Part shown: piece after piece, positions 1 through 64,000 of the stretch
Position numbering within the stretch: position 1 is the stretch's first letter
Layout of the letters: each line of letters starts with the position of its first letter
Origin: Gambelia wislizenii
Taxonomy: Eukaryota > Chordata > Lepidosauria > Squamata > Crotaphytidae
Length of the DNA stretch: 64,000 nt
Direction of reading: 5' to 3'
Assembly (NCBI GenBank): GCA_030847615.1
Contig: JAUMIR010000001.1
Coordinates: 162,289,001-162,353,000, forward strand
Translations under genes and position numbers: made by a program
Notes under the pieces: generated by a model
The model's input: the letters and a program-made list of their open reading frames with translations, nothing else
Database searches by the model: none
What the model was told of the DNA's origin: nothing

Positions 1-1265
1 GACACTCCAAGTATCATGAAGCTGCTTCCAACAGGGAAGACATCTTTACTGATGATCAGTATTTTGTGCATTTTTACATTAAATTAACCGAGTTCTCATT
101 AAATAAATAGCAACAGCACCAATTAAAACAAATGCTGTCTCTGTCCTTGGATAATTTGGGGGAGTGGGGAGTGTCAGACTAGATAAAAAGACCTAAAAAA
201 AGAACTTCTTAATATTAAAGCTGAAAGTTTAAAGAAATGAGACATTCTACAATTCTTAGCAGCAGAAATAAGAAAGGTAAAGATGCAAGAAAAGGTTCTC
301 TTTTTACTTTGATATAGTTGAATTAATAACTAAGAAGTCATTGCAAACTAAAATAAGTTCTCAAGAAATACAGTCCAATGGATGAAAAGAAAGGTGGCAG
401 AAATGTTCTGAAAGCCAGATTGCACTTCAAACAAGATGTGATTTTATGGGCTGTGTGTCTCAGATACCGTACTTGGTGGGTTCAGAAAAGTGCTATGAAT
501 TGATGCAACTGCATCCAAGAGAAGGTTAGGAGGAAGAGATGAAGAAAGAGGGAGATCTTCTGGCAATATTAAGGACTAGAATTTACTGCTTTAATACATG
601 GTTTTTCCACTGTACTCCAACACAAGAAGATAATAACTTGACACTCAAAGGAAAGATTCTGATCAGTAAACAAAATGAGAGATTTGAAATTCAGGAAGGA
701 AATCTCTTTTCCCTTTTCCTTAACAAAATAGTGGCTAAGAGTAGGAAGAGAGGCTGCATTTTACGCTAAGGGATTACAGTCTAAATCTCTGCAGTCCAAA
801 CTCAGGTGATGTGCTGTTCAGACAGAGGGACTCAGCTATCTCATGCCGCAGGCTTCCATATTGATGTAGACCATGTACCCACCAATAGTTATATTTCTTT
901 CTTCCCTACATTTAAGAGTAAATTGGTAGAAGCAGGACATGCAGTTCTGTTTTAAGTCTATCATCTTATATTGATGTATAGGTTTCAATTGTTCTGAAAT
1001 ACTTTGAACAGTCTCAGTAATTTTACATTGCTTTCTCATGTGTATTCTGTCCTGAGATCTTGTGTGATATAGGGCAAGATATAAATAATTTCATAATTTT
1101 TTAAAAAAAAATTAAGAAGCCAAAATCTACAGATAATTAACACAAATATTATATAGAAAAGGTGTTAGACAGGTTTTATTTTTCCAATTAAGCAATTGTT
1201 TGGCATCCAGAGCTTATTCAAAAATGGACATTGTTAACTTACTAATTTTACTATTTACTACTTAC
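1..1265 (-). other. MEI4: Presumed MEI4 intron, no other feature seen
   Basis: This AT-rich stretch lies 3' of the MEI4 exon on the minus strand. It starts with a consensus GTAAGT donor at 1265-1260. I see no second conserved exon, no coding block with family resemblance and no clear repeat. The short open frames here have no recognisable composition or motif. Intron status is inferred from the donor. Confidence 0.5.
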
Positions 1266-1508
1266 CATTTTTGACACTTAATTCTGAAGTTTTGCTCAGG
1301 AGGAGCTGCTGCCTTAAATGAAGAATTTCAGCTTCTAACATTTCAATTCTTGATTTCCACTTAAAACCCTGTCCAGATACTATCTTGGCCAGGTGCTCTG
1401 CATATTCTTTGCTGCTTTTATCTGGTGGCTTGGAGCGGATAACAGCTAAAGCTAGGGCCAACTGTGATGTTTTCAAGTACCATGTCACATCTTCTTTATG
1501 TTTTATTT
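1266..1508 (-). CDS. MEI4: MEI4 internal coding exon (meiotic double-strand-break protein)
   Basis: The minus-strand translation contains WYLKTSQLALALAVIRSKP followed by DKSSKEYAEHLA and a charged stretch with EMLEAEILHLRQQLLLS. This closely matches the N-terminus of vertebrate MEI4, which begins with a WYL(R/K)TS.LALALA.IRSKP block. MEI4 works with REC114 (and the associated IHO1) on meiotic chromosome axes to promote SPO11-dependent double-strand breaks in germ cells. The exon is bounded by a pyrimidine-rich acceptor ending CTTCTGACAG (AG at 1510-1509) and a donor reading ATG|GTAAGT (GT at 1265-1264). It is 243 bp, starts with two bases of a split codon and ends with one, so it keeps frame. 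Mammalian MEI4 has its start Met just before the WYL block; here that position reads KHKEDVTWY with no in-frame ATG inside the exon, so an upstream coding exon is needed (see 20471-20540). The C-terminal part of MEI4 is not in the window. The frame is intact, which argues for a live gene rather than a pseudogene. Confidence 0.85.
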
Positions 1509-1737
1509 CTGTCAGAAGATAAAACAAAACAGAAAAGCAATATCAGGGTTCTTTTTGCTAATAAAAAATATTTTGCATATTTCATTTATTTAGAAGAAAT
1601 ATTGTGGAAGGAGATAGTTTTCATAGGTTTGTTGAGGCATCAGATCAGTCAAAAGATGAGCCACTCAAAGTGAGGCTTATCCTTGGAAAATTAAATTTAA
1701 AGAAAATAGATTTATAAAGCAAGATTCCCACCCCTCT

Positions 1738-3420
1738 ATGTTGTTAGACGTCTTCAGGGTCATAGAGTTGGAAGAGACCACAAGGGTCATCCAGTCCAAC
1801 CCCCTGCCAGGAATACACAATCAAATCACCCTCAACATCTGGCCACCCAGCTTCGGTTTAAAACCCTCTAAAGAAGGAAACTCCACCATACTCAGAGGCA
1901 GCATATTCCACAGCCGAACAGCTCTCACCACCAGGAAGAGCTTCCTAACGTTTACATGGAATCTCTTCTCCAGGCTAAAAATATCCAGCTCCCTAAGCCA
2001 CTCCTTATAGGCATGGCTTCCAGATCTTTTACCATTCTGTTCACTCTCCTCTAGACACATTCCAACTTGTCAACATCCTTCTTAAATTGTGGTGCCCAGA
2101 ACTGGACACAGTATTTCAGGTGAGGTCTGACCAAAGCAGAATAGAATGGTGCTATTACTTCCCTCGATCTAGACAGGCCTTTCTTTCGGATCTCTTTCGG
2201 CAGGCCTTTCCTAATTAGATCCCGGCCTCAGGGGATCCTGGCCTCTTTTAGTCCGCTGGCCATTTATTGTATGTTATTATATTTATTGTTTTTAAATGTG
2301 ATTTTAGATCAGTTGGTTTTAATTTATAATTGTTTAATATTTTTTATGGGGGAGGGTGGGGGTGGGGGGTGTTTGGGGATTTTATCTGTATTGTATTTTA
2401 ATTTTTGTAAGCCGCCCCGATTGTTTTGACAGAGGGACGGGGTATAAATAAATATTATTATTATTATTATTATTATTAGACACTATACTCTTATTGATGC
2501 AATCTAGAATCACACTGGATTTTTTAGCTGCTGCATCACACTGCTGACTCATGTTCAACTTCTGTCTACTAAGACTCCCAGGAGATTATTAGACAAGACT
2601 ACTATTTCGGAATTAGAGCAAGGTATTACCTATTACTCCCTTCAGTGTATACATTATATTCCTATTGATGCTGCCTAGAACCATATTGGGTGTTTTAGCT
2701 GCCACATCACACTGTTTCACTTATGTTCAGCCTATGTTGTACTAAGACTCCTAAATCCCGTCCACGTTTACTGTTGTCAAGCCAGGTGTTCCCATCCTAT
2801 TTCTGTGCATTCATTTTTTTTCTGCAGAAGTGTAGTACCTTACATTTTCCCCTATTGATATTTGTTTAGTTAGTTTTTGCCCAGCTCTCTATCTCTTAAG
2901 GTAATTTTGAACACTGATCCTATCCTCTGGAATATGAGCTACCTCTCCTAATTTGGTGTCATCTGCAAGTTTGATAAGCACGCCCTCTATTCCATTGTCC
3001 AACTCATTGATAAAGATGTTGAACAGCACTGGGCCCAGGACAGAACCCTGTGGCAATCCACTAGTCACTTTTCTCCATAATGAAGATGAGCCATTGCTGA
3101 GCATGCTTTTGGTTTAGTTGGTCAACCAATTACAAATCCATCTAACAGTAGTACTGTCTAGCCTACATTTTACCAGCTTGTCTACAAGAATATCATGAAG
3201 GACCTTGTCAAGGACCTTACTGAAATCAAGATATGCTACAGTCTTATGGATGAACAGCACATGCCATGACATATGATTTGCAGAACAAAGCCGTATCACT
3301 CTGAGTATGTCTAAAACATTTTCCACTGATAACTGCAGTTTTCTTATATCATAATATCTGATCACTAAGCAGCACTGATAGAAATCTGCCACCCTAGTTT
3401 GTCAGAGACTGAAGAAACTA
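1738..3420 (-). mobile_element. CR1 LINE, 3' part, decayed, split by an L2-type insertion
   Basis: Reading the minus strand, the RT core is recognisable at 2889-3104 (VTSGLPQGSVLGPVLFNIF, then LADDTKLGE) and the preceding finger region at 3114-3392 (AYLDFSKVLDK). Both pieces are frame-broken. The 3' end at 1757-1830 carries the standard CR1 end (TTGGAAGAGACCACAAGGGT, then CATCCAGTCCAACCCCCTGCC). A stretch at about 2485-2585 resembles 2650-2755, as if part of the body were duplicated. The element is interrupted at 2176-2476. It is an old, immobile copy with no coding capacity. Confidence 0.85.
2176..2476 (+). mobile_element. LINE 3' tail (L2-like) inserted into CR1, ends in (ATT)n
   Basis: The 301-bp insert ends with GTAAGCCGCCCCG, then GACGGGGTATAAATAAAT, then (ATT)n. 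This is the typical 3' terminus of an abundant reptile L2-like retroposon. The host CR1 reads CTAGACA on the left (2170-2175 TAGACA) and TTAGACA on the right (2477-2482 TAGACA), a 6-bp target duplication. Only the 3' tail is present, so this is a severely 5'-truncated insertion. It could also be a SINE that borrowed this tail. Confidence 0.7.
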
Positions 3421-3924
3421 GGGAAGTGTTTTTATGCAGCCTAATTAAATCTAACCCTTTTCCTGTTTTCCCATCCAAGTATTATGTACATTTGCCAGCT
3501 CTCCTGATATTATACCTGTATTTTGAAAACTGTGCTACTGTCAGGCCATTTCTGATCTGAGTTCAAAGTGCTAGTTTTAATCCCAAAAGCCTTAAATGCT
3601 AAATAGCTGAAGGCATTTCTCCTCCCAAAGCTACTTTCCCAGCCCCTAAAGTCATTATCCAAGGCTCAGGGGACTTCATGTTCCCATCAGATGAGGTGAA
3701 GCAGATGGCAACACAGATGGTCATGCCAGTGATGCACCTCATTGGGGTGGGCCCATTGTAGACATTATGGACTTTATGGTGCAAAGTGAAATTATGGACT
3801 TTATAATATCAAAGATTTTAAGAATTGCTTTAGTGCCCCTACATCTATTATCTTGATTCAGCTTTTTATATGCTTTCATATGCTGGAGTTTCTATTCTCT
3901 GTTGTGGTTTTACCTTGGTTTTAT

Positions 3925-4165
3925 AAAATCATAGGGGCTAATGGGCCGTCCAGTCCAACTCCCTGCTCAATGCAGGATCTCCAGCTAAAGCATCCCCTGC
4001 AGGTAGCTGTCCAGCCTCTTTTTGAAGATGTCCAGAGAAGGAAATCCCACAACTTCTCTAGGCAATTGGTTCCATTGACAAACTGTTTTTACTGTCAAAA
4101 CTTTCATTCTAATGTCCAATCAAAATCTACTCTCCTGTAACTTAAAACCATTAGATTTGGTCCAA
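3925..4165 (-). mobile_element. CR1 LINE 3' end, old copy
   Basis: On the minus strand the sequence reads into a diverged CR1 terminus: the plus strand has AAATCATAGGGGCTAATGG and GCCGTCCAGTCCAACTCCCTG, followed by AAGATGTCCAGAGAAGGAAA, the anti-sense of the CR1 C-terminal codons. No open frame survives. It ends near the (ATT)n run at 4187-4207. Confidence 0.75.
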
Positions 4166-4213
4166 TATTAGATTTATTGGTAAAAATTATTATTATTATT
4201 ATTATTACTACTA

Positions 4214-4262
4214 CCATATATTCCGGCGTATAAGACAACTGGGCGCATAAGATAATAAGGTT
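4214..4262 (+). mobile_element. Left terminus of CCGTATATTCCGG-type TIR element (fragment)
   Basis: After a TA (4212-4213) the sequence reads CCATATATTCCGGCG and then TATAAGACAACTGGGCGCAT. This is the terminal repeat shared with the complete elements at 39000-39689, 51048-51730 and 61620-63498. The body is replaced at about 4262 by a SINE and I find no matching right end, so it is a broken copy. Confidence 0.7.
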
Positions 4263-4535
4263 GGGAGGAGGACGCCTGCTTCTGGAGATAGCTTCTGAAC
4301 ACGTTGCAAGTTCGATTCCAGCGGGCACCAAGGTTCACTCAGCCTTCCATCCTTTTGTAGGTCGGTAAAATGAGTACCCAGCTTGTGGGGGGCAATTAGC
4401 TAACACACATTGGAAACTGTTTAATGCAGTGTAGATGTGTAAATGGCTATTGCTTAAAACCAATCTGTAAGCCGCTCTGATAGCCTTGAGGCTGAAGAGT
4501 GGGGTATAAATAAATAAATAAATAAATATAAAAAG
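4263..4535 (+). mobile_element. tRNA-derived Sauria-type SINE
   Basis: The B-box-like segment GCAAGTTCGATTCCAGCGGG is followed by the SINE body ACTCAGCCTTCCATCC, GGTCGGTAAAATGAGTACCC and AATTAGCTAACACACATTGG, then GTAAGCCGCTCTGATAGCC and a (TAAA)n tail. The RNA polymerase III A-box end is degraded. This family takes its 3' end from a LINE (BovB-type in published squamate SINEs). Full-length relatives are at 12120 and 34263. Confidence 0.85.
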
Positions 4536-4544
4536 ATACCGCAC

Positions 4545-4671
4545 GCCCCATCCTTCCTCCATGCTTCTTCCGTGCTGGAGCAATGAAAAAGGTGCTGTTT
4601 TTTATTGATGTTCAAAAGGGGCACCTTTTTCATCGCTCCAGCATGGAGGAAGCATGGAGGAAGGACAGGGC
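4545..4671. repeat. 127-bp foldback (imperfect palindrome)
   Basis: The left arm GCCCCATCCTTCCTCCATGC is mirrored by the right arm CATGGAGGAAGGACAGGGC, and the inner arms pair through GAGCAATGAAAAAGGTGC and GCACCTTTTTCATCGCTC. The loop of about 20 nt (4598-4617) is T-rich. Pairing covers roughly 53 bp per side with few mismatches. It abuts a GC-rich block and may be the core of a short MITE. Confidence 0.75.
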
Positions 4672-4679
4672 ATGCAGTA

Positions 4680-5110
4680 TCAACCACTTGAAGTGGGACA
4701 GTGGCAACCTTCACGGGTCTCCTGCCCCACTGCCACCACACCGACGAGGCCTCTCTGGCCTCTCCACCGCTGAACACCCTGAAACCACTCCGTCGCCAGC
4801 CCCTGGCCTCCTCCGCCACCACGACCTGCCCACGTGGAAGAAAGGGAGGAGGAGACAGGTGGAGCGCGTGCACGCACGAGCCAGCCAGCCAGCGAGGAAG
4901 GGAGACAGGCATACGCAGACATGCGGTGGACTCCAGCAGTGGTAGGTAAGAACGACGGGGGTAGGGGGGAGGAGGAGGAGGTGGCTTCCCCCCTATGCCC
5001 ATTGTTTTTACCTGCCGCCGCCAGGCTTCACCACGTGGATGCAGCCTACATGGGCAGCCCCAAGCAAGCCACCATAATCCCTTCATGTCCCTACTTTTCA
5101 ACCAATTCTG
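4680..5110. other. GC-rich block of unknown origin
   Basis: The base composition changes sharply to GC-rich, CpG-containing sequence between AT-rich flanks. Several overlapping open frames exist on both strands (the longest runs back from 5101 on the minus strand), but they are Pro/Arg/Ser-rich with no motif, as expected from GC content alone. It lies just beyond the broken TIR element at 4214 and could be its former cargo. No function is assigned. Confidence 0.4.
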
Positions 5111-5579
5111 GTTTCTGACAATGCTGCAGTACTTAACTTGTCAGATAGCTGGGGGCTTCCTGTATCAATGAAGTGAATAGATGGTGTTTGTGAATAAATA
5201 TGTTTAGCATCAAGGTTTCTGTAAACGTGTGCATATGTCAACAAACAATTTTAAAAAGATGAATCTTTTAGGATACAAATATGTCTTGTATTCTTGATCC
5301 AAAATATCATCCACATAGGCACATTTTAAGGGGAAAAACTTCCTAAACATTTCCACTACAAGGAATTACAACTGAATTTCTAGATCTGAAGGAAAAATGA
5401 GATGAACCCTAAGGTTATGATTTGAAATGAAGACTCAGTACCATCCCACAGATCACCTTATTGAATCTTTAAAAGGATGGGTGGAGATGTTCTCCCTTTG
5501 CTTTATAATAATTACTCTTAAATTCATAGTTAGATCAGTACCTCCTTTCATTTCCAGAAAATCTCTGGTGAGGTATGTG

Positions 5580-5748
5580 ACAAGATATTAGCTAATACAC
5601 ATTGGAAACCGCTTGGAGAGTGCCTAGCATGCTATAAAAGCGGTGTAGATGCTTTTGCTTAACAATTTGTAAGCCGCTCTGAGAGCCATCATGGCTGAAG
5701 GAAGGTTACAAATACTTAAAAAAATAAAATAAAATAAAATAAAAAGAT
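5580..5748 (+). mobile_element. Sauria-type SINE, 3' half
   Basis: It contains TTAGCTAATACACATTGGAA, then GTAAGCCGCTCTGAGAGCC and an AAATAAAAT-type tail. The tRNA-derived head is missing, so this is a truncated copy. Confidence 0.8.
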
Positions 5749-5872
5749 GTGCTACAATATATCAGTCTAAATGGCTAACAGCGGCATTTGAATTTTACAA
5801 GGTGGAAAGGTAGTTTCTTTGTGGGTCCCAAGGCAACATAACTTGTTATGTGTTAGCTAAGTCACACAAATT

Positions 5873-6016
5873 TTTTATTTTATTTTATTTAGTTATTTAT
5901 ACCCTGCTCTTCAGCCACAAGGCTATCAGAGCAGCTTACAAATTGTTTTAAGCAATAGCAGTTTACGCATCTACACTGCAGTAAGCAGCTTCCAATCTGT
6001 GTTAGCTAACCTCTTA
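5873..6016 (-). mobile_element. Sauria-type SINE, 3' half, reverse
   Basis: The plus strand reads (TTTTA)n, then CTTCAGCCACAAGGCTATCA, TGTTTTAAGCAATAGCAG and TCTGTGTTAGCTAACCTC. This is the reverse complement of the SINE 3' half seen at 5580-5748, so the two copies form a divergent pair about 130 bp apart. Confidence 0.8.
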
Positions 6017-6301
6017 TTTTTCACTGAATTTGTGAGTGAACATAACAAAACCTTAACACCTTATTACTTCAAAGGATCCTCCTCCCTATACATGATTCCA
6101 CAGACAATAGAGCCACCGAGTATTCTATACCATTTGTACTTTCATTAATAAAGTCAATCACTATAACCAGCATTTGGTTCCCCCAGAGATAGCCAGGGGT
6201 TCAGAGCGAAAATAGTAAATAAATAAATTAATAAATCACGGAGAAGTGGAGAGCAGAAACGCTTCTCTGAGAAGGTCTGTCTGTACTGATCACCCAAAAG
6301 T

Positions 6302-6764
6302 TTGTTATGTTGGGCCTGCTAAAAGACTGAGTTTGCATTGCCTGTTAGAATCAAGAAATAACTCAGTCAGGTTAGCAGCTGTGCTTGTGTGTTTGTTATC
6401 TTTTCTGGCATACTGCCCAGCTTGCTTTATACAGATTTATTACAGTCAAGACATAGAGCTGGGAAAGAACTAGGGAGGAAAGATCTCTTGTTCAAAGGAA
6501 TGACCAGAGCTAAGAAATATCTCATCTCTCAGCAGTTTTCTTTGGGAATTAGTTTTCTGAGAAATGAAAACTTAACTGATAGAATGATGTAATTGACATA
6601 TGCAATGCTTTAGATTTTTAGGTTTTGTCTCTCTGTAATAAAAAGCCTGCGTGCCTTTAATTCTTTGACACAGTTTGGCAGGAATTATCCCCCTGTGTCG
6701 TTTTTGCTAGCAATAAAGCCATCTGAGTTGAATGATCTTGAGCCTCCATTATTTGTTACACAGA
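6302..6764 (+). mobile_element. Solo-LTR-like unit
   Basis: The unit starts TGTTATGTTGGGCC and ends in TTGTTACACA. An AATAAA signal at 6710-6717 (AGCAATAAAGCC) sits about 50 bp before the end, preceded by AATAAAAAGCCTGCGTGCC. The R-U5-like organisation suggests an endogenous retroviral or other LTR without internal genes. I could not read a clean target duplication, so the ends are approximate and the class is uncertain. Confidence 0.45.
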
Positions 6765-7535
6765 TAGACCTTAACATCTCTTCCCTCCACAACAGAGAAA
6801 GCCAGGCAAGGAATGTTTTCACAGCAAAGGAGCCTCAAAGGGTCCTCTTATGGGGGCGGGAGGATATTTACATGCCAAATACCTTGCTCTCCCTCCCAAC
6901 TTTTGATCTGCTTTAGATAGGCTAATGAAGCTCCTCATGGCCTGGCAAAGGGAGGATGCAAATTACTTTTGTGCTGGCTTTTCTGAATTAACTACTTTTC
7001 GTCCTCTACTTTCCCTCCTAGTTTTGATACTCTTTCTCCCAAACAACAGATTTTGCATCTTATAGTTTGCTTTCATCCTTTACAACTACAAGATGGAGAA
7101 AATGGTAGAACGCATAGGATGTTTACAAGTGGACAACACTGTTGTTTTTACCACATATAAACTTGTTTGAAAGAGGCCAGGTGATGGTGTGATAAAAGCC
7201 ACATCTGAAAACATCCCAAATGTGTGTCTGTCTCTATCTCAGCGCGTTAAGAAGAAAATAAAAATCTATAGTATTTAGGAAATTAAAAACAGAACAGTTG
7301 CACAAAGCCTTCTGACTGATAAGGCTAGAAGCCCACAGTCTGGAAGCATCATACTGCCATTCTACTGCACAGTTAATGAAAAGCAGATGATGTGTGATAA
7401 ATATCACCTCACCTACTTTTAAATATTTCTCTCCTTGCTTGGAGCCAGGATATCTGAAAGGTGGTTTCCTCTCATATGAGAAATGCCTGAAACTTGAGAT
7501 ATTCAGGGTACTTCCTGTTGCATGCCACAGCACTC
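6765..7535. other. No recognised feature
   Basis: Unremarkable sequence without clear repeat ends. A minus-strand open frame overlapping 7234-7704 lacks family resemblance and runs through the LINE-like stretch at 7540-7735, so it is not treated as a gene. Confidence 0.4.
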
Positions 7536-7539
7536 CACA

Positions 7540-7735
7540 AGGATAGGTTTGTGGGTACAGCTGGCAGGGCTTCCTCTGAAGCAGCACCCTGAATGTGGAA
7601 CTCCCTCCCAAGGGGAGGCTGGCTCCATCAGTTTTGAGCTTCTGACAGGCAGTTAGGACCGCTGCTGCACATGCCCTCAGGGACCCTAGCAGGCTGAGAA
7701 GCAATATATAAATATTTTAAATAAATAGTGTCCAG
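7540..7735 (+). mobile_element. Possible L2-like LINE 3' fragment
   Basis: The plus strand reads GTGGAACTCCCTCCCAAGG, matching the codons for the conserved W-N-x-L-P block near the C-terminus of CR1/L2 reverse transcriptases. It ends ATATATAAATATTTTAAATA. It is short and frame-broken, and the family assignment is tentative. Confidence 0.4.
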
Positions 7736-8027
7736 TCAACACAAATCGGCTCCACTTCCTTCACTAAGAAATCAACCTACACACAGGTAGGCAAATGCAA
7801 CCTGGTAAGATCAATTGACAGTTTGTCCTACTGGAAAGAAAGGCGAAAGGAACGGGGAGGTATCCATGCTCCCCTGTGGCTATAGGCATGTATGTATCAC
7901 TATCACCACTGAAAAGTGGTTTGCTAATCACCTGGAATAATTGCTACTCACCTCAGAGAAGTCAAACAACTCTTCTATTGTGCCCAAAATGTTCTGCTGC
8001 CTGAGGCAGAGCAACAAGTAACACCTT

Positions 8028-8053
8028 CACACACACACACACACACACACACA
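8028..8053. repeat. (CA)n microsatellite
   Basis: About 13 uninterrupted CA units, followed by an imperfect CA/CATG-rich stretch to about 8072. Confidence 0.95.
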
Positions 8054-8717
8054 TACAAGCACGCATGCGCATGCATCAATACATCTGAAGTGAATGAAAT
8101 TATTTTGGCACATGGTGCAAAATGTGGTGCTTTTAAAAAAAAAGTCAGATCCCTATGATTATTTTACAATTAAAAATATGACCTTCCAAATTTAATATGT
8201 AATCTGTGTGTGGGGTGTGTGTTTTTATTTAGAAGCAGAAAAGAAAGAAAAATAAACAATGATAGTAAGACAATCTGCCACTTTGCCCAGGGCAAGTTTT
8301 AATAAACACCGGCAGTTTGAGATTATTTTTTCTTTCCTTTTTTAAAGGCAACATTTAGTTTAATTCAGAATCATGCTGCCTTTCCAGGTTACAAAAAAAA
8401 AAAACCCTTATCCTTCTAAATTCAGAAATGGTTATTAAGGCAAAAACTAGGGGTTCTTCCAAACAGAAGATTCTTAAGGCTACCAATCAAAGGACATACA
8501 GTCAACATGGTAATCCAAGGATCTGTCTTACACCTACTGGTCCAGTGAATAGCTATTCTGACTTTACTTCCTTAACACCATATTTTTTATTTAAGAATTT
8601 TCCAAAAGATTAAAATAGGAGGGGGGGATACAAACTACAAGAAAGAAAAAGGAAGTAACAGATAAACAACAAAAAGAAAAACAAGACTAACAGAAAAACA
8701 TAAAAAACACATTAAGG

Positions 8718-9319
8718 GGTAGCCATGTTGGTCACGCAGAAAACAAAATCCAAAATCCACACGAAAACGTGATACCTTTGTTAGCTAACCAAATGCAAAA
8801 TACATGATGCAAGCTTTCAAAGCTCTACTGGCATTTTCATCAGGCAAGAGATGTTTTTTAAAAAAGAAAAGTAATGATGTTTGAGTCACAGGCCTACATG
8901 CTGTTCCAGATGTTACTTGTGTTGTTCAGGTGAGGAAACTCATGCAGGCAGAGGCCATTCCTACTTCCTGGCCATGTGGAGCTGACACAAAAGACAGTAA
9001 AATTTAAGTCCTTTTGCAACAGTGAGGAACTTCTCTGGTAATCAGCATGCCCCTGTCCCTTTGTGAAGCAACAAGCTCCTTCATTTAGGCAGAGGCTATT
9101 TAATTTTTCAAAAAGTCTCTATACTGTTGCATCTGCAAACAACTTTGTCTCAACTCCACATGGCCAGGAAATAGGAGTTGCCTCTGCCTGCATGAGACCC
9201 CTCACCTGAATAGCACAAGTAACATCTGAAACAGCATGTAGGCCTGTGACTCCAATGTCATCACTTTTCTCTTTATTTATTTATTTAACATCTTTTGCCT
9301 GCTGAAGAAGCCAGTAGAG
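8718..9319. mobile_element. Long inverted-repeat DNA element
   Basis: From 8823 (CTCTACTGGC) to 9319 (GCCAGTAGAG) the two halves are reverse complements for about 150-170 bp. The left arm has CACAGGCCTACATGCTGTTCC and CATGCAGGCAGAGGCCATTC; the right arm has GCCTCTGCCTGCATGAGACC and CAGCATGTAGGCCTGTGACT. The spacer of about 150 bp (9000-9150) is unpaired. The sequence before it (8718-8822, GGGTAGCCATGTTGGTCACG then GATACCTTTGTTAGCTAACC) is a motif frequent in vertebrate repeats and probably belongs to the same unit. No transposase is present. The superfamily is not assigned. Confidence 0.7.
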
Positions 9320-9399
9320 ATAAAACATATAAAAGAGAGAAAATTCAGCACTGACATCTGGCTTTCCTACCTATGGTTATATATGATCAATAAATCTTA

Positions 9400-9823
9400 C
9401 TTCTCCAACTAAAAACAATGTCATAACCTTCTTTGACATTATTCAAAACCAAAAGCTAGCATATTGTTCTCATACTTATGCCAAAAAAAAAAGGAATTAA
9501 AGGTTCCCAATCTTTCACAAATGTCACCAATGATTTTTCTCTAATCAAAGTAGATAAATTATCTGTTTCAGGAAGCCCAGACAGTTTTAGCAGCCATTCT
9601 ACTCTTGTTCGGATTACTGTGTTCTTTCTATTCTTTGCGGACACCATTCTTGCTGCCATAGTCATATACTGTAGTACTCTTCCATATTTCTTCTTGATCT
9701 GGTCATTCATCAGTCCCAATAAAAGCAACTCAGGTTTTATTTGAATATTAGTCTTCAAAATTGTCTGTATCAAACTATGTATTTGATTCCAAAAAATTTA
9801 GCTTTCCCACCAAACACACTACA
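9400..9823 (-). pseudogene. L1 LINE ORF2 C-terminus (part 1), frame open
   Basis: The minus-strand frame from 9773 to 9456 encodes TNIQIKPELLLLGL and then MAARMVSAKNRK and ending with a W-rich tail. This is the typical C-terminal segment of L1 ORF2 beyond the RT domain. The upstream part of the same L1 continues at 10228 after a Helitron. On the minus strand, 9456 is the natural stop of the protein, so about 55 bp of 3' UTR follow. The copy is 5'-truncated and inactive. Confidence 0.85.
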
Positions 9824-10227
9824 TCTATATATATAATTCTCATGAGTATGTTGCCTTTCCCTCTGTGCTGATTGGCTGCTCAGGAATACATCCAATCTAC
9901 ACCCAACCAATCACCACCCACTTTCAAATTCCCTCTCCACATCACAATCCACTCAATCTGCATCAACACCTCACAAGGGCCCTTCCCTCCTCTCCCTCCC
10001 TCAGCCACTCATCAGTCATGGGCTGTGATGAGATCCAGGCAGTCAACTGTGGCGGCGGCAGGGTAACAGAGTGACTCACCCTCAGTAATTCCAGGAAAAG
10101 TGTGGAACGCTGAGAAGGGGGAGAAGGAATTTAAACCCACTGGCCTACCTTACAGGGTTGTTTTGAGGTCTACCGGGCATTTGGGGGGAGTTTTTTTAAC
10201 AGCATATGGTATGCCAGGTCCAGCTAG
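9824..10227 (+). mobile_element. Non-autonomous Helitron, 404 bp, inserted in L1
   Basis: The unit starts TCTATATATATAATTCTC and ends CTAG. It sits exactly between A (9823) and T (10228), the Helitron A^T insertion rule, with no target duplication. A short hairpin (GCATA, loop TGG, TATGC; 10202-10214) lies 9 nt before the terminal CTAG, the diagnostic Helitron 3' structure. Removing the unit rejoins an L1 reading frame across the junction. It has no Rep/helicase gene, so it depends on a partner. Its core (9865-10074) is moderately GC-rich without a recognised origin. Confidence 0.8.
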
Positions 10228-10510
10228 TATGATAAAATGTCCCTGATGTTCACATTTCCAATATACATTACAGACCCTTTGCACTTTGGGGACAATTTTT
10301 CTGGAGTCAAGTACCAACGGTACATCATTTTATAGAAGTTTTCCTTCAGATTATAACACAATGTGCATTTCAAACCCTTTGACCACACTTCCCCCCATTC
10401 TTACATCTGTATAGCATATCCAAAATTTTGAGCCCATTTTATCATAGTCTTTAACCTATTCCTCTTCCAACTCAATTTTCAGCAAGCAATTTATATGACA
10501 GAATTGGCCA
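10228..10510 (-). pseudogene. L1 LINE ORF2 C-terminus (part 2)
   Basis: The minus-strand translation contains NLKENFYKMMYRWYLTPEKL, the conserved tyrosine/tryptophan-rich L1 ORF2 block that precedes the WWKC-type zinc-binding segment. It continues directly into the part at 9400-9823 once the Helitron is removed. Frameshifts are present upstream. Confidence 0.85.
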
Positions 10511-12052
10511 CACATTTCCCCCTTCTTCCTTTCGTGTCTCTTCAGCACCATATCTGGAAGCAAAGAAGTTTGCAGCATGATGACATCACATTGTTTGCTT
10601 CACTTGGTGGCACAGGGCTGCCATTTTATGCAATAGCTATTCAGTTCCAACACCATGTAGTTTCTGTTTCAGTGAGGAGGAATGTTTCTTAATGAAGTAT
10701 TGTATATATTTATATGCAAGTTAAGGGCAAGCTCTGGGGCCAAAATTATGGATTTTGATATAATCCACAGATAAGTCAAAGCTAAAATTTTGGGGCTCAG
10801 CATAGGGCTCCTCGGATCCACTCCACAGAGCGGCAAAAGTGCCAGTGTTTAGGGGGACAACCATCCCCAGCTGCCACTGCCATTTTCCCACCCAGGCATT
10901 CAAAAAGGCATTTTGCCCTTCTACAGTCATCCTTCCATATTTGCAGGTTACACTTTTGTGGATTTGGGCTCGGCCACAGGATTTTGGGGATCAATATTTT
11001 GGCATCAATGTTTTGACATATACATGAATATATACAGTACTATATAGCCACTTTCCTGTGTACATGCAACAACAACAAAAAAAAGCTCAGAGCCTTTGAG
11101 TAGTGAACAATGAAAACTCTAACCAACAACATCCCTGTGGCCTTCCCTACATTATATTTATCATGATTGTCCAGTTAATTAATGTTTTGCATGAAGATGA
11201 CAGATTATTTACAGCTAGTGCTGTCTTGATGTCCTCTACAAAATGTAAGATATTGACCCCATCAATTATGATTAGACGGGCATACATCCTATAGCAGTAG
11301 TAGGGCACATTTTTCAAATAGAAGTGTACAACCACATAGTTATAATAATGCTAAGTAACATTTTTTTAATGTCATAATTAGCACGCCTGACACAATGCCA
11401 TGTGTTCATAAAATATAACAGCATCAAGTACGGCATCTCCACAATCAGCACAGAATAAAGTTTTCCCAGCATTGCAAATTAAGCAGCTTCTACTGAACAG
11501 CTTCGTCTAAGAACTAAGTAAATTCAAGAACCTTTTCTTTCAACACACACAATTACACTCAAGAGATGTATTTACAATGAATATATTCACCACCACATCT
11601 GTTTTAGTGATGTAAAACATAGGTATAAATGCTGCCCTGGTACTACCATTCTTTATGCAAATGTATTAACATAAATTCTACAAATAACAATTACAGTATT
11701 ACACCAAGGTACAACACTGAACTCACAATGAAAAGAGAAACTGAGATATTCTATTAAGTTCTAATGAATGGGTGTTTCAAGAACACTCTGAAGCAAATAT
11801 ATTTGGGCAATAAAAGCAAAACAAGATTGGAAAATATTTAAAATAATGAGGACACCAGCCTTGCTGTTCCCTGACATATTTTCCCTTGTAGCAGTTTTTG
11901 AACAAATGCTAATTGTTGTACATAAATGAAGTGCTTGCAAAAATCATTTTAAAGAACCCTCATGGAAAGAAATACTAATAAAAAGACATCTGTTTTCTAC
12001 TATAGTGTTCACACAATAATGGGTGTATGCTATTGGGGAGAGGTGGGTAAGA

Positions 12053-12083
<31 letters not shown>

Positions 12084-12119
12084 TAGGTGGATATTTTGCC
12101 ACAAGAACCTGTTGGAAAT
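10511..12119. other. No gene; one possible MITE end
   Basis: There are no coding signals. At 10925 the sequence CAGTCATCCTTCCATATTTG resembles the Tigger-like MITE ends found elsewhere in this window, but no matching right end was found. Around 10740-10800 the stretch GGGGCCAAAATTATGG with AATCCACAGATAAGTC looks like a repeat fragment. An (AAT)n run lies at 12053-12082. Confidence 0.4.
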
Positions 12120-12362
12120 CTGTTGGAGCCCTGTTGGCGCAGTGGTTAAATGCCAGTACTGCAAACCAAAAGGTTGTGAGTTTGATTCCAGAGGGCTCCA
12201 AGGTTGACTCAGCCTTCCATCCTTCCATAGGTCAATAAAATGAGTACCCAGCTTGTTAGGGGCAATAAGTTAAAAAAAATCATTGTAAACCACTTAGGGA
12301 GTGCTTCAGCACTGATAACCAGTATATAAATATCAATACTATTGCTATTTGCTATAAATCAA
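12120..12362 (+). mobile_element. Full-length Sauria-type tRNA-derived SINE
   Basis: A-box-like TTGGCGCAGTGGTTAAATGC and B-box-like GAGTTTGATTCCAG are the split RNA polymerase III promoter. The body follows: GACTCAGCCTTCCATCC, AATGAGTACCCAGCTTG and TTGTAAACCACTTAGGGAG. The tail is a TATTGCTATTTGCTATA type. This is the most complete member in the window. Confidence 0.9.
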
Positions 12363-12605
12363 GGAACTGTAACTCAAGATCACCTCTGCACATATTCTGG
12401 GTACTAAATGCATGTTCAGTGGGAACAAGGAAGGGGGGGATGTACAAATCCTAGTCAAAAATCACATGCTACTGCGACCCCCCAAAAATTGGAATAAACC
12501 ATAATGTGGAAAATATGAAGTCTGTTGGCTACTTGACATCTCTTAGTAAAATCTGTTGGACCTAAGACAAAAAAGTACCTAGGAATAAAGCATTAATGTG
12601 AAATA

Positions 12606-12833
12606 CAGTTGTCCCTTCAGTTGCTGGGGTTTTGTTTCAGGACCTCCCGTGGATACCAAAATCCGTGAATACTCAAGTCCCATTATATGCAATGGCATAG
12701 CAAAATGGTGTCCCTTATATAACATGGCAAAATCAAGGCTTGCTTTTTGGATTATTATTTTTTAAAGAATATTTTCAAGCCATGAATACTTAAGTCCATG
12801 GATACCAAATCCATGGATACAGAAGGACAACTG
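12606..12833 (+). mobile_element. Tigger-like (pogo) MITE
   Basis: The 228-bp unit begins CAGTTGTCCCTTCAGTTGC and ends AGAAGGACAACTG, flanked by TA on both sides (12604-12605, 12834-12835). The inner part reads CCATGGATACCAAATCC, like the 'CCGTATCCACGGATT' ends of mammalian MER2/Tigger-type elements. It has no transposase. Relatives are at 19086, 20868 and 29292. Confidence 0.85.
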
Positions 12834-13453
12834 TACTGTATACTACAAAGTTTTTTCACACATCAATCACAGAGGATAAAGACTACCTCCTCTAGTGCAT
12901 TTTGCCCATTCTGTGTTTTCCTTCCAGAATGGGCTGATAGCAATTTGCATCTATAGGAAAAAGAAGCCAAGAAACACATATAAGTGATGAGCACTGACTT
13001 GTAGTCTGTATGATTGCCACATTAACAAAACATGTGCTTGCATCTGATGAGGCCAACAGTATGCACAAGAGATTATACCATAATAAATGTGTGGGTCTTC
13101 CAGGTGCCACCAGATTCTTTGTTGTTGTTGTTTAAAAAAACACCTATGTGTCTATGCTATTTTTTCCTGCTTTAATAGAACAGAGAGCTCTCCATTCTGC
13201 CACACAGGACTGTAGCGCACATGACATCATCACTACTATCCCACTGAATATCCAGAGACCAAGGGTCAGTTACACGGCAGTTTTTACTGTGGTAGTTTGC
13301 GCTTTATCACAGTTTTGTTCCAGTGCTGCATAGTTCACATGATTTACTGCTAAATCAGTTGATCTGTTTAGTTTTCCGCTTTGTAATTCACACAGACAGA
13401 GGTGGGGTGTGTGGCCTCCCAGGCACTTCTGGGGCAAGATGCCGAGGAGCTGC

Positions 13454-13494
13454 GAGGGAGGGAGGGAGGGAGGGAGGGAGGGAGGGAGAGAGAG
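13454..13494. repeat. (GGGA)n microsatellite
   Basis: About ten GGGA units ending in (GA)n. Confidence 0.95.
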
Positions 13495-13661
13495 TGCTGG
13501 CACCTTTCCCTCTGATTACCAGAGGGATGCCTGCTAATTGTTATTCCTTTATCAGGGAATGTCAGCCGAGGAGCCATCTCCCGTCAAGCCCCATTCCCCT
13601 CACCCACTGCCCCCTCTCTCTTCTCACACACAGAAATGGATCTCAGTAGGGCGAGGGAACG

Positions 13662-13662
13662 A

Positions 13663-13692
<30 letters not shown>
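13662..13692. repeat. (CA)n microsatellite
   Basis: About 15 CA units. Confidence 0.95.
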
Positions 13693-13693
<1 letters not shown>

Positions 13694-14736
13694 TGGGAAA
13701 AGGCTAAGTGGGGATACCTCAACCCCAGCAGCCAAGCAAGCCAGGAGGCAGACAGCTGGGTGATTGGGATGGGTATAGCAGTGGCTGGATCTTTTCTGTG
13801 GATGGAAACAACAGTGGATGGATCTTTTCATCTGAGGCTCCTCCATCTCTTGCAAGTCCATCCCCTCCTTGGACAGCCCAACCAATCACCGCTCAGCTCT
13901 GCTGTGACTGTATCGGGAAGATTGCTGGTAGTTCACATAGCCCTTAGCAAAATGGTAGTTCACACAATCAAAAGTGTGCTTAGTCGTGTTACTTTTCAAA
14001 GAAATTGGGAAAAGTAGTGAAATCCCCTATCATGCTACTTTTGAGTTTTTGAGCTCCCCTTCTGAATGAGGCGATACTGCAGCGTGATGTGTGGGAACAA
14101 TTAGGAATCTTAGCAATTTATTTAAAGAAATATTTTGCTGTGTAAACAGGACCCAAGAAAACAAATGGCAGGAATTGTACTTTTTCCCTGTAAGGGAACA
14201 AGATCAGTAAAGACCCACTGGTTTCACTTTCCCAGACATCTTCCAACTTCAACAGAAGATGAAATAGCACCAGGCATCATGGACAACCAGCACACAAGGA
14301 AATAATGAACAAGAACAATCTTCCCTCAGTAATTAGAGCTCAATAATTAAATACAAAGCTGTAATTGATAAGATTCATAACAGCACTCTAAAGGTCTGTA
14401 AAGGTAGTATCTTTTCTGTACCCAATGCTTAAATTCTTAGTGTATTAAGCCTATTGTCCCATAGCTCATTTCCCTATTAAAAAAGCCCAATTCTTCATCT
14501 CTCTTTAATAAGGACACCTGTATTTAACTTAGAAGAACCAGACTCATTGAACAGTAAGGTTATCTTTGTACTTCACATACAATAGCATCTTTTAAGGAGA
14601 AAAGGCAAAGGATTTTGCCAGAATTTTGCAGAGATAAAGGGATCTTCCCAAAATATGGATTTCATTTCCATTGAAGGAGGACCAATTAAAAATTAATCTA
14701 AACACTTTTAGGTTTCTTATCAGCTTCATCTTATGA

Positions 14737-14738
<2 letters not shown>

Positions 14739-14768
<30 letters not shown>
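14739..14768. repeat. (CA)n microsatellite
   Basis: About 15 CA units in otherwise unannotated sequence. Confidence 0.95.
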
Positions 14769-14770
<2 letters not shown>

Positions 14771-14963
14771 CCCCATAGCAGCTGTTACTCTTGTTTTCAT
14801 TACTGGTTGTTATGGAAGTGTTTCCCCCTAAACAGACTGGGGACCCAAACACACAAGCTGCAATTCTTACTGGGACTGCAAAGACAGTCAAGGTTTTAAA
14901 ACCCTACTAAAATATCCATCATAGTGCAGTGGTTAACATGCTGGAGAACTCCAGGAAAACAGT

Positions 14964-15555
14964 GGGCCCATCTATACGAGGGGGGAGGGAAACAGAGTAC
15001 CTCGTAGTAATGGTATTTTACAGCATCAGCAACATGTCTTAACAGTGTTTTGGCCCCAGAGGAGAGATGGCGGCCATGAGTGATTTACTCGCATTAGTTC
15101 TTTGCAGCCGTCAAACTTTTAAAAACATTGTCTAAGATGTGCTAGAGAAATAGTGATTTTTCACATTAAAAGGATAGCAAAAAAACAAACAAAAAAAACC
15201 CTACCCCGTTTATCACCCGAGTGATTGCTCACTAAGGTGAAAATCCAACATGGTGGCAGCGGGTGCTTGCCCTGTTAGCAATTCCCCGCCTACCAAGCTC
15301 GCCCAGCCAATCAGCTTTGCCCTTCCTCTTGTATGGGGAAGCGATTCAAAGTGAATCGCTTGTCCTAATGAGGAGGAATGTGCATCACCTTGCTTTTTTT
15401 TTTTAACTAAATGAAAAGCCACAAAGGCTTTTCCTACATTGTTTTTGCTGGTTTGGGCACCCCTCCTTCCAAATGGATTTATGTGGGATCCCATTTAGAC
15501 AGGTAGGATTCCCAACAAATTATATGAGGATTATTTTGATCATTTAGACACCCCC
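14964..15555. mobile_element. Putative TIR element with 3-bp target duplication
   Basis: The left end GGGCCCATCTATACGA and the reverse complement of the right end (GGGGGTGTCTAAATGA) share the G-run and the TCTAxAxGA pattern. AGT flanks both sides (14961-14963, 15556-15558). The interior has CpG-rich patches (GAGATGGCGGCCATG, CCAACATGGTGGCAGCGG) and CCAGCCAATCAGC, also seen at 39850. No coding capacity is seen. The assignment is tentative because the termini are diverged. Confidence 0.45.
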
Positions 15556-15735
15556 AGTGTGTGAATCCCTGCTCAGCCATGGAAATCCCTGGGGAAACCT
15601 TGGGCAAAACACACTCCTAGCTTTAGAAGCAGGCAACAGCAAACCTCCTCTGAAGAAATATGGCCAAGAAAACTCAATGATAGGGTTGCCATAAGTCTGA
15701 GTCGACTTGAAGGCACATAACAGCAAGAACAAAGT
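15556..15735 (+). mobile_element. tRNA-derived SINE (MIR/CORE-like), 3' part
   Basis: It contains GAATCCCTGCTCAGCCATGG, GGCAACAGCAAACCTCC and AGGGTTGCCATAAGTCTGAG, then GACTTGAAGGCACATAACA. The last block is the 3' tail shared with the 5S-derived SINEs of this window. The tRNA head is mostly lost. Confidence 0.75.
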
Positions 15736-16648
15736 CCACAATAGGATCTCAAGGCTACTTCTGAAAGAAAAAGAAAAATCATACACTCAGGCTCATATAA
15801 TTAATGTCACTTGCAGTTTGACCCTTAGATGTGGCATTATACTCCTGTGTGCAAGAAAAGAGAGACTGCCTCATTCAAGACAGAACTTGTCATCTTCAGT
15901 TTCTGAAAGCAGTTGTATTTTTTTTAAAAATGTACCGCCCTGCTGATTGTAGGAATTCTTTAGTTTATTTGAAGTGTCATAATTGTTTAATGAAACTAAT
16001 CAATAAAATGTTGCAGCTCTAGAAGAAATAACACTTTGTAAAATTTATTAAAATATTCATCTCCACTGTGATGGCATTTTCCTCCACCCCTCAGGTACCT
16101 GCCTTTTAAAATGATACATGTAAAGTTACTGATATCTAAAATGTCAATAACCCTATAACCTTTTACCAATATTGATCTCGTATTTGGCAGTGACCTATAC
16201 AGCCTTAGGTACTACTTTTTCCATAATTTCTCTCATATATACAGTTTTTAAATACAGTACAGCCATGTATCACTTGTAAAATTCAAATATTGCAAAGTCA
16301 AACAAGTAGGAGCCCAGAGAATAGTCTAACATAATACACACCTTGTATTGTCAAAGCAACTACAGTACTGACATTAAAAGCCAGCAGGCCTAAACCTGCT
16401 CCCAAAGTGAATGAACAAAAGCTCACTTATACTGAGACATCTCAGGTGAGTTTGTTCCTTTTTCTCACACATTTTTGTCAACAATGATCCTATTCATTAT
16501 CATTTTTTTCTAATCTCCTTCCATACTAATAAAGAGTTGATAAGGATGCAAATTTCCATGATGCTACCAAAAATATCTATGCTGTGGTTGATATGTCACT
16601 ATCATAGTTATAAGCTCTAGATTCCTCACTGGCTAGTATGCGCTAAAC

Positions 16649-16997
16649 CAGTGGCTCTTAATCTGGGCTCCACGGACCTCCAGGGGTCCTCAAAGGCTTG
16701 AAAGCTGCTTGGCCCAACTACTCCCTGCAGTGGAGTAGCCACCTGACAGGAGCTAAGGCTGGCTGGCTTGGCCTGCACATTGCCAATCAATCTGTTCCAG
16801 CCACGAATTTGTAGGGGAAAAGTCTTTGGTCTTCCTCCAGTGCCTCTGAGGGAAGGTTTCATGGATGGTGTAATTGTATTATTATTATTATTATTATCAT
16901 CATTATTATTATTTTAAAACTTGAGGTAACTTGGGGGTCCGTGGCAACAAAAGATATTTAAAGAAATACCTGGTAAAGAAAAGGTTAAGAGCCACTG
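16649..16997 (+). mobile_element. hAT (Charlie-like) MITE
   Basis: The TIRs are CAGTGGCTCTTAAT and its mirror GTTAAGAGCCACTG. Target duplications are CGCTAAAC (16641-16648) and CTCTAAAC (16998-17005), 8 bp with one mismatch, as expected for hAT. The core holds an (ATT)n run at 16877-16914. Three relatives follow at 19957, 20758 and 22988. Non-autonomous. Confidence 0.9.
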
Positions 16998-17124
16998 CTC
17001 TAAACCAACTGGATAGTATGCTGTACCCTCCTATTGTTTGTGACTGTAATGGCCATTACCATCAGTACTTTCTGCATTTAATTATTCTGTGACCCCAATG
17101 AAAACAATCCCATCCCCAACTCTG

Positions 17125-17365
17125 TGTGTGTGTTCATTTTATTTATATCCCACCTTTTCCCCAGGCCTGGGACTCAAAGTAGCTTTAAAAAGTTTGAACA
17201 GATACAGATAAAAGTGCACATCATAAAAAGTTAAAATAGAATTAAACTATCAACAGAATTAAAAACAAAAGGATGTCCATTAAAACAGAAAAATAAAAAC
17301 CACAAAACCACAGACAATCCAGCACATTAATAAACGACCTGAAGGCACACAACAAACAACAAAAT
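17125..17365 (-). mobile_element. Decayed SINE/LINE 3' pieces
   Basis: The plus strand reads TTTATATCCCACCTTTTCCC and CCTGGGACTCAAAGTAGC, the reverse of a common retroposon end. The final part, GACCTGAAGGCACACAACA, is the SINE tail in forward orientation. These are two unrelated fragments joined, family uncertain. Confidence 0.4.
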
Positions 17366-17714
17366 CAATCTTCAAAGGCCTGTTGAAAAATGTGTACTCT
17401 GTGTGTGTGTGTAGCACTTCACAACTGATGAAACAAACTATGATGGACAAGATCTCATGTTCTCATAAATTTATGAATCTTTTAAAGTGCCACAAAACTT
17501 TTTGTTTCCATGGATCTAGTACGCTGTTGGTCATATTCAGCATAGTTCACACACTGAGCTCTGAAGTACTTAAGATGGCTGAATTCTGGCCACAGATGTA
17601 TAAAACCTAGAGGACATAACAATATAAACAGACTGGCAATATCTAAATGTACAGAAGGCATCTTATTTCTGTGGGTTCCTTTGACTGGTATGAGAAACTA
17701 ATGTTCACATGTTG

Positions 17715-18048
17715 CTGTTGTTCTGCCTTCAAGTCATTTCTGACTTAAGGCAACCCTAAAGTAAAGCTATCACAGGGTTTCCTTGGAAAGATTTGTTCAG
17801 AGGGGACTGCCACTGCCTTCCACTAAGGCTGACCTCCCCCGGATCATCCATTTTTGCAGATCCGGGGGGGGGGGGTGCCTGATTTGTTCAGAGGGGACTG
17901 CCACTGCCTTCCACTGAGGCTGAGGGTCTGTGACTTGCCGAGGAACACCCAGTGGGTTTCTGTGGTTGAGCAGGGATTCGAACCCTGGTCTCCAGAGTCC
18001 TAGTCCAACACTCAAACCACTACCCCACATTGGCTCTCTCTATGTGCA
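17715..18048 (-). mobile_element. tRNA-derived SINE (MIR/CORE-like), interrupted
   Basis: The plus strand reads GCCTTCAAGTCATTTCTGAC at the tail end and GGATTCGAACCCTGGTCTCC near the head, the reverse complement of a B box. It ends AACACTCAAACCACTACCCC. At 17833-17876 a short CCCCCGGATC foldback interrupts it, flanked by a 43-bp direct duplication (17790 and 17881). Without this insert it is an ordinary, nearly full-length SINE. Confidence 0.85.
17833..17876. repeat. 44-bp CCCCCGGATC mini-foldback
   Basis: CCTCCCCCGGATC is mirrored by GATCCGGGGGGG with a loop of about 13 nt. A homologous copy, in inverted orientation, lies at 40048-40089. Here it is bracketed by direct repeats of GATTTGTTCAGAGGGGACTG (43 bp each), which could be a long target duplication or a repair product. 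Confidence 0.7.
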
Positions 18049-18251
18049 TTTTACTTCATATGCCTCACATTAGAGGTGACACTTTCCAGTGAAGTTGCCA
18101 TGAAAGTCTGTTGAAAGAAAAATAAGGTGGCTGAGGTCTCTGCCAGGCTAACAGATGGCTTTTAGTGCATGCACTGGTTACCTCAAGGGTGGACTATTGC
18201 AATGTGATGTACATTGGGCTACCTCTGTACCAAGTACAGAAACGTCAATTA

Positions 18252-18757
18252 CAGTAGCACACCCGCATCTGTGGGAGATTAGTTCCAGGGGCACCCGTGG
18301 ATAGCGAATTCCGCAGATAACAGTGAACACCATTCTGGGGGGGGCATCCTGGGGAAAGGGGGGCAAGTTTGCTCTTCCGCCCCGTTGTGGCGGCGATCGC
18401 GGAGGGGAAGGGGATGAGGCCAGTTCGCTTCTCTGCCTCCTTCGCCCTTCGCGCATGGCCCCACCATGGCGGTGATCATGGGGCAAAGGGGGAAGGGGAC
18501 GAGACCAGTTCACTCCTCCGCCCCTTTCCCCCTTGGCCCTGCCACGGCAGCAATCGTGGGGCAAAGGGGGAAGAGGACGAAGCCATTTGATCCTCCTCTT
18601 CCCTTCACCCCTGTGATCGCCACTGCGGCAACAGGAGCCCTCCCAGGGGAAGGGACAGGGGAGGTAAGATCCCTCCCCCCTCCCTCCCTCCCCCCATCAC
18701 CAACCGCAGATAACTGAATCCGCGGTTGATGAATCAGCAGATATGGGGATGCTACTG
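18252..18757. mobile_element. Tigger-like MITE, CAGTAGCAC subtype, 506 bp
   Basis: It starts CAGTAGCACACCCGCATC and ends GATATGGGGATGCTACTG. TA precedes it, but the right flank reads AA. The GC-rich core holds about three units of a ~95-bp degenerate tandem repeat (GGGGCAAAGGGGG...GACGAGACCAGTTC). A second member, in opposite orientation and with perfect TA flanks, is at 36633-36994. Open frames in the core are repeat artefacts. Confidence 0.8.
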
Positions 18758-19085
18758 AAGTTCAAGACATGGCAACCAGATTGTTTACTGGCACACCTAG
18801 GAGTGGTCATATTACACCAATATTGAAATCACTCCACTGGCTGCCAGTTAGTTTCCAGGCAAGATACAGAGTGTTGGTTGTTACCTTTAAAGCCCTACAC
18901 GGTTTGTGTCCAGGTTACCTGTGGGATAGCCTTCTCCCATACTGCCCCATACACGCAGGTCCTCTGGGGGACATTTATTCCAGTCAGCCAGGACTAGACT
19001 GTCAATGGTCACCCAGAGGACTTTTTCTTCAGCTGCCCCTAGGCTCTGGAATGACCTTCCGGAAGAGACTTGACAGCTGCGTATA

Positions 19086-19316
19086 CAGTTGTCCCTCCGT
19101 ATCCACAGATTTGGTATCCACGGATTTAAGTGTTCACGGCTTGAAAATATTCTTTAAAAAAATAGTAATCCAAAAAGCAAACCTTGATTTTGCCATCTTT
19201 AATAAGGGATACCATTTTGCTATGCCATTGCCTATAATGGGATTTGAGTATTCACAGATTTTGGTATCCACAGGGGGTCCTGGAACCAAACCCCAGCAAA
19301 TATGAAGGGACAACTG
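19086..19316 (+). mobile_element. Tigger-like MITE, CAGTTGTCC subtype
   Basis: It starts CAGTTGTCCCTCCGTATCC and ends GAAGGGACAACTG with TA on both sides. The inside reads GATTTGGTATCCACGG and GCTTGAAAATATTC. It is inserted in the L2-like LINE. Closest relative: 20868-21086. Confidence 0.9.
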
Positions 19317-19784
19317 TACTGTCTGAATTTAAAAAAGCATTAAAGACAAATCTATCCAGATGATTTTTAAACTGTGAATTTTAAATTGTTTTAATATACA
19401 CTGGTTTTATTTCTCCCTTTAAACTGATATTGTGTGTTTTGATGTATTTATGTATTTTGTATGTATTTTTAACCAAGATGTATTTGAATTGATATTAATT
19501 GTTCTGTGTAGATATGTTGTTCCCCACCTCAATCCATGGGGAGAGATGGGTGAAAAATCATTACTAGTAGTAGTAGTAGCAGCAGCCACAATAAACTTGT
19601 AGCCCAACAAGGTCCTGACTTTCTAAACTGGAAGCCAAGAACCCCCTGATTCTTAGGATCAGAGGGAAGCTATCTGACAGAACGTGAAGCCTCAGAGCAT
19701 TCCTAATGACAGGCCTCAGTTCTGAACAGAACTTAGAACAGTCACTGTTTGGGTTCCAAAATCCTCCAACACTGTGTTCCTTTT

Positions 19785-19955
19785 GTTGGTCGGTAAAATG
19801 AGTATCCGGCTTGTGGGGGCAATTAGCTAACACACATTGGAAACTGCTTAATGCAGTGTAGATGTGTAAATTGATATTGCTTAAAAACAATTTGTAAGCT
19901 GCTCTGATAGCCTTTGTGGCTGAGGAGTGGGGTATAAATAACTAATTAAAAATAA
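19785..19955 (+). mobile_element. Sauria-type SINE, head missing
   Basis: Starts inside the body at GGTCGGTAAAATGAGTATCC and runs through AATTAGCTAACACACATTGG to GTAAGCTGCTCTGATAGCC and an A/T-rich tail. The upstream joined sequence (about 19610-19780) is not recognised. Confidence 0.8.
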
Positions 19956-19956
19956 A

Positions 19957-20363
19957 TAAACCTGGGATCTGTGGGCCCCCCCAGGGGGCCTGTCCTCATA
20001 GAGGGACCACAAAGGCTTGAAACTACATGGCTCACCTCCTCCCTGCAGTGCAGTGGCTGCATAACAGGATCCAAGGCAAAGGCTGGCTGGGCCTGCACAT
20101 TGCCATACAATCCACTCCAGCCACAAACTTTCAGGAAGAAGCAGAAGAAAAGTCTTCCCTCCCCCTCCAGTGTCTCTTAGGGAAGGTTTAGTGGATGGTG
20201 TATTATTATTATTATTATTATTATTAGGTATTGTTGTTATTATTACTGTTGTTGTTATTGTTGTTATTATTAGGGTTTTAAATCTTGAATTAAGTCTCAG
20301 GGGTCTATGGCAAAAAAAATATTTAAAGGGTGTCCCTAGTAAAGAAAAGGGTAAGAACCACTG
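19957..20363 (+). mobile_element. hAT (Charlie-like) MITE, left end lost
   Basis: The right terminus GGGTAAGAACCACTG and the body (GCAGTGGCTGCATAACAGGA, (ATT)n at 20200-20225, TATTTAAAGGGTG) match the hAT family at 16649, 20758 and 22988. The left TIR and the target duplication cannot be read. Confidence 0.8.
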
Positions 20364-20384
20364 GTCCTGCTGACACAGCCAGTG

Positions 20385-20670
20385 GCACTCCTGGTGGGGG
20401 GGGGGTTGAGAGCGCTAGTCCCCCCAAAGTAACTTTTTTCAAGCTCAAGAGTTGAGGAGCGGGGACTCACCTGCAAGGTGTCGACACGTAGCGAGCGGGG
20501 GTGGACCCAGATCCGCTGAGAAGGAGTCGAAGCCCTCCATGCTATTCCCGCCTCAGAGACAATCACGGATGCCGAGTCCTCAGCTGAGGCGGCCATCCAA
20601 GTAGGCGACACACCGCCCCCTGCAGGGCCCCGCGAGCGCTGCAGCTCAGCTCTCCCTGGCTTGAAGGCAA
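20385..20670 (-). promoter_or_regulatory. MEI4: CpG-rich island, candidate MEI4 promoter
   Basis: This short unique stretch between two hAT MITEs has a high density of CpG (GTCGACACGTAGCGAGCGGG, CCGCGAGCGCTG) compared with its AT-rich, CpG-poor surroundings. It contains a coding-exon candidate with a splice donor on the minus strand. Composition and position fit a host promoter. That it belongs to MEI4 is inferred from strand and codon phase. Confidence 0.45.
20471..20540 (-). CDS. MEI4: Candidate MEI4 first coding exon (23 codons + 1 nt)
   Basis: On the minus strand an ATG at 20540-20538 has A at -3 and G at +4. It opens MEGFDSFSADLGPPPLATCR and continues HLA, then reaches a donor CAG|GTGAGT (GT at 20470-20469). 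The exon ends one base into a codon, exactly the phase required by the MEI4 exon at 1266-1508, which starts with two bases of a split codon. Joining them would give a Glu codon and read straight into IKHKEDVTWYLKTS. A second, upstream ATG (20594, MAASAED frame) is out of phase with that exon. The intron would be about 19 kb. The peptide has no similarity I recognise to mammalian MEI4, whose start Met sits in the WYL block, so a lizard-specific N-terminal extension is implied. The exon could belong to another gene. Confidence 0.4.
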
Positions 20671-20757
20671 CCTAAACTTCATACCTCTTTCCTCAAGGGG
20701 GTTAAAATTCCCACCGGCTAAATTGTCACAAATAGCAAGACTTTAAACGCTTTAAAG

Positions 20758-21389
20758 CAGTGGTTCTTAACCTTTTCTTTATCAGGGAACCCCTTTAAAT
20801 ATCTTTTGTTGCCACGGACCCCCAAGACTTAACTCAAGATTTAAAACAACAACAACAATAATAAAAACAGATGTCCCTCCATATTCACGGATTTGGTATC
20901 CACGGATTTAAGTATTCACGGCTTGAAAATAGTCTTAAAAAATAATAATCCAAAAATCAAACCTTGATTATATAAGGGAAACCATTTTGCTATGCCATTG
21001 CATATAATGGGACTTGAGTATTCACGGATTTTGGTATCCATGGGGGGTCCTGGAACCAAACCCCAGTGAATATGAAGGGACAACTGTAATATCACCACTT
21101 GACAACGATGATGATAAAACAATTACACCATCCATTAAACTTTCCCTCAGAGGCTCTGGAGAAGGAGGGAAGCCTTTTCTCCTGCTTCTTCCTGCAAGTT
21201 TGTGGCTGGAATGGATTGAATGGCAATGCGCAGGCCAAGCCAGCCGGTCAGCCTTTGCCTTGGCTCCTGTCACGTGGCCACTCCACTGCAGAGAAGAGCT
21301 GGGCCAAGCAGCCTTCAAGCCTTTGTGGACCCCCTGTGAGCAAATTGCGGCCCCCTGGATGTCCCTGGACTCCAGGTTAAGAACCACTG
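20758..21389 (-). mobile_element. hAT (Charlie-like) MITE with perfect 8-bp target duplication
   Basis: CAGTGGTTCTTAACC at the left and GGTTAAGAACCACTG at the right are flanked by CTTTAAAG on both sides (20750-20757, 21390-21397). Oriented opposite to the copies at 16649 and 19957. It is interrupted by a Tigger-like MITE at 20868-21086; without it the element is about 410 bp, like its relatives. Confidence 0.95.
20868..21086 (+). mobile_element. Tigger-like MITE nested in hAT MITE
   Basis: It begins CAGATGTCCCTCCATATTC and ends GAAGGGACAACTG, with TA at the right and AA at the left. The body repeats GGTATCCACGGATTTAAG and GCTTGAAAATAG. Confidence 0.85.
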
Positions 21390-21537
21390 CTTTAAAGGAT
21401 TCACAGGTTTTTGCTCCAGAATTCATTTGTTCTGATTCAAGCAAGGAACAATGCAGTGTTGGGTGGAAAGTAAGGAGAGGAAAGGAAGAAGCCACAAAGG
21501 TTATTCATCATCTCCTCAAACTATGGCTGCTGACACA

Positions 21538-21735
21538 TTGCAGAAATAATGCAGTTTGACAGTGCTTTAACTGCCATGGCTCAATGCTATGGAATTATGG
21601 GATTTGTAGTTTTGCTGGACATTTAGCCTTCTCTGCCAGAGAGCTCTGGTGCAACATCAAACTGCAAATCCCAGGATTCTATAGGAGGGAGCCATGATAG
21701 TTAAAGCAGTATCAAACTGGATTATTTCTGTAGTG
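21538..21735. mobile_element. Palindromic MITE (AGAAATAATGCAGTTTGA type)
   Basis: The left arm CAGAAATAATGCAGTTTGAC pairs with the right arm CAAACTGGATTATTTCTGTAG. Inside, ATGGAATTATGGGATTTGTA mirrors ATCCCAGGATTCTATAGG. The arms pair for most of the length. Related elements: 29505-29710 and 55422-55637. No coding capacity. This class is abundant in squamates; the superfamily is not assigned. Confidence 0.8.
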
Positions 21736-22029
21736 TGGCAACAGCCTATGAAGCATTTACACAGCAGGCAGAGACTTTGTTTTATTCCCCCGTAGCTGTC
21801 AAAAGGGAGGACAGGATGTAGCATTTCTAACGGCAACAAAGAAAAAAATGTCTATTCGACTGCTTCTGTCCCCTCCCGCCCCTGAGTTTACTCAGGTCAA
21901 AGCGTCTTACAAATTGAAAATGAGAACTGGCAGTGGAATCCTAACTGAATTAGATCCTTTCTGGCTTCAGTCCTATTGTTTAGTCCTGAACAGAGAACAG
22001 CCACTGAATCAGTTAGATTTATCCACGTG

Positions 22030-22120
22030 TTGATTCAGTAGATTGGGTATTCCTGCATTGCAGGGGGTTGGACTAGACTGCCCTTGTGGTCTCTTCCAAC
22101 TATGATTCTACGATCCTAGT
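22030..22120 (+). mobile_element. CR1 3' terminal fragment
   Basis: Reads GGGGGTTGGACTAGACTGCC and CTTGTGGTCTCTTCCAACTA, ending ATGATTCTACGATCC, the CR1 tail with its degenerate ATTCTATGA repeat. Under 100 bp. Confidence 0.85.
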
Positions 22121-22247
22121 CTAGTTGGGAATAACCAACAGGATTCTAGCTTCTGTCTCCCTAGTAAATTTTTAATGAGTAATTACTTGCAGGGAATTTT
22201 CTTATGGAGGAGGAAGATGCTTAACTTTTAGCATTTATATTGGCCTC

Positions 22248-22460
22248 AACACCCTGGGGCCCCATATCCCCTCTGATAGCAGAGTCAGACCTGGTTAGTA
22301 CTAGGATAGGAGACCGCCAATGAATACCAGGTGCTGTAGGCTATATTTAAGAGGAAAGAACTGACAAAACCACTTCTGAGTATTCCTTGTCTAAGAAAAC
22401 CCCATGAAATTTATGGTGTCACCATAATTTGACAGGCAACTTGAAGGCCCACACATGCTT
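22248..22460 (+). mobile_element. 5S-rRNA-derived SINE
   Basis: The head matches 5S rRNA: CAGACCTGGTTAGTACTAGG, ATAGGAGACCGCCAATGAAT and ACCAGGTGCTGTAGGC, which covers the 5S internal promoter elements. The body follows (ACTTCTGAGTATTCCTTGTC) and the tail ACAGGCAACTTGAAGGCCCA. The first part of the 5S segment is truncated. It is a transposon, not a 5S gene. Others at 23763 and 26782. Confidence 0.9.
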
Positions 22461-22987
22461 TGTAATGATTTCATACTTTTACAAGGTCTCCTCTTAGTAT
22501 TTTTATTATGTTTAAAATGTATTGTTAGGGTTTAGCTAACATTAGCTTTCTGTGAGCCATGTGGAAATAAATAAATAAATAAATAGTTCTCTTGTGTTGC
22601 TGCTGCTGTTTTAAGGGAGTTTTTCTCTTCTATTGTGTACTGTATACTTCGAGTGGGAGTGTACCCCCCCCTCCTGCAGTTTAAAGTACAGCCCACTCCC
22701 GCGCTTGGGCCTCTCTACTTGGTTCCACAGTCGCATAAAGAAGAGAGAGGCTGTATCAGATGATGCTACAAACCCTGCCTCTGTCGCCTCCCCACCTGTC
22801 TGTTGGCCCCCTTTCCACGAAGGGTGGGATTGTGCTAGAGGAGAGAGAAATGGAGAGTAAAAAATAATAGATAGCCCGGAAAGCTATGCACAATTTCTTG
22901 GCAGGATGGGAAGGAGGATGAAAAAAGTACCTGAAATCTTTAAAACCCTTCAGATCATTTTACCAGCTGCCCCCTTTTCCACTAGAC

Positions 22988-23393
22988 CTGTGGTTCTTAA
23001 CCTTTTCTTTACCAGGGACCCCTTTAAATATCTTTTGTTGCCACGGGCCCCCCCAAGACGTAAGATTTAAAACCCTAATAATAATAATAATAATAATAAT
23101 AATGATACATCCATCATCATCATCATTGTCATATTTCACCATCCATGAAACCTTCCCTCAGAGGTACTGGAGAGGGAGGGAAGACTTTTCTCCTGCTTCT
23201 TCTTGCAAGTTTGTGGCTGGAGTGGATTGAATGGCAATGTGCAGGCCAAGCCAGTCAGCCAGCTTTTGCCTTGGCTCCTGTCATGTGACCACTCCACTGC
23301 AGGGAAGAGGTAGGCCAAGCAGCCTTCAAGCCTTCACCTGTAAGGACATCATGGCACCCTAGGGGTCCCCAGACCACCAGATAAGAACCACTG
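22988..23393 (-). mobile_element. hAT (Charlie-like) MITE with perfect 8-bp target duplication
   Basis: Termini CTGTGGTTCTTAACC and ATAAGAACCACTG are flanked by CACTAGAC on both sides (22980-22987, 23394-23401). The interior has an (AAT)n run at 23077-23104 and matches 20758-21389 closely. Confidence 0.95.
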
Positions 23394-23762
23394 CACTAGA
23401 CCAAGAGAAAGACTGCTCATCCCCTCCCCCTTTTACCCCTTAAGAACTGCTGGAGGATTTTCTGTTTCAGACCCCATTCAGTTGTCCAACCGCATATTGA
23501 ATTTTATTCCAGTCAAACTCCAATAATCTGTACACTTATTCCTCTCATTCAACTCAGTGGATTTATTTCTGAGTAACTGCACAGGATTTTAATGTAAAGC
23601 ACAGAGCCACTGTAACAAGTCTCTACATCCAGGTTATCTGTGACCCTTCAGCTGTTTTTCGTCTGCAGTTCCCATCATTCTTTCCTATCGGCTATGCTGG
23701 CTGGGGATGATGGGGGTTGCAGTTCAATAACCTCAAGGCCTACCGGATCCTTATTCTTTCCA

Positions 23763-24000
23763 CGCATAGGTACAGTATGTGCCTTCAAGTCACCTATGGG
23801 CTTGTGGCAACCCCAGAAATTTTGTAGGGTTTTCTTAGGCAAGGAATACTCAGAGGTCATTTTGTCAGTTCCCTCCTCTGAAATATAGCTTGCAGCACCT
23901 GCTATTCACTGGTGGTCTCCCATCCAAGTACTAACAAGAGCTGACTCTGTTTCCAAGATTAGATAGGATCTGGTGCCTTTATGACATAGTGGGAGGGAAA
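23763..24000 (-). mobile_element. 5S-rRNA-derived SINE, reverse
   Basis: The plus strand has GTGCCTTCAAGTCACCTATG at the tail, then CACTGGTGGTCTCCCATCC and AAGTACTAACAAGAGC, the reverse complement of the 5S box C/intermediate region. Full but diverged. Confidence 0.9.
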
Positions 24001-24154
24001 TTTCCTGTCCAGAACCGGAAGGTACCAAGAAAAAGCTATGGTTGTATTATTCCACTTTCTTTTATGGCATTTTATCATGCTCTTCCTTCAAAGAGAACTG
24101 CAGCAGCCATGTTTTCCTGTGTCTCCCTTCATCCCATTTTATCATTAACAGCAA

Positions 24155-24335
24155 CCTTTTGAATGGGTTTAGCAAATGGCCCATGGTCACACAGTAAGCT
24201 TCACAGCTAAGGGGGGATTTGAACCTGGCTCCCAACAGACCCCAACAAACCAGTCTTGCCTGTATCCTGAATGATATCTTCCAAATGCATTGCCTTCTTT
24301 CCTGAGGTGGATGTGAAATGTAGACCTAGGTATCT
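24155..24335 (-). mobile_element. MIR/CORE-like SINE fragment
   Basis: The plus strand reads GGCCCATGGTCACACAGTAA and GGGGGATTTGAACCTGGCTC, the reverse of the tRNA-like head and core of a MIR-type SINE (GTTCAAATCC, then GCTGTGTGACC). Diverged and partial. Confidence 0.6.
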
Positions 24336-25190
24336 GGAGGACACTACATTGAAAAATACCGCTCTGACCACTATTCTCACACTGTACCATAAATTGCTTG
24401 ATAACAACCAATTGTTATAGATTTGAGTGAAGAGCCTGTATATTCACCACCATTTCACATACAGGCACACCTCAGTTAACAAAGCCTCTGAGAAAGAAGC
24501 TTCATTTACAAAGTCTTTACAAACTCAGCCTTCCTTTTCCTCATTGTTTTCTGTCTAGCTAGAAGTTTTTAAGCAGCACCAGCATTGGGAGGATTGTGAA
24601 AGAAGAAACACAAACTTTCTGTGTTGGGTTTCAGGAGCTTGTCTGTAGTAAACAACACAATAAAGCTTGAGTGGAGAAATATTAGGATACTACTCTAGCT
24701 GATCCAGCTGTAGCCATGTGTGCCTGCTTACAACAGGCAAGATTAAAAGCAACTTCATTTGAAATCCCTCGCTGAGCATGCATGAACAGCAAAACAAAGA
24801 GACAAGGGGGAAAGCAGATAGCCCTTACCAGCTACCCCCAGCATATTACAAAAGCACAACTTTGGCCACCAGAATGGAAATTGTTGGGAGAGTGGAGACT
24901 GGTGAAAGAAAAAAATCATCCCTGGATACATTTTAGAAGAAGTCTTGAAGTCGTCTCTAGAAGATTCCAAATGTTTTTCTTTATTCATGCAATGTTTACC
25001 TGACTTGGTTGTTTCATTTCACATGTGCGTATTATTATTTTGGAGTGAAAAATTTGCTGAAACATGTCTTCCTTTTTGTGGTATGGGAGTCTATCCCTAT
25101 TCTTTCCATCTTATTTCTGCCTCTGGTACCAAAGATTCTGTTAAAGAAATAATGCCTAGGAACACATCTACTTCATTAATTGAGATATAC
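24336..25190. other. No gene; possible old DNA-transposon end
   Basis: CAGGCACACCTCAGTTAAC at 24463 looks like a Tigger-type left end following TA, but no right end was found. Otherwise plain AT-rich sequence. An open frame at 24945-25205 has no family resemblance. Confidence 0.4.
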
Positions 25191-25195
25191 AATAC

Positions 25196-25490
25196 CTGTA
25201 AATAAAGTTGGAGCAAGAACACAACCTTGCTTCACTCCATTAGTTATTAGAAAGGGCTCTGAAAGAGCATCGCCATATCTGACTTGATCGTGCTGGCCCT
25301 CATGTAGCAAGATAATCATTTTAAGGAATTTGGGGGGACATCCTAGTTTTTCCAGGATCTGCCACAGACCTTTTCTACTCACGGTGTCGGAGGCTTTGGT
25401 GAGGTCAACAAATGTTACATAGAGACCCTTGTTCTGCTCTCTACATTTCTCTTGCAGTTGTCTATGGGCAAATACCATATCTGTAGTACT
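25196..25490 (-). pseudogene. RTE-like LINE reverse transcriptase fragment (antisense piece)
   Basis: The minus-strand frame reads QLQEKCREQNKGLYVTFVDL, then TKASDTVSRKGLWQILEKLG and NGVKQGCVLAPTLF. This covers RT motif A (FVDLTKAFD in the intact family) and motif B (GVKQGCVLAPTLF). The family is the widespread reptile 'endonuclease-reverse transcriptase' LINE; I place it near RTE but the clade is not certain. It is directly abutted by the 3' end of the same family in the opposite orientation. Confidence 0.8.
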
Positions 25491-25499
25491 CCTATTGGC

Positions 25500-25690
25500 T
25501 ACAACATCTCAGGCTCGGCAGAAAGAATCACAACCCGGAAACATCACCCAAGGAAACCTACTGCTGTGCTTCCTGCAACCGGACTTGTCTATCTCGGATT
25601 GGCCTTTTTAGTCATCAGCGCACTTGCAGAAAGCATGGGATGAGTCCTTCCTGAATCTTTGTTTGCAAAGAAAAGCCAGAGAGACAATAC
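25500..25690 (+). mobile_element. 3' end of the same RTE-like LINE (sense piece)
   Basis: GGCAGAAAGAATCACAACCC, GAAACATCACCCAAGGAAAC and AGTCATCAGCGCACTTGCAG nearly match 33710-33880, the 3' end of the copy at 33262. Together with the antisense RT piece it forms one 5'-inverted insertion. Confidence 0.75.
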
Positions 25691-26780
25691 CTGTATTATC
25701 GTAGCATAGCAGGCTATGATACATTAAAATCAATTGATGCTTTCAAAAGGAAGATCAGTGAAATTCATAGATTAGACGATGCAGTGATCTTCAAGTAAGC
25801 TAAGTAATTTTCTTCTGGCTGCATATTGGTTTTCTTGATGGGTACTTCACCATAAGGTAAGAAGACAGCATGTTGAACATGAAGTGTGCTCTCTTTCCAA
25901 CACTTTGCATTTCATTCTCCTTATGAAAAAGTGAGAGAGCTTTTTAAAAATTATACATGTTTTTGAGTTGCAGCATTGAAAGCTTTATATTCTTCTTTCC
26001 ATTTCAGTCTGGAAGTCTATGTTCAATGAATAAGAAAGCAAAATGTAGAGAGAGTAATATACAAGCTGTGGGAGAAAGCTTGTCTGTGCCTACACAAAGC
26101 TTTTTTGTAATGGTTCAGAAATGGTCAATACAACTTTCTAAAATTACATGCTATTAAACTCAGCAACATTCTGTATTTTTATTATTATTCAAAAAGCCAG
26201 GGAATAATAGCCAAAGCTTTTAAAAAGTAATAGGGCTAGACAGTTAAGTATAAGATTCCACCTATGTGAGTTACATACTGTGTCTTTTGATAGCTGGGAA
26301 AGTGTTTTTTTTTTTTTAAAGAAATAGAGTTTTTCTTATGTGATGTTTTATTCTTGAAACTGAAGTATTAATTCAGTAGCACTTGTGATTCATGATGTAT
26401 CATGGAGAGACAGCAATAGGTGTCATTACCTGATCGAGATTCAGAGTATATGCATACTGAACTCTGAGTTGTCTTGATCAGAAAGCCCTTGTTCTGTTTT
26501 TCTTTTTTCTTTTCAAGTGCCTCTTCTTGTCTCCGTGTAGAAATAAACCCCACAATTGGGCAATGTTTTTATTAGGACCAACCAAAACCCTTACTCATGA
26601 TCAGGCCCGGCACTACAACTCTCCATCCCCATTTTCTTTTTCTATATGGCCTGATACAGAGTTCCAGAGAAATCAAAAGCTTGTGTTTTCTAGTGGCATC
26701 TTCCTTGCTCAGGGGAGCCAGAGAATGAGGAAATGTTGCACATGACCTGTGAAACCAATAACATGAGGAAACAATAGACC
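25691..26780. other. No gene recognised
   Basis: AT-rich, with T/A runs (26310-26320) and a short (ATT) run near 26180. Open frames here are short and lack motifs. Confidence 0.45.
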
Positions 26781-26781
26781 C

Positions 26782-27002
26782 TTTCTGGGCACCATCTGAT
26801 CTTTGAAGCAAAGTAAAAACAGGTCTGGTTAATACTTGGATGGGAGACCACCAATGAATACCAGGTGCTGCTGTGGGCTATATTTCAGAGGAAGGCAATG
26901 GCAAACCATCTCTGAGTATTTCTTGTCTAAAAAACCCTTATGAAATTAATGAGGTTGCCATAAGTCGAGAGGCAACTTGAAGGCACATACACACATTATA
27001 CA
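26782..27002 (+). mobile_element. 5S-rRNA-derived SINE, best copy
   Basis: The head CATCTGATCTTTGAAGCAAA, then AGGTCTGGTTAATACTTGG and ATGGGAGACCACCAATGAAT, covers most of 5S rRNA from box A to the 3' end. The body has GGAAGGCAATGGCAAACCAT and the tail reads GAGGTTGCCATAAGTCGAG and AACTTGAAGGCACATACAC. The tail block also ends the tRNA-derived SINEs at 15556 and 53365. Confidence 0.95.
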
Positions 27003-28090
27003 AAATGTGTAGTAGGGAAGAGAAGACAATTAGGTGAAATATGAACAAAAAATGAACCATTATGCTGCCTAGGTCTATGTTATGTTGAGTTACTCTAGAA
27101 TTACACATAAAAAGAACTCCTGAGAACTTGCTTGTGAGGCAGAATTGCTCCCATCTTACCCAATATATTATTTTGCTCACTTAAATTATGGCAGTCTTTT
27201 TAATGAAAGATAAACATTTTTATTAATTGGTCTTCCGTACATACTATGTAATAGATTATAATGCATTTGTAACTGTCTCTGCCTTATTATGTTGATAATT
27301 ATGATGACAGAAATACAGTTCAAACACACACAAGCTCCTTTGATCTCAATTTGCAATTCTAAATGGATGTGTTGAACCGAAATGCTTGGAGAATAATGAG
27401 ATGTTTTCTCTGGCAACTTTTCAGAACACCCCGATAAGGCTGCAGCTTTTCACTCAGACAAATTCTGATTAAAATGGCTGAGAGAATATGGGAGTCATTG
27501 CTTCTATTTCATTTTTAATCTAAGAGCAAAGGATTTTTCAGGGCATGAAAAATATTTTCTCTCACTCTATGTGTATACAAGGTATTGGGGAGTGTTTATT
27601 TTTTATTTAGTTATAAGCTGACTCTGCCTGAATGGCACCAGAGGCAACATAGGGCATTTTAAATGTTTAGAACCTACAATATGATTCAATAATACTATAG
27701 TTTCATAAAATACAACAGCCCAATCAAAATCACATGCCAAGATCAGTCTGTGTGTGATCCACCCATGTTTTGTTCATGTGCAAAGCAAGTCTTCTGTTGC
27801 ATAGCCCCCATGTTAGAGGGGAAGGGCATAAGTAGCCTCTCTGTGTGGCAATGTGGAGATAGTTGTGTCTGCAGTCATATGGTACTGTCCCAAAGAAGAG
27901 AAACACACAATTAGCTGAAATTACAAAGATACGCCAGTTGAATGAGTGTTGCTATATTTTAACAGTAAGCACTCATCCAGCAATAAAGAGCCCACCAGTT
28001 ACTGCAATCAACTATCTAATAGGTAGCTGTGACACAACAGCACTTTCCATGTATAGTGGTTGCAACATCTTCCAGCTAAACCATTGCAGT
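27003..28090. other. No feature recognised
   Basis: Nothing repeat-like or coding could be supported. This is one of the few long stretches that look like unique, ancient intergenic or intronic sequence. Confidence 0.45.
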
Positions 28091-28092
28091 TT

Positions 28093-28490
28093 TCATAGAA
28101 TCATAGGGTTGAAAGTGGCTATCTAGACCAACCCTCTGCCATGTAGAAATACACAACTAAAGCACTCCTGAAGTAGACAATCCTATCTCCATTTAAATAC
28201 CTTCACTGAACAAGAGCCCACCATCCTCTGAGGCAGTCCATTAGACTGTTGAATGGCTCTTTGTGTTTTTGGGTGGATTCTCTTTTCTTCTAACTTGATT
28301 CCATTGGTTCATACGCTAATCTCTGGAAGAACAGAAAACAAGCTGGCTCAATATTCTACATGACATCCCTTCAGATCTTCAGATCATGTCACCTCTCTGT
28401 CTTCTCCAAGATAAAAATGCCCAGCCATCTCCGTTAGGGCTTGGTTTCCAGAACCTTTACCATCTTGGTTGCTCTCCTCTTGGTTTTGAA
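28093..28490 (-). mobile_element. CR1 LINE 3' part, old copy
   Basis: The plus strand starts ATAGAATCATAGGGTTG and continues to ATCTAGACCAACCCTCTGCC. Downstream ATGCCCAGCCATCTCCGTTA and CTTTACCATCTTGGTTGC match the antisense of the CR1 C-terminus. It is heavily diverged with no open frame. Confidence 0.75.
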
Positions 28491-29291
28491 TGCTGTATTA
28501 AAAACAAATGACTTGTGAAATTCAGTTTCTGTCAAAATAAAGCAGAAGATATTCAATCTTGTTTTTAGAATGCACGTGAGAAACACATTTCATCTGATTC
28601 CCCTATCCATACATACATGTTGCAACTGAACAGAATTCATTTTCACTGCTCTTACAAAAGAAATCTTAACTTGGGCAGTGATAAATGTGAAAACTGTCAA
28701 CACAGGAAGTAGGAAAAAGCCATACATGCCATAAAATAGAACTGTATGAAACAAGAATCCTTCCAATCCTACCTTTTCAATCACTACCGACACATTATGA
28801 AGTGCAAATGTTATTCATTTATTTTTCAACTGCCTACCAAAGCAATTCCTTTAACCTTTACTGTTGAATGCCAGGAATAATGCTATCCTTAGAAGCAGTT
28901 CCTGGTGGAGGAATTAGAGTGAGCTATTTAAAATCAAAACCCATTTTAACTGAAAGGCCAAACTTAAACGTGGCAGATGCTTTAGCGTTCCCCAGTCTTT
29001 GGTTCCTCAAGCACTCGGTAAAGACATCACAAACAGCACTATAAAGCCTTTATGTGATATGAATACCATTCAAGAGTATATACCTGACTAGATGGACTGT
29101 TGTCTAATCCTAGTAGGAGATGGGACCTCAGTCCTTCAACCACTGGCCAGAAGTTAGTTTTATGACCCCCTTTCACCCACAGTAGCCTGCCAGCACCCAA
29201 TGCTGCAAGACAGGATGCAGGAGAAATTGCCTTCACATTTCACTCATACTTCATACTGGGTGAGCAAGTGGTACTTTGTTATTTTCTGTTA
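28491..29291. other. No feature recognised
   Basis: No coding or repeat signal that I can support. Confidence 0.4.
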
Positions 29292-29445
29292 CAGTCAGCC
29301 CTCTGTATCCATGGATTCCACCATCCACAGCTTGAAAATATTTTTTAAAAATCCAAGAAGCAAACATTGATTTTACCATTTTATATAAGTGACACCATTT
29401 TACTATGCCATATTATATAATGAGACTTATACCAAGGGCACACTG
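29292..29445 (+). mobile_element. Tigger-like MITE, internally deleted
   Basis: It starts CAGTCAGCCCTCTGTATCC after TA and ends GGGCACACTG before TA. GCTTGAAAATATTTTTTAA and CAAACATTGATTTTACC match the CAGTTGTCC subtype. About 75 bp shorter than its relatives. Confidence 0.8.
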
Positions 29446-29504
29446 TACTTCATTCCCCCCCTAAAACCTGTAAAGTCCTTTTACAGTACTGATATTTCCA
29501 GGAC

Positions 29505-29710
29505 TGTTATCCATACAATGAAATTATAGTAGCTTGATTCCATTTAACCACCATGGCTTCATCCCATGGAATCCTGGGATTAGTCGCTTCATGAGGTACT
29601 TAGAATTCTCTCAGTTTACTCCCCTGAGTTACAGCACTGGGGTTCTCTGGCAGAGAAATCTATGTAGCTCACCAAACAACAAATCCCAGGATTCAGCAGG
29701 GTGAAACTAT
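29505..29710. mobile_element. Palindromic MITE, same class as 21538
   Basis: CCATGGAATCCTGGGATTAG mirrors AACAAATCCCAGGATTCAGC, around a central GTTCTCTGGCAGAGAA. The arms are diverged. It directly abuts the element at 29711. Confidence 0.65.
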
Positions 29711-29985
29711 GGACTTTATCAGACGTGTGAAAAAACACACCATAAGAGCATGACGATAACACAAAGGGGCAAAATTATCAGACAACTTTGTCATTCAGCT
29801 CTTCTCGGAGCATAGCGGGGGCATGAATAAGGCATCACTTTCTATTGACAACTTAGCCCATCAATTAAAAAAAGTGACGCTTTGTCTATGCTGGTGCTAT
29901 GCCCTGGAAATGGCTAAGGATGTCTTTACGATGCGATTTGGGATGCATTTTTTTTTTGCCACATTTCCCAAGTCTGTTAAAGTCC
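29711..29985. mobile_element. GGACTTTATCAGAC-type MITE
   Basis: The left end GGACTTTATCAGACGTGTG matches the reverse complement of the right end (AGGACTTTAACAGACTTGGG). TAT flanks both sides. Same terminal type as 56478-57176, which has a TAA duplication. Harbinger-like by target size and sequence, but no transposase is available to prove it. Confidence 0.7.
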
Positions 29986-30167
29986 TATAAGAGTAAAAGT
30001 GGTATCAAAGTGCTACAGTTGTGCAGTGTGGACATTCATAGGTATACAATGACAAATTTGAACCAGAAAGAGCAGAAGAGAGTCCAGGTGGCAGAGCACA
30101 CATTTTTAGTTAAAGCATTGTAACAATTTTTTTCTCCCTGCCTCCCCAGGTCAAACTTTTGTAGAGT

Positions 30168-30207
30168 TTCTTTGATAAGCATATAACTTCTTTGATAAGC
30201 ATATAAC
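30168..30207. repeat. 2 x 20-bp tandem duplication
   Basis: TTCTTTGATAAGCATATAAC occurs twice in immediate succession, a recent local duplication. Confidence 0.9.
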
Positions 30208-30247
30208 TCCTTATGAATGAGCTGATTTCAATAAACTCAGGGAAATA

Positions 30248-31170
30248 CTGGGGGTGATCCCATGGTCAGGAATACTAAAAGAGAAGGGACTTCAAGACGG
30301 ATGGGACTTTCTCAAAAGGGAGATACTGAAGGCACAATTTCAAACAGTACCATTGAGGAAGAAAAATGGGAGGTGTCTCAAGAAACCAGGATGGATGACT
30401 AAAGAACTTTCAACGGAGCTAAGTTTTAAACGGAACATGTATAGGAAATGGAAAAGGGGGGAAATCACCAAAGAAGAATTCAAACAGATAGCGAACACGT
30501 GTAGGAGTAATGTCAGAAAAGCTAAAGCGCAGAATAAGCTCAGGCTTGCTAGGGAGGTTAAGAACAATAAAAAGGGGTTTTGGGGGTATGTCCGCAGCAA
30601 AAGGAGGAAGAAGGAAATGATAGGGCCACTACGTGGAGAAGATGGCAAAATGCTAACAGAGGACAGAGAAAAGGCAGAATTACTCAACACCTTCTTTGCC
30701 TCAGTGTTTTCAGAAAAGGAAAAGGGTGACCAACCTGAGGAGAATGGAACAGAGGACACAATAGGGGAAATCCAGCTCAGAATAAGCAAAGAGGTAGTAC
30801 AGGAATACCTTCTTAATCTAAATGAATTTAAATCTCCAGGAACAGATGAACTACATCCAAGAGTATTAAAAGAGCTGGCAAATGTGATCTCAGAGCCATT
30901 GGCAATAATCTTTGCGAATTCCTGGAGAACAGGAGAAGTCCCAGAAGACTGGAGGAGGGCAAACATTGTCCCCATCTTCAAAAAGGGGAAAAAAGAGGAT
31001 CCCAACAATTATCGTCCAGTAAGTCTGACATCAATACCAGGGAAGATACTAGAGCAGATCATTAAACAGAGAGTCTGTGAACATTTAGAAGGCAATGCCA
31101 TAATCACAAAAAGTCAACATGGGTTTCAGAGAAACAAGTCATGCCAGACTAATCTGATCTCTTTTTTTTG
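30248..31170 (+). pseudogene. CR1 ORF2, linker and start of reverse transcriptase (305-aa frame)
   Basis: The 305-codon frame lacks the endonuclease domain, so the insertion is 5'-truncated. It starts in the Lys/Arg-rich linker (GILKEKGLQDGWDFLKREIL) and reaches RT motifs 0-2: ELANVISEPLAIIFANSWRT, then NYRPVSLTSIPGK at about residues 253-265, then HGFQRNKSCQTNLISFF. It stops at a run of eight T followed by GATAAC (31162-31169). Dropping one T would restore reading into the next frame. The copy at 48466 has the same eight-T run. CR1 is the dominant non-LTR retrotransposon of reptiles and birds and replicates by target-primed reverse transcription. Confidence 0.95.
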
Positions 31171-32366
31171 ATAACGTTACCAGCTTGGTAGATGAAGGGA
31201 ATGCTGTGGACATCGCATACCTTGATTTCAGTAAGGCCTTTAACAAGGTTCTCCATGACATTCTTGCAAACAAGCTTGTAAAATGTGGGCTAGACAAGTT
31301 AACTATTCAATGGATTTGTAATTGGTTGATCGGCCGAACCCAAAGGGTTCTCAGCAGTGGCTCCTCTTCGTCTTGGAAAGATGTGACCAGTGGGGTGCCA
31401 CAGGGTTCTGTCCTGGGCCCAGTGCTATTCAACATCTTTATCAATGACTTGGATGAGGGAATTAGGGGCATACTTATCAAATTTGCAGATGACACCAAAT
31501 TAGGAGGAGTAGCTAATACCCTAGAGGACAGGATCAAAATTCAGAATGACCTGGATAGACTGGAGAGCTGGGCCAAAGCTAACAAAATGAAATTCAACAC
31601 GGAGAAATGTAAAGTACTGCACTTAGGGCGAAAAAATGAAATGAATAGATATACGATGGGGGAGACCTGGCTGAACGAGACTACGTGCAAAAGAGATCTA
31701 GGAGTCCTAGTAGACCACAAGTTGAACATGAGTCAACAGTGTGATACGGCAGCTAAAAAGGCCAATGCAATTTTGGGCTGTATCAATAGAAGTATAGTAT
31801 CTAGATCAAGGGAAGTTATAGTGCCGCTCTATTCTGCCTTGGTCAGACCTCACCTAGAATACTGTGTCCTGTTCTGGGCACCACAATTCAAAAAGGATAT
31901 TGACAAATTGGAGCACGTCCAGAGAAGGGTAACTAAAATGGTGAAAGGTCTGGAAACCATGCCTTATGAGGAGAGACTCAGGGAGCTGGGTATGTTTAGC
32001 CTGGAAAAAAGACAGTTAAGAGGAGATATGATAGCCCTGTTTAAGTATTTGAAGGGATGTCACGCTGAGGATGGAGCAGGCTTGTTTTCTGCTGCTCCAG
32101 AGACTGGAACACGGAGCAATGGATGCAAGCTCCAGGAACAGAGATTCCACCTCAACATTAGAAGGAACTTTTTGACAGTAAGAGCTGTTCGGCAGTGGAA
32201 TGCACTCCCTTGGAGCATGGTGGGGTCTCCTTCCTTGGAGGTCTTTAAACAGAAGCTGGATTGCCATCTGTCGGGGATGCTTTGATCAAGATTTCCTGTG
32301 TGGCAGGGAGTTGGACTGGGTGGCCCCTCGTGGTCTCTTCCAACTCTACAATTCTATGATTCTATG
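31171..32366 (+). pseudogene. CR1 ORF2 reverse transcriptase to C-terminus and 3' tail (366-aa frame)
   Basis: The frame runs from 31185 (TTG; no real start codon) to 32285. RT motif A reads AYLDFSKAFN at residues 11-20, with Asn where the second Asp normally stands; motif B reads SGVPQGSVLGPVLFNIFIND (69-88); the catalytic FADD is at 100-103. The C-terminus reads [18 protein letters not shown], then TMPYEERLRELGMFSLEKR, and it ends with SPSLEVFKQKLDCHLSGML. The 3' UTR has TTGGACTGGGTGGCCCCTCG and ends in ATTCTATG units at 32366, the typical CR1 terminus without poly(A). Apart from the frameshift it is open over 2 kb, so it is fairly young. Confidence 0.95.
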
Positions 32367-32369
32367 AAC

Positions 32370-32762
32370 ACCATCTGGAATCCTGTGTGGAATTTATAGA
32401 TGTGTAAACACTACAGTTATGGTGCTACTCAGTGAATCTCAGCCCAGTCCCCCCAATCCCCACTTACCAGGAAGCATCCACTACAATCAATGGGGGCCTG
32501 TTTCCCTATCACTCAGCAAGCAGCTGACTGTTTTTAATACCCCCTTCCATGAGTGATCTCTGGTGCAACTGGCAGAAGCAGGGTCCCAGCCACAACCCCT
32601 CCTTGCACCAGAGATTGCTTGTGTGAGGGGCGGGTGGGAACATCAGTTAGCTGCTTCCTGGTCAACCAGAAAACAGACCCCCATTGATTGCAGGGGCTAC
32701 TGCCAGAAAATGGGGACTGTGGGACTTTCATGGTCCCTAAGTAGACCCTAAACTAGGGGTTA
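32370..32762 (+). repeat. Unknown interspersed repeat 'A', copy 1
   Basis: Shares order and sequence with 34553-34932: GTGTGGAATTTATAGATG, CCATGAGTGATCTCTGGTG, AACAGACCCCCATTGATTGC and GGGACTTTCATGGTCCCTA. No coding frame or terminal repeats could be defined. It begins right after the CR1 tail. Confidence 0.75.
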
Positions 32763-33261
32763 TGTAAGGATCATGAATAACTCTATGTTATGCATTTGTG
32801 GCTGCTATAGAGGATTCTGGCCACCATTTTACCCCGTAGATTTGTGAAATTGCATGGCAAAGGAACAGGAGGGGGATTCAGCTTTCCAGGTTTGTAGTAT
32901 CTTCTGTGTTTAACAATTAGTGTAGTATACCAGACCCAGCATTTCTGAAAGCCACTCAAAGCCCACTGTGACAGATCACCTCTCCAGGCTGGCCCCACAG
33001 TTTCAAACCCTTAGCTCCTTTCATTTACCTTGTCCCTTTTTCTCCTCAAGATCCCTCCCTGGATTGGGTACTTGCGCCTCAAGGTGATCCCTATGTGGAC
33101 AAGTGGATGTGTTGTTCACTGTGGTAAACGTGACCAGAATCTCTATCAAAACTTAACAGGAATAGCCAGACACAGTTGTAAAAAAGAATAAACAAGTAGA
33201 AGATTATTAACACACAATTAGCACAAAAATCAATGTGTATAGAGCCATTGTACTGTCTATT
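32763..33261. other. No feature recognised
   Basis: Nothing supported between repeat A and the LINE that starts near 33262. Confidence 0.4.
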
Positions 33262-33885
33262 CTCCTTTACGGGTCTAAAACATGGGTCACCTATCGCCAC
33301 CACTTATGACACCTTGAACGCTTTCATCAGTGCTGTATATGCATAATCCTAAATATACACTGGACTGACTATGTGACGAATGTTGCTGTCCTTGAGCAAG
33401 CAGGGATCACCAGCATTGAGGCCATGATATTGAGAACACAGCTGCGCTGGGCAGGGCACGTTTCTAGGATGGAGGACCATCGCCTCCCAAAAATAGTACT
33501 CTATGGTGAACTCGCCATGGGTCAGTGTAAGAGGGGCACTCCAAAAAATCGATACAAGGACTCCTTGAAACAACATCTCAGGCTTGGCCAAATTGATCAC
33601 CAACAATGGTCCACCCTGGCCTCACATCGGGAGGCATGGCGACACACTATCCACAATGCTGCAGCTTTATTTGAGAACTCACGCTGAACAAGTCTTGAAG
33701 AGAAATGACAATACAGAAAGAATCACAACGTGGAAACATCACCCAAGGAGACCTTCTGCTGTGCTTTCTGCAACTGGACTTGTTTATCTCCATTGGCCTT
33801 TTTAGTCATCAGCGCACTTGCAGAAAGCGCAGGATGAGTGCTTCCTGAATCTTCATTTGCAAAGAAAAGCCAGAGAGCGAGAGAG
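33262..33885 (+). pseudogene. RTE-like LINE, C-terminal ORF2 and 3' end
   Basis: Reads VLSILLYGSKTWVTYRHHL, a stop, then ERFHQCC and NVAVLEQAGITSIEAMILRT, QLRWAGHVSRMEDHRLPK, YGELAMGQCKRGTPKNRYKD and a terminal WRHTIHNAAALFENSR. The LRWAGHV.RM..HRLPK block and YKDSLK are signatures of this LINE family's C-terminus. The 3' end (33700-33885) equals 25500-25690. At least one stop and 5' truncation make it inactive. Confidence 0.85.
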
Positions 33886-34262
33886 AGAGCTCAGACATTA
33901 ATCCATGAACTATTTAATCATTCACAGCTCTCCCAAGCTCTATTCAGTTCTTTCCCCCTGGCTGACTGTCCTAATTAATAGTTTTTCCCTACTTCTCTGC
34001 CATCTTTCCCCTAGTTGCCTTCTGTCAAAGATAAGCCTCAGTTTTGTATCCTTTCCCCCTGGTTCACCTTCACAACATTCCCTGAGCTGTGATTGGCTGG
34101 TCCCAACCAGGTTTGCCTAGCTTCTTTCTTCACACCTACACTCTAGGACAGGGAACTGGTGACCTTCCAACTGTCAATGGATGCCATCAGCCCCAGCTGG
34201 CATTGCCAAGAGTCAGTAATTATGTAAGATGGAATTCAATAACATCTGGAGAGTCACACATT

Positions 34263-34545
34263 TCTCTCCTGGTGGTGCAGTGGTTAAATGCTGGTACTGC
34301 AAACCACAAGGTTGTGAGTTCAATTCCAGAGGGATCCAAGGTTCACTCAGCCTTCCACCCTTTTGTAGGTCGGTAAAATGAGGCTAGTGGGAATAATTAG
34401 CTAACACACATTGGAAACCACTTTAATGCAGTGTAGATGTGTAAATTGGTATTGCTTAATGATTTGTAAGCCACTCTGAGAGGCTTTGTGGCTGAAGAGC
34501 AGGATATAAATACCTAAAATAAATAAATAATTAATAAATAGGAAT
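34263..34545 (+). mobile_element. Full-length Sauria-type SINE
   Basis: TGGTGGTGCAGTGGTTAAAT (A box) and GAGTTCAATTCCAG (B box) are followed by CACTCAGCCTTCCACCC, TTAGCTAACACACATTGG, GTAAGCCACTCTGAGAGGC and an AAATAAATAAT tail. It resembles 12120-12362. Confidence 0.9.
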
Positions 34546-34552
34546 ATAGGCC

Positions 34553-34932
34553 ATAATCCTGTATGGGATTTATGGGTGCATAAGCACTGTACTTATGATA
34601 CTACATAGAGAATCCCAACCCAATCACCATTTACCAGGAGGCAGACACTGCGATCAAAAGGGGCCTGTTCCCCTGTTGCTCCAGAAGCAGTTGGCTGCCG
34701 ATTCCACCCCCTCCCATGAGTGATCTCCAGTGTAATAGGCAGAAACAGGATCCCTGTTGCAATTTCCACTTGTGCTGAAAATTGCTCATGTAAGGGGATG
34801 GGTGGGTGGAAATGTCAGCCAGCTGCTTTCTGATCAACAGGAGAACAGACCCCCATTCATTACACTGGCTGCATCTCAGTAAGTAGGGATTAGGGGACTT
34901 TCATGGTCCCTATGTAGCCCCTAAATTATGTC
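34553..34932 (+). repeat. Unknown interspersed repeat 'A', copy 2
   Basis: Direct copy of 32370-32762: CCTGTATGGGATTTATGGG, CCCATGAGTGATCTCCAGTG, AACAGACCCCCATTCATTAC, GGGACTTTCATGGTCCCTA. Divergence of roughly a quarter of positions suggests independent old insertions rather than a recent tandem copy. Confidence 0.75.
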
Positions 34933-35154
34933 CTCACACAAAGCATTTCTGCATAAGCAAGGCAAGGCACTTGGTCTGCACTGGTTGCCTGTACTTAATG
35001 CAGCCCTCCTTGCTATATCCAAGTGCTACTTAGAGTGGTGGTCTATAGACTGGTGCTGGTCTGCAAGCCATTTGATGCTGGTCCACAGAGTGCTTCCAGG
35101 AAAGAAAGAAACAGTTGTAGCCAATGGGCACAAATATGGTACTAGTCCCTGACA

Positions 35155-36004
35155 TGTTAGAAAAGAAATGCCAGTTGTTAGCATGCCCCTCCCCGCAAGA
35201 TTCCATAACTGGACATATTGGATTCTTTTTGGGGTCACGTTGGCTGTAAGGTTAAGCAGACTGGAGGACAGTGAAAGGCCCAAGTTAGGATTATGCAGAA
35301 AGCCCCTGTAATGTGTTTATGCTAACAACCAAGTGGATAAGGGGTATATGCTAATCCTTTCTCCCAGCCCTGGACATTTCAGGTAATAATTCAATCATGC
35401 AAACACGTGACCTTTCCTCAATTCATACACTATGGAAATCTCTCCTCACACCCTCTCTTATGAGGTTGTCACAAGAAAATCAAAGTTTTAGCACTCTGGA
35501 ATTAAAGAAATCAGTTGAGTTTCAGTATCTTTTGTCTATCCCATGGGAAAGCCATCCAAGCTTTGTTATAACCAACACACCCCTCCAAGGCATGAAATAA
35601 GTTATAAATATCATAGCTCCAACCCTAGCTTAGTGTGTCACACTCGAGGTGCGATTCAGTCAGACCTCGTCATTCTCTACTTTGTTGTTCCACCCTCAGA
35701 CGCCGGTCTGAGTAACTTCACTGCACAGAACTCTTTTCTCCTCGAGACTGGTAACTTTCACCCTATCTTCCCACACCTCTCTCTCTGTCCAACCTTTCAG
35801 CCTCACTCTGCTACAGCCTTGTATGGTCCATAAGAATATATGTTGTGTATATTAGTTTACTTTCTATATTATTCAATAAAATACTTTGTTTTACTTTAAT
35901 TGGAGCCTCCTGTATGTACTGGTATGCATAGATGGAAAGATCCCCAAAGTTACCCTCCTCTCTCAGGCCTGCAATCTGAGCTAATAATTCCCCCAAATAT
36001 TAAA
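35155..36004 (+). mobile_element. LTR-like unit, copy 1
   Basis: Begins TGTTAGAAAAGAAATGCC. The last third reads CTCGAGACTGGTAACTTTCA, CAATAAAATACTTTG (polyadenylation signal) and TACTGGTATGCATAGATGG, ending near ATTCCCCCAAATATTAAAC. All these blocks recur in order at 43421-44272. Position of the AATAAA near the 3' end suggests an LTR's R region. No primer-binding site, gag or pol is seen next to it, so it is a solo LTR or an unknown retroposon. Confidence 0.5.
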
Positions 36005-36632
36005 CGAATTTGAGGCATCACAGGTGGGACTCTCACATACCCCCCACCTCTTAGGGTAACACAGTCCTCTACATGATATAGCCTGAGAAACACTATTATA
36101 TCCCAAACTGAAACGGAGGGTACTCTTAATCTCATGAGAAGCAGTGGGTATGGTGGCATCAGCAAAAATTACATTTGAAATATGTTTAGGGCTTAGCTGA
36201 GACAATGATTCCCTTTTGAGAGCATTTCTATTTTGAGAACAGAATGCTCAGAGTTTGAACTTTGGAAGAAAAACAATTGTATCCATCAGAAACTGTTATG
36301 AGGCTTGTCAGAAATGTACCAGAACTGATTGGAATGAACTGGACTGGTAAGCAAAAACAAATACAATCATCAGTTTGGAAATGAGCTAGACTGTTAGGCA
36401 AAAACAAGGGAGTCATTAATTTGGAGCATTAAACTCTGCCTTAGACTCTGGAAAAACAGGGAAAAATCTGAATAATCCAAAAGCTCGATAACACCTGGGA
36501 ACAAGAGAAGAGAGAAGTGTTTAAAGGTTGTGGTGGGAAATCCCAATCTGTGAGAATCCCTTTTGAACATGAAAAGGCTTTTGTGTCTTCCAGTGCTTTT
36601 TTTTTTTTTTTTTTTGGCCTGGACAGCTAGTA

Positions 36633-36994
36633 CAGTAGCACCCCCGTATCCGCTGATTCGCCAACCGAAGATTCAATTATCTGCAATTGGTGATGGCTGG
36701 GTGCAGGAAGGGGAGAGGAGAGATCTTACCTCCCCCATCCCTTCCCCTGGGAGGGCTCCTGTTGCCACAGCGGCGACTGTGGGACAAAGGGAGGGGGAGG
36801 AGCAAACTGGCCTTGTCCCCTTCCCCCTTCCCCCCTGTGATTGCCACCACGGTGGGGCCATGGATGAAGGGCGAAGGGGGCGGAGGAGCAAACTCATCCC
36901 CTTTCTCCTGGGATGGCATTCACTATTATCTGCAGAATTCGCCATCCATGGGCATCCCCATAACCAATCCCCCATGGATGCGGGAGTGCTACTG
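36633..36994. mobile_element. Tigger-like MITE, CAGTAGCAC subtype, 362 bp
   Basis: Starts CAGTAGCACCCCCGTATCC and ends GCGGGAGTGCTACTG, with TA on both sides. The core is GC-rich with one unit of the repeat found three times in the 18252 copy, and runs in the opposite orientation. Overlapping open frames on both strands are by-products of GC content. Confidence 0.85.
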
Positions 36995-37226
36995 TAGTAG
37001 TGATTACGGTGGTTGTAGTATATGAGTGAAGGTGAACTGATCAGTATATTTAATCAAAGAAGTGATCTGAACAATAAACCAATTGGAGTATGTAGTATTG
37101 TTCTCTGCCTTGTCTTTCTGGGAGTCAAGTGCATAAAATCCAAAAATATGAAACTCTCTTTATGATAATCAGGCGACCCACTTAGCACATGCAGAACTTC
37201 TTTCTGTTAGTGCTAAGGCCACATAC

Positions 37227-37577
37227 AACTCCTAAGAGAATGTTAAGAGGCGACATGATAGCCATGTTTAAATATTTGAAGGGATGGCATACTGAGGATG
37301 GAGCAAGTTTGTTTTCTGACTAGGACATGGAGCAATGGGTTCAAAGTACAGGAAAAGAGATTCCACCTAAACATTAGGAAGAACTTCCTGGCAGTAAGAG
37401 CTGTTCAACAGTGGAATGCACTGCCTTGGAGTGTGGCAGAGTCTCCTTCTTTGGAGGTTTTTAAACAGAGGCTGAATGGCCATCTGTTGGGAATGCTTTG
37501 ATTGTGTATTCCTGCAGGGCAGGGGATTAGACTGGATAGCCCTTGTGGTCTCTTCCAACTCTATGATTCTATGAAAA
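37227..37577 (+). mobile_element. CR1 LINE 3' end
   Basis: Starts TTAAGAGGCGACATGATAGC, passes GATTCCACCTAAACATTAGG and CCTTCTTTGGAGGTTTTTAA, and ends CTCTTCCAACTCTATGATTC. It encodes only the last 100 or so residues and has lost bases around 37318 (the 'GCTGCTCCAGAGACT' block). Confidence 0.9.
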
Positions 37578-38075
37578 TACTTCCAGGTAGAAAAATGGAA
37601 TCTTATTAAAATAAATCTGTTTAGCTATGTGTACCGAAAAGATTGTCTGGATGCTACAAAAGGACTATAATCTGAGTGAGATGAAGTGGGAAACTGATCC
37701 TTAACTTGCCACTGAAATTCCTGTGAAGAACTTCAGTGAAGTTCCTGTGAAGATTTGTGGGAGCCGGGATGGGGAGACAATGACAACGATTCCTGTTTTT
37801 TTTTGACTGGATCTTAACACCTCTTTATTTGCATGAGGCTGTAATAATCATATCCATTAGATGCCAAGGAACCATTCAAAAGAACTCTCAGGATGCTAAG
37901 TGACTGTTTATTTTTACTTTTTTTAAAAAATATTTTTATTATACATTACAAATATTTCATACATTAAACAGGGGGGAAATCAAGAAGATTGTCCATCATA
38001 ACACATAATTTCATATCACATAATATCCTTCTAATCTATTCATTTCCTTCAATTTAATATTTGCAAGTACATATA

Positions 38076-38406
38076 GGAGATTTTCACACGCCGAAAATAT
38101 TGCCTCCAGAAACCGGGACAGAAATATTTCTGTCCTGGAAGCAGCGCCGCGGTTCGCACGCTCACCTCCCTCTTCCGTTTTTCCGTCGTCCTCGCTTTGG
38201 GTTTTTCCCTCCCTCTTCTGGAATATTTTACTAACGGGAGTTTGCCGTTAATAAAATATTCTGGAAGAGAGAGGAAAAAACCCAAAGCGAGGACGACGGA
38301 AAAACGGAAGAGGGAGGTGAGCGTGCGAACCGCGGCGCTGCTTCCGGGACAGAAATATTTCTGTCCCGGTTTCTGGAGGCAATATTTTCGGCGTGTGAAA
38401 ATCTCC
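38076..38406. mobile_element. 331-bp near-perfect palindrome, foldback MITE
   Basis: The two arms of about 160 bp are reverse complements with only a handful of mismatches; the loop is about 7 nt (around 38241). Ends are GGAGATTTTCACACGCCG and CGGCGTGTGAAAATCTCC, flanked by ATA on both sides. Because of the symmetry the same peptide (KYFCPGFWRQYF) can be read from both strands, so no gene is implied. Arms have CpG-rich segments (GCAGCGCCGCGGTTCGCAC). The high arm identity implies recent insertion or gene conversion between arms. Confidence 0.9.
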
Positions 38407-38999
38407 ATAGTCAAACCATTCCCGACAGATGGTCATCCAAGCCTCTGTGTTTTTTTTTTATTCTTTTTTTTTCCAGTTACAGTTAAACAGCTAAGTGACT
38501 GCTTATTCTGGCTCTTTTAAAAATGCATAAGATATGTCACTTTCCAAGTCTTGCCATATTCTTTCAGTTGGTGGTCGAAGCCATGTTCAAGCAAGCTATT
38601 TTTAAAAAAATATAATGAGCAGGTTAGGAATTTGAAACAATTTCCTTTATTCCACATAACTGTCCTTTATTCCATAGGTACCAGCATCTCAGTTACACTG
38701 CTTGATAATCCAGACATACTGACATGCCCCTCAGATCATGCTGGTCTCCACATAAGAAACCCTAGCTTTCCATGCTTCATATTGTCCATAGTGCAAAAAG
38801 GAGAGCCCAGCAGTTAATCATAGGTCTTCTCTACATACAAGGGGTGGGGGGAATACAAACACGTCTGAAAAGGCAGGTGTTCACAATGATGCAAACTGCC
38901 TAAATGGCCAAAAGAGCCCCCCTAAACTCCCCATGACCCCCTGGCCACCACAACTGATTTACTCATGATTTTTAATGTATCGCCACCAATTTTATTTTA

Positions 39000-39689
39000 C
39001 CGTATATTCCTGCATACAAGACTACTTTTTAACACTTGAAAATCTCCTCAAAAGTGGGGGGGGGGAAAGGTCTTATACCCCAGTAGATCTTTTCCCCTGC
39101 TGTGAGAATGATTGAAGTGTTAAATGGTCTGGGCAGTTTTCCCAGCAGATCCTTCCTCCTGCTGTGAGAATAACTGCTTTGCCTTTGAAGAGTTAAATGG
39201 CCCTCCATTTAGCTCAGGAGAGTCAAAATGATGTTTCTTTTCAGGACAAGTTAGCCTAAAATTAGAATTTCTGGATTTAAACTTACCATTTTGCATCAAG
39301 TTTTGTCTATGGTGAAATTCTCTTGTCTGCCAATGTGGCTCTAAAATCATTAATGTGCTCATTCATTAATGTGCTCATTCAAAAATTTGGGATTTGATAG
39401 CTTCATATTAACCAACTTACAGTATTAATGCAACCTTACTTTCCAAAGATTAACACCACAGAGATTTTTCAAAGTATCCCGTGCTTTTTTAGCTGTTCTC
39501 AGTCCTTTAATTTCACAGACTATTCCATCATCTACAGCCACTGAGCTGGTTGGCTGGTGGGGGACAGGCTTTCCGGCCAGGTGGCTGGCTGGCTGGCTGG
39601 CTGGCTGGGGGGGGGCAAACTCTATATTTTAACTTAAAAATGGGGGGTCGTCTTATGCGCCCAGTCGTCTTATACACCGGAATATACAG
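39000..39689 (-). mobile_element. TA-flanked TIR element with gag-like cargo, copy 1
   Basis: Left end CCGTATATTCCTGCATAC and right end GTGTATAAGACGACTGGG-type sequence (plus strand CACCGGAATATACAG) flanked by TA. Length 690 bp. The interior (about 39100-39560), read on the minus strand, gives PHWQTREFHHRQNLMQNGKF and CPEKKHHFDSPELNGGPFNS, nearly the same as the copy at 51048. A 15-bp tandem duplication (CATTAATGTGCTCATT twice, near 39349-39380) is also shared. A (GGCT)n run lies at 39583-39608. No transposase. Confidence 0.85.
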
Positions 39690-39769
39690 TAAAAACCCCA
39701 GTTTCCTGGGGTGTGCACAAGCAATACTTTGTATTTACAAATAAATTAATAAATAAAGTAAAAATCGCC

Positions 39770-40030
39770 ATTTGATTAACTTATCAGACCCTCACTTAGC
39801 CAAAAATCAAACATGGCGGCTGCAGCTGCTTTCCTTCTTTGCTAGCCCCGCCCCCTGTGCTCATCCAGCCAATCAGATTGCACTGCCTGTTCATATCTGT
39901 GTGAACATGAGTGTTCAAATGGTTGCACATTCAGAAGTCGTACAGATCTTTTCAGAAAATCCGGACGAAGCCCCGGATGCAGTGCACACGGTCTTTGCAG
40001 TGGAGTTGGCTTCCCCCTTTCTGAATGACG
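39770..40030. other. Segment before the GC-rich block
   Basis: Contains AACATGGCGGCTGCAGC and CCAGCCAATCAGATTGC, resembling parts of the TIR element at 14964. It may be the left flank of the same type of element, but I could not define its terminus. Confidence 0.35.
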
Positions 40031-41375
40031 TGTATTTGTGCAACAGACCCCCCCCCGGATCTTGAAGAATGGTAGATCCGGGGGAGGTGTTTTAATGATG
40101 GGCATGGAGACGAGCGCAGGGGTTGGCCAGGGCGTGGATACGCCCTGGTCAGGAGGAGTCAGGGGCGGGGCTGAGGCAGGGCCTATTTTACCCTTTGCCG
40201 CCCCTGGCTTCCTCCTCTTTTTCCACTGGATCGAAAAGAAGGAGGAACGTCGGTCTACCCTACTTGGTTCAGCCACGAGGGAGAGCTAAGTTGGCTGGGC
40301 TGTTATTGGGATTTTTGTATGATTGGCAGCAGTCCAGCTGTGTGGTTGTTTTATTTCAGTGTAGTTGTGATTGAGTGCTGATGGCTGATTGCTGAATTTG
40401 TCTTTTTAAACGGTGTTGGGTAGCCTTTTCTTTGTTCTCTTTGTTTTCGCCACGTGGTCAAATCCCCCCCACCATCTTCCCCTTCTTTTTCTCCAATTCA
40501 TTTGAACTCTTAATTTGATTCTTAATCAACTCTTCATTTGATTCTTAATCAATTAATTGAACTTTGGATTGACTTTAATTTAATTTTATTGATTAGTTTG
40601 CTTGGATTGTTGGTTTGCCACGTGCCTCCCCTCTCTCCCCCTCCCCTCTCCCGGTGCCCTCCACCCCGCAAGGCCGGCGGGTCTATTCAGGGGGTTCCTG
40701 GGATCCCTCTGGGGGGTTCCCATCGCCCTCCCTCCTCGCCGCTTAGCCTCTCCGTCCGCTCCCCGCCTGGGCTAGTGGCGGCTTGCCACTGATTTCTCCA
40801 GCGGCGGCTTCCTCGCCGCACCCCTCGCCTCGCCGCTTCCTCGCCCATCGGTTCCGGGGGTTCCTGGGGCGCTTCTGGGGGGTTCCTGGGGCTTCCTCCT
40901 CCCACCCCCTCCCTCCTCGCCTCGCCCCTCGCCGCTCAGCCTCGCCGCTCAGCCTCTCCACCCCGCTCCTGGGCAAGCAGCGGCTAGCAGCGGCTTGCTC
41001 CAGCGGCGGCTTCCAGCGGCGGCTTCCTCGCCGCACCCCTCGCTTCGCCGCCTCCTCGCCCATCGGTTCCGGGGGTTCCTGGGGCGCTTCTGGGGGGTTC
41101 CTGGGGCTTCCTCCTCCCACCCCCTCCCTCCTCGCCTCACCCCTCGCCGCTTAGCCTCGCCGCTCAGCCTCTCCGCCCGCTAGCAGCGGCTTGCTCCAGC
41201 GGCGGCTTGCCTCGCCCCTCGCCTGGGCTAGCAGCGGCGCCTCCTCTCCAGGCACAAGTTCGGGGGTTCCTGGGGCGCCTTTTAGCCTTGTCCCTCGTCG
41301 CCGCTCCTTTCTCGCCCCCCCCCCCGCAAGGCCGCCGGTTCGTTTCTGGGGGTTCCGGGGGCAAACGTATTTGTG
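40031..41375. other. 1.3-kb GC-rich block with 215-bp tandem duplication
   Basis: Composition jumps to very GC-rich with many CpG (GCTTCCTCGCCGCACCCCTC). The segment at about 40802-40975 recurs at 41017-41185 (offset 215 bp), including GGTTCCGGGGGTTCCTGG and CTCGCCGCTCAGCCTCGCC. GTATTTGTGCAA occurs at both the left (40031) and right (41370) margins. Open frames on both strands are low-complexity. An unmethylated promoter or captured 5' UTR is possible; no exon is recognised. Confidence 0.6.
40048..40089. repeat. 42-bp CCCCCGGATC mini-foldback, second copy
   Basis: CCCCCCCCCGGATCTTG mirrors GGTAGATCCGGGGGAGG. Its reverse complement aligns over its whole length with 17833-17876, loop included. 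Confidence 0.65.
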
Positions 41376-41459
41376 CAAACGGCCGTTTGAGTGGATTGCC
41401 AATCTTTTGCATTGCGTACATATTATTTTGATCATATAGACAGGACCATAGTGCTGGTC

Positions 41460-43415
41460 TTCTCTTGGCTAGCAACTCATTTCAAATCTCCCTCCCTGAC
41501 TTTTTTTTTTGTGCTGCTTTTATTATTGTTTTGTTTGCATTAAAGAAAGTTAAGAATTAGGAATCCATAAGGGAGGTGTTTCATTTGTATTTTGCTGGGA
41601 AGAAAGGCATGGGGTGTGCAAACTAATTTGACATTGTCTACTAAGAAGTCCATCACCATGCAAATCTCCACTCATTTTGAAGTTCTCAGAAACTCATTGC
41701 CAGCAAAAACAAGGAGGATCACACCCATGGAAGCCTCCAGGAAGCATGAGGGTCCCTTAAAGCAAGGTGGACAGCCATGGGTATCGGAACTAAGTATGGA
41801 AAGTGGGAGTGAACATCCAGTCATTTCTGTTTACAGCAGAATACATTGGTTGTGTTGTGGCAAATAATTCACCTTGCATGCATAACATGATGTGTGCATG
41901 CATATATCACAACACATGCCATCCTACATATATCCCTTCTAGTTGGGACTTTAATTAATTGGTCTTAAAGATTTATTTTCTCTGTTTCCTGTGACTTGTT
42001 TTTATTTGTTAGTTATTGGGTATGAAGTTTTAATTTCAACCAATTCACCTGACAGACTTTTCTCCCTTCAAAGAAACTGGCTTGCCACCTGCTTTGCTCA
42101 TAAAACAACAGAATATTTTTGAGTCATCACTCCAGCTCAGTTTGCTCATAAAACAACAGAATATTTTTGAGTCATCACTCCAGCTCAGCTGACCCATTTC
42201 ATAGGTTTCTCTGCCACAACACAGTGAAGCATGAATGGTAAAACAACTCAGATATACAGATTATAGAATTGTTCCAGGAGAAATATTATTTCATTTACAT
42301 CAGTTTGAGCCATTTCCATTTGTCTTACATTTCCTGTTTTCACTATCAAAACTCGGATGTGTTAAACATGTGTCAGTTCATTGTCTACCTTTTAAATATC
42401 CATAATATCTGCACAGCTGTTAAATTTGATATGTACAAATGATTAATTATGAAAATGTAACTTATTATCTGTTTATTTCCTAAAGCACAGTAGCATTGTG
42501 TGACCATTATGCTTCTATAAATATTGACATATTCAATGGATTAAAGTAAGCAAGCTAAAAATTTATTGTAATTTAGCAATTTGCCACTACAGATACTTAA
42601 AAATGATTTCTTTAAAAATGATTTAAAATGACGTAATGATCAAAAAGCCCGAGATTTTGTTTCATACCATCTGTGTTCAATGTCAGCTGAAAGAGGAATC
42701 CAGGAACTTCAGTTTTTAGTTCAATGTGTGTGTGTGTTTTTAAATGTACATAATACAGCATATCAGTAAGAATGCAAAAAAAAAGTAGTAGAGATAAAAA
42801 GCGATAATGATTCTAATTAATGTTATACTGTCTACACTAGTCTACACTAAAAGCATAATGAGCATAATGAGGGAATATATGTTATGTTAAAAAATACAGG
42901 GTCTTTATTTCCATAAGTACAGTTTTTTATTTCTTCCTTTTTCCTCCTCCTCCTCTCCTTCCTTTTCCAAAATAAGTTAATCAAATGATTCAGTGAATCA
43001 ATGTGACCTTCTCTAACTGAGGATTTCCAGAGCTTGGAAGCTTCATTTTATGACTGCATATAACATGCTGATGCCATCCCTAGCCAAGCAGTAGCTCCAT
43101 GACCTTTGTGCCCCGGAGCATCACCTAGCACTGTTCAAGTATGGATGGTTTCAGCATATGATATTTATTCTTCTTATAAAGAACTTTCCAAGTTCCACCC
43201 TGCACTCTTTTCTTTTGAAACTTTGACAGATGACAGACCTGTAAAATATTGTTGTTGTTGTTGTTTTAATCACCTTGTTGTGCGGCCTTTCAGTGCATAT
43301 ATATATTGGGGTCTATGTTTCTTTACAAAGAATACAAAGGAGTTAGATTTCACTAGCATACGTATATATTTGTCCTACTATATAATTAGAATCACATAGA
43401 AATTATATATATATA
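41460..43415. other. No gene; one 48-bp tandem duplication
   Basis: AT-rich, few recognisable repeats. The open frame at 41592-41867 has no motif. See 42093-42188 for the duplication and (AT)n at 43407-43420. Confidence 0.45.
42093..42188. repeat. 2 x 48-bp tandem duplication
   Basis: The unit TTTGCTCATAAAACAACAG...ACTCCAGCTCAG occurs twice back to back without visible mismatch, so it is recent. Confidence 0.9.
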
Positions 43416-43420
43416 TATAT

Positions 43421-44272
43421 GTTAGCATACCCTACTACCTCACCCCATGAGGTTTCATAAGTACACATACTGGACACCTTTTGGGGTTACAGTGACTAGG
43501 GACATTTGGGGTCAAGCTGACCAGGGGACAGTCAAGGTCATGATGATCTGAAACATCTCCAGAATCATGAAGGTGGGAAAACCCAGACAGGATTATGCCC
43601 CAAACCCAGTTGTTAATGGGTCTATGCTAATCCTTTCCAACATGCAATCAGTGACCATCCCTCAACCCATACCCTATGGAAATATCTGCACGTTTTCCTT
43701 CTTCTCCTATCGCATTTTAGTATTTTATATTATTGGAACAGTGAAATTTGTTTTATTCTGCAACACTTTGTAAAGCATCATGCACATCAATGGCACTATA
43801 TACATGAATGATAACAATAAGAGCAACGACAACAATGCTGCACCACTCCAGGGGATCCTAGCTCTGACACTAAACATGTGTGCCACAGTCCAGACCCACC
43901 ATTCTGTGTGTGTCACAGCTGTGCATTGCAGACTGGCCTTACCACCCTCTGTGCCAACCTCAGACACTGTCTGAATCTCTCCGCTGCATGAACTTCTTTC
44001 TCCAAGACTGGTAACTATTACCCCTCCACCTCAGACTTCTCTCTATTCAACACGTTCTTCCTTTCTCTTCAACAGCCTTATGGTTCTTAACCATGTATAT
44101 TCTTGTATGATAGTGTATACTCTATCTAAAATAAAATACTCTAAAATAAAATACTTTTTTTAACGTTAACTGGAATACTCTCTACAGTTAGTACTGGTAT
44201 ACATAGGTGAAAAGATCCCTGAAGTTATCCTCCTATCGCAGGCCTCCTTTTATAATTCCCTGAAATTTCAAC
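43421..44272 (+). mobile_element. LTR-like unit, copy 2
   Basis: Starts TGTTAGCATACCCTAC and shares GGATTATGCCCCAAACCC, TATGCTAATCCTTTCC, AGACTGGTAACTATTACCC, AATAAAATACT and TACTGGTATACATAGGTG with 35155-36004 in the same order and orientation. It ends near CCTGAAATTTCAACA. The AAATAAAATACTCT block is duplicated. Too diverged from copy 1 to be the partner LTR of one insertion. Confidence 0.5.
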
Positions 44273-44695
44273 ACACACACACAAACCCCAAACTATAAGA
44301 TGTTGGAACATGCTGACCCTGGGCCTTTGGCTGAGCTACTGAGTTGTCACAGAATGTGTCCACAAACATGTTCATGGTCAACAAGATTAGCATTGTTTAA
44401 GGGAGCAAGTGAGACCATGGTTTCTGAGTTTGCTCCTCTCTCATACTCTGGTCACTTGGTTCCAACAGCTTTCATATAGTGGAGGGAAGAAGAGGTACAA
44501 TAGAGAGTCTGCTGTAGTCCTCCATGATTTAGAGCTCTGATTGTGCTAGATTCTAAATGCAATGGTAACCTAAATGACCAGAATGGACTCCCTGCTACAA
44601 CATGAAGCAACAAGAGGCCCAAGAAAGCCAATCAATGGGAGTGTCCCAGAGGGAGTGGGACAAGCCAACATGGTCTCATTCACCACCTCCATGTA

Positions 44696-44922
44696 CAGTT
44701 GCCCCTCCACATTCGCGAACTCAGCATTCGCGGTTTGGGATATTCACAGGTTTTGGATATTCACAGGCCTGGGGGGAGGGACAGGCCTAGGAAGGGTCTG
44801 GGGAGTCCAGAAGCCCCATGGTCACTTTGATGGGGGAGGGGGAGGGCAATCATTATTAGCAGATTTTTCACATTCGTGGGGGTCTGGGGAACCTAACCCC
44901 CGCAAATGTGAAAGGACGACTG
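44696..44922 (+). mobile_element. Tigger-like MITE, CAGTTGCCCC subtype
   Basis: Starts CAGTTGCCCCTCCACATTCG and ends GTGAAAGGACGACTG with TA on both sides. Interior GAACTCAGCATTCGCGG and CGCAAATGTG show the inverted ends continue inward. Distinct in its core from the other Tigger-like units. Confidence 0.85.
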
Positions 44923-45332
44923 TAATTCTAATTGCACAGCAGAGCAGGGGAAGAGAAGCTCAGAACAGGGCTTCTGACTCTTTGGAGATCAGGATGTTTG
45001 CAAACAGTCTAGTTTTCATGAGAGGAAGTAATAGATATGTCTGATTTACAGATCTACACACATTCTTCACACTAACTTATCTCATTAGAGGAAAATACAT
45101 AATATGGTGAAATAATCATTTTTTTAAAAAAAGAAAAAAGATGTACCCAGGGTTTTACATCATTAAATAGATTTCAGAAAATATTGTTGTCACAATACTG
45201 TCTGCATTATAAAATCAATAGTGTACTCACACAAAGAATATTTATTTCTGTGGGAATCATAGAATCATAGGGAGTCTGATTTGAAAAAAAAAAAACACAA
45301 TAGCAACCACCACTACCACCACAAAGTAATCC

Positions 45333-46671
45333 GGGTGCCCGTTTACATGACAAAAAAACAAAACGAAAAAACCCGAGAAGAATTCATGTTGGACCCTATT
45401 TGTTTACACATATTACAGGCTATTCAGAAGGAGGGGTAGCAAAAAAACCAGTTAACCCATGACTTTCCATCCCTCTATTTTTCCAGGAACTTTTTGGAAA
45501 GTCTGGACAACCCATGCTATTGGTTGTCTGAACAATCAGCAACCATCCCGGGACATGGGCTGAATATTGATTGGTTGGACTTTGGAGGGGGTGGGCTTGC
45601 AAGGGAAGCCTTGCAATTCTTGATGCCAGGCTGGCAGAAGCTGCAGCCAGCTGAGCCTCCTCAGCCTCGTTTAAAGCATTGCTTTCTATTGGAAGAAAAA
45701 GAAGTGGGGATGAAGAGTGGGGTGGGACAGAAAGCACTTAAAACATTGCTTTCTATTGGAAGGAAAGGGAGTGGGGGGAGGAGTGGGGGACAGACAGAAC
45801 TTAAAACATTGCTTTCTATTGGAAGGAAAAGAAGTGGGGGGAAGAGTGGGGTGGGACTGAAAACATTTAAAGTATTGCTTTCTGTTGGAAGGAAAAGAAG
45901 TGAGGGGAGAAGTGGGGGGGACAGAAAGAACTTGAAGCATTGATTTCTAATGGAAGGAAAAGAAGTTGGGGAGAAGTGGGAGGAACAGAAATAATTTAAA
46001 GCATTGCTTTCTATTAGAAGGAAAAGAAGTGGAGGGAAGAGTGGGGAGACAGACAGAACTTAAAGCATTGCTTTCTATTGGAAGGAAAAGAAATGGGAGG
46101 GAGAGTGGGGTGGGACAGAAAGCACTTAAAGCATTGCTTTCTATTGGAAGGAAAAGAAGTGGGGGAGATGGTGGGGGGCAGACATAACTCAAAGCATTGA
46201 TTTCTATTGGAAAGAAAAGAAGTGGGGAGAGAAGTGGGGGGACAGAAGGAACTTAAAGCATTGCTTTCTTTTTGAAGGAAAAGAAGTGGGGGGGGGGGAG
46301 AAGGCCTTGGGGGTCGCTCCAGACTGGCCATCCTGTCTGGCCAGGCTTGGCCATCAACTGGCTCTCAGCTGGCTGCAGCTTCTGCCAGCCGGGCTTTGGA
46401 GGCAGCAGAGAACCCTACAGCGGGCAATATAAGAATGGTGGATCCTGAATTGCCAGGTTTCCCTTGCAAGCCCCTCCCTCCAAGCTCTGACCAATCATAA
46501 TTCAGCTCTGCTGGGAACCCATTCCTGGGATAGTGGTAGGTGTAAACAACAATCATAAAAACCCAAGACTTTTGCTACCCAGGACAAATCGTGGGAACAA
46601 TATGAGACAGATTCGAGATGAGGATATCTCGATTCTCCCTGGGGATAAAAACTGTCATGTAACTGAGCCCC
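45333..46671. mobile_element. 1.34-kb long-TIR element enclosing a minisatellite
   Basis: The ends GGGTGCCCGTTTACATGACA and (reverse complement of the right) GGGGCTCAGTTACATGACA match. Deeper in, GACTTTGGAGGGGGTGGGCT and GCTTGCAAGGGAA on the left mirror TTCCCTTGCAAGCCCCTCCC and CCAAGCTCTGACCAATC on the right, so the arms extend several hundred bases with interruptions. No target duplication is clear. Non-coding. Confidence 0.7.
45671..46300. repeat. Minisatellite, about 10 x 63-66 bp
   Basis: Each unit starts TTAAAGCATTGCTTTCTATT, then GGAAGGAAAAGAAGTGGGG, and ends near GGGACAGAAAGAAC. Ten units with point changes and small indels fill the centre of the surrounding TIR element. The repeat explains the long open frames on both strands (repeated LLSIGRKRSGG and its antisense FPSNRKQCFK), which are not genes. 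Confidence 0.95.
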
Positions 46672-46997
46672 AGGATGATAGAAATCAAGAGGGAAATTTG
46701 TTCTGAAACATTTTTAGTTTTTAGTCGATGTGCTGTACTGATTTTGGCAAACAAAAATATAATACTGATATTAAAGTCTACAAATTATTGTCAGTATTAT
46801 AATATCAATTGCTTTATACTTTTCTTGTATTTTAGATTTCTGACTATAATGCATACTTTTAAAAAATACTGAAGTTTTTAAAGTCTGAGATATTTAGTTA
46901 AGTTCCTTATGTGTTTGCTTTTATGGCTTTAAGCCTAGCAATGCAAGCCAAAAATGTAGAATGCTTTGTAAAGGAACATAAGCCTTGCAGCACTTTT

Positions 46998-47215
46998 TGT
47001 ATTAGAATCATAGAATCATACAGTTGGAAGAGACCACAAGGGCCATCCAGTCCAACCTCCTGCCATGCAGGAATAAACAATCAGAGCATTCCCAACAGAT
47101 AGCCATTCAGCCTCTGTTTAAAACCCTCCAAAGAAGGAGACTCCACCACACTCTCAGGCAGTGCATTCCACTGCCAAAATAGTTCTTACTGTCAGGAAGT
47201 TCTTCCTAAGCAATT
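46998..47215 (-). mobile_element. CR1 LINE 3' end, reverse
   Basis: The plus strand starts TAGAATCATAGAATCATACA, then TTGGAAGAGACCACAAGGGC and CTCCAAAGAAGGAGACTCCA. It is cut at about 47215, where the Penelope element begins, so the 5' side may be disrupted by that insertion. Confidence 0.9.
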
Positions 47216-48085
47216 CTTCTTCTCCATGGTTCCAAATGGTGAAACAGAGAAGAAGATTTGGTCTCATTCCTGAACCACCTGAACAGCATCCACCCAAATA
47301 TCCAATTCACGATGGAAAAAGAGAAGGAAGGAACACTGCCATTCCTGGATGTCCTAGTCATCCGCAAGCCAAACCAACGGTTAGGCCACAGGGTATACAG
47401 AAAACCCACACACATTGACAGGTACCTACACAAGAACTCTGATCATCACCCAGGACAAAAAAGAAGCACAATATGCAAAAAGGATTTGTGAATCCCACTA
47501 CCTGGAGGACAAACTGAGACACCTAAACTGGGCTGTACAGGCTAATGGTTACTCCAGATCAGACATCACAAGAGCAGCAAGACCCAGAAAAAAATACAGG
47601 AATGAAGAAGAAGAAGCAGCCACCCAAAGGGAAGGTATTTTTACCATACACCAAAGGAGTCACAGACAGAATAGGGAGACTGATGAGGAAACACAACCTC
47701 CAAACAATCTGTAGACCAACCAAAAAAATCCAAAAAGTGCTATGCTCCGCGAAGGACAAAAGAGACCCTCTCACAGCTGCAGGAGTTTACTGCATACCAT
47801 GCAGCTCTGGACAAGTTTACATAGGGGCCACTAAACGCAGTGTACAAACACGAATCAAGGAACATGAGAGACACTGCAGACTGGGCCAGCCAGAAAAATC
47901 AGCAGTAGCAGAACATGTGATTAAACCAACCTGGACACAAAATGCTATTTGAAAACACAGAAATTCTAGACCAGGCCAACAACTATCATATCAGAATGCA
48001 CAGAGAAGTTATTGAAATCCACAAACACCTGGACAACTTCAACAGGAAAGAAGAAAACTTAAAAGTAAACAAAATCTAGCTCCCA
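47216..48085 (+). pseudogene. Penelope-like element, C-terminal RT and GIY-YIG endonuclease
   Basis: Pieces in different frames read FLNHLNSIHPNIQFTMEKEK, then GTLPFLDVLVIRKPNQRLG and HRVYRKPTHIDRYLHKNS (thumb end of the RT), then PRKKYRNEEEEAATQ. The GIY-YIG endonuclease follows at 47782-47890: GVYCIPCSSGQVYIGATKRS, VQTRIKEHERHC. Frame changes near 47440, 47600 and 47930 and the missing RT core make it inactive. Penelope elements are a separate retroelement class whose RT relates to telomerase. The 3' end lies around 48080-48300. Confidence 0.9.
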
Positions 48086-48465
48086 GTTTTGAAACACAAT
48101 AGAATTAAAACACAACACTTACAAAAGAATTCCACCCAGGGACATGGGGATTCCCAGCAGATAATGGCCCATCAACCAACCATTAGCCAAACACTAACGA
48201 GCCTTGCATTTCTATACCCAGAAACTAACCATTCAATTACACAAATTTACATATACTCCCCAACAGAGAGTCCTTAGTATCCAATAATAGTTTTCCCCCC
48301 AAGCTTTTAGAATTTTGTTCAGCAAATACTGAGAGGGTGCAAATCTAGGACATGATTCCCAAGTGTCCTGTAGCAACCATATTATGCATGGCTATTTTGC
48401 CCAACACGTCAATGATGTGGAGGGGATAAGGACATTCATAATATTGTATTCCCTTACTGCAGGGC

Positions 48466-49832
48466 AAAATAATTATCGTCTGGTTAGTCCGACATCAATA
48501 CCAGGGAAGGTTCTAGAGCAGATCATTAAACAGAGAGTCTGTGAACATTTAGAAGGCAATGCATTAATCACAAAAAGTCAACATGGGTTTCAGAGAAACA
48601 AGTCATGCCAGACTAATCTGATCTCTTTTTTTTGATAAAATTACCAGCTTGGTAGATGAAGGGAACGCTGTGGTTATCGCATACCTTGATTTCAGTAAGG
48701 CCTTTGACAAGCTTCCCCATGACATTCTTGCAAACAAGCTTGTAAAATGTGGGCTAGACAAGTTAACTGTTCAATGGATTTGTAACTGGTTGACCGGCCG
48801 AACCCAAAGGGTGCTCAGCAATGGCTCCTCTTCATCTTGGAAAGATGTGACCAGTGGGGTGCCACAGGGTTCTGTCCTGGGCCCAATTCTATTCCACATC
48901 TTTATCAATGACTTGGATGAGGGAATTAGGGGCATACTTATCAAATTTGCAGATGACACCAAATTAGGAGGAGTAGCTAATACCCTGGAGGACAGGACCG
49001 AAATTCAAAATGACCTGGATAAACTGGAGAGCTGGGCTAAAGCTAACAAAATGAAATTCAATACGGAGAAATGTAAGGTACTGCACTTAGGGCGAAAAAA
49101 TGAAATGAATAGATATACGATGGGGGAGACCTGGCTGAATGAGACTACGTGCGAAAGGGATCTAGGAGTCCTAGTAGACCACAAGTTGAACATGAGTCAA
49201 CAGTGTGATGCGGCAGCTAAAAAGGCCAATGTGATTTCGGGCTGCATCAATAGAAGTATAGTGTCCAGATCAAGGGAAGTAATAGTGCCGCTCTATTCTG
49301 CCTTGGTCAGACCTCACCTAGAATACTGTGTCCAGTTCTGGGCACCACAATTCAAAAAGGATTTTGACAAATTGGAGCGTGTCCAGAGAAGGGTAACTAA
49401 AATGGTGAAAGGTCTGGAAACGATGCCTTATGAGGAGAGACTTAGGGAGCTGGGTATGTTTAGCCTGGAAAAAAGACGGTTAAGAGGCGATATGATAGCC
49501 CTGTTTAAGTATTTGAAGGGGTGTCACGTTGAGGGTGGAGCAAGCTTGTTTTCTGCTGCTCCAGAGAATGGAACACGGAGCAATGGATGCAAGCTCCAAG
49601 AACAGAGATTCCACCTCAACATTAGGAGGAACTTTTTGACAGTAAGAGCTGTTTGGCAGTGGAACACACTCCCTCGGAGCGTGGTGGGGTCTCCTTCCTT
49701 GGAGGTCTTTAAACAGAGGCTGGATGGCCATCTGTCGGGGATGCTTTGATCGTGATTTCCTGCGTGGCAGGGGGTTGGACTGGATGGCCCTCGTGGTCTC
49801 TTCCAACTCTGCAATTCTATGATTCTATGATA
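48466..49832 (+). pseudogene. CR1 ORF2 reverse transcriptase, second long copy
   Basis: 5'-truncated at NNYRLVSPTSIPGKVLEQ. The first frame ends at SCQTNLISFF with the same eight-T run plus TGATAA (48626-48633) as the 30248 copy. The second frame runs from 48649 to 49749 with intact motif A (AYLDFSKAFDKL), motif B (SGVPQGSVLGPILFHIF) and FADD. The C-terminus is complete, followed by GGGGTTGGACTGGATGGCCC and ATTCTATG units. It is very similar to 30248-32366. Unlike that copy it keeps the SKAFD motif. Confidence 0.95.
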
Positions 49833-50520
49833 CTATGGGAAAAGGGGCAAGACAAGCTAGAGAAGAGATTCTTCAGTATACCACATGGCTTTGCTACTTA
49901 AATGTCTGATTCTACTTTGGAGGACCATTTTAGCTTTGGGAGCTGCTGCTTGTTTAGCTGAACTAGTTTAACAGTCCTGCTACCTCCATCACGTCCATGA
50001 ATGATGGAGGAGATCATAAAATTGTGCTGCTACTGTCATGAAAAACAGTATACGCTGCATGTTTGTATAATGTCTAACTATATGACTTGCAAAAAAAGTA
50101 AAATTTACCTTGCTACCCTAGTTGTAATTTTATAATTTACTTGATGTTGTAAGCATGAAACATCAGTTTTAGCAAACAGTTTTGATTGATATTGAGTCAT
50201 ATACACTTTCTACAAAATGTAAGCACCACATATTTCCTGCTGAATTACTCTCAGGAAGATCAATATGCAATAAAGTTAATTAGCTCTTTGTACAATATAA
50301 GTTTTTAATATGCTGACTTATTAATATTTAATCTTGTTGTTTTGGTTTTTGGTTTTTATTTGTTTCTTGGTTTTGCTTGTACAGAATTTTACCAGCATAA
50401 CATTTGGAAATGAGTGCAAATAATATATTCATAATATTCCTTCCGCTAAAACAACTACTTGGAAGGTCTCTTTTCCATACATATGATGTGGTTGCCATTT
50501 TCTGCATGTAAAAAGTATCC
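49833..50520. other. No feature recognised
   Basis: AT-rich sequence with no gene or repeat I can support. Confidence 0.4.
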
Positions 50521-50524
50521 ACTC

Positions 50525-50732
50525 CTACAGTAGAGTGCTGAGATTGAAAGCATCACACTACAACTGTGGGGATCTAAGTTTAAAATCCCCAGTGAAACTC
50601 ATTGGATGATCATGGCATAGTCAATATTTCTCAGCCTAAACTACGTCACAGGGTTGCTACGAGACTAAAAGCAGGAACCGGATTTGAGGCCTTGAGGGAA
50701 AAGTAAGAAATAAATACAATAAACAAATAAAC
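50525..50732 (+). mobile_element. tRNA-derived SINE, diverged
   Basis: Contains AAGTTTAAAATCCCCAGTGA, TATTTCTCAGCCTAAACTAC and GTCACAGGGTTGCTACGAG, a common vertebrate tRNA-SINE body, and ends AAATAAATACAATAAA. Confidence 0.6.
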
Positions 50733-51047
50733 ATTTTATGCTGCTTATTGAACCTTACTTACATCTACAGGTATGACTGCACTGAAGTGAAAATGGCTGT
50801 ATGTATTCTGGGCACAGAAAACATGAAGTGCAAAGATATGCTGAAAAGCATACCTTCAAGTGTACTTAAGGGGATGCATGTAGCCCTGTTGTTAATGTTA
50901 TCCTCTGAGTATTGATTCACATAATTCTGCCATGAGACTAGGTAAGATTTTGTTGGGCATAAGTGGTTGCCGGAGGAAGGACAGCAATCTCCCTTCTCCA
51001 GCTGAGTCCCACTCCAGGAGAAAGGTGGCATATAAATTACTTACTTA

Positions 51048-51730
51048 CCGTATATTCCGGCGTATAAGACGACTGGGCGCATAAGACGACCCCCCCCCCA
51101 ATTTTTAAGTTAAAATCTAGAGTTTGCCCCCCCTCCCCGTCCAGCCAGCCACCTGGCTGGAAAGCCTGTCCTCCACCAGCCAGCCAGCTCAGTGGCTATA
51201 GATGATGGAATAGTCTGTGAAATTAAAGGACTGAGAACAGCTAAAAAAGCATGGGATACTTTGAAAAATCTCTGTGGTGTTCAATCTTTGGAAAGTAAGG
51301 TTGCATTAATACTGTAAGTTGGTTAATATGAAGCTATCAAATCCCAAATTTTTGAATGAGCACATTAATGAATGAGCACATTAATGATTTTAGAGCCACA
51401 TTGGCAGACAAGAGAATTTCACCATAGACAAAACTTGATGCAGAATGATAAGTCTGAATCCAGAAATTCTAATTTTAGGCTAACTTGTCCTGAAAAGAAA
51501 CATTATTTTGACTCTCCTGAGCTAAATGGAGGGCCATTTAACTCTTCAAAGGCAAAGCAGTTATTCTCACAGCAGGAGGAAGGATCTGCTGGGAAAACTG
51601 CCCAGGCCATTTTACACTTCAATCATTCTCACAGCAGGGGAGTATGATTACTGGGGTATAAGACCACCCCCCCCACTTTTGAAGAGATTTTCAAGTGTTA
51701 AAAAGTAGTCTTGTATGCAGCAATATACGG
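51048..51730 (+). mobile_element. TA-flanked TIR element with gag-like cargo, copy 2
   Basis: Left end CCGTATATTCCGGCG, then TATAAGACGACTGGGCGCAT; right end AAGTAGTCTTGTATGCAGC, then AATATACGG. TA flanks both sides; TACTTA is also shared left and right, but copy 1 supports only TA. The cargo (51190-51640, plus strand) reads GIVCEIKGLRTAKKAWDTLK, NLCGVQSLESKVALIL, then stops, then PHWQTREFHHRQNLMQND and CPEKKHYFDSPELNGGPFNS. The AKKAWDTLKNL..SLESK pattern resembles Ty1/copia-type Gag (UBN2-like). It lies inverted to copy 1. Confidence 0.85.
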
Positions 51731-51887
51731 TACTTAATTGCATTACACTTTTGAACTTTTAGATAGTATTCTGTTTAATGTAATAGCTCTGGCCATTCAT
51801 CCTAATTTTAATCCTAAATTTAATCCTAAAGTCAGTTACAACTGGATTAACAATTACGTGATCCAGGATTAATAGGAGACAGGTTTA

Positions 51888-52510
51888 GGAGATTATCAGA
51901 TGACCAAAATAAACAATTACAGGGACGCCAGGAGATCGCGAAAGGGCTTCACTTTCAGATGATGTTGTCCCTGTGTCATTATGCTCCCGTGCTGCTCCCG
52001 TTCCGCCAGCGGTTCTTCTTGTTCATGGGCTAAACCATGAATGGACCTGTTCTGTTTCTGTAATGGAATGATGTTCATGTGAAAAAGTGCCCCGTTATGC
52101 TGGCGTGATGCCAGCATCACTGGGAGGTCCCTGCTGAACACTTCTGGTTGAGATCAGGACATCGAGGTAAGTGACACACTTTTTTTCCTACCCTCCCCAG
52201 GTTACTTGGGTTTTTTAAATGTATTTTTGTGCTTGGTGTCATTTTTTGCCTTTTCATTTTATTTTAATTTTTTAATTTCCTGCATGATTGTCTTCTTGCT
52301 AGAACAGCCAGGATTTCCTTTCCAGGAAGTGAATTCAGCTCTCACAGAGCTGCATTCACTCCTGGGCTGCCAGATGGGAAGAGACACATTTTCTGCAGTG
52401 TGAAAAAGGTAGGTCTGAATTTTTTTTTTTAATGTTACAAGGACAGGAGTGGGGCAGGAGAGGAGATAGCAAGATGGGGACACTATATTTGTCCCCATCA
52501 GATAATCTTC
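51888..52510. mobile_element. GGAGATTATCAGATG-type MITE, TTA target duplication
   Basis: Left end GGAGATTATCAGATGACC and right end CATCAGATAATCTTC mirror each other; TTA lies on both sides (51885-51887, 52511-52513). 623 bp. TTA duplication is typical of PIF/Harbinger. The interior has no transposase. Its GGAGATT end recalls the palindrome at 38076. Confidence 0.75.
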
Positions 52511-52544
52511 TTAGTTTAGTCTTAACAAGTCATCAGAGGAGCTT

Positions 52545-53235
52545 TGGCATTTGCTTTCTGGCAGTGAAAGTAAGTTTACAGTTGTTCAAGCACTGTCCAG
52601 GCAACTAGCCAAATTGCTACACAGTTGATAGCAGAGGCACAGCACAATCAAGCTAATTACAGGCAGAGGAACCAAGGCAGCATAGATTCAGACACTTACT
52701 TTACCAGCAAGCAAATACGAGTTCATACGCAAAATCCAAATAACAAGGTTTAGGTCTGGCAAACAGAGTTCAGAGTAGTCCAGCAGATTCCAAGTCAGGC
52801 AAACAGAGTTCAGAATAACAAACACAGTCCAGGTCAAACACAGTGAGCAGGAACAAGACAGGACACCAGGTAGGTCAGATAATCTCCCACAATGCTTAGA
52901 GGTCAGGGCTGTGTATTTATAGCTCAGCAGCTAACACAGCTGCTGCTTAACTAATTGCTGCTTCCCATAAATATGTTGAGACCACCTCAAGTTCTCCTTT
53001 TGTTGTCTCTGTACTGAGAAGGTGGGTATAGATAGGTAAATTGTCCTCTGAAGAGGCAGGACCCTCTGCTAGAGCTGGTACTGCACTATTGTCTGTCTCC
53101 GATGCCTACGACTCTGGAACATCCTCCTGCTCTGGTTCAGCAGGTCCCGCATGTCCACTGCTTCAGTCTCTGAGTCAGTCCATTTCCATATTTTGGAAGC
53201 AGGCCATGACAGAAGTTGGCTTTGCAAGATAATAT
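52545..53235 (-). mobile_element. LTR-retrotransposon-like segment, minus strand
   Basis: On the minus strand a CTATAAATACACAGCCCTGA TATA-type promoter (around 52905-52925) follows AGTTAAGCAGCAGCTGTG, and downstream are repeated short phrases (plus strand TCTGGCAAACAGAGTTCAG at 52756 and CAGGCAAACAGAGTTCAG at 52796). The layout suggests an LTR with its leader. The evidence is compositional only. Confidence 0.35.
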
Positions 53236-53364
53236 GAACTATCAAGGCAATCATATAATAACTGGGAGATGGTCAAATTCTATCACAGCATACTACTTCT
53301 AGAATCCTTGTTAGAGACCCTTTGCATAGAATGATTGCCCAACAAAAGTTTACTGTCAGTTTTA

Positions 53365-53600
53365 TACAGTCAAGAGAAAGCCAGTGTGATTTGGGCGTGT
53401 TGGACTTGGACTCTGGGAGACTAGGTTTTGAATCATTACTGAGTTAAGGAAACCTGCTAGATGGCCTTGGGCAAGTCACACTCTTTCAGCCTTAGAGAAA
53501 AGCAATTGCAACCCCCACCCTGCACAAATTTTGTCTTCAAACCCCATATGATAAGGTAGCCATAAATCAGAGTCAGCTTGAAGGCACATAACAACAACAA
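53365..53600 (+). mobile_element. tRNA-derived SINE (MIR/CORE-like), near full length
   Basis: AGCCAGTGTGATTTGGGCG and GACTCTGGGAGACTAGG are the tRNA-like head; GGCCTTGGGCAAGTCACACT the core; GTAGCCATAAATCAGAGTC and CTTGAAGGCACATAACAAC the tail. Confidence 0.85.
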
Positions 53601-53817
53601 TGCCCTGTGGAGAAGATACAACAATGGAGTGATACTGTGGAATAAAGAAATGAACTTTTGAAAGGAAGCATAAAACCTGCTGTCTCTCCTCAAAGAATCA
53701 CTATGGAAATAATAACAAATAAATAGCAATTTGCTGCACATCCATAAGGCCCACAGTTTTCTGCCTGCGGCCACTGCACATCCTGCCTTATAAGAGGACC
53801 TGCCCAGAGCCCTTTCA

Positions 53818-55425
53818 TAGACAGATAGACAGACAGACACTTTATTTTGGCCATTGGCCAATAAGATAAAATAATAAATACAATACAATCTTAAGTTTTA
53901 GTAAAAACTGATAAAAAACTGGTAAAAGAAAAAAAAACAGACAGCAGAGTTTAGATGACTCACATCAACCACTATTTCTGACCATTTGGGGTCGTAACTT
54001 GCACGTAACATAGAAAAACTTTGCTACTTTGATCATAACTGTTTGCTCCTGATTATCCAGCAAATAATGCAAATAGGTGTCAGAATGGCCCAGGAATTTA
54101 ATTAGCAGGGGGGTAATCATCTGTTGTCTAATATCTCTATAAAACTGACAGTACAAGAGAACATGGGCTGTGGTTTCTACAGCACCAGTGTTGCAAGGGC
54201 AGAGTCACAACTCATAAGGAATTTTCAAATATTTCCCTCCTAACACCACTGTAGGGAGAACATTAAAACGAGCCATCGACAGGGCTCTCCTAAATTTAGC
54301 CACAGTAACATAGTGTAAATATGAGGCCAGTTTAAGAATCGTCATCTGACTGTTAACAAATGTGTATTTGGAAAGATCAGCAATTTCTAATTGACCCTCT
54401 ATATTCAGTATCCTTTGTTTCACTATATATTTTGCTTGTTCTACTCCTAACTGTAGAATGATGTCACTCACCAGTCCACAACAACCCAATTTCTGAAGTA
54501 TAGCTGTTTCCCGTAAGGATTTAAAATTATCCTTCAAAATTAACTGGGTCAGGCCCTCAGGATTATTGTGTAATTTTAGCCAGTAAGTAAAGTTGTTCAA
54601 CCAGATACTTGATTCCAATTTACTAATACCTGCCTCCCTATGCAAGACTGTGTTAGGGACACATCAGGCAACCTGAAATATAGTTCTCAGAAACTTGGTT
54701 TAACTCTTTCCAAAGAGGTCATGTTACTGTATAACCCCAACTGAGCCCCGTATAGTAGCTGGGCTCGAGCTTTAGCAATAAACAGTTTGATTGCAGCAGG
54801 AATGAACTGTGCTCCTTTTGTGAAGTAATATTTTTGGATAGTTGTTATAGATCTCTGAGCATTATGGGACACATAGATTGAATGGGCATTCCTACTTCCT
54901 GAGGCTTGGAAAACTATTCCCAAATATTTTAAAAAAACTTGACTTGCTCAACTGAATGCCCTCCTATGATCCAACTCCTTTGCCTCAGATGTTTGGAATT
55001 ATGATGTTTTGAGAAAATAAGGATCTTAGTCTTGGTGTAATGTATTGTTAATTGTTAATTCCTCTTCGACAAAGTACTGCATAAGAGACCTAAGGGCTCT
55101 CTTAAGGCCAACTGGGGTTAATGAGACAATTATTGCATCATCAGCATAAAGTAGTAAATTAATATGTCTATGGGCAAGTTTAGGTGGATGGTAAGAAGAG
55201 TTACTTAAGTGAGGGATCAGGGAATTTATGTAACAGTTAAATAGGAGTGGAGCCAGTACACATCCCTTCTGACTCCTTTCAGTACTTTTATTTCTTTGGT
55301 AACATGTCCTTGGTTGCTAAACCTGACCTTCAGGCTGGTATTCTCATGAATTTTAATAAGCAGTAGAAGTAAATGTTTATCTATTGTGGAATTTTTGAGT
55401 TTCATCCACAATCTAGATCTAGAGC
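53818..55425 (-). pseudogene. Non-LTR LINE of uncertain clade, RT C-terminal half
   Basis: Minus-strand pieces read LLIKIHENTSLKVRFSNQGH and VTKEIKVLKGVRRDVYW (RT motif B region, 55226-55411), then GIVFQASGSRNAHSIYVSH (54687-54923) and LLYGAQLGLYSNMTSLERV. The long C-terminal frame is 54205-54645 (WLKLHNNPEGL, AKYIVKQRILNIEGQLE). A zinc-finger-like CPCNTGAVETTAHVLLYCQF closes it at about 54130-54190, across a stop. The 3' end has AAAATAAAGTGTCTGTCTG with a (TGTCTATC)-like tail at 53818-53845. Several frame breaks. The same family supplies 58525-58748. Confidence 0.8.
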
Positions 55426-55637
55426 CCTTTCATATTGTACAATTATAGTACTACAATTTCATTCAGGAAACCATGGTTCCATTCTATGGAATCCTGGGAT
55501 TAGGGAGGGGTGTTTAGAATTCTCAGCCAGAGTTCTAGTGCCTCTGACCAAATTACAAACCCCAGGATTCCATAAGATGCAGCCATGGCACTTGAAGTTG
55601 AATAACTGTGCTACAATTGTGTAGTGTGGAAGGGTCC
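55422..55637. mobile_element. Palindromic MITE, same class as 21538
   Basis: The left end GAGCCCTTTCATATTGTAC mirrors the right end GTAGTGTGGAAGGGTCC. Inside, TATGGAATCCTGGGATTAGG mirrors CCCCAGGATTCCATAAG. It touches the 5' side of the LINE at 53818-55425 and probably inserted into or next to it. Confidence 0.75.
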
Positions 55638-55639
55638 CT

Positions 55640-56477
55640 GATCTCACCACAAAGGCCATTTCCCACCTCCTCTCTATTGCATAGATATAATCAGGTATCA
55701 TATTGAAATGAGACCAACAGCAGGTTATCATGCTCCAGCTATATTAAAAGGCTCCAACAGAAGAACTAATCTTTCTTATGCTTTGAACAATAACAGCAAC
55801 AACAAACTATGAGAGAAATTTTTGCCAAAGTTGTCTTTTTGCCTCTGCATATTTCATTTGTGAAGTAATAAATAATTTCAAATGGAATAAAAGCAGCCTC
55901 TTAAATTATTTGTAATTTTTTTTGTTGTTTTTTCCCCCTCTCACAAACATTTTTTGGAAAAAGAAATGGGTGGTTTGGCTCATGGAAATAAAAACTCCCC
56001 CCTTTTTTCTGAATGCTGTATCTGTATGTACCTGAGTTTGTGTAATATGCAGTAATGACAGTTAATTTTCCTAAAGCAGCTCTCAAGTCAAGTTGCTAAT
56101 TAAAAATTCAGAATTTAAAGTACTGGCAGATACTGTTGGAATATATAAAAGTTTGCAGTAAAATTCTAGTCTGAATCATGTAGAAGCCCAGTTGCCTTTC
56201 TATTCTTTAGGCAAAGAGAAGAGGCATAGCCAAAGATTTAATCAAGCTCTTTCTTGTCTTTACCTTTACAAAATGTTCTTTTCTGCCTGCTTTCCTTTGA
56301 TATTTTTTTTTAACATGGCAGTCAAAAGCCCCTTGTTAACTCCTTTCCCTCAGGAATATTACCTTTTCTCTCCCTTTTAAAACTATACCTTTCCTATTTT
56401 CCCAGATTAAAAGGGAATTTTTCTTCACCCAGCCTATAGAGATGTTCCTTAACATAATTCTTAGGCCAACTCTCTAA
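55640..56477. other. No gene recognised
   Basis: Mostly AT-rich unique-looking sequence. GAGACCAACAGCAGGTTATC with CATGCTCCAGCTATATT (55708-55750) recurs at 56779-56825 within the next MITE, so part of it is repetitive. Confidence 0.4.
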
Positions 56478-57176
56478 GGACTTTATCAGACCACCCCCCA
56501 GTTATTTTTGCAGCATAAATTGTGGTGGTTTTACGCAGCAAAAGAACCCACCACCAGCACATTTACCTTGAGCAGTGTCCATGAGGCTTCCCTGGAAGTA
56601 ATAGAGCAGAAATGGAACTCAGATTACTTCCAGGGTTGAAATCTCCTGGATTCTCGCAAGAAGATGCTAGCATGGGAATTTCAAAAAACAAAACAAAATA
56701 AAGACACAAAACATTCACACAAGCACATTTCCCACCTCCACTCTGTTGCATAGGTATGACCAGGTATCATATTGAAATGAGATCAACAGCAGAGTATCAT
56801 GCTCAGGCTATATTGAAAGGCCCCAACAGAAGAACTTAAACACTCTTAAAAATCCCATGTATATGGGGTGTGTGTGTGTGTGTGTGTGTGTGTGTCATAA
56901 AAACAGTGTACCCTCCCTGGCTGTCACAAGCTCATTTGGGAGTGTTTGCCCATTTATGCTACATTCATGTGAGTGCAATTGGCATGCAAATTCAAATGCC
57001 AGTAATGCTGGCAACAGATTGCCATGGGAGATCAATTGACGGGTTGAGCCGTCAATAAAAAGTACAGCTTTTTAACAATATATGGTTGCAAAAGGGCAAC
57101 GTTGTCTGGTACATGTGCCCTTTCACAATAATTAGGTGTCCTTTTGACACCGTATTTGACTGGTCTGATAAAGTCC
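56478..57176. mobile_element. GGACTTTATCAGACCA-type MITE, TAA target duplication
   Basis: A perfect 16-bp terminal repeat (GGACTTTATCAGACCA and TGGTCTGATAAAGTCC) is flanked by TAA on both sides. 699 bp. It carries a (GT)n run at 56868-56895. TAA and TTA duplications are typical of PIF/Harbinger. No transposase. Confidence 0.85.
56868..56895. repeat. (GT)n microsatellite
   Basis: About 14 GT units inside the MITE at 56478-57176. Confidence 0.95.
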
Positions 57177-57879
57177 TAAATAATTTTTTTCCAAGTAAGA
57201 TATTATCTTCTTCCCCTACCGCCAACTCATCTATGCCACTCCTATTTTCATTGGTGTCTTCTCATAAGCTTTCTACCCCCCTCCCTTTTCTTGATGGACC
57301 AAGTGTTATTCTACCTCAAGTCGGTTATCATTTCTGTAGTGTGCTGTGTGTACACTAGCACTTTCATAACACAAAATGCTGCTCTTATTAGGAAGGGCAA
57401 ATGCTGAGGGTTTTGCTGAGGACCAATTTGCTTGAGAACCCTGGCATGGCTTAGTGGGCAAGAATGGCCGTCAGCTGTCATAAATCAATGTATCACTACA
57501 AGCCCAGATCATGAGTCAGATTCCTTCAGCATCAGCTTTCATGGTTCTCTATTCAGTTTCAGTCTGTCTTTTCAATCATGCTGCCCTTTGAGCATGGATC
57601 TTCTCCCAAATGTCGCTGAATGCACAGAAGCAGATGGTATAAAAGAGGACATTTTGCACATTGTCACATCAATATTCATAGTTATATGCCTCTATATCCA
57701 TGAAATAAATATAGCTGTAAATGTTGACTGGACAAAGCACAAAATGTCCTTCTTTATATTGCCTCTTCCTAGGTGTTCAGTAACATTTGAACAATTATAC
57801 ATGCTGGAAGGAAAGCATGGTTGAACAGAGAAACTGAAACTGCACACAGGTCTTTAATCATTTTTCTCTCAAAAACTGT
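57177..57879. other. No feature recognised
   Basis: The open frame at 57432-57824 shows no family motif or codon pattern that I can defend. Confidence 0.4.
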
Positions 57880-58470
57880 ACTAAAGAAACAACATGTGGG
57901 AGGCATAAGGAAACAATGCGATCAGACTGTCCTGTTGGCAAGGTTTCGAATTTGGAGGCAATGGAGTTTTTAATCTTAAAGCCTACTCCTGAAAGATGTT
58001 TTTCGGTTTTGGGTTTGCCAGACCAGTAAAGTGTGTAGCTGGTGCTGTGTTCTTTAAGGCTGCCTTCCTCATGGAGGCGGACTTCACTAAGAGCAGTGAT
58101 GTCAATATTAAGTCATGATAGTTCATGGGCTATTTGAGCAGAATGACGCTCAGGCCATCCACTATCTGCAGAGTCTCGCATGGTTCTGATGTTCCAGCAT
58201 GCAAGCGTCAGTTTATCTACACCTTTGGAGGCCGGTGTGTGCCTTTCTTTCTTTGCCTTTGTTCGACCGCATCAGAAGATGCCCATTTGCCACGGCTAGC
58301 CAACCAGGTAGATGGGGATGAGCTTTCGTTAGGCCACCTTTTCTAGGCCTCTCTCCATATGAAGCAAGCAGTGCTCTCCTTAAAAAAGGCTGCTAGGTTG
58401 TTCAGGATGCTGCCGAACAAGACTGTCATCTCCCGGGTCAGCCTTCAACGACCAAAGTCCTGAACCGCCT
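57880..58470 (-). pseudogene. RTE-like LINE 5' region, start of AP-type endonuclease
   Basis: On the minus strand the translation gives CWNIRTMRDSADSGWPERHS, then AQIAHELS, and further GFKIKNSIASKFETLPTG and QSDRIVSL. This is the start of the APE-like endonuclease of the LINE family seen at 25196 and 33262. The part near 58380-58470 is its leader. Frame breaks and a stop (AHELS*) make it inactive. Confidence 0.7.
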
Positions 58471-58524
58471 GCATGCAGGGTTGGGGCTGCGGCTTCCAGT
58501 GCATCTTTACACCTGCTGTTTCAT

Positions 58525-58748
58525 CCCTCGCCTATCGCTACAGGGCTTTTTTGGTACCATGGCTATTTTGCTGTGGAATCTTCCCTCTTTTGGAACTCTA
58601 TCACTGTAAACTTTTGCCACAAATACTATACAGAACTCCGCTTTGGGCAACTGCCAGTTTGGATGAGATGGAGTCAGTTCAATATAGGTTTTTTTCAAGA
58701 CCTCTAAGTGTTTATCCTTGTTTGGCAGAATATCTACTTTCAAAATGA
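58525..58748 (+). pseudogene. Fragment of the 53818-type LINE
   Basis: LLPQILYRTPLWATASLDEM followed by ESVQYRFFSRPLSVYPCL aligns with LLYGAQLGLYSNMTSLERV of the element at 53818-55425. Only about 70 residues remain. Confidence 0.6.
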
Positions 58749-58844
58749 ATATCTTACCAAAGATGTTGTACTTATTTCAAAATAAACTAATCTTAAACAA
58801 CAATAAAATATTTAACACATGGTGGACTCCACATGCACTCCTAC

Positions 58845-58935
58845 CCAGCCATTCTCTGAAGAAGCCAGCTGCAGATGCAGGCGAGGCATCGGAGGGAAAC
58901 TATTCCAGAGCACGGCCTCACAGCCTGAAAAAAAA
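58845..58935 (+). mobile_element. Short fragment, possibly Penelope-type tail
   Basis: ATTCTCTGAAGAAGCCAGCT, GCAGATGCAGGCGAGGC and GCACGGCCTCACAGCCTG match a phrase I associate with reptile retroelement tails (Penelope-like). Very short and uncertain. Confidence 0.35.
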
Positions 58936-59676
58936 CCAAGCAAAATCTAGGATACTACATTTGGGCAGTAAAAATTAAAAGCACAGATACAGGATGGGTG
59001 ACACATGGATTGAGGGCAGTACATGCAAAAAGGGTCTAGGAGTCTTAGTGGACCACAAGCTGAACATGAGTCAGCAGTGTGATGCAGCAGCTAAAAAAGC
59101 CAATGCAATTCTAGGCTGCATTGATAGAAGTATAGTGTCTAGATCAAGGGAAGTAATTATGCCACTGTATTCTGCTTTGGTCAGACCTCACCTGGAATAC
59201 TGTGTCCAGTTCTGGGCACCACAATTCAGGAAGGGTATTGAGAGGCTGGAATGTGTCCAGAGGAGGGCAACCAGGATGGTGAGAGATCTGGAAGCCATGC
59301 CCTATGAGGATTGGCTTAGGGGAAGAGAAGGTTTAGAGATGACATGATAGCCATGTTTAAATATTTGAAGGGATGTCATACTGAGGATGGCGCAGGCTTG
59401 TTTTTTGCTGCTCCAGAGACGTAGGACACGGAGCAATGGATTCAAACTACAGAAAAAGAGATTCCACCTAAACATTAGAACTTCCTGACATTAAGAGCTG
59501 TTTGACAGTGGAATACTCTGCCTGGGAGTGTGGTGGAATCTCCTTCTTTGGAGGTTTTTAAACAGAGGCTGGATGGCCATCTGTCAGGAATGCTTTGATT
59601 GTGTCTTCCTGCATGGCAGCAGGTTGGACTGGATGGCCCTTGTGGTCTCTTCCAACTCTATGATTCTATGATTCTA
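58936..59676 (+). pseudogene. CR1 LINE, C-terminal ORF2 and tail
   Basis: Frame 58994-59347 reads KGLGVLVDHKLNMSQQCDAA, NAILGCIDRSIVSRSREV and [20 protein letters not shown], and breaks near 59330. The rest (to 59676) contains GATTCCACCTAAACATTAGA, GGAGGTTTTTAAACAGAGG and ends ATGATTCTATGATTCT. A deletion of about 20 bp is visible near 59480. Confidence 0.9.
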
Positions 59677-61232
59677 ATAAAGATTTATCAGAGTTTATAT
59701 GGAATGGAAAGAAACCTAGAGTTAAGTGGAAGATATTAACAGACAGCAAAGATAGAGGAGGATTAACATCACCAGATTTGAAAACCTATCATCATGCGTA
59801 ATATTTATCATGGTGCTTAGAATGGATAACTCTGCAAAATGAGAGACTTTTGATATTAGAAGGGTTCAACATTAGATTTGGATGGCAAGCATATATCTGG
59901 CACAATAAAACATTAGTACATGCTGAGTTCAGCCATCATTATATAAGAAGAGCTATCATAAGAGTGTGGCTAAGATACAAAAGGAAACTTTGTCCTAAGA
60001 CACCATGGTGGTTATCAAACCATGAAGCCTTTTCTAAAAAAAGAAAATATTTATAGAGACAAATGGCTAAATTATAGGGATTTACTTTAAAAAGAAGGTA
60101 ATATCTATACCATGAAAACACAGGAAGAACTACAAGATGAAGGGATACAGTGCCATTGGTTTCTATACCGACAATTGGCAGAAAAATTTAAAATAGATCA
60201 AAAATTAGCTGGTATAGAAACAGAAAAATCAGCTCTAGATGAAAAAATACAGGGTGATAAAAAGAAGATACTATCAAAAATCTATCAGATCTTGTTAAGG
60301 TTGAACCTAGAACAAGAAACAATTAAACCTTTTATGATTAAATGGGCGCAAAACTTTGGACGTTCTATAGATCTTAACCAGTGGGAGATATTATGGAATA
60401 ACAATTCATCACATTCAAGTAGTATATATGTGAAAGAAAATATATATAAAGTGATGTTAAGGTGGTGTTTAACACCTAAAAAACTGGCCAAGATCTATAA
60501 GAATACTTCCAATCAGTGTTGGAAAAGTCAAAAAGACACAGGATCATATTACCATGTATGGTGGAAATGCAAAGAAATTCAAAAATTCTGGGTTAGGATA
60601 AATAAGATAATTACAACAACTCTAGAAACAAATTTTCCTTGTAGTCCTGAGATATACCTTCTAAATATGCTGGACAAGGTAAATAAACAAATTCAAAGAA
60701 AATATTGGAGAATCCTAATATACATGTTTACGGCAGCTAGGATTGTACTGGAAAGGAATTGGAAAAAACAGAAAATCCCCATGATCGATGAGTGGCTGAT
60801 AAAATGTTACGACATGTTTGAAATGGATAAATGGACATGTTTATTGAATTATAAGAAGACAGCAAGTGATATATCAGGCTGGCAAATCTTGAACTGCTTA
60901 TGGGAAAGTAAATGGGGAATAAATGCAGAAATAAATATAGACTAAGAAATTATGGTATAAATAAATAAATAGTGCAAGGAAGCAGAAAACAGAGAAAAAG
61001 TAAAAGAGATAACTAACTGGGTTCAAACAGTGGTGAAGAAATAATAGAAATAGGAGAGAGAATCGGAAGTTGAGTACCTGTGTATTTGTCTATGTAACTG
61101 TCAAATGTGTTGTTGAGTTTGATGTATTTGTTTAAGTTATGTTTCTGTCTTTTTTTATGTATGTATGCTGATTGGTTTTGTTTTGTACTTTTTAACTTGA
61201 AGAAAATGAATAAAATATTTTTTTTAAAGACC
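59677..61232 (+). pseudogene. L1 LINE, ORF2 C-terminus, 3' UTR and A-rich tail
   Basis: Upstream pieces read FIWNGKKPRVKWKILTDSKD, RGGLTSPDLKTYH, then a stop, and WWLSNHEAFSKKRKY. The long frame 60112-60945 (277 codons) holds the L1 C-terminal blocks ENIYKVMLRWCLTPKKLA and a zinc-binding-type NQCWKSQKDTGSYYHVWW, KCKEIQKFW at about residues 148-172. The final part is YWRILIYMFTAARIVLERNW. A 3' UTR follows and ends in AATAAAATATTTTTTTT at 61208-61224. The start codon at 60112 is a chance ATG inside ORF2. Strong 5' truncation; immobile. Confidence 0.9.
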
Positions 61233-61921
61233 CCTAAGTCTTTCAAGAAGCACCTTGAGGGCTATAATAATTGAATCTGGTCTTCCCTCCATCTCTTGCT
61301 TAGCAATGAAGGCAGCAGTACCCCTATGGCTTAGACTGATTTTCCATCTAGCTCACTTACTGCTTTTGTCTGCCTGAAAAGAAATGGTAAGTAAGCCCAG
61401 TGCATGGTCTCATAAAATCAATAACTATGTAGTTCAGATTGCGTTTCCCCCAAAATTTCTTCTGTCAAGGGGTTATGTTTGGGATATAGGCTTGCACACT
61501 GCAGATCAAATAATCTACCGTATATTTTGAGCAGTCAGCCATTCCTAATCAGGCAGCACTCATCTTCCACTCATCTCTTTACCAGCTTCAGGGTTACATG
61601 ACTAAATGTTGTTTAAATACTGTATAGTCCGGTGTATGACACGACTGGGTGTATAAGACAACCCCCAACTTTTCCAGTTAAAATAGAGAGTTTTTAAATA
61701 TAGAGTTTTTAAAGCAGGGGGAACTTGGAGGTTTTGCTGGCTGGCTGGGGAGAGCGTTCCTAGCCAAACCTCTGTGCTTTCACAAGGGCTCCTCACAAGT
61801 AGCTGCTGTAAAAGCGCAGAAGTTTGGCTGGTTTAAAATACCATAGAGTTGCCTTGGAGGACCTAGAAAATGGCTAGGGAGGATGCATTTTCTAGGAAGA
61901 CTCTATGGTAGGTGTGCTGTT

Positions 61922-61981
61922 TTGTGTCCTGTGGATAACTTAATCAGTGGATAATGTATCAGTGGATACGGGGCTCTACTG
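61922..61981 (-). mobile_element. Tigger-like MITE terminus (fragment)
   Basis: Plus-strand GTGGATACGGGGCTCTACTG followed by TA is the right end of a CAGTAGAGCCCCGTATCC-type unit. The other end is missing. Confidence 0.65.
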
Positions 61982-62902
61982 TAATCAGATACAGGAAACA
62001 GTATCTTAAACTGGCAGCTAAACCCATGTGTACTCAGAGGTCTGAAAAGTTCTGTTTTTTGGTGGGGGGATTGTGGGCATTGTTTGGTGGTGGTGGATTT
62101 GGGGCTCTCTAGCGCCCCAAAGTAAAAATTGCCAAAGGGCAAGGCCCACGTGGGGGGGGGAGGTTCAAAGAAAAAAAGCATCATAATAGTGAAGCGAGGT
62201 AAAACACGCAGTGGTGCTGGCCACCCAACAGGTAAAGGAGGGCTCGGGTGGGCCTCGTTTTCTGCTGAAATCAGAGGTGAGGCAGGCTGGCTCTACTCGC
62301 TGGAAAGTTTCTGCACCTGCCTTGGGTGCAGGAGAGGAAGCCGAGGAAGAGCAGGGAGCGAGCAAGGGGAGGGTTTGCTTTTTCTCCGTTCTCTTCCACT
62401 CATTGTTGTTGAGAAGAGCCAAGGCGCAGTTTGGTGGCACCAGACACCACCTCCCTTTCTCTCTCCCCTGGCTCCCCGTGCTCGGTGACTCCCATCCCAG
62501 CCCTCCTTCCTCTCTCTGCCTTCGCTCCGCGGTTTGCCGCTCTCCTCAGTTGCCGCAGTCTGCAGCCTGGCATGCTGAGCTCCCCAGTCTCCCTGGAGCC
62601 AGAGCGCGAGAGGCAAGTTTGCCTCATCCACCTCACCTGGAACCTCCGTGGGCGCCTCAGCTTGGCTGGGCTGCCTGGAGCTGGAGAAGTTCTGCAGCTG
62701 GCTTGGGCCGCCTCTGCCTAGCGGGGCGTTGGCCATTGGTCTTCAGAGCCCCTTGCCTTTACTGCCTCCTCCCCTTGCTTTCTTCCTTTCCTTCCTCCCC
62801 CTTCTTCCCCTCACACCAAAGTTTGGGAGGCACTCGGGAAAGTTTGCCCAGCACGCTCTGCTGATTGGAGGCCCCCCCCCAAGTCTCCCTCACAGCAGCA
62901 TC

Positions 62903-63133
62903 ATGGCGAGCAGGCCGGCAGCGCTTGAGGAGGCCACCCATCCCGGGGGACTTAGCCGCTCCTCCGGCTGCCCGGCTCTCCCTTGGAAAAGGGGCAGCAG
63001 GGGATGGTCGCCCCTGTGGGTCGTCTGCATGGCGCTGCTGTGGAGGCTCAGTGCTGCCACCGCCGACTCCAAGTTTTCCATTTTGGATGAGGCACAAGTT
63101 TTAGCCACAGACGAGGAAACTGGCCGCTCACTT
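62903..63133 (+). pseudogene. CACHD1: CACHD1-like first coding exon, captured and frame-broken
   Basis: From ATG at 62903 the frame reads MASRPAALEEATHPGG, then a hydrophobic signal-peptide-like PLWVVCMALLWRLSAATAD, then SKFSILDEAQVLAT. Vertebrate CACHD1 (a type I membrane protein of the alpha2delta/cache family that modulates channels) starts with a signal peptide followed by FSILDEAQVLASQMR.LAA. After the AT codons two bases are missing; the next bases in the shifted frame read QTRKLAA, matching QMR.LAA. Similarity stops at about 63133, with no splice donor. The 700 bp before it is GC-rich and would be the CACHD1 promoter/5' UTR. It lies within the TIRs of the element at 61620-63498, so I read it as captured host sequence. 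The alternative is the resident gene with coincidental flanking repeats; the frameshift and truncation argue against that. Confidence 0.6.
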
Positions 63134-63704
63134 TCCCCCCACACTTTTTCTCTCCTCCCCCTCCCAAATCAAGAACCTCTCCTGTACTTTTTAAAAATCT
63201 TCTTTCTTCCCTAGTGTAGGACTGCTTTTTGAAATCCTCTGTGAAAGCACAGAGGTTTGGCTGGGAATGCTCTCCCAACCAAGCCAGCCAAACCAGAGAT
63301 GGGGCTGCCAGCCTCATCTCAGACTCAGGAATGATGGGAGCTGGCTAGGAAGCTTCCTAGCCACTTCCTGTCCTTCCCAAGTCCAAGATGGGGCTGCCAG
63401 CCCCATCTCGGTCTGTATATGTGGCGTATGAGATGGCCCCCCAATTTTCAGGAGATTTTCAGGGGTTAAAAAGTCATCTTATACGCTGGTTTATACGGTA
63501 GTATCCCATTGAAGGAAGGAAAGGGAAGTTTCACAAAGTTCCTAGGGAATGCTGGCTATGCCTATCTGGCTGTATGGTAGTAGAAGACCAAATTCAATTT
63601 TTTTTTGTTAGAATGTGTAAAATATGCCAATTTAAGATCTAAATACATCGCTTTGCTTCTGAAGAAGACGAGATTTGAAATGTTAAGAGTAAAGGTGATT
63701 ACTA

Positions 63705-64000
63705 ATTAGGGAGCTGGGTATGTTTAGTCTGGAGAGGAGAAGGTTAAGAGATGACATGATAGCCATGCTTAAATATTTGAAGGGATGGCCTACACAAGGA
63801 TGGGGCAAGCTTGTTTTCTGCTGCTCCAGAGACTAGGACACAGAGCAATGGGTTCAAACTACAGGAAAAGAGATTCCACCTAAAAATTAGGAAGAACTTC
63901 CTGACAGTAAGAGCTGTTCGGAAGTGGACTACACTGCCCTATAGTGTGGTGGAGTCTCCTTCTTTGGAGGTGTTTAAGCAGAGTCTGGATGAGCATCTGT
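63705..64000 (+). mobile_element. CR1 LINE 3' part, cut by window edge
   Basis: Reads GGGAGCTGGGTATGTTTAGT, TCTGGAGAGGAGAAGGTTAA, GATTCCACCTAAAAATTAGG and CTCCTTCTTTGGAGGTGTTT. It is 5'-truncated and continues beyond 64000. Confidence 0.9.

Follow-up and report, generated by a model that had tools for sequence, protein, structure and literature searches.

Results

Terminal repeats and genomic setting

The window analysed here is a stretch of 64,000 nucleotides from Gambelia wislizenii (contig JAUMIR010000001.1, forward strand), which contains an exon of MEI4, three complete members of one TIR family and, inside the longest of these, a stretch that resembles the beginning of CACHD1. The features on which the argument rests are the following:

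1261..1542, minus strand: reading frame that includes an exon of MEI4 (PF13971 in Pfam, E 9.9e-32), with acceptor and donor splice sites recognised by eye
38998..39691, minus strand: E2, ordinary family copy of 694 bp without CACHD1 cargo, 93.6% identical to E3 over its full length
51046..51732, plus strand: E3, ordinary family copy of 687 bp without CACHD1 cargo, 93.6% identical to E2 over its full length
61618..63500, plus strand: E1, cargo-bearing TIR element of 1883 bp, with TA at both ends; its ends agree with both ends of E2 and of E3 in the correct polarity
61618..61693, plus strand: left end of the TIR family in E1, 85.5% identical to the left end of E2 and 77.5% to that of E3
63437..63500, plus strand: right end of the TIR family in E1, 82.8% identical to the right end of E2 and 79.7% to that of E3

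Short matches aside, the sequence that E1 has in common with E2 and E3 is confined to the left 76 bp and the right 64 bp, and these ends are just 77-86% alike, a point that counts against the interpretation favoured below. The two tips of E1, each 29 bases long, are identical at 21 of 29 positions. When both strands of the window were scanned for 29-mers matching a family end at 20 or more of 29 positions, seven were found, namely all the ends of E1, E2 and E3 and a solo end at 4212, while three mononucleotide shuffles, scanned on one strand, gave none. All three complete elements start and finish with TA. In Tc1/mariner-type and other TA-target superfamilies TA is the target duplication, but two bases are not enough to demonstrate insertion, and here the TA may be the terminus itself; no duplication longer than TA is visible in the flanks of any of the three. 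The first-pass annotation had described TA-flanked terminal repeats at 61620 and 63498; the repeats are real and can be aligned as TIRs, with the borders now corrected to 61618 and 63500. Since the similarity between the left and right ends of the family extends over just about 29 bp, the matching of left with left and of right with right shows that E1 is a single element rather than a pair of complete insertions. Two independent complete MITEs around an exon were accordingly ruled out, the ends present being one left and one right end of a single family.

As for a transposase, one reading frame in E3 was without a Pfam match. The interior of E3 (51205-51300), and likewise that of E2, is unrelated to the cargo of E1 and holds a stretch that looks coding-like by eye and might be captured or retroelement-derived. 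The solo left end of the family occupies 4212-4252, and about 50 bp further on there is a dispersed repeat common to several other sites in the window.

Inside its tips, E1 has a more complex anatomy:

61730..61784, plus strand: left inner arm, 55 nt, inverted partner of 63240-63294 (89% complementary)
61762..61829, plus strand: imperfect hairpin of the left arm, 73.5% self-complementary
61838..61983, no strand assigned: piece of an apparent second MITE-like family that forms a strong hairpin and has a single recognisable terminus, at 61983, identified from similar sites and its fold
63240..63294, plus strand: right inner arm, 55 nt, inverted partner of 61730-61784 (89% complementary)
63296..63409, plus strand: palindrome of the right arm, 114 bp, 80.7% self-complementary, occurring nowhere else in the window

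The comparison of arm with arm gives a score of 80, which was reached by none of 1000 shuffles of the left arm (maximum 28) and, among 982 pairs drawn at random from the window, by 2, which presumably involve other repeats. It had been claimed earlier that the arms are mirrored over more than 150 bp. The mirroring is indeed real, with an extent of 167 bp in the left arm and 261 bp in the right, but it is patchier than this description implied, consisting of the 29-bp tips and a 55-bp inner block, with unlike DNA separating the two on each side. The inner arms are 1455 nt apart, and it is in this interval that the cargo sits. Moreover, 61806-61831 is a direct repeat of part of the right inner arm (88%). 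The piece at 61838-61983 resembles 18709-18757, 36631-36657 and 19084-19131 in the same window (E 1.7e-4 to 0.007), and as single-stranded DNA the stretch 61835-61984 folds with a z of -5.41. The presence of a piece of another MITE-like family inside E1 suggests that the history of the element had more than one step.

With regard to the genomic setting, the CACHD1 frame of E1 is directed away from MEI4. The repeats of the window would seem squamate in character, and the nearest named relative, Naja naja, is a snake. Elsewhere in the window, 45671-46294 is a minisatellite in which a unit of about 64 bp is present in 9.6 copies, and LINE-like reverse transcriptase reading frames, recognised by eye, are found together with related 3' repeats at 31158-32282, 48622-49746 and 63706-64000; we take these frames to be CR1-like.

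The CACHD1-like cargo

The cargo and its right-hand neighbourhood can be divided as follows:

62355..62897, plus strand: probable captured CACHD1 5' region, upstream DNA or 5'UTR, colinear with the P0003 frame (shuffle test, one of three frames)
62903..63106, plus strand: beginning of the coding part of CACHD1 exon 1, open for 68 codons (MASRPA...FSILDEAQVLA); 47/64 residues identical to P0003 and 41/60 to Naja P0002
63107..63128, plus strand: exon 1 goes on in a different frame (QTRKLAA), and the homology ends thereafter (sequence comparison)
63129..63237, plus strand: stretch between the exon fragment and the right arm, with an origin from intron 1 not supported

The ATG-initiated peptide ending in FSILDEAQVLA that had been noticed at the outset is borne out, its ATG lying at 62903. 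In a search against the PDB, this frame matched chain 8s7c_A, VWFA and cache domain-containing protein 1 (CACHD1), with an E of 2e-7; two further chains, at E 0.24 and 0.57, are unrelated. We presume 8s7c to be the mouse protein. The frame also matched P0002 of Naja naja, which has 82 residues (E 8.2e-10, the sole match among 7 candidates), and P0003, a reading frame of 425 residues on a contig of 3623 bases (E 1.6e-14, 69% identity, the sole match among 71 candidates). Among proteins of about 700-2200 aa, none of 96 candidates matched at E 10 or better. Neither the cargo frame nor the frame at 60091-60942 matched Pfam, Rfam gave no match at the gathering threshold, and of 28 pattern matches in viral contigs none was confirmed, a further search there giving none either. 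These comparisons, together with the matching ends, support the earlier claim that the cargo is CACHD1-derived and lies within a single TIR element; the donor would be CACHD1, as inferred from sequences of other sources than this genome.

How much of exon 1 is present? In P0003 the end of the exon is intact, reading VLATQMRKLAAEELGVVTMQ and then V. Given that 8s7c differs from there on, we take this V to mark the beginning of intron 1. The same exon end is kept in Naja P0002 and in 8s7c and is absent from E1, where a 2-base frameshift follows VLA and homology stops at 63128. For a resident first exon one would look for an intact frame up to the exon end and a splice donor; in E1, neither the remainder of exon 1 nor a donor was found, which makes the fragment unfit to serve as a normal first exon. 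Hence, of the claim that a first exon had been captured, the start of exon 1 stands and its completeness does not. Up to the frameshift there is no clear decay at the protein level, given the 68 open codons and an identity of E1 to P0003 (47/64) that is like that of Naja to P0003 (45/64). We also considered that intron 1 might run on into 63129-63237 and found no support for it, as the scores in the three frames were reached by 1276, 1439 and 353 of 2000 shuffles. A second CACHD1-like stretch was found nowhere else in the window.

Upstream of the ATG, the comparison of 62355-62897 with the upstream part of P0003 gave a score of 144 in the best frame, reached by none of 1000 shuffles (maximum 79), while the other two frames were not significant (183/1000 and 807/1000 shuffles reaching the score). 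In tblastn with composition correction the stretch was found from 62382 on at E 0.026, and with masking it was not listed. On the basis of the shuffle test and the colinearity with the exon, about 0.5 kb upstream of the ATG is probably CACHD1-derived, which would bring the CACHD1-like cargo to a total of about 0.77 kb (62355-63128).

Over 62200-63127 the GC content is 0.62 and the CpG observed/expected ratio is 0.43, compared with a median of 0.20 for windows of 928 bases and with values up to 0.87 at other CpG-rich sites. The usual threshold for a CpG island is an observed/expected ratio of 0.6. The block described in the first-pass annotation as CpG-rich is therefore GC-rich and raised in CpG above the median, but it is not a classical CpG island, and with a ratio below the island threshold the idea of an active mobile CpG promoter is not supported. 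The TpG/CpA ratio is 1.15-1.41 in six of seven segments of the cargo and 0.99 in the seventh; since segments outside E1 reach 1.3, this ratio is not distinctive of decay in the cargo. Both sets of numbers are consistent with a former CpG-rich promoter that is losing its CpGs. Two further sites may be recorded in this context. Namely, 38072-38409 is a near-perfect inverted repeat of about 340 bp, CpG-rich (observed/expected up to 0.87 in a 928-base window) and possibly a young hairpin MITE, and 40100-41400 is a GC-rich block with T-over-A skew that contains near-repeats and in which the CpG count reaches 74 per 928 bp.

Discussion

Our analysis suggests that 61618-63500 is very probably a non-autonomous, TA-flanked, MITE-like TIR element with an acquired fragment of CACHD1, comprising the beginning of exon 1 and, probably, some 0.5 kb of DNA upstream of it. 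The acquisition would have taken place at the DNA level, by template switching in repair or replication in a hairpin-rich TIR element. Namely, we infer this from the position of the cargo between inverted-repeat arms, from breakpoints that lie inside the element, and from the fact that a 5'-only fragment is unlike the usual product of LINE-mediated retroposition; the internal breakpoints and the hairpins of E1 are also what would suit template switching. As judged from its sequence, E1 would most likely be an inert relic today.

Could the exon simply be the resident first exon of CACHD1, with pieces of MITEs at its flanks by chance? A GC-rich 5' region is what one would expect of a resident first exon, and the first intron of CACHD1 is long, so that exon 2 could fall outside the window. 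That said, the exon 1 in E1 is frameshifted and lacks the exon end still present in P0003, in Naja P0002 and in 8s7c, and it is flanked by a left end and a right end of the same family instead of by two complete elements. Furthermore, human MEI4 and CACHD1 lie on different chromosomes, and a window with a MEI4 exon in it would not be expected to represent the CACHD1 locus. The frameshift, the missing exon end and the MEI4 exon led us to reject a resident locus, and we consider this explanation extremely improbable. Another scenario would have the CACHD1 fragment arrive as a retrocopy or a segmental duplication, with two MITE ends coming to flank it later. Compatible with it, the exon fragment comes without an intron that could test splicing, and the homology to intron 1 on its right is not significant. 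Retrocopies, however, are typically 3'-anchored, and LINE-mediated retroposition usually leaves no 5'-only fragment; a 5'-only fragment accompanied by about 0.5 kb of upstream DNA is unlike a retrocopy of this kind. Also against this scenario, the flanks of the cargo are two halves that match as parts of a single family, and their inner arms pair with each other across it. We hold such an order of events to be very unlikely.

If, then, E1 is a single TIR element that acquired CACHD1 sequence, it is still to be asked whether the acquisition happened where E1 now lies. Capture in place, which is a special case of our preferred explanation, would mean that a resident MITE was broken, that the gap was filled with CACHD1 sequence and that no transposition followed, and we regard it as quite conceivable, if only tentatively. 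It follows the gap-filling model of Tan et al. (2021). In the main text of their survey, most of the single-copy Pack-TIRs of animals are inferred to have arisen by gap filling, and the multicopy ones by template switching with subsequent transposition (PMC8277862). The breakpoints of E1 are internal and hairpins lie near both arms, as capture in place would suit. On the other hand, 160 of the 281 unique cases in that text lie at most 15 kb from their parent (PMC8277862), whereas here the 61.6 kb on the left hold no second CACHD1-like stretch, and the gene that neighbours E1 is MEI4. This argument from distance is weak, since the other cases of Tan et al. are more distant or on other chromosomes (PMC8277862) and the scope here extends up to 64,000. 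Transposition, for its part, is slightly favoured by the distance that seems to separate E1 from the parent, but this too is weak evidence, as just 59.8% of the 281 unique cases are on the chromosome of the parent (PMC8277862). E1 might also be one copy of a mobile, amplified squamate family that would have carried the CACHD1 promoter region and signal-peptide start to many sites and would seed chimeric transcripts near other genes. This reading, which we think unlikely, draws on an analogy, in that multicopy Pack-TIRs of animals are described in the same text as tending to capture GC-rich DNA (PMC8277862) and the cargo of E1 is GC-rich.

By its anatomy, E1 fits the documented class of Pack-TIRs as an additional example. 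The main text of Tan et al. reports 370 Pack-TIRs in 55 of 100 animal genomes, including 38 in the alligator and 25 in the western clawed frog, with TcMariner elements accounting for 115 of the 370 (PMC8277862), and in this light the earlier remark that such capture is rarely documented in vertebrates was too strong. Their definition, as given there, calls for two flanks that each cover 10 bp or more of the termini of one and the same TIR element, for a unique parental copy of at least 90% identity in the same genome, for a parent not flanked by transposable elements, which excludes segmental duplication, and for the absence of a retrocopy (PMC8277862). E1 has 76 bp of such termini on the left and 64 bp on the right, in a family defined from the copies in the window and not from a consensus library. 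As in the Pack-TIRs of the main text, a host fragment is enclosed by the left and right ends of a single TIR element; what differs is that the cargo, at about 0.77 kb, is longer than the class median of 224 bp (PMC8277862) and includes a start codon and probably promoter-proximal DNA. Exonic and 5'UTR cargo as such is known there, an example being 291 bp of the CAPSL 5'UTR in the frog element hAT-N8_XT (PMC8277862). With the Pack-MULEs and other Pack-TYPE elements of plants, E1 shares the design of a non-autonomous TIR element with a gene fragment and, with Pack-MULEs, which are described as favouring GC-rich DNA (PMC8277862), a GC-rich cargo. However, Pack-MULEs have long TIRs and a target duplication of about 9-10 bp (PMC8277862), whereas E1 has a TIR of about 29 bp, TA termini with no longer flanking duplication, an animal host and one cargo-bearing copy in the window. 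The Ssk-FB4 element of Drosophila, as presented in the same main text, likewise captured a 5' upstream region and coding DNA between TIRs, but it holds almost the whole gene, is multicopy and is transcribed (PMC8277862), whereas E1 is a broken fragment. None of the words CACHD1, Anolis and reptile appears in the main text of Tan et al. (PMC8277862). In the literature searched, we found nothing on a CACHD1 exon and transposition, no squamate DNA transposon with a captured gene fragment, and no match for Pack-MITE.

What E1 offers is a clear vertebrate case of a DNA transposon that carries the start of a first exon, with cargo-free relatives within the same 64 kb. It provides a concrete locus at which to ask whether a gene fragment was captured in place or moved by transposition, and to follow the fate of a GC-rich promoter region after its capture. 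Finally, if the chimera were multicopy, it would join a short list, the main text of Tan et al. giving four multicopy Pack-TIRs in reference genomes (PMC8277862).
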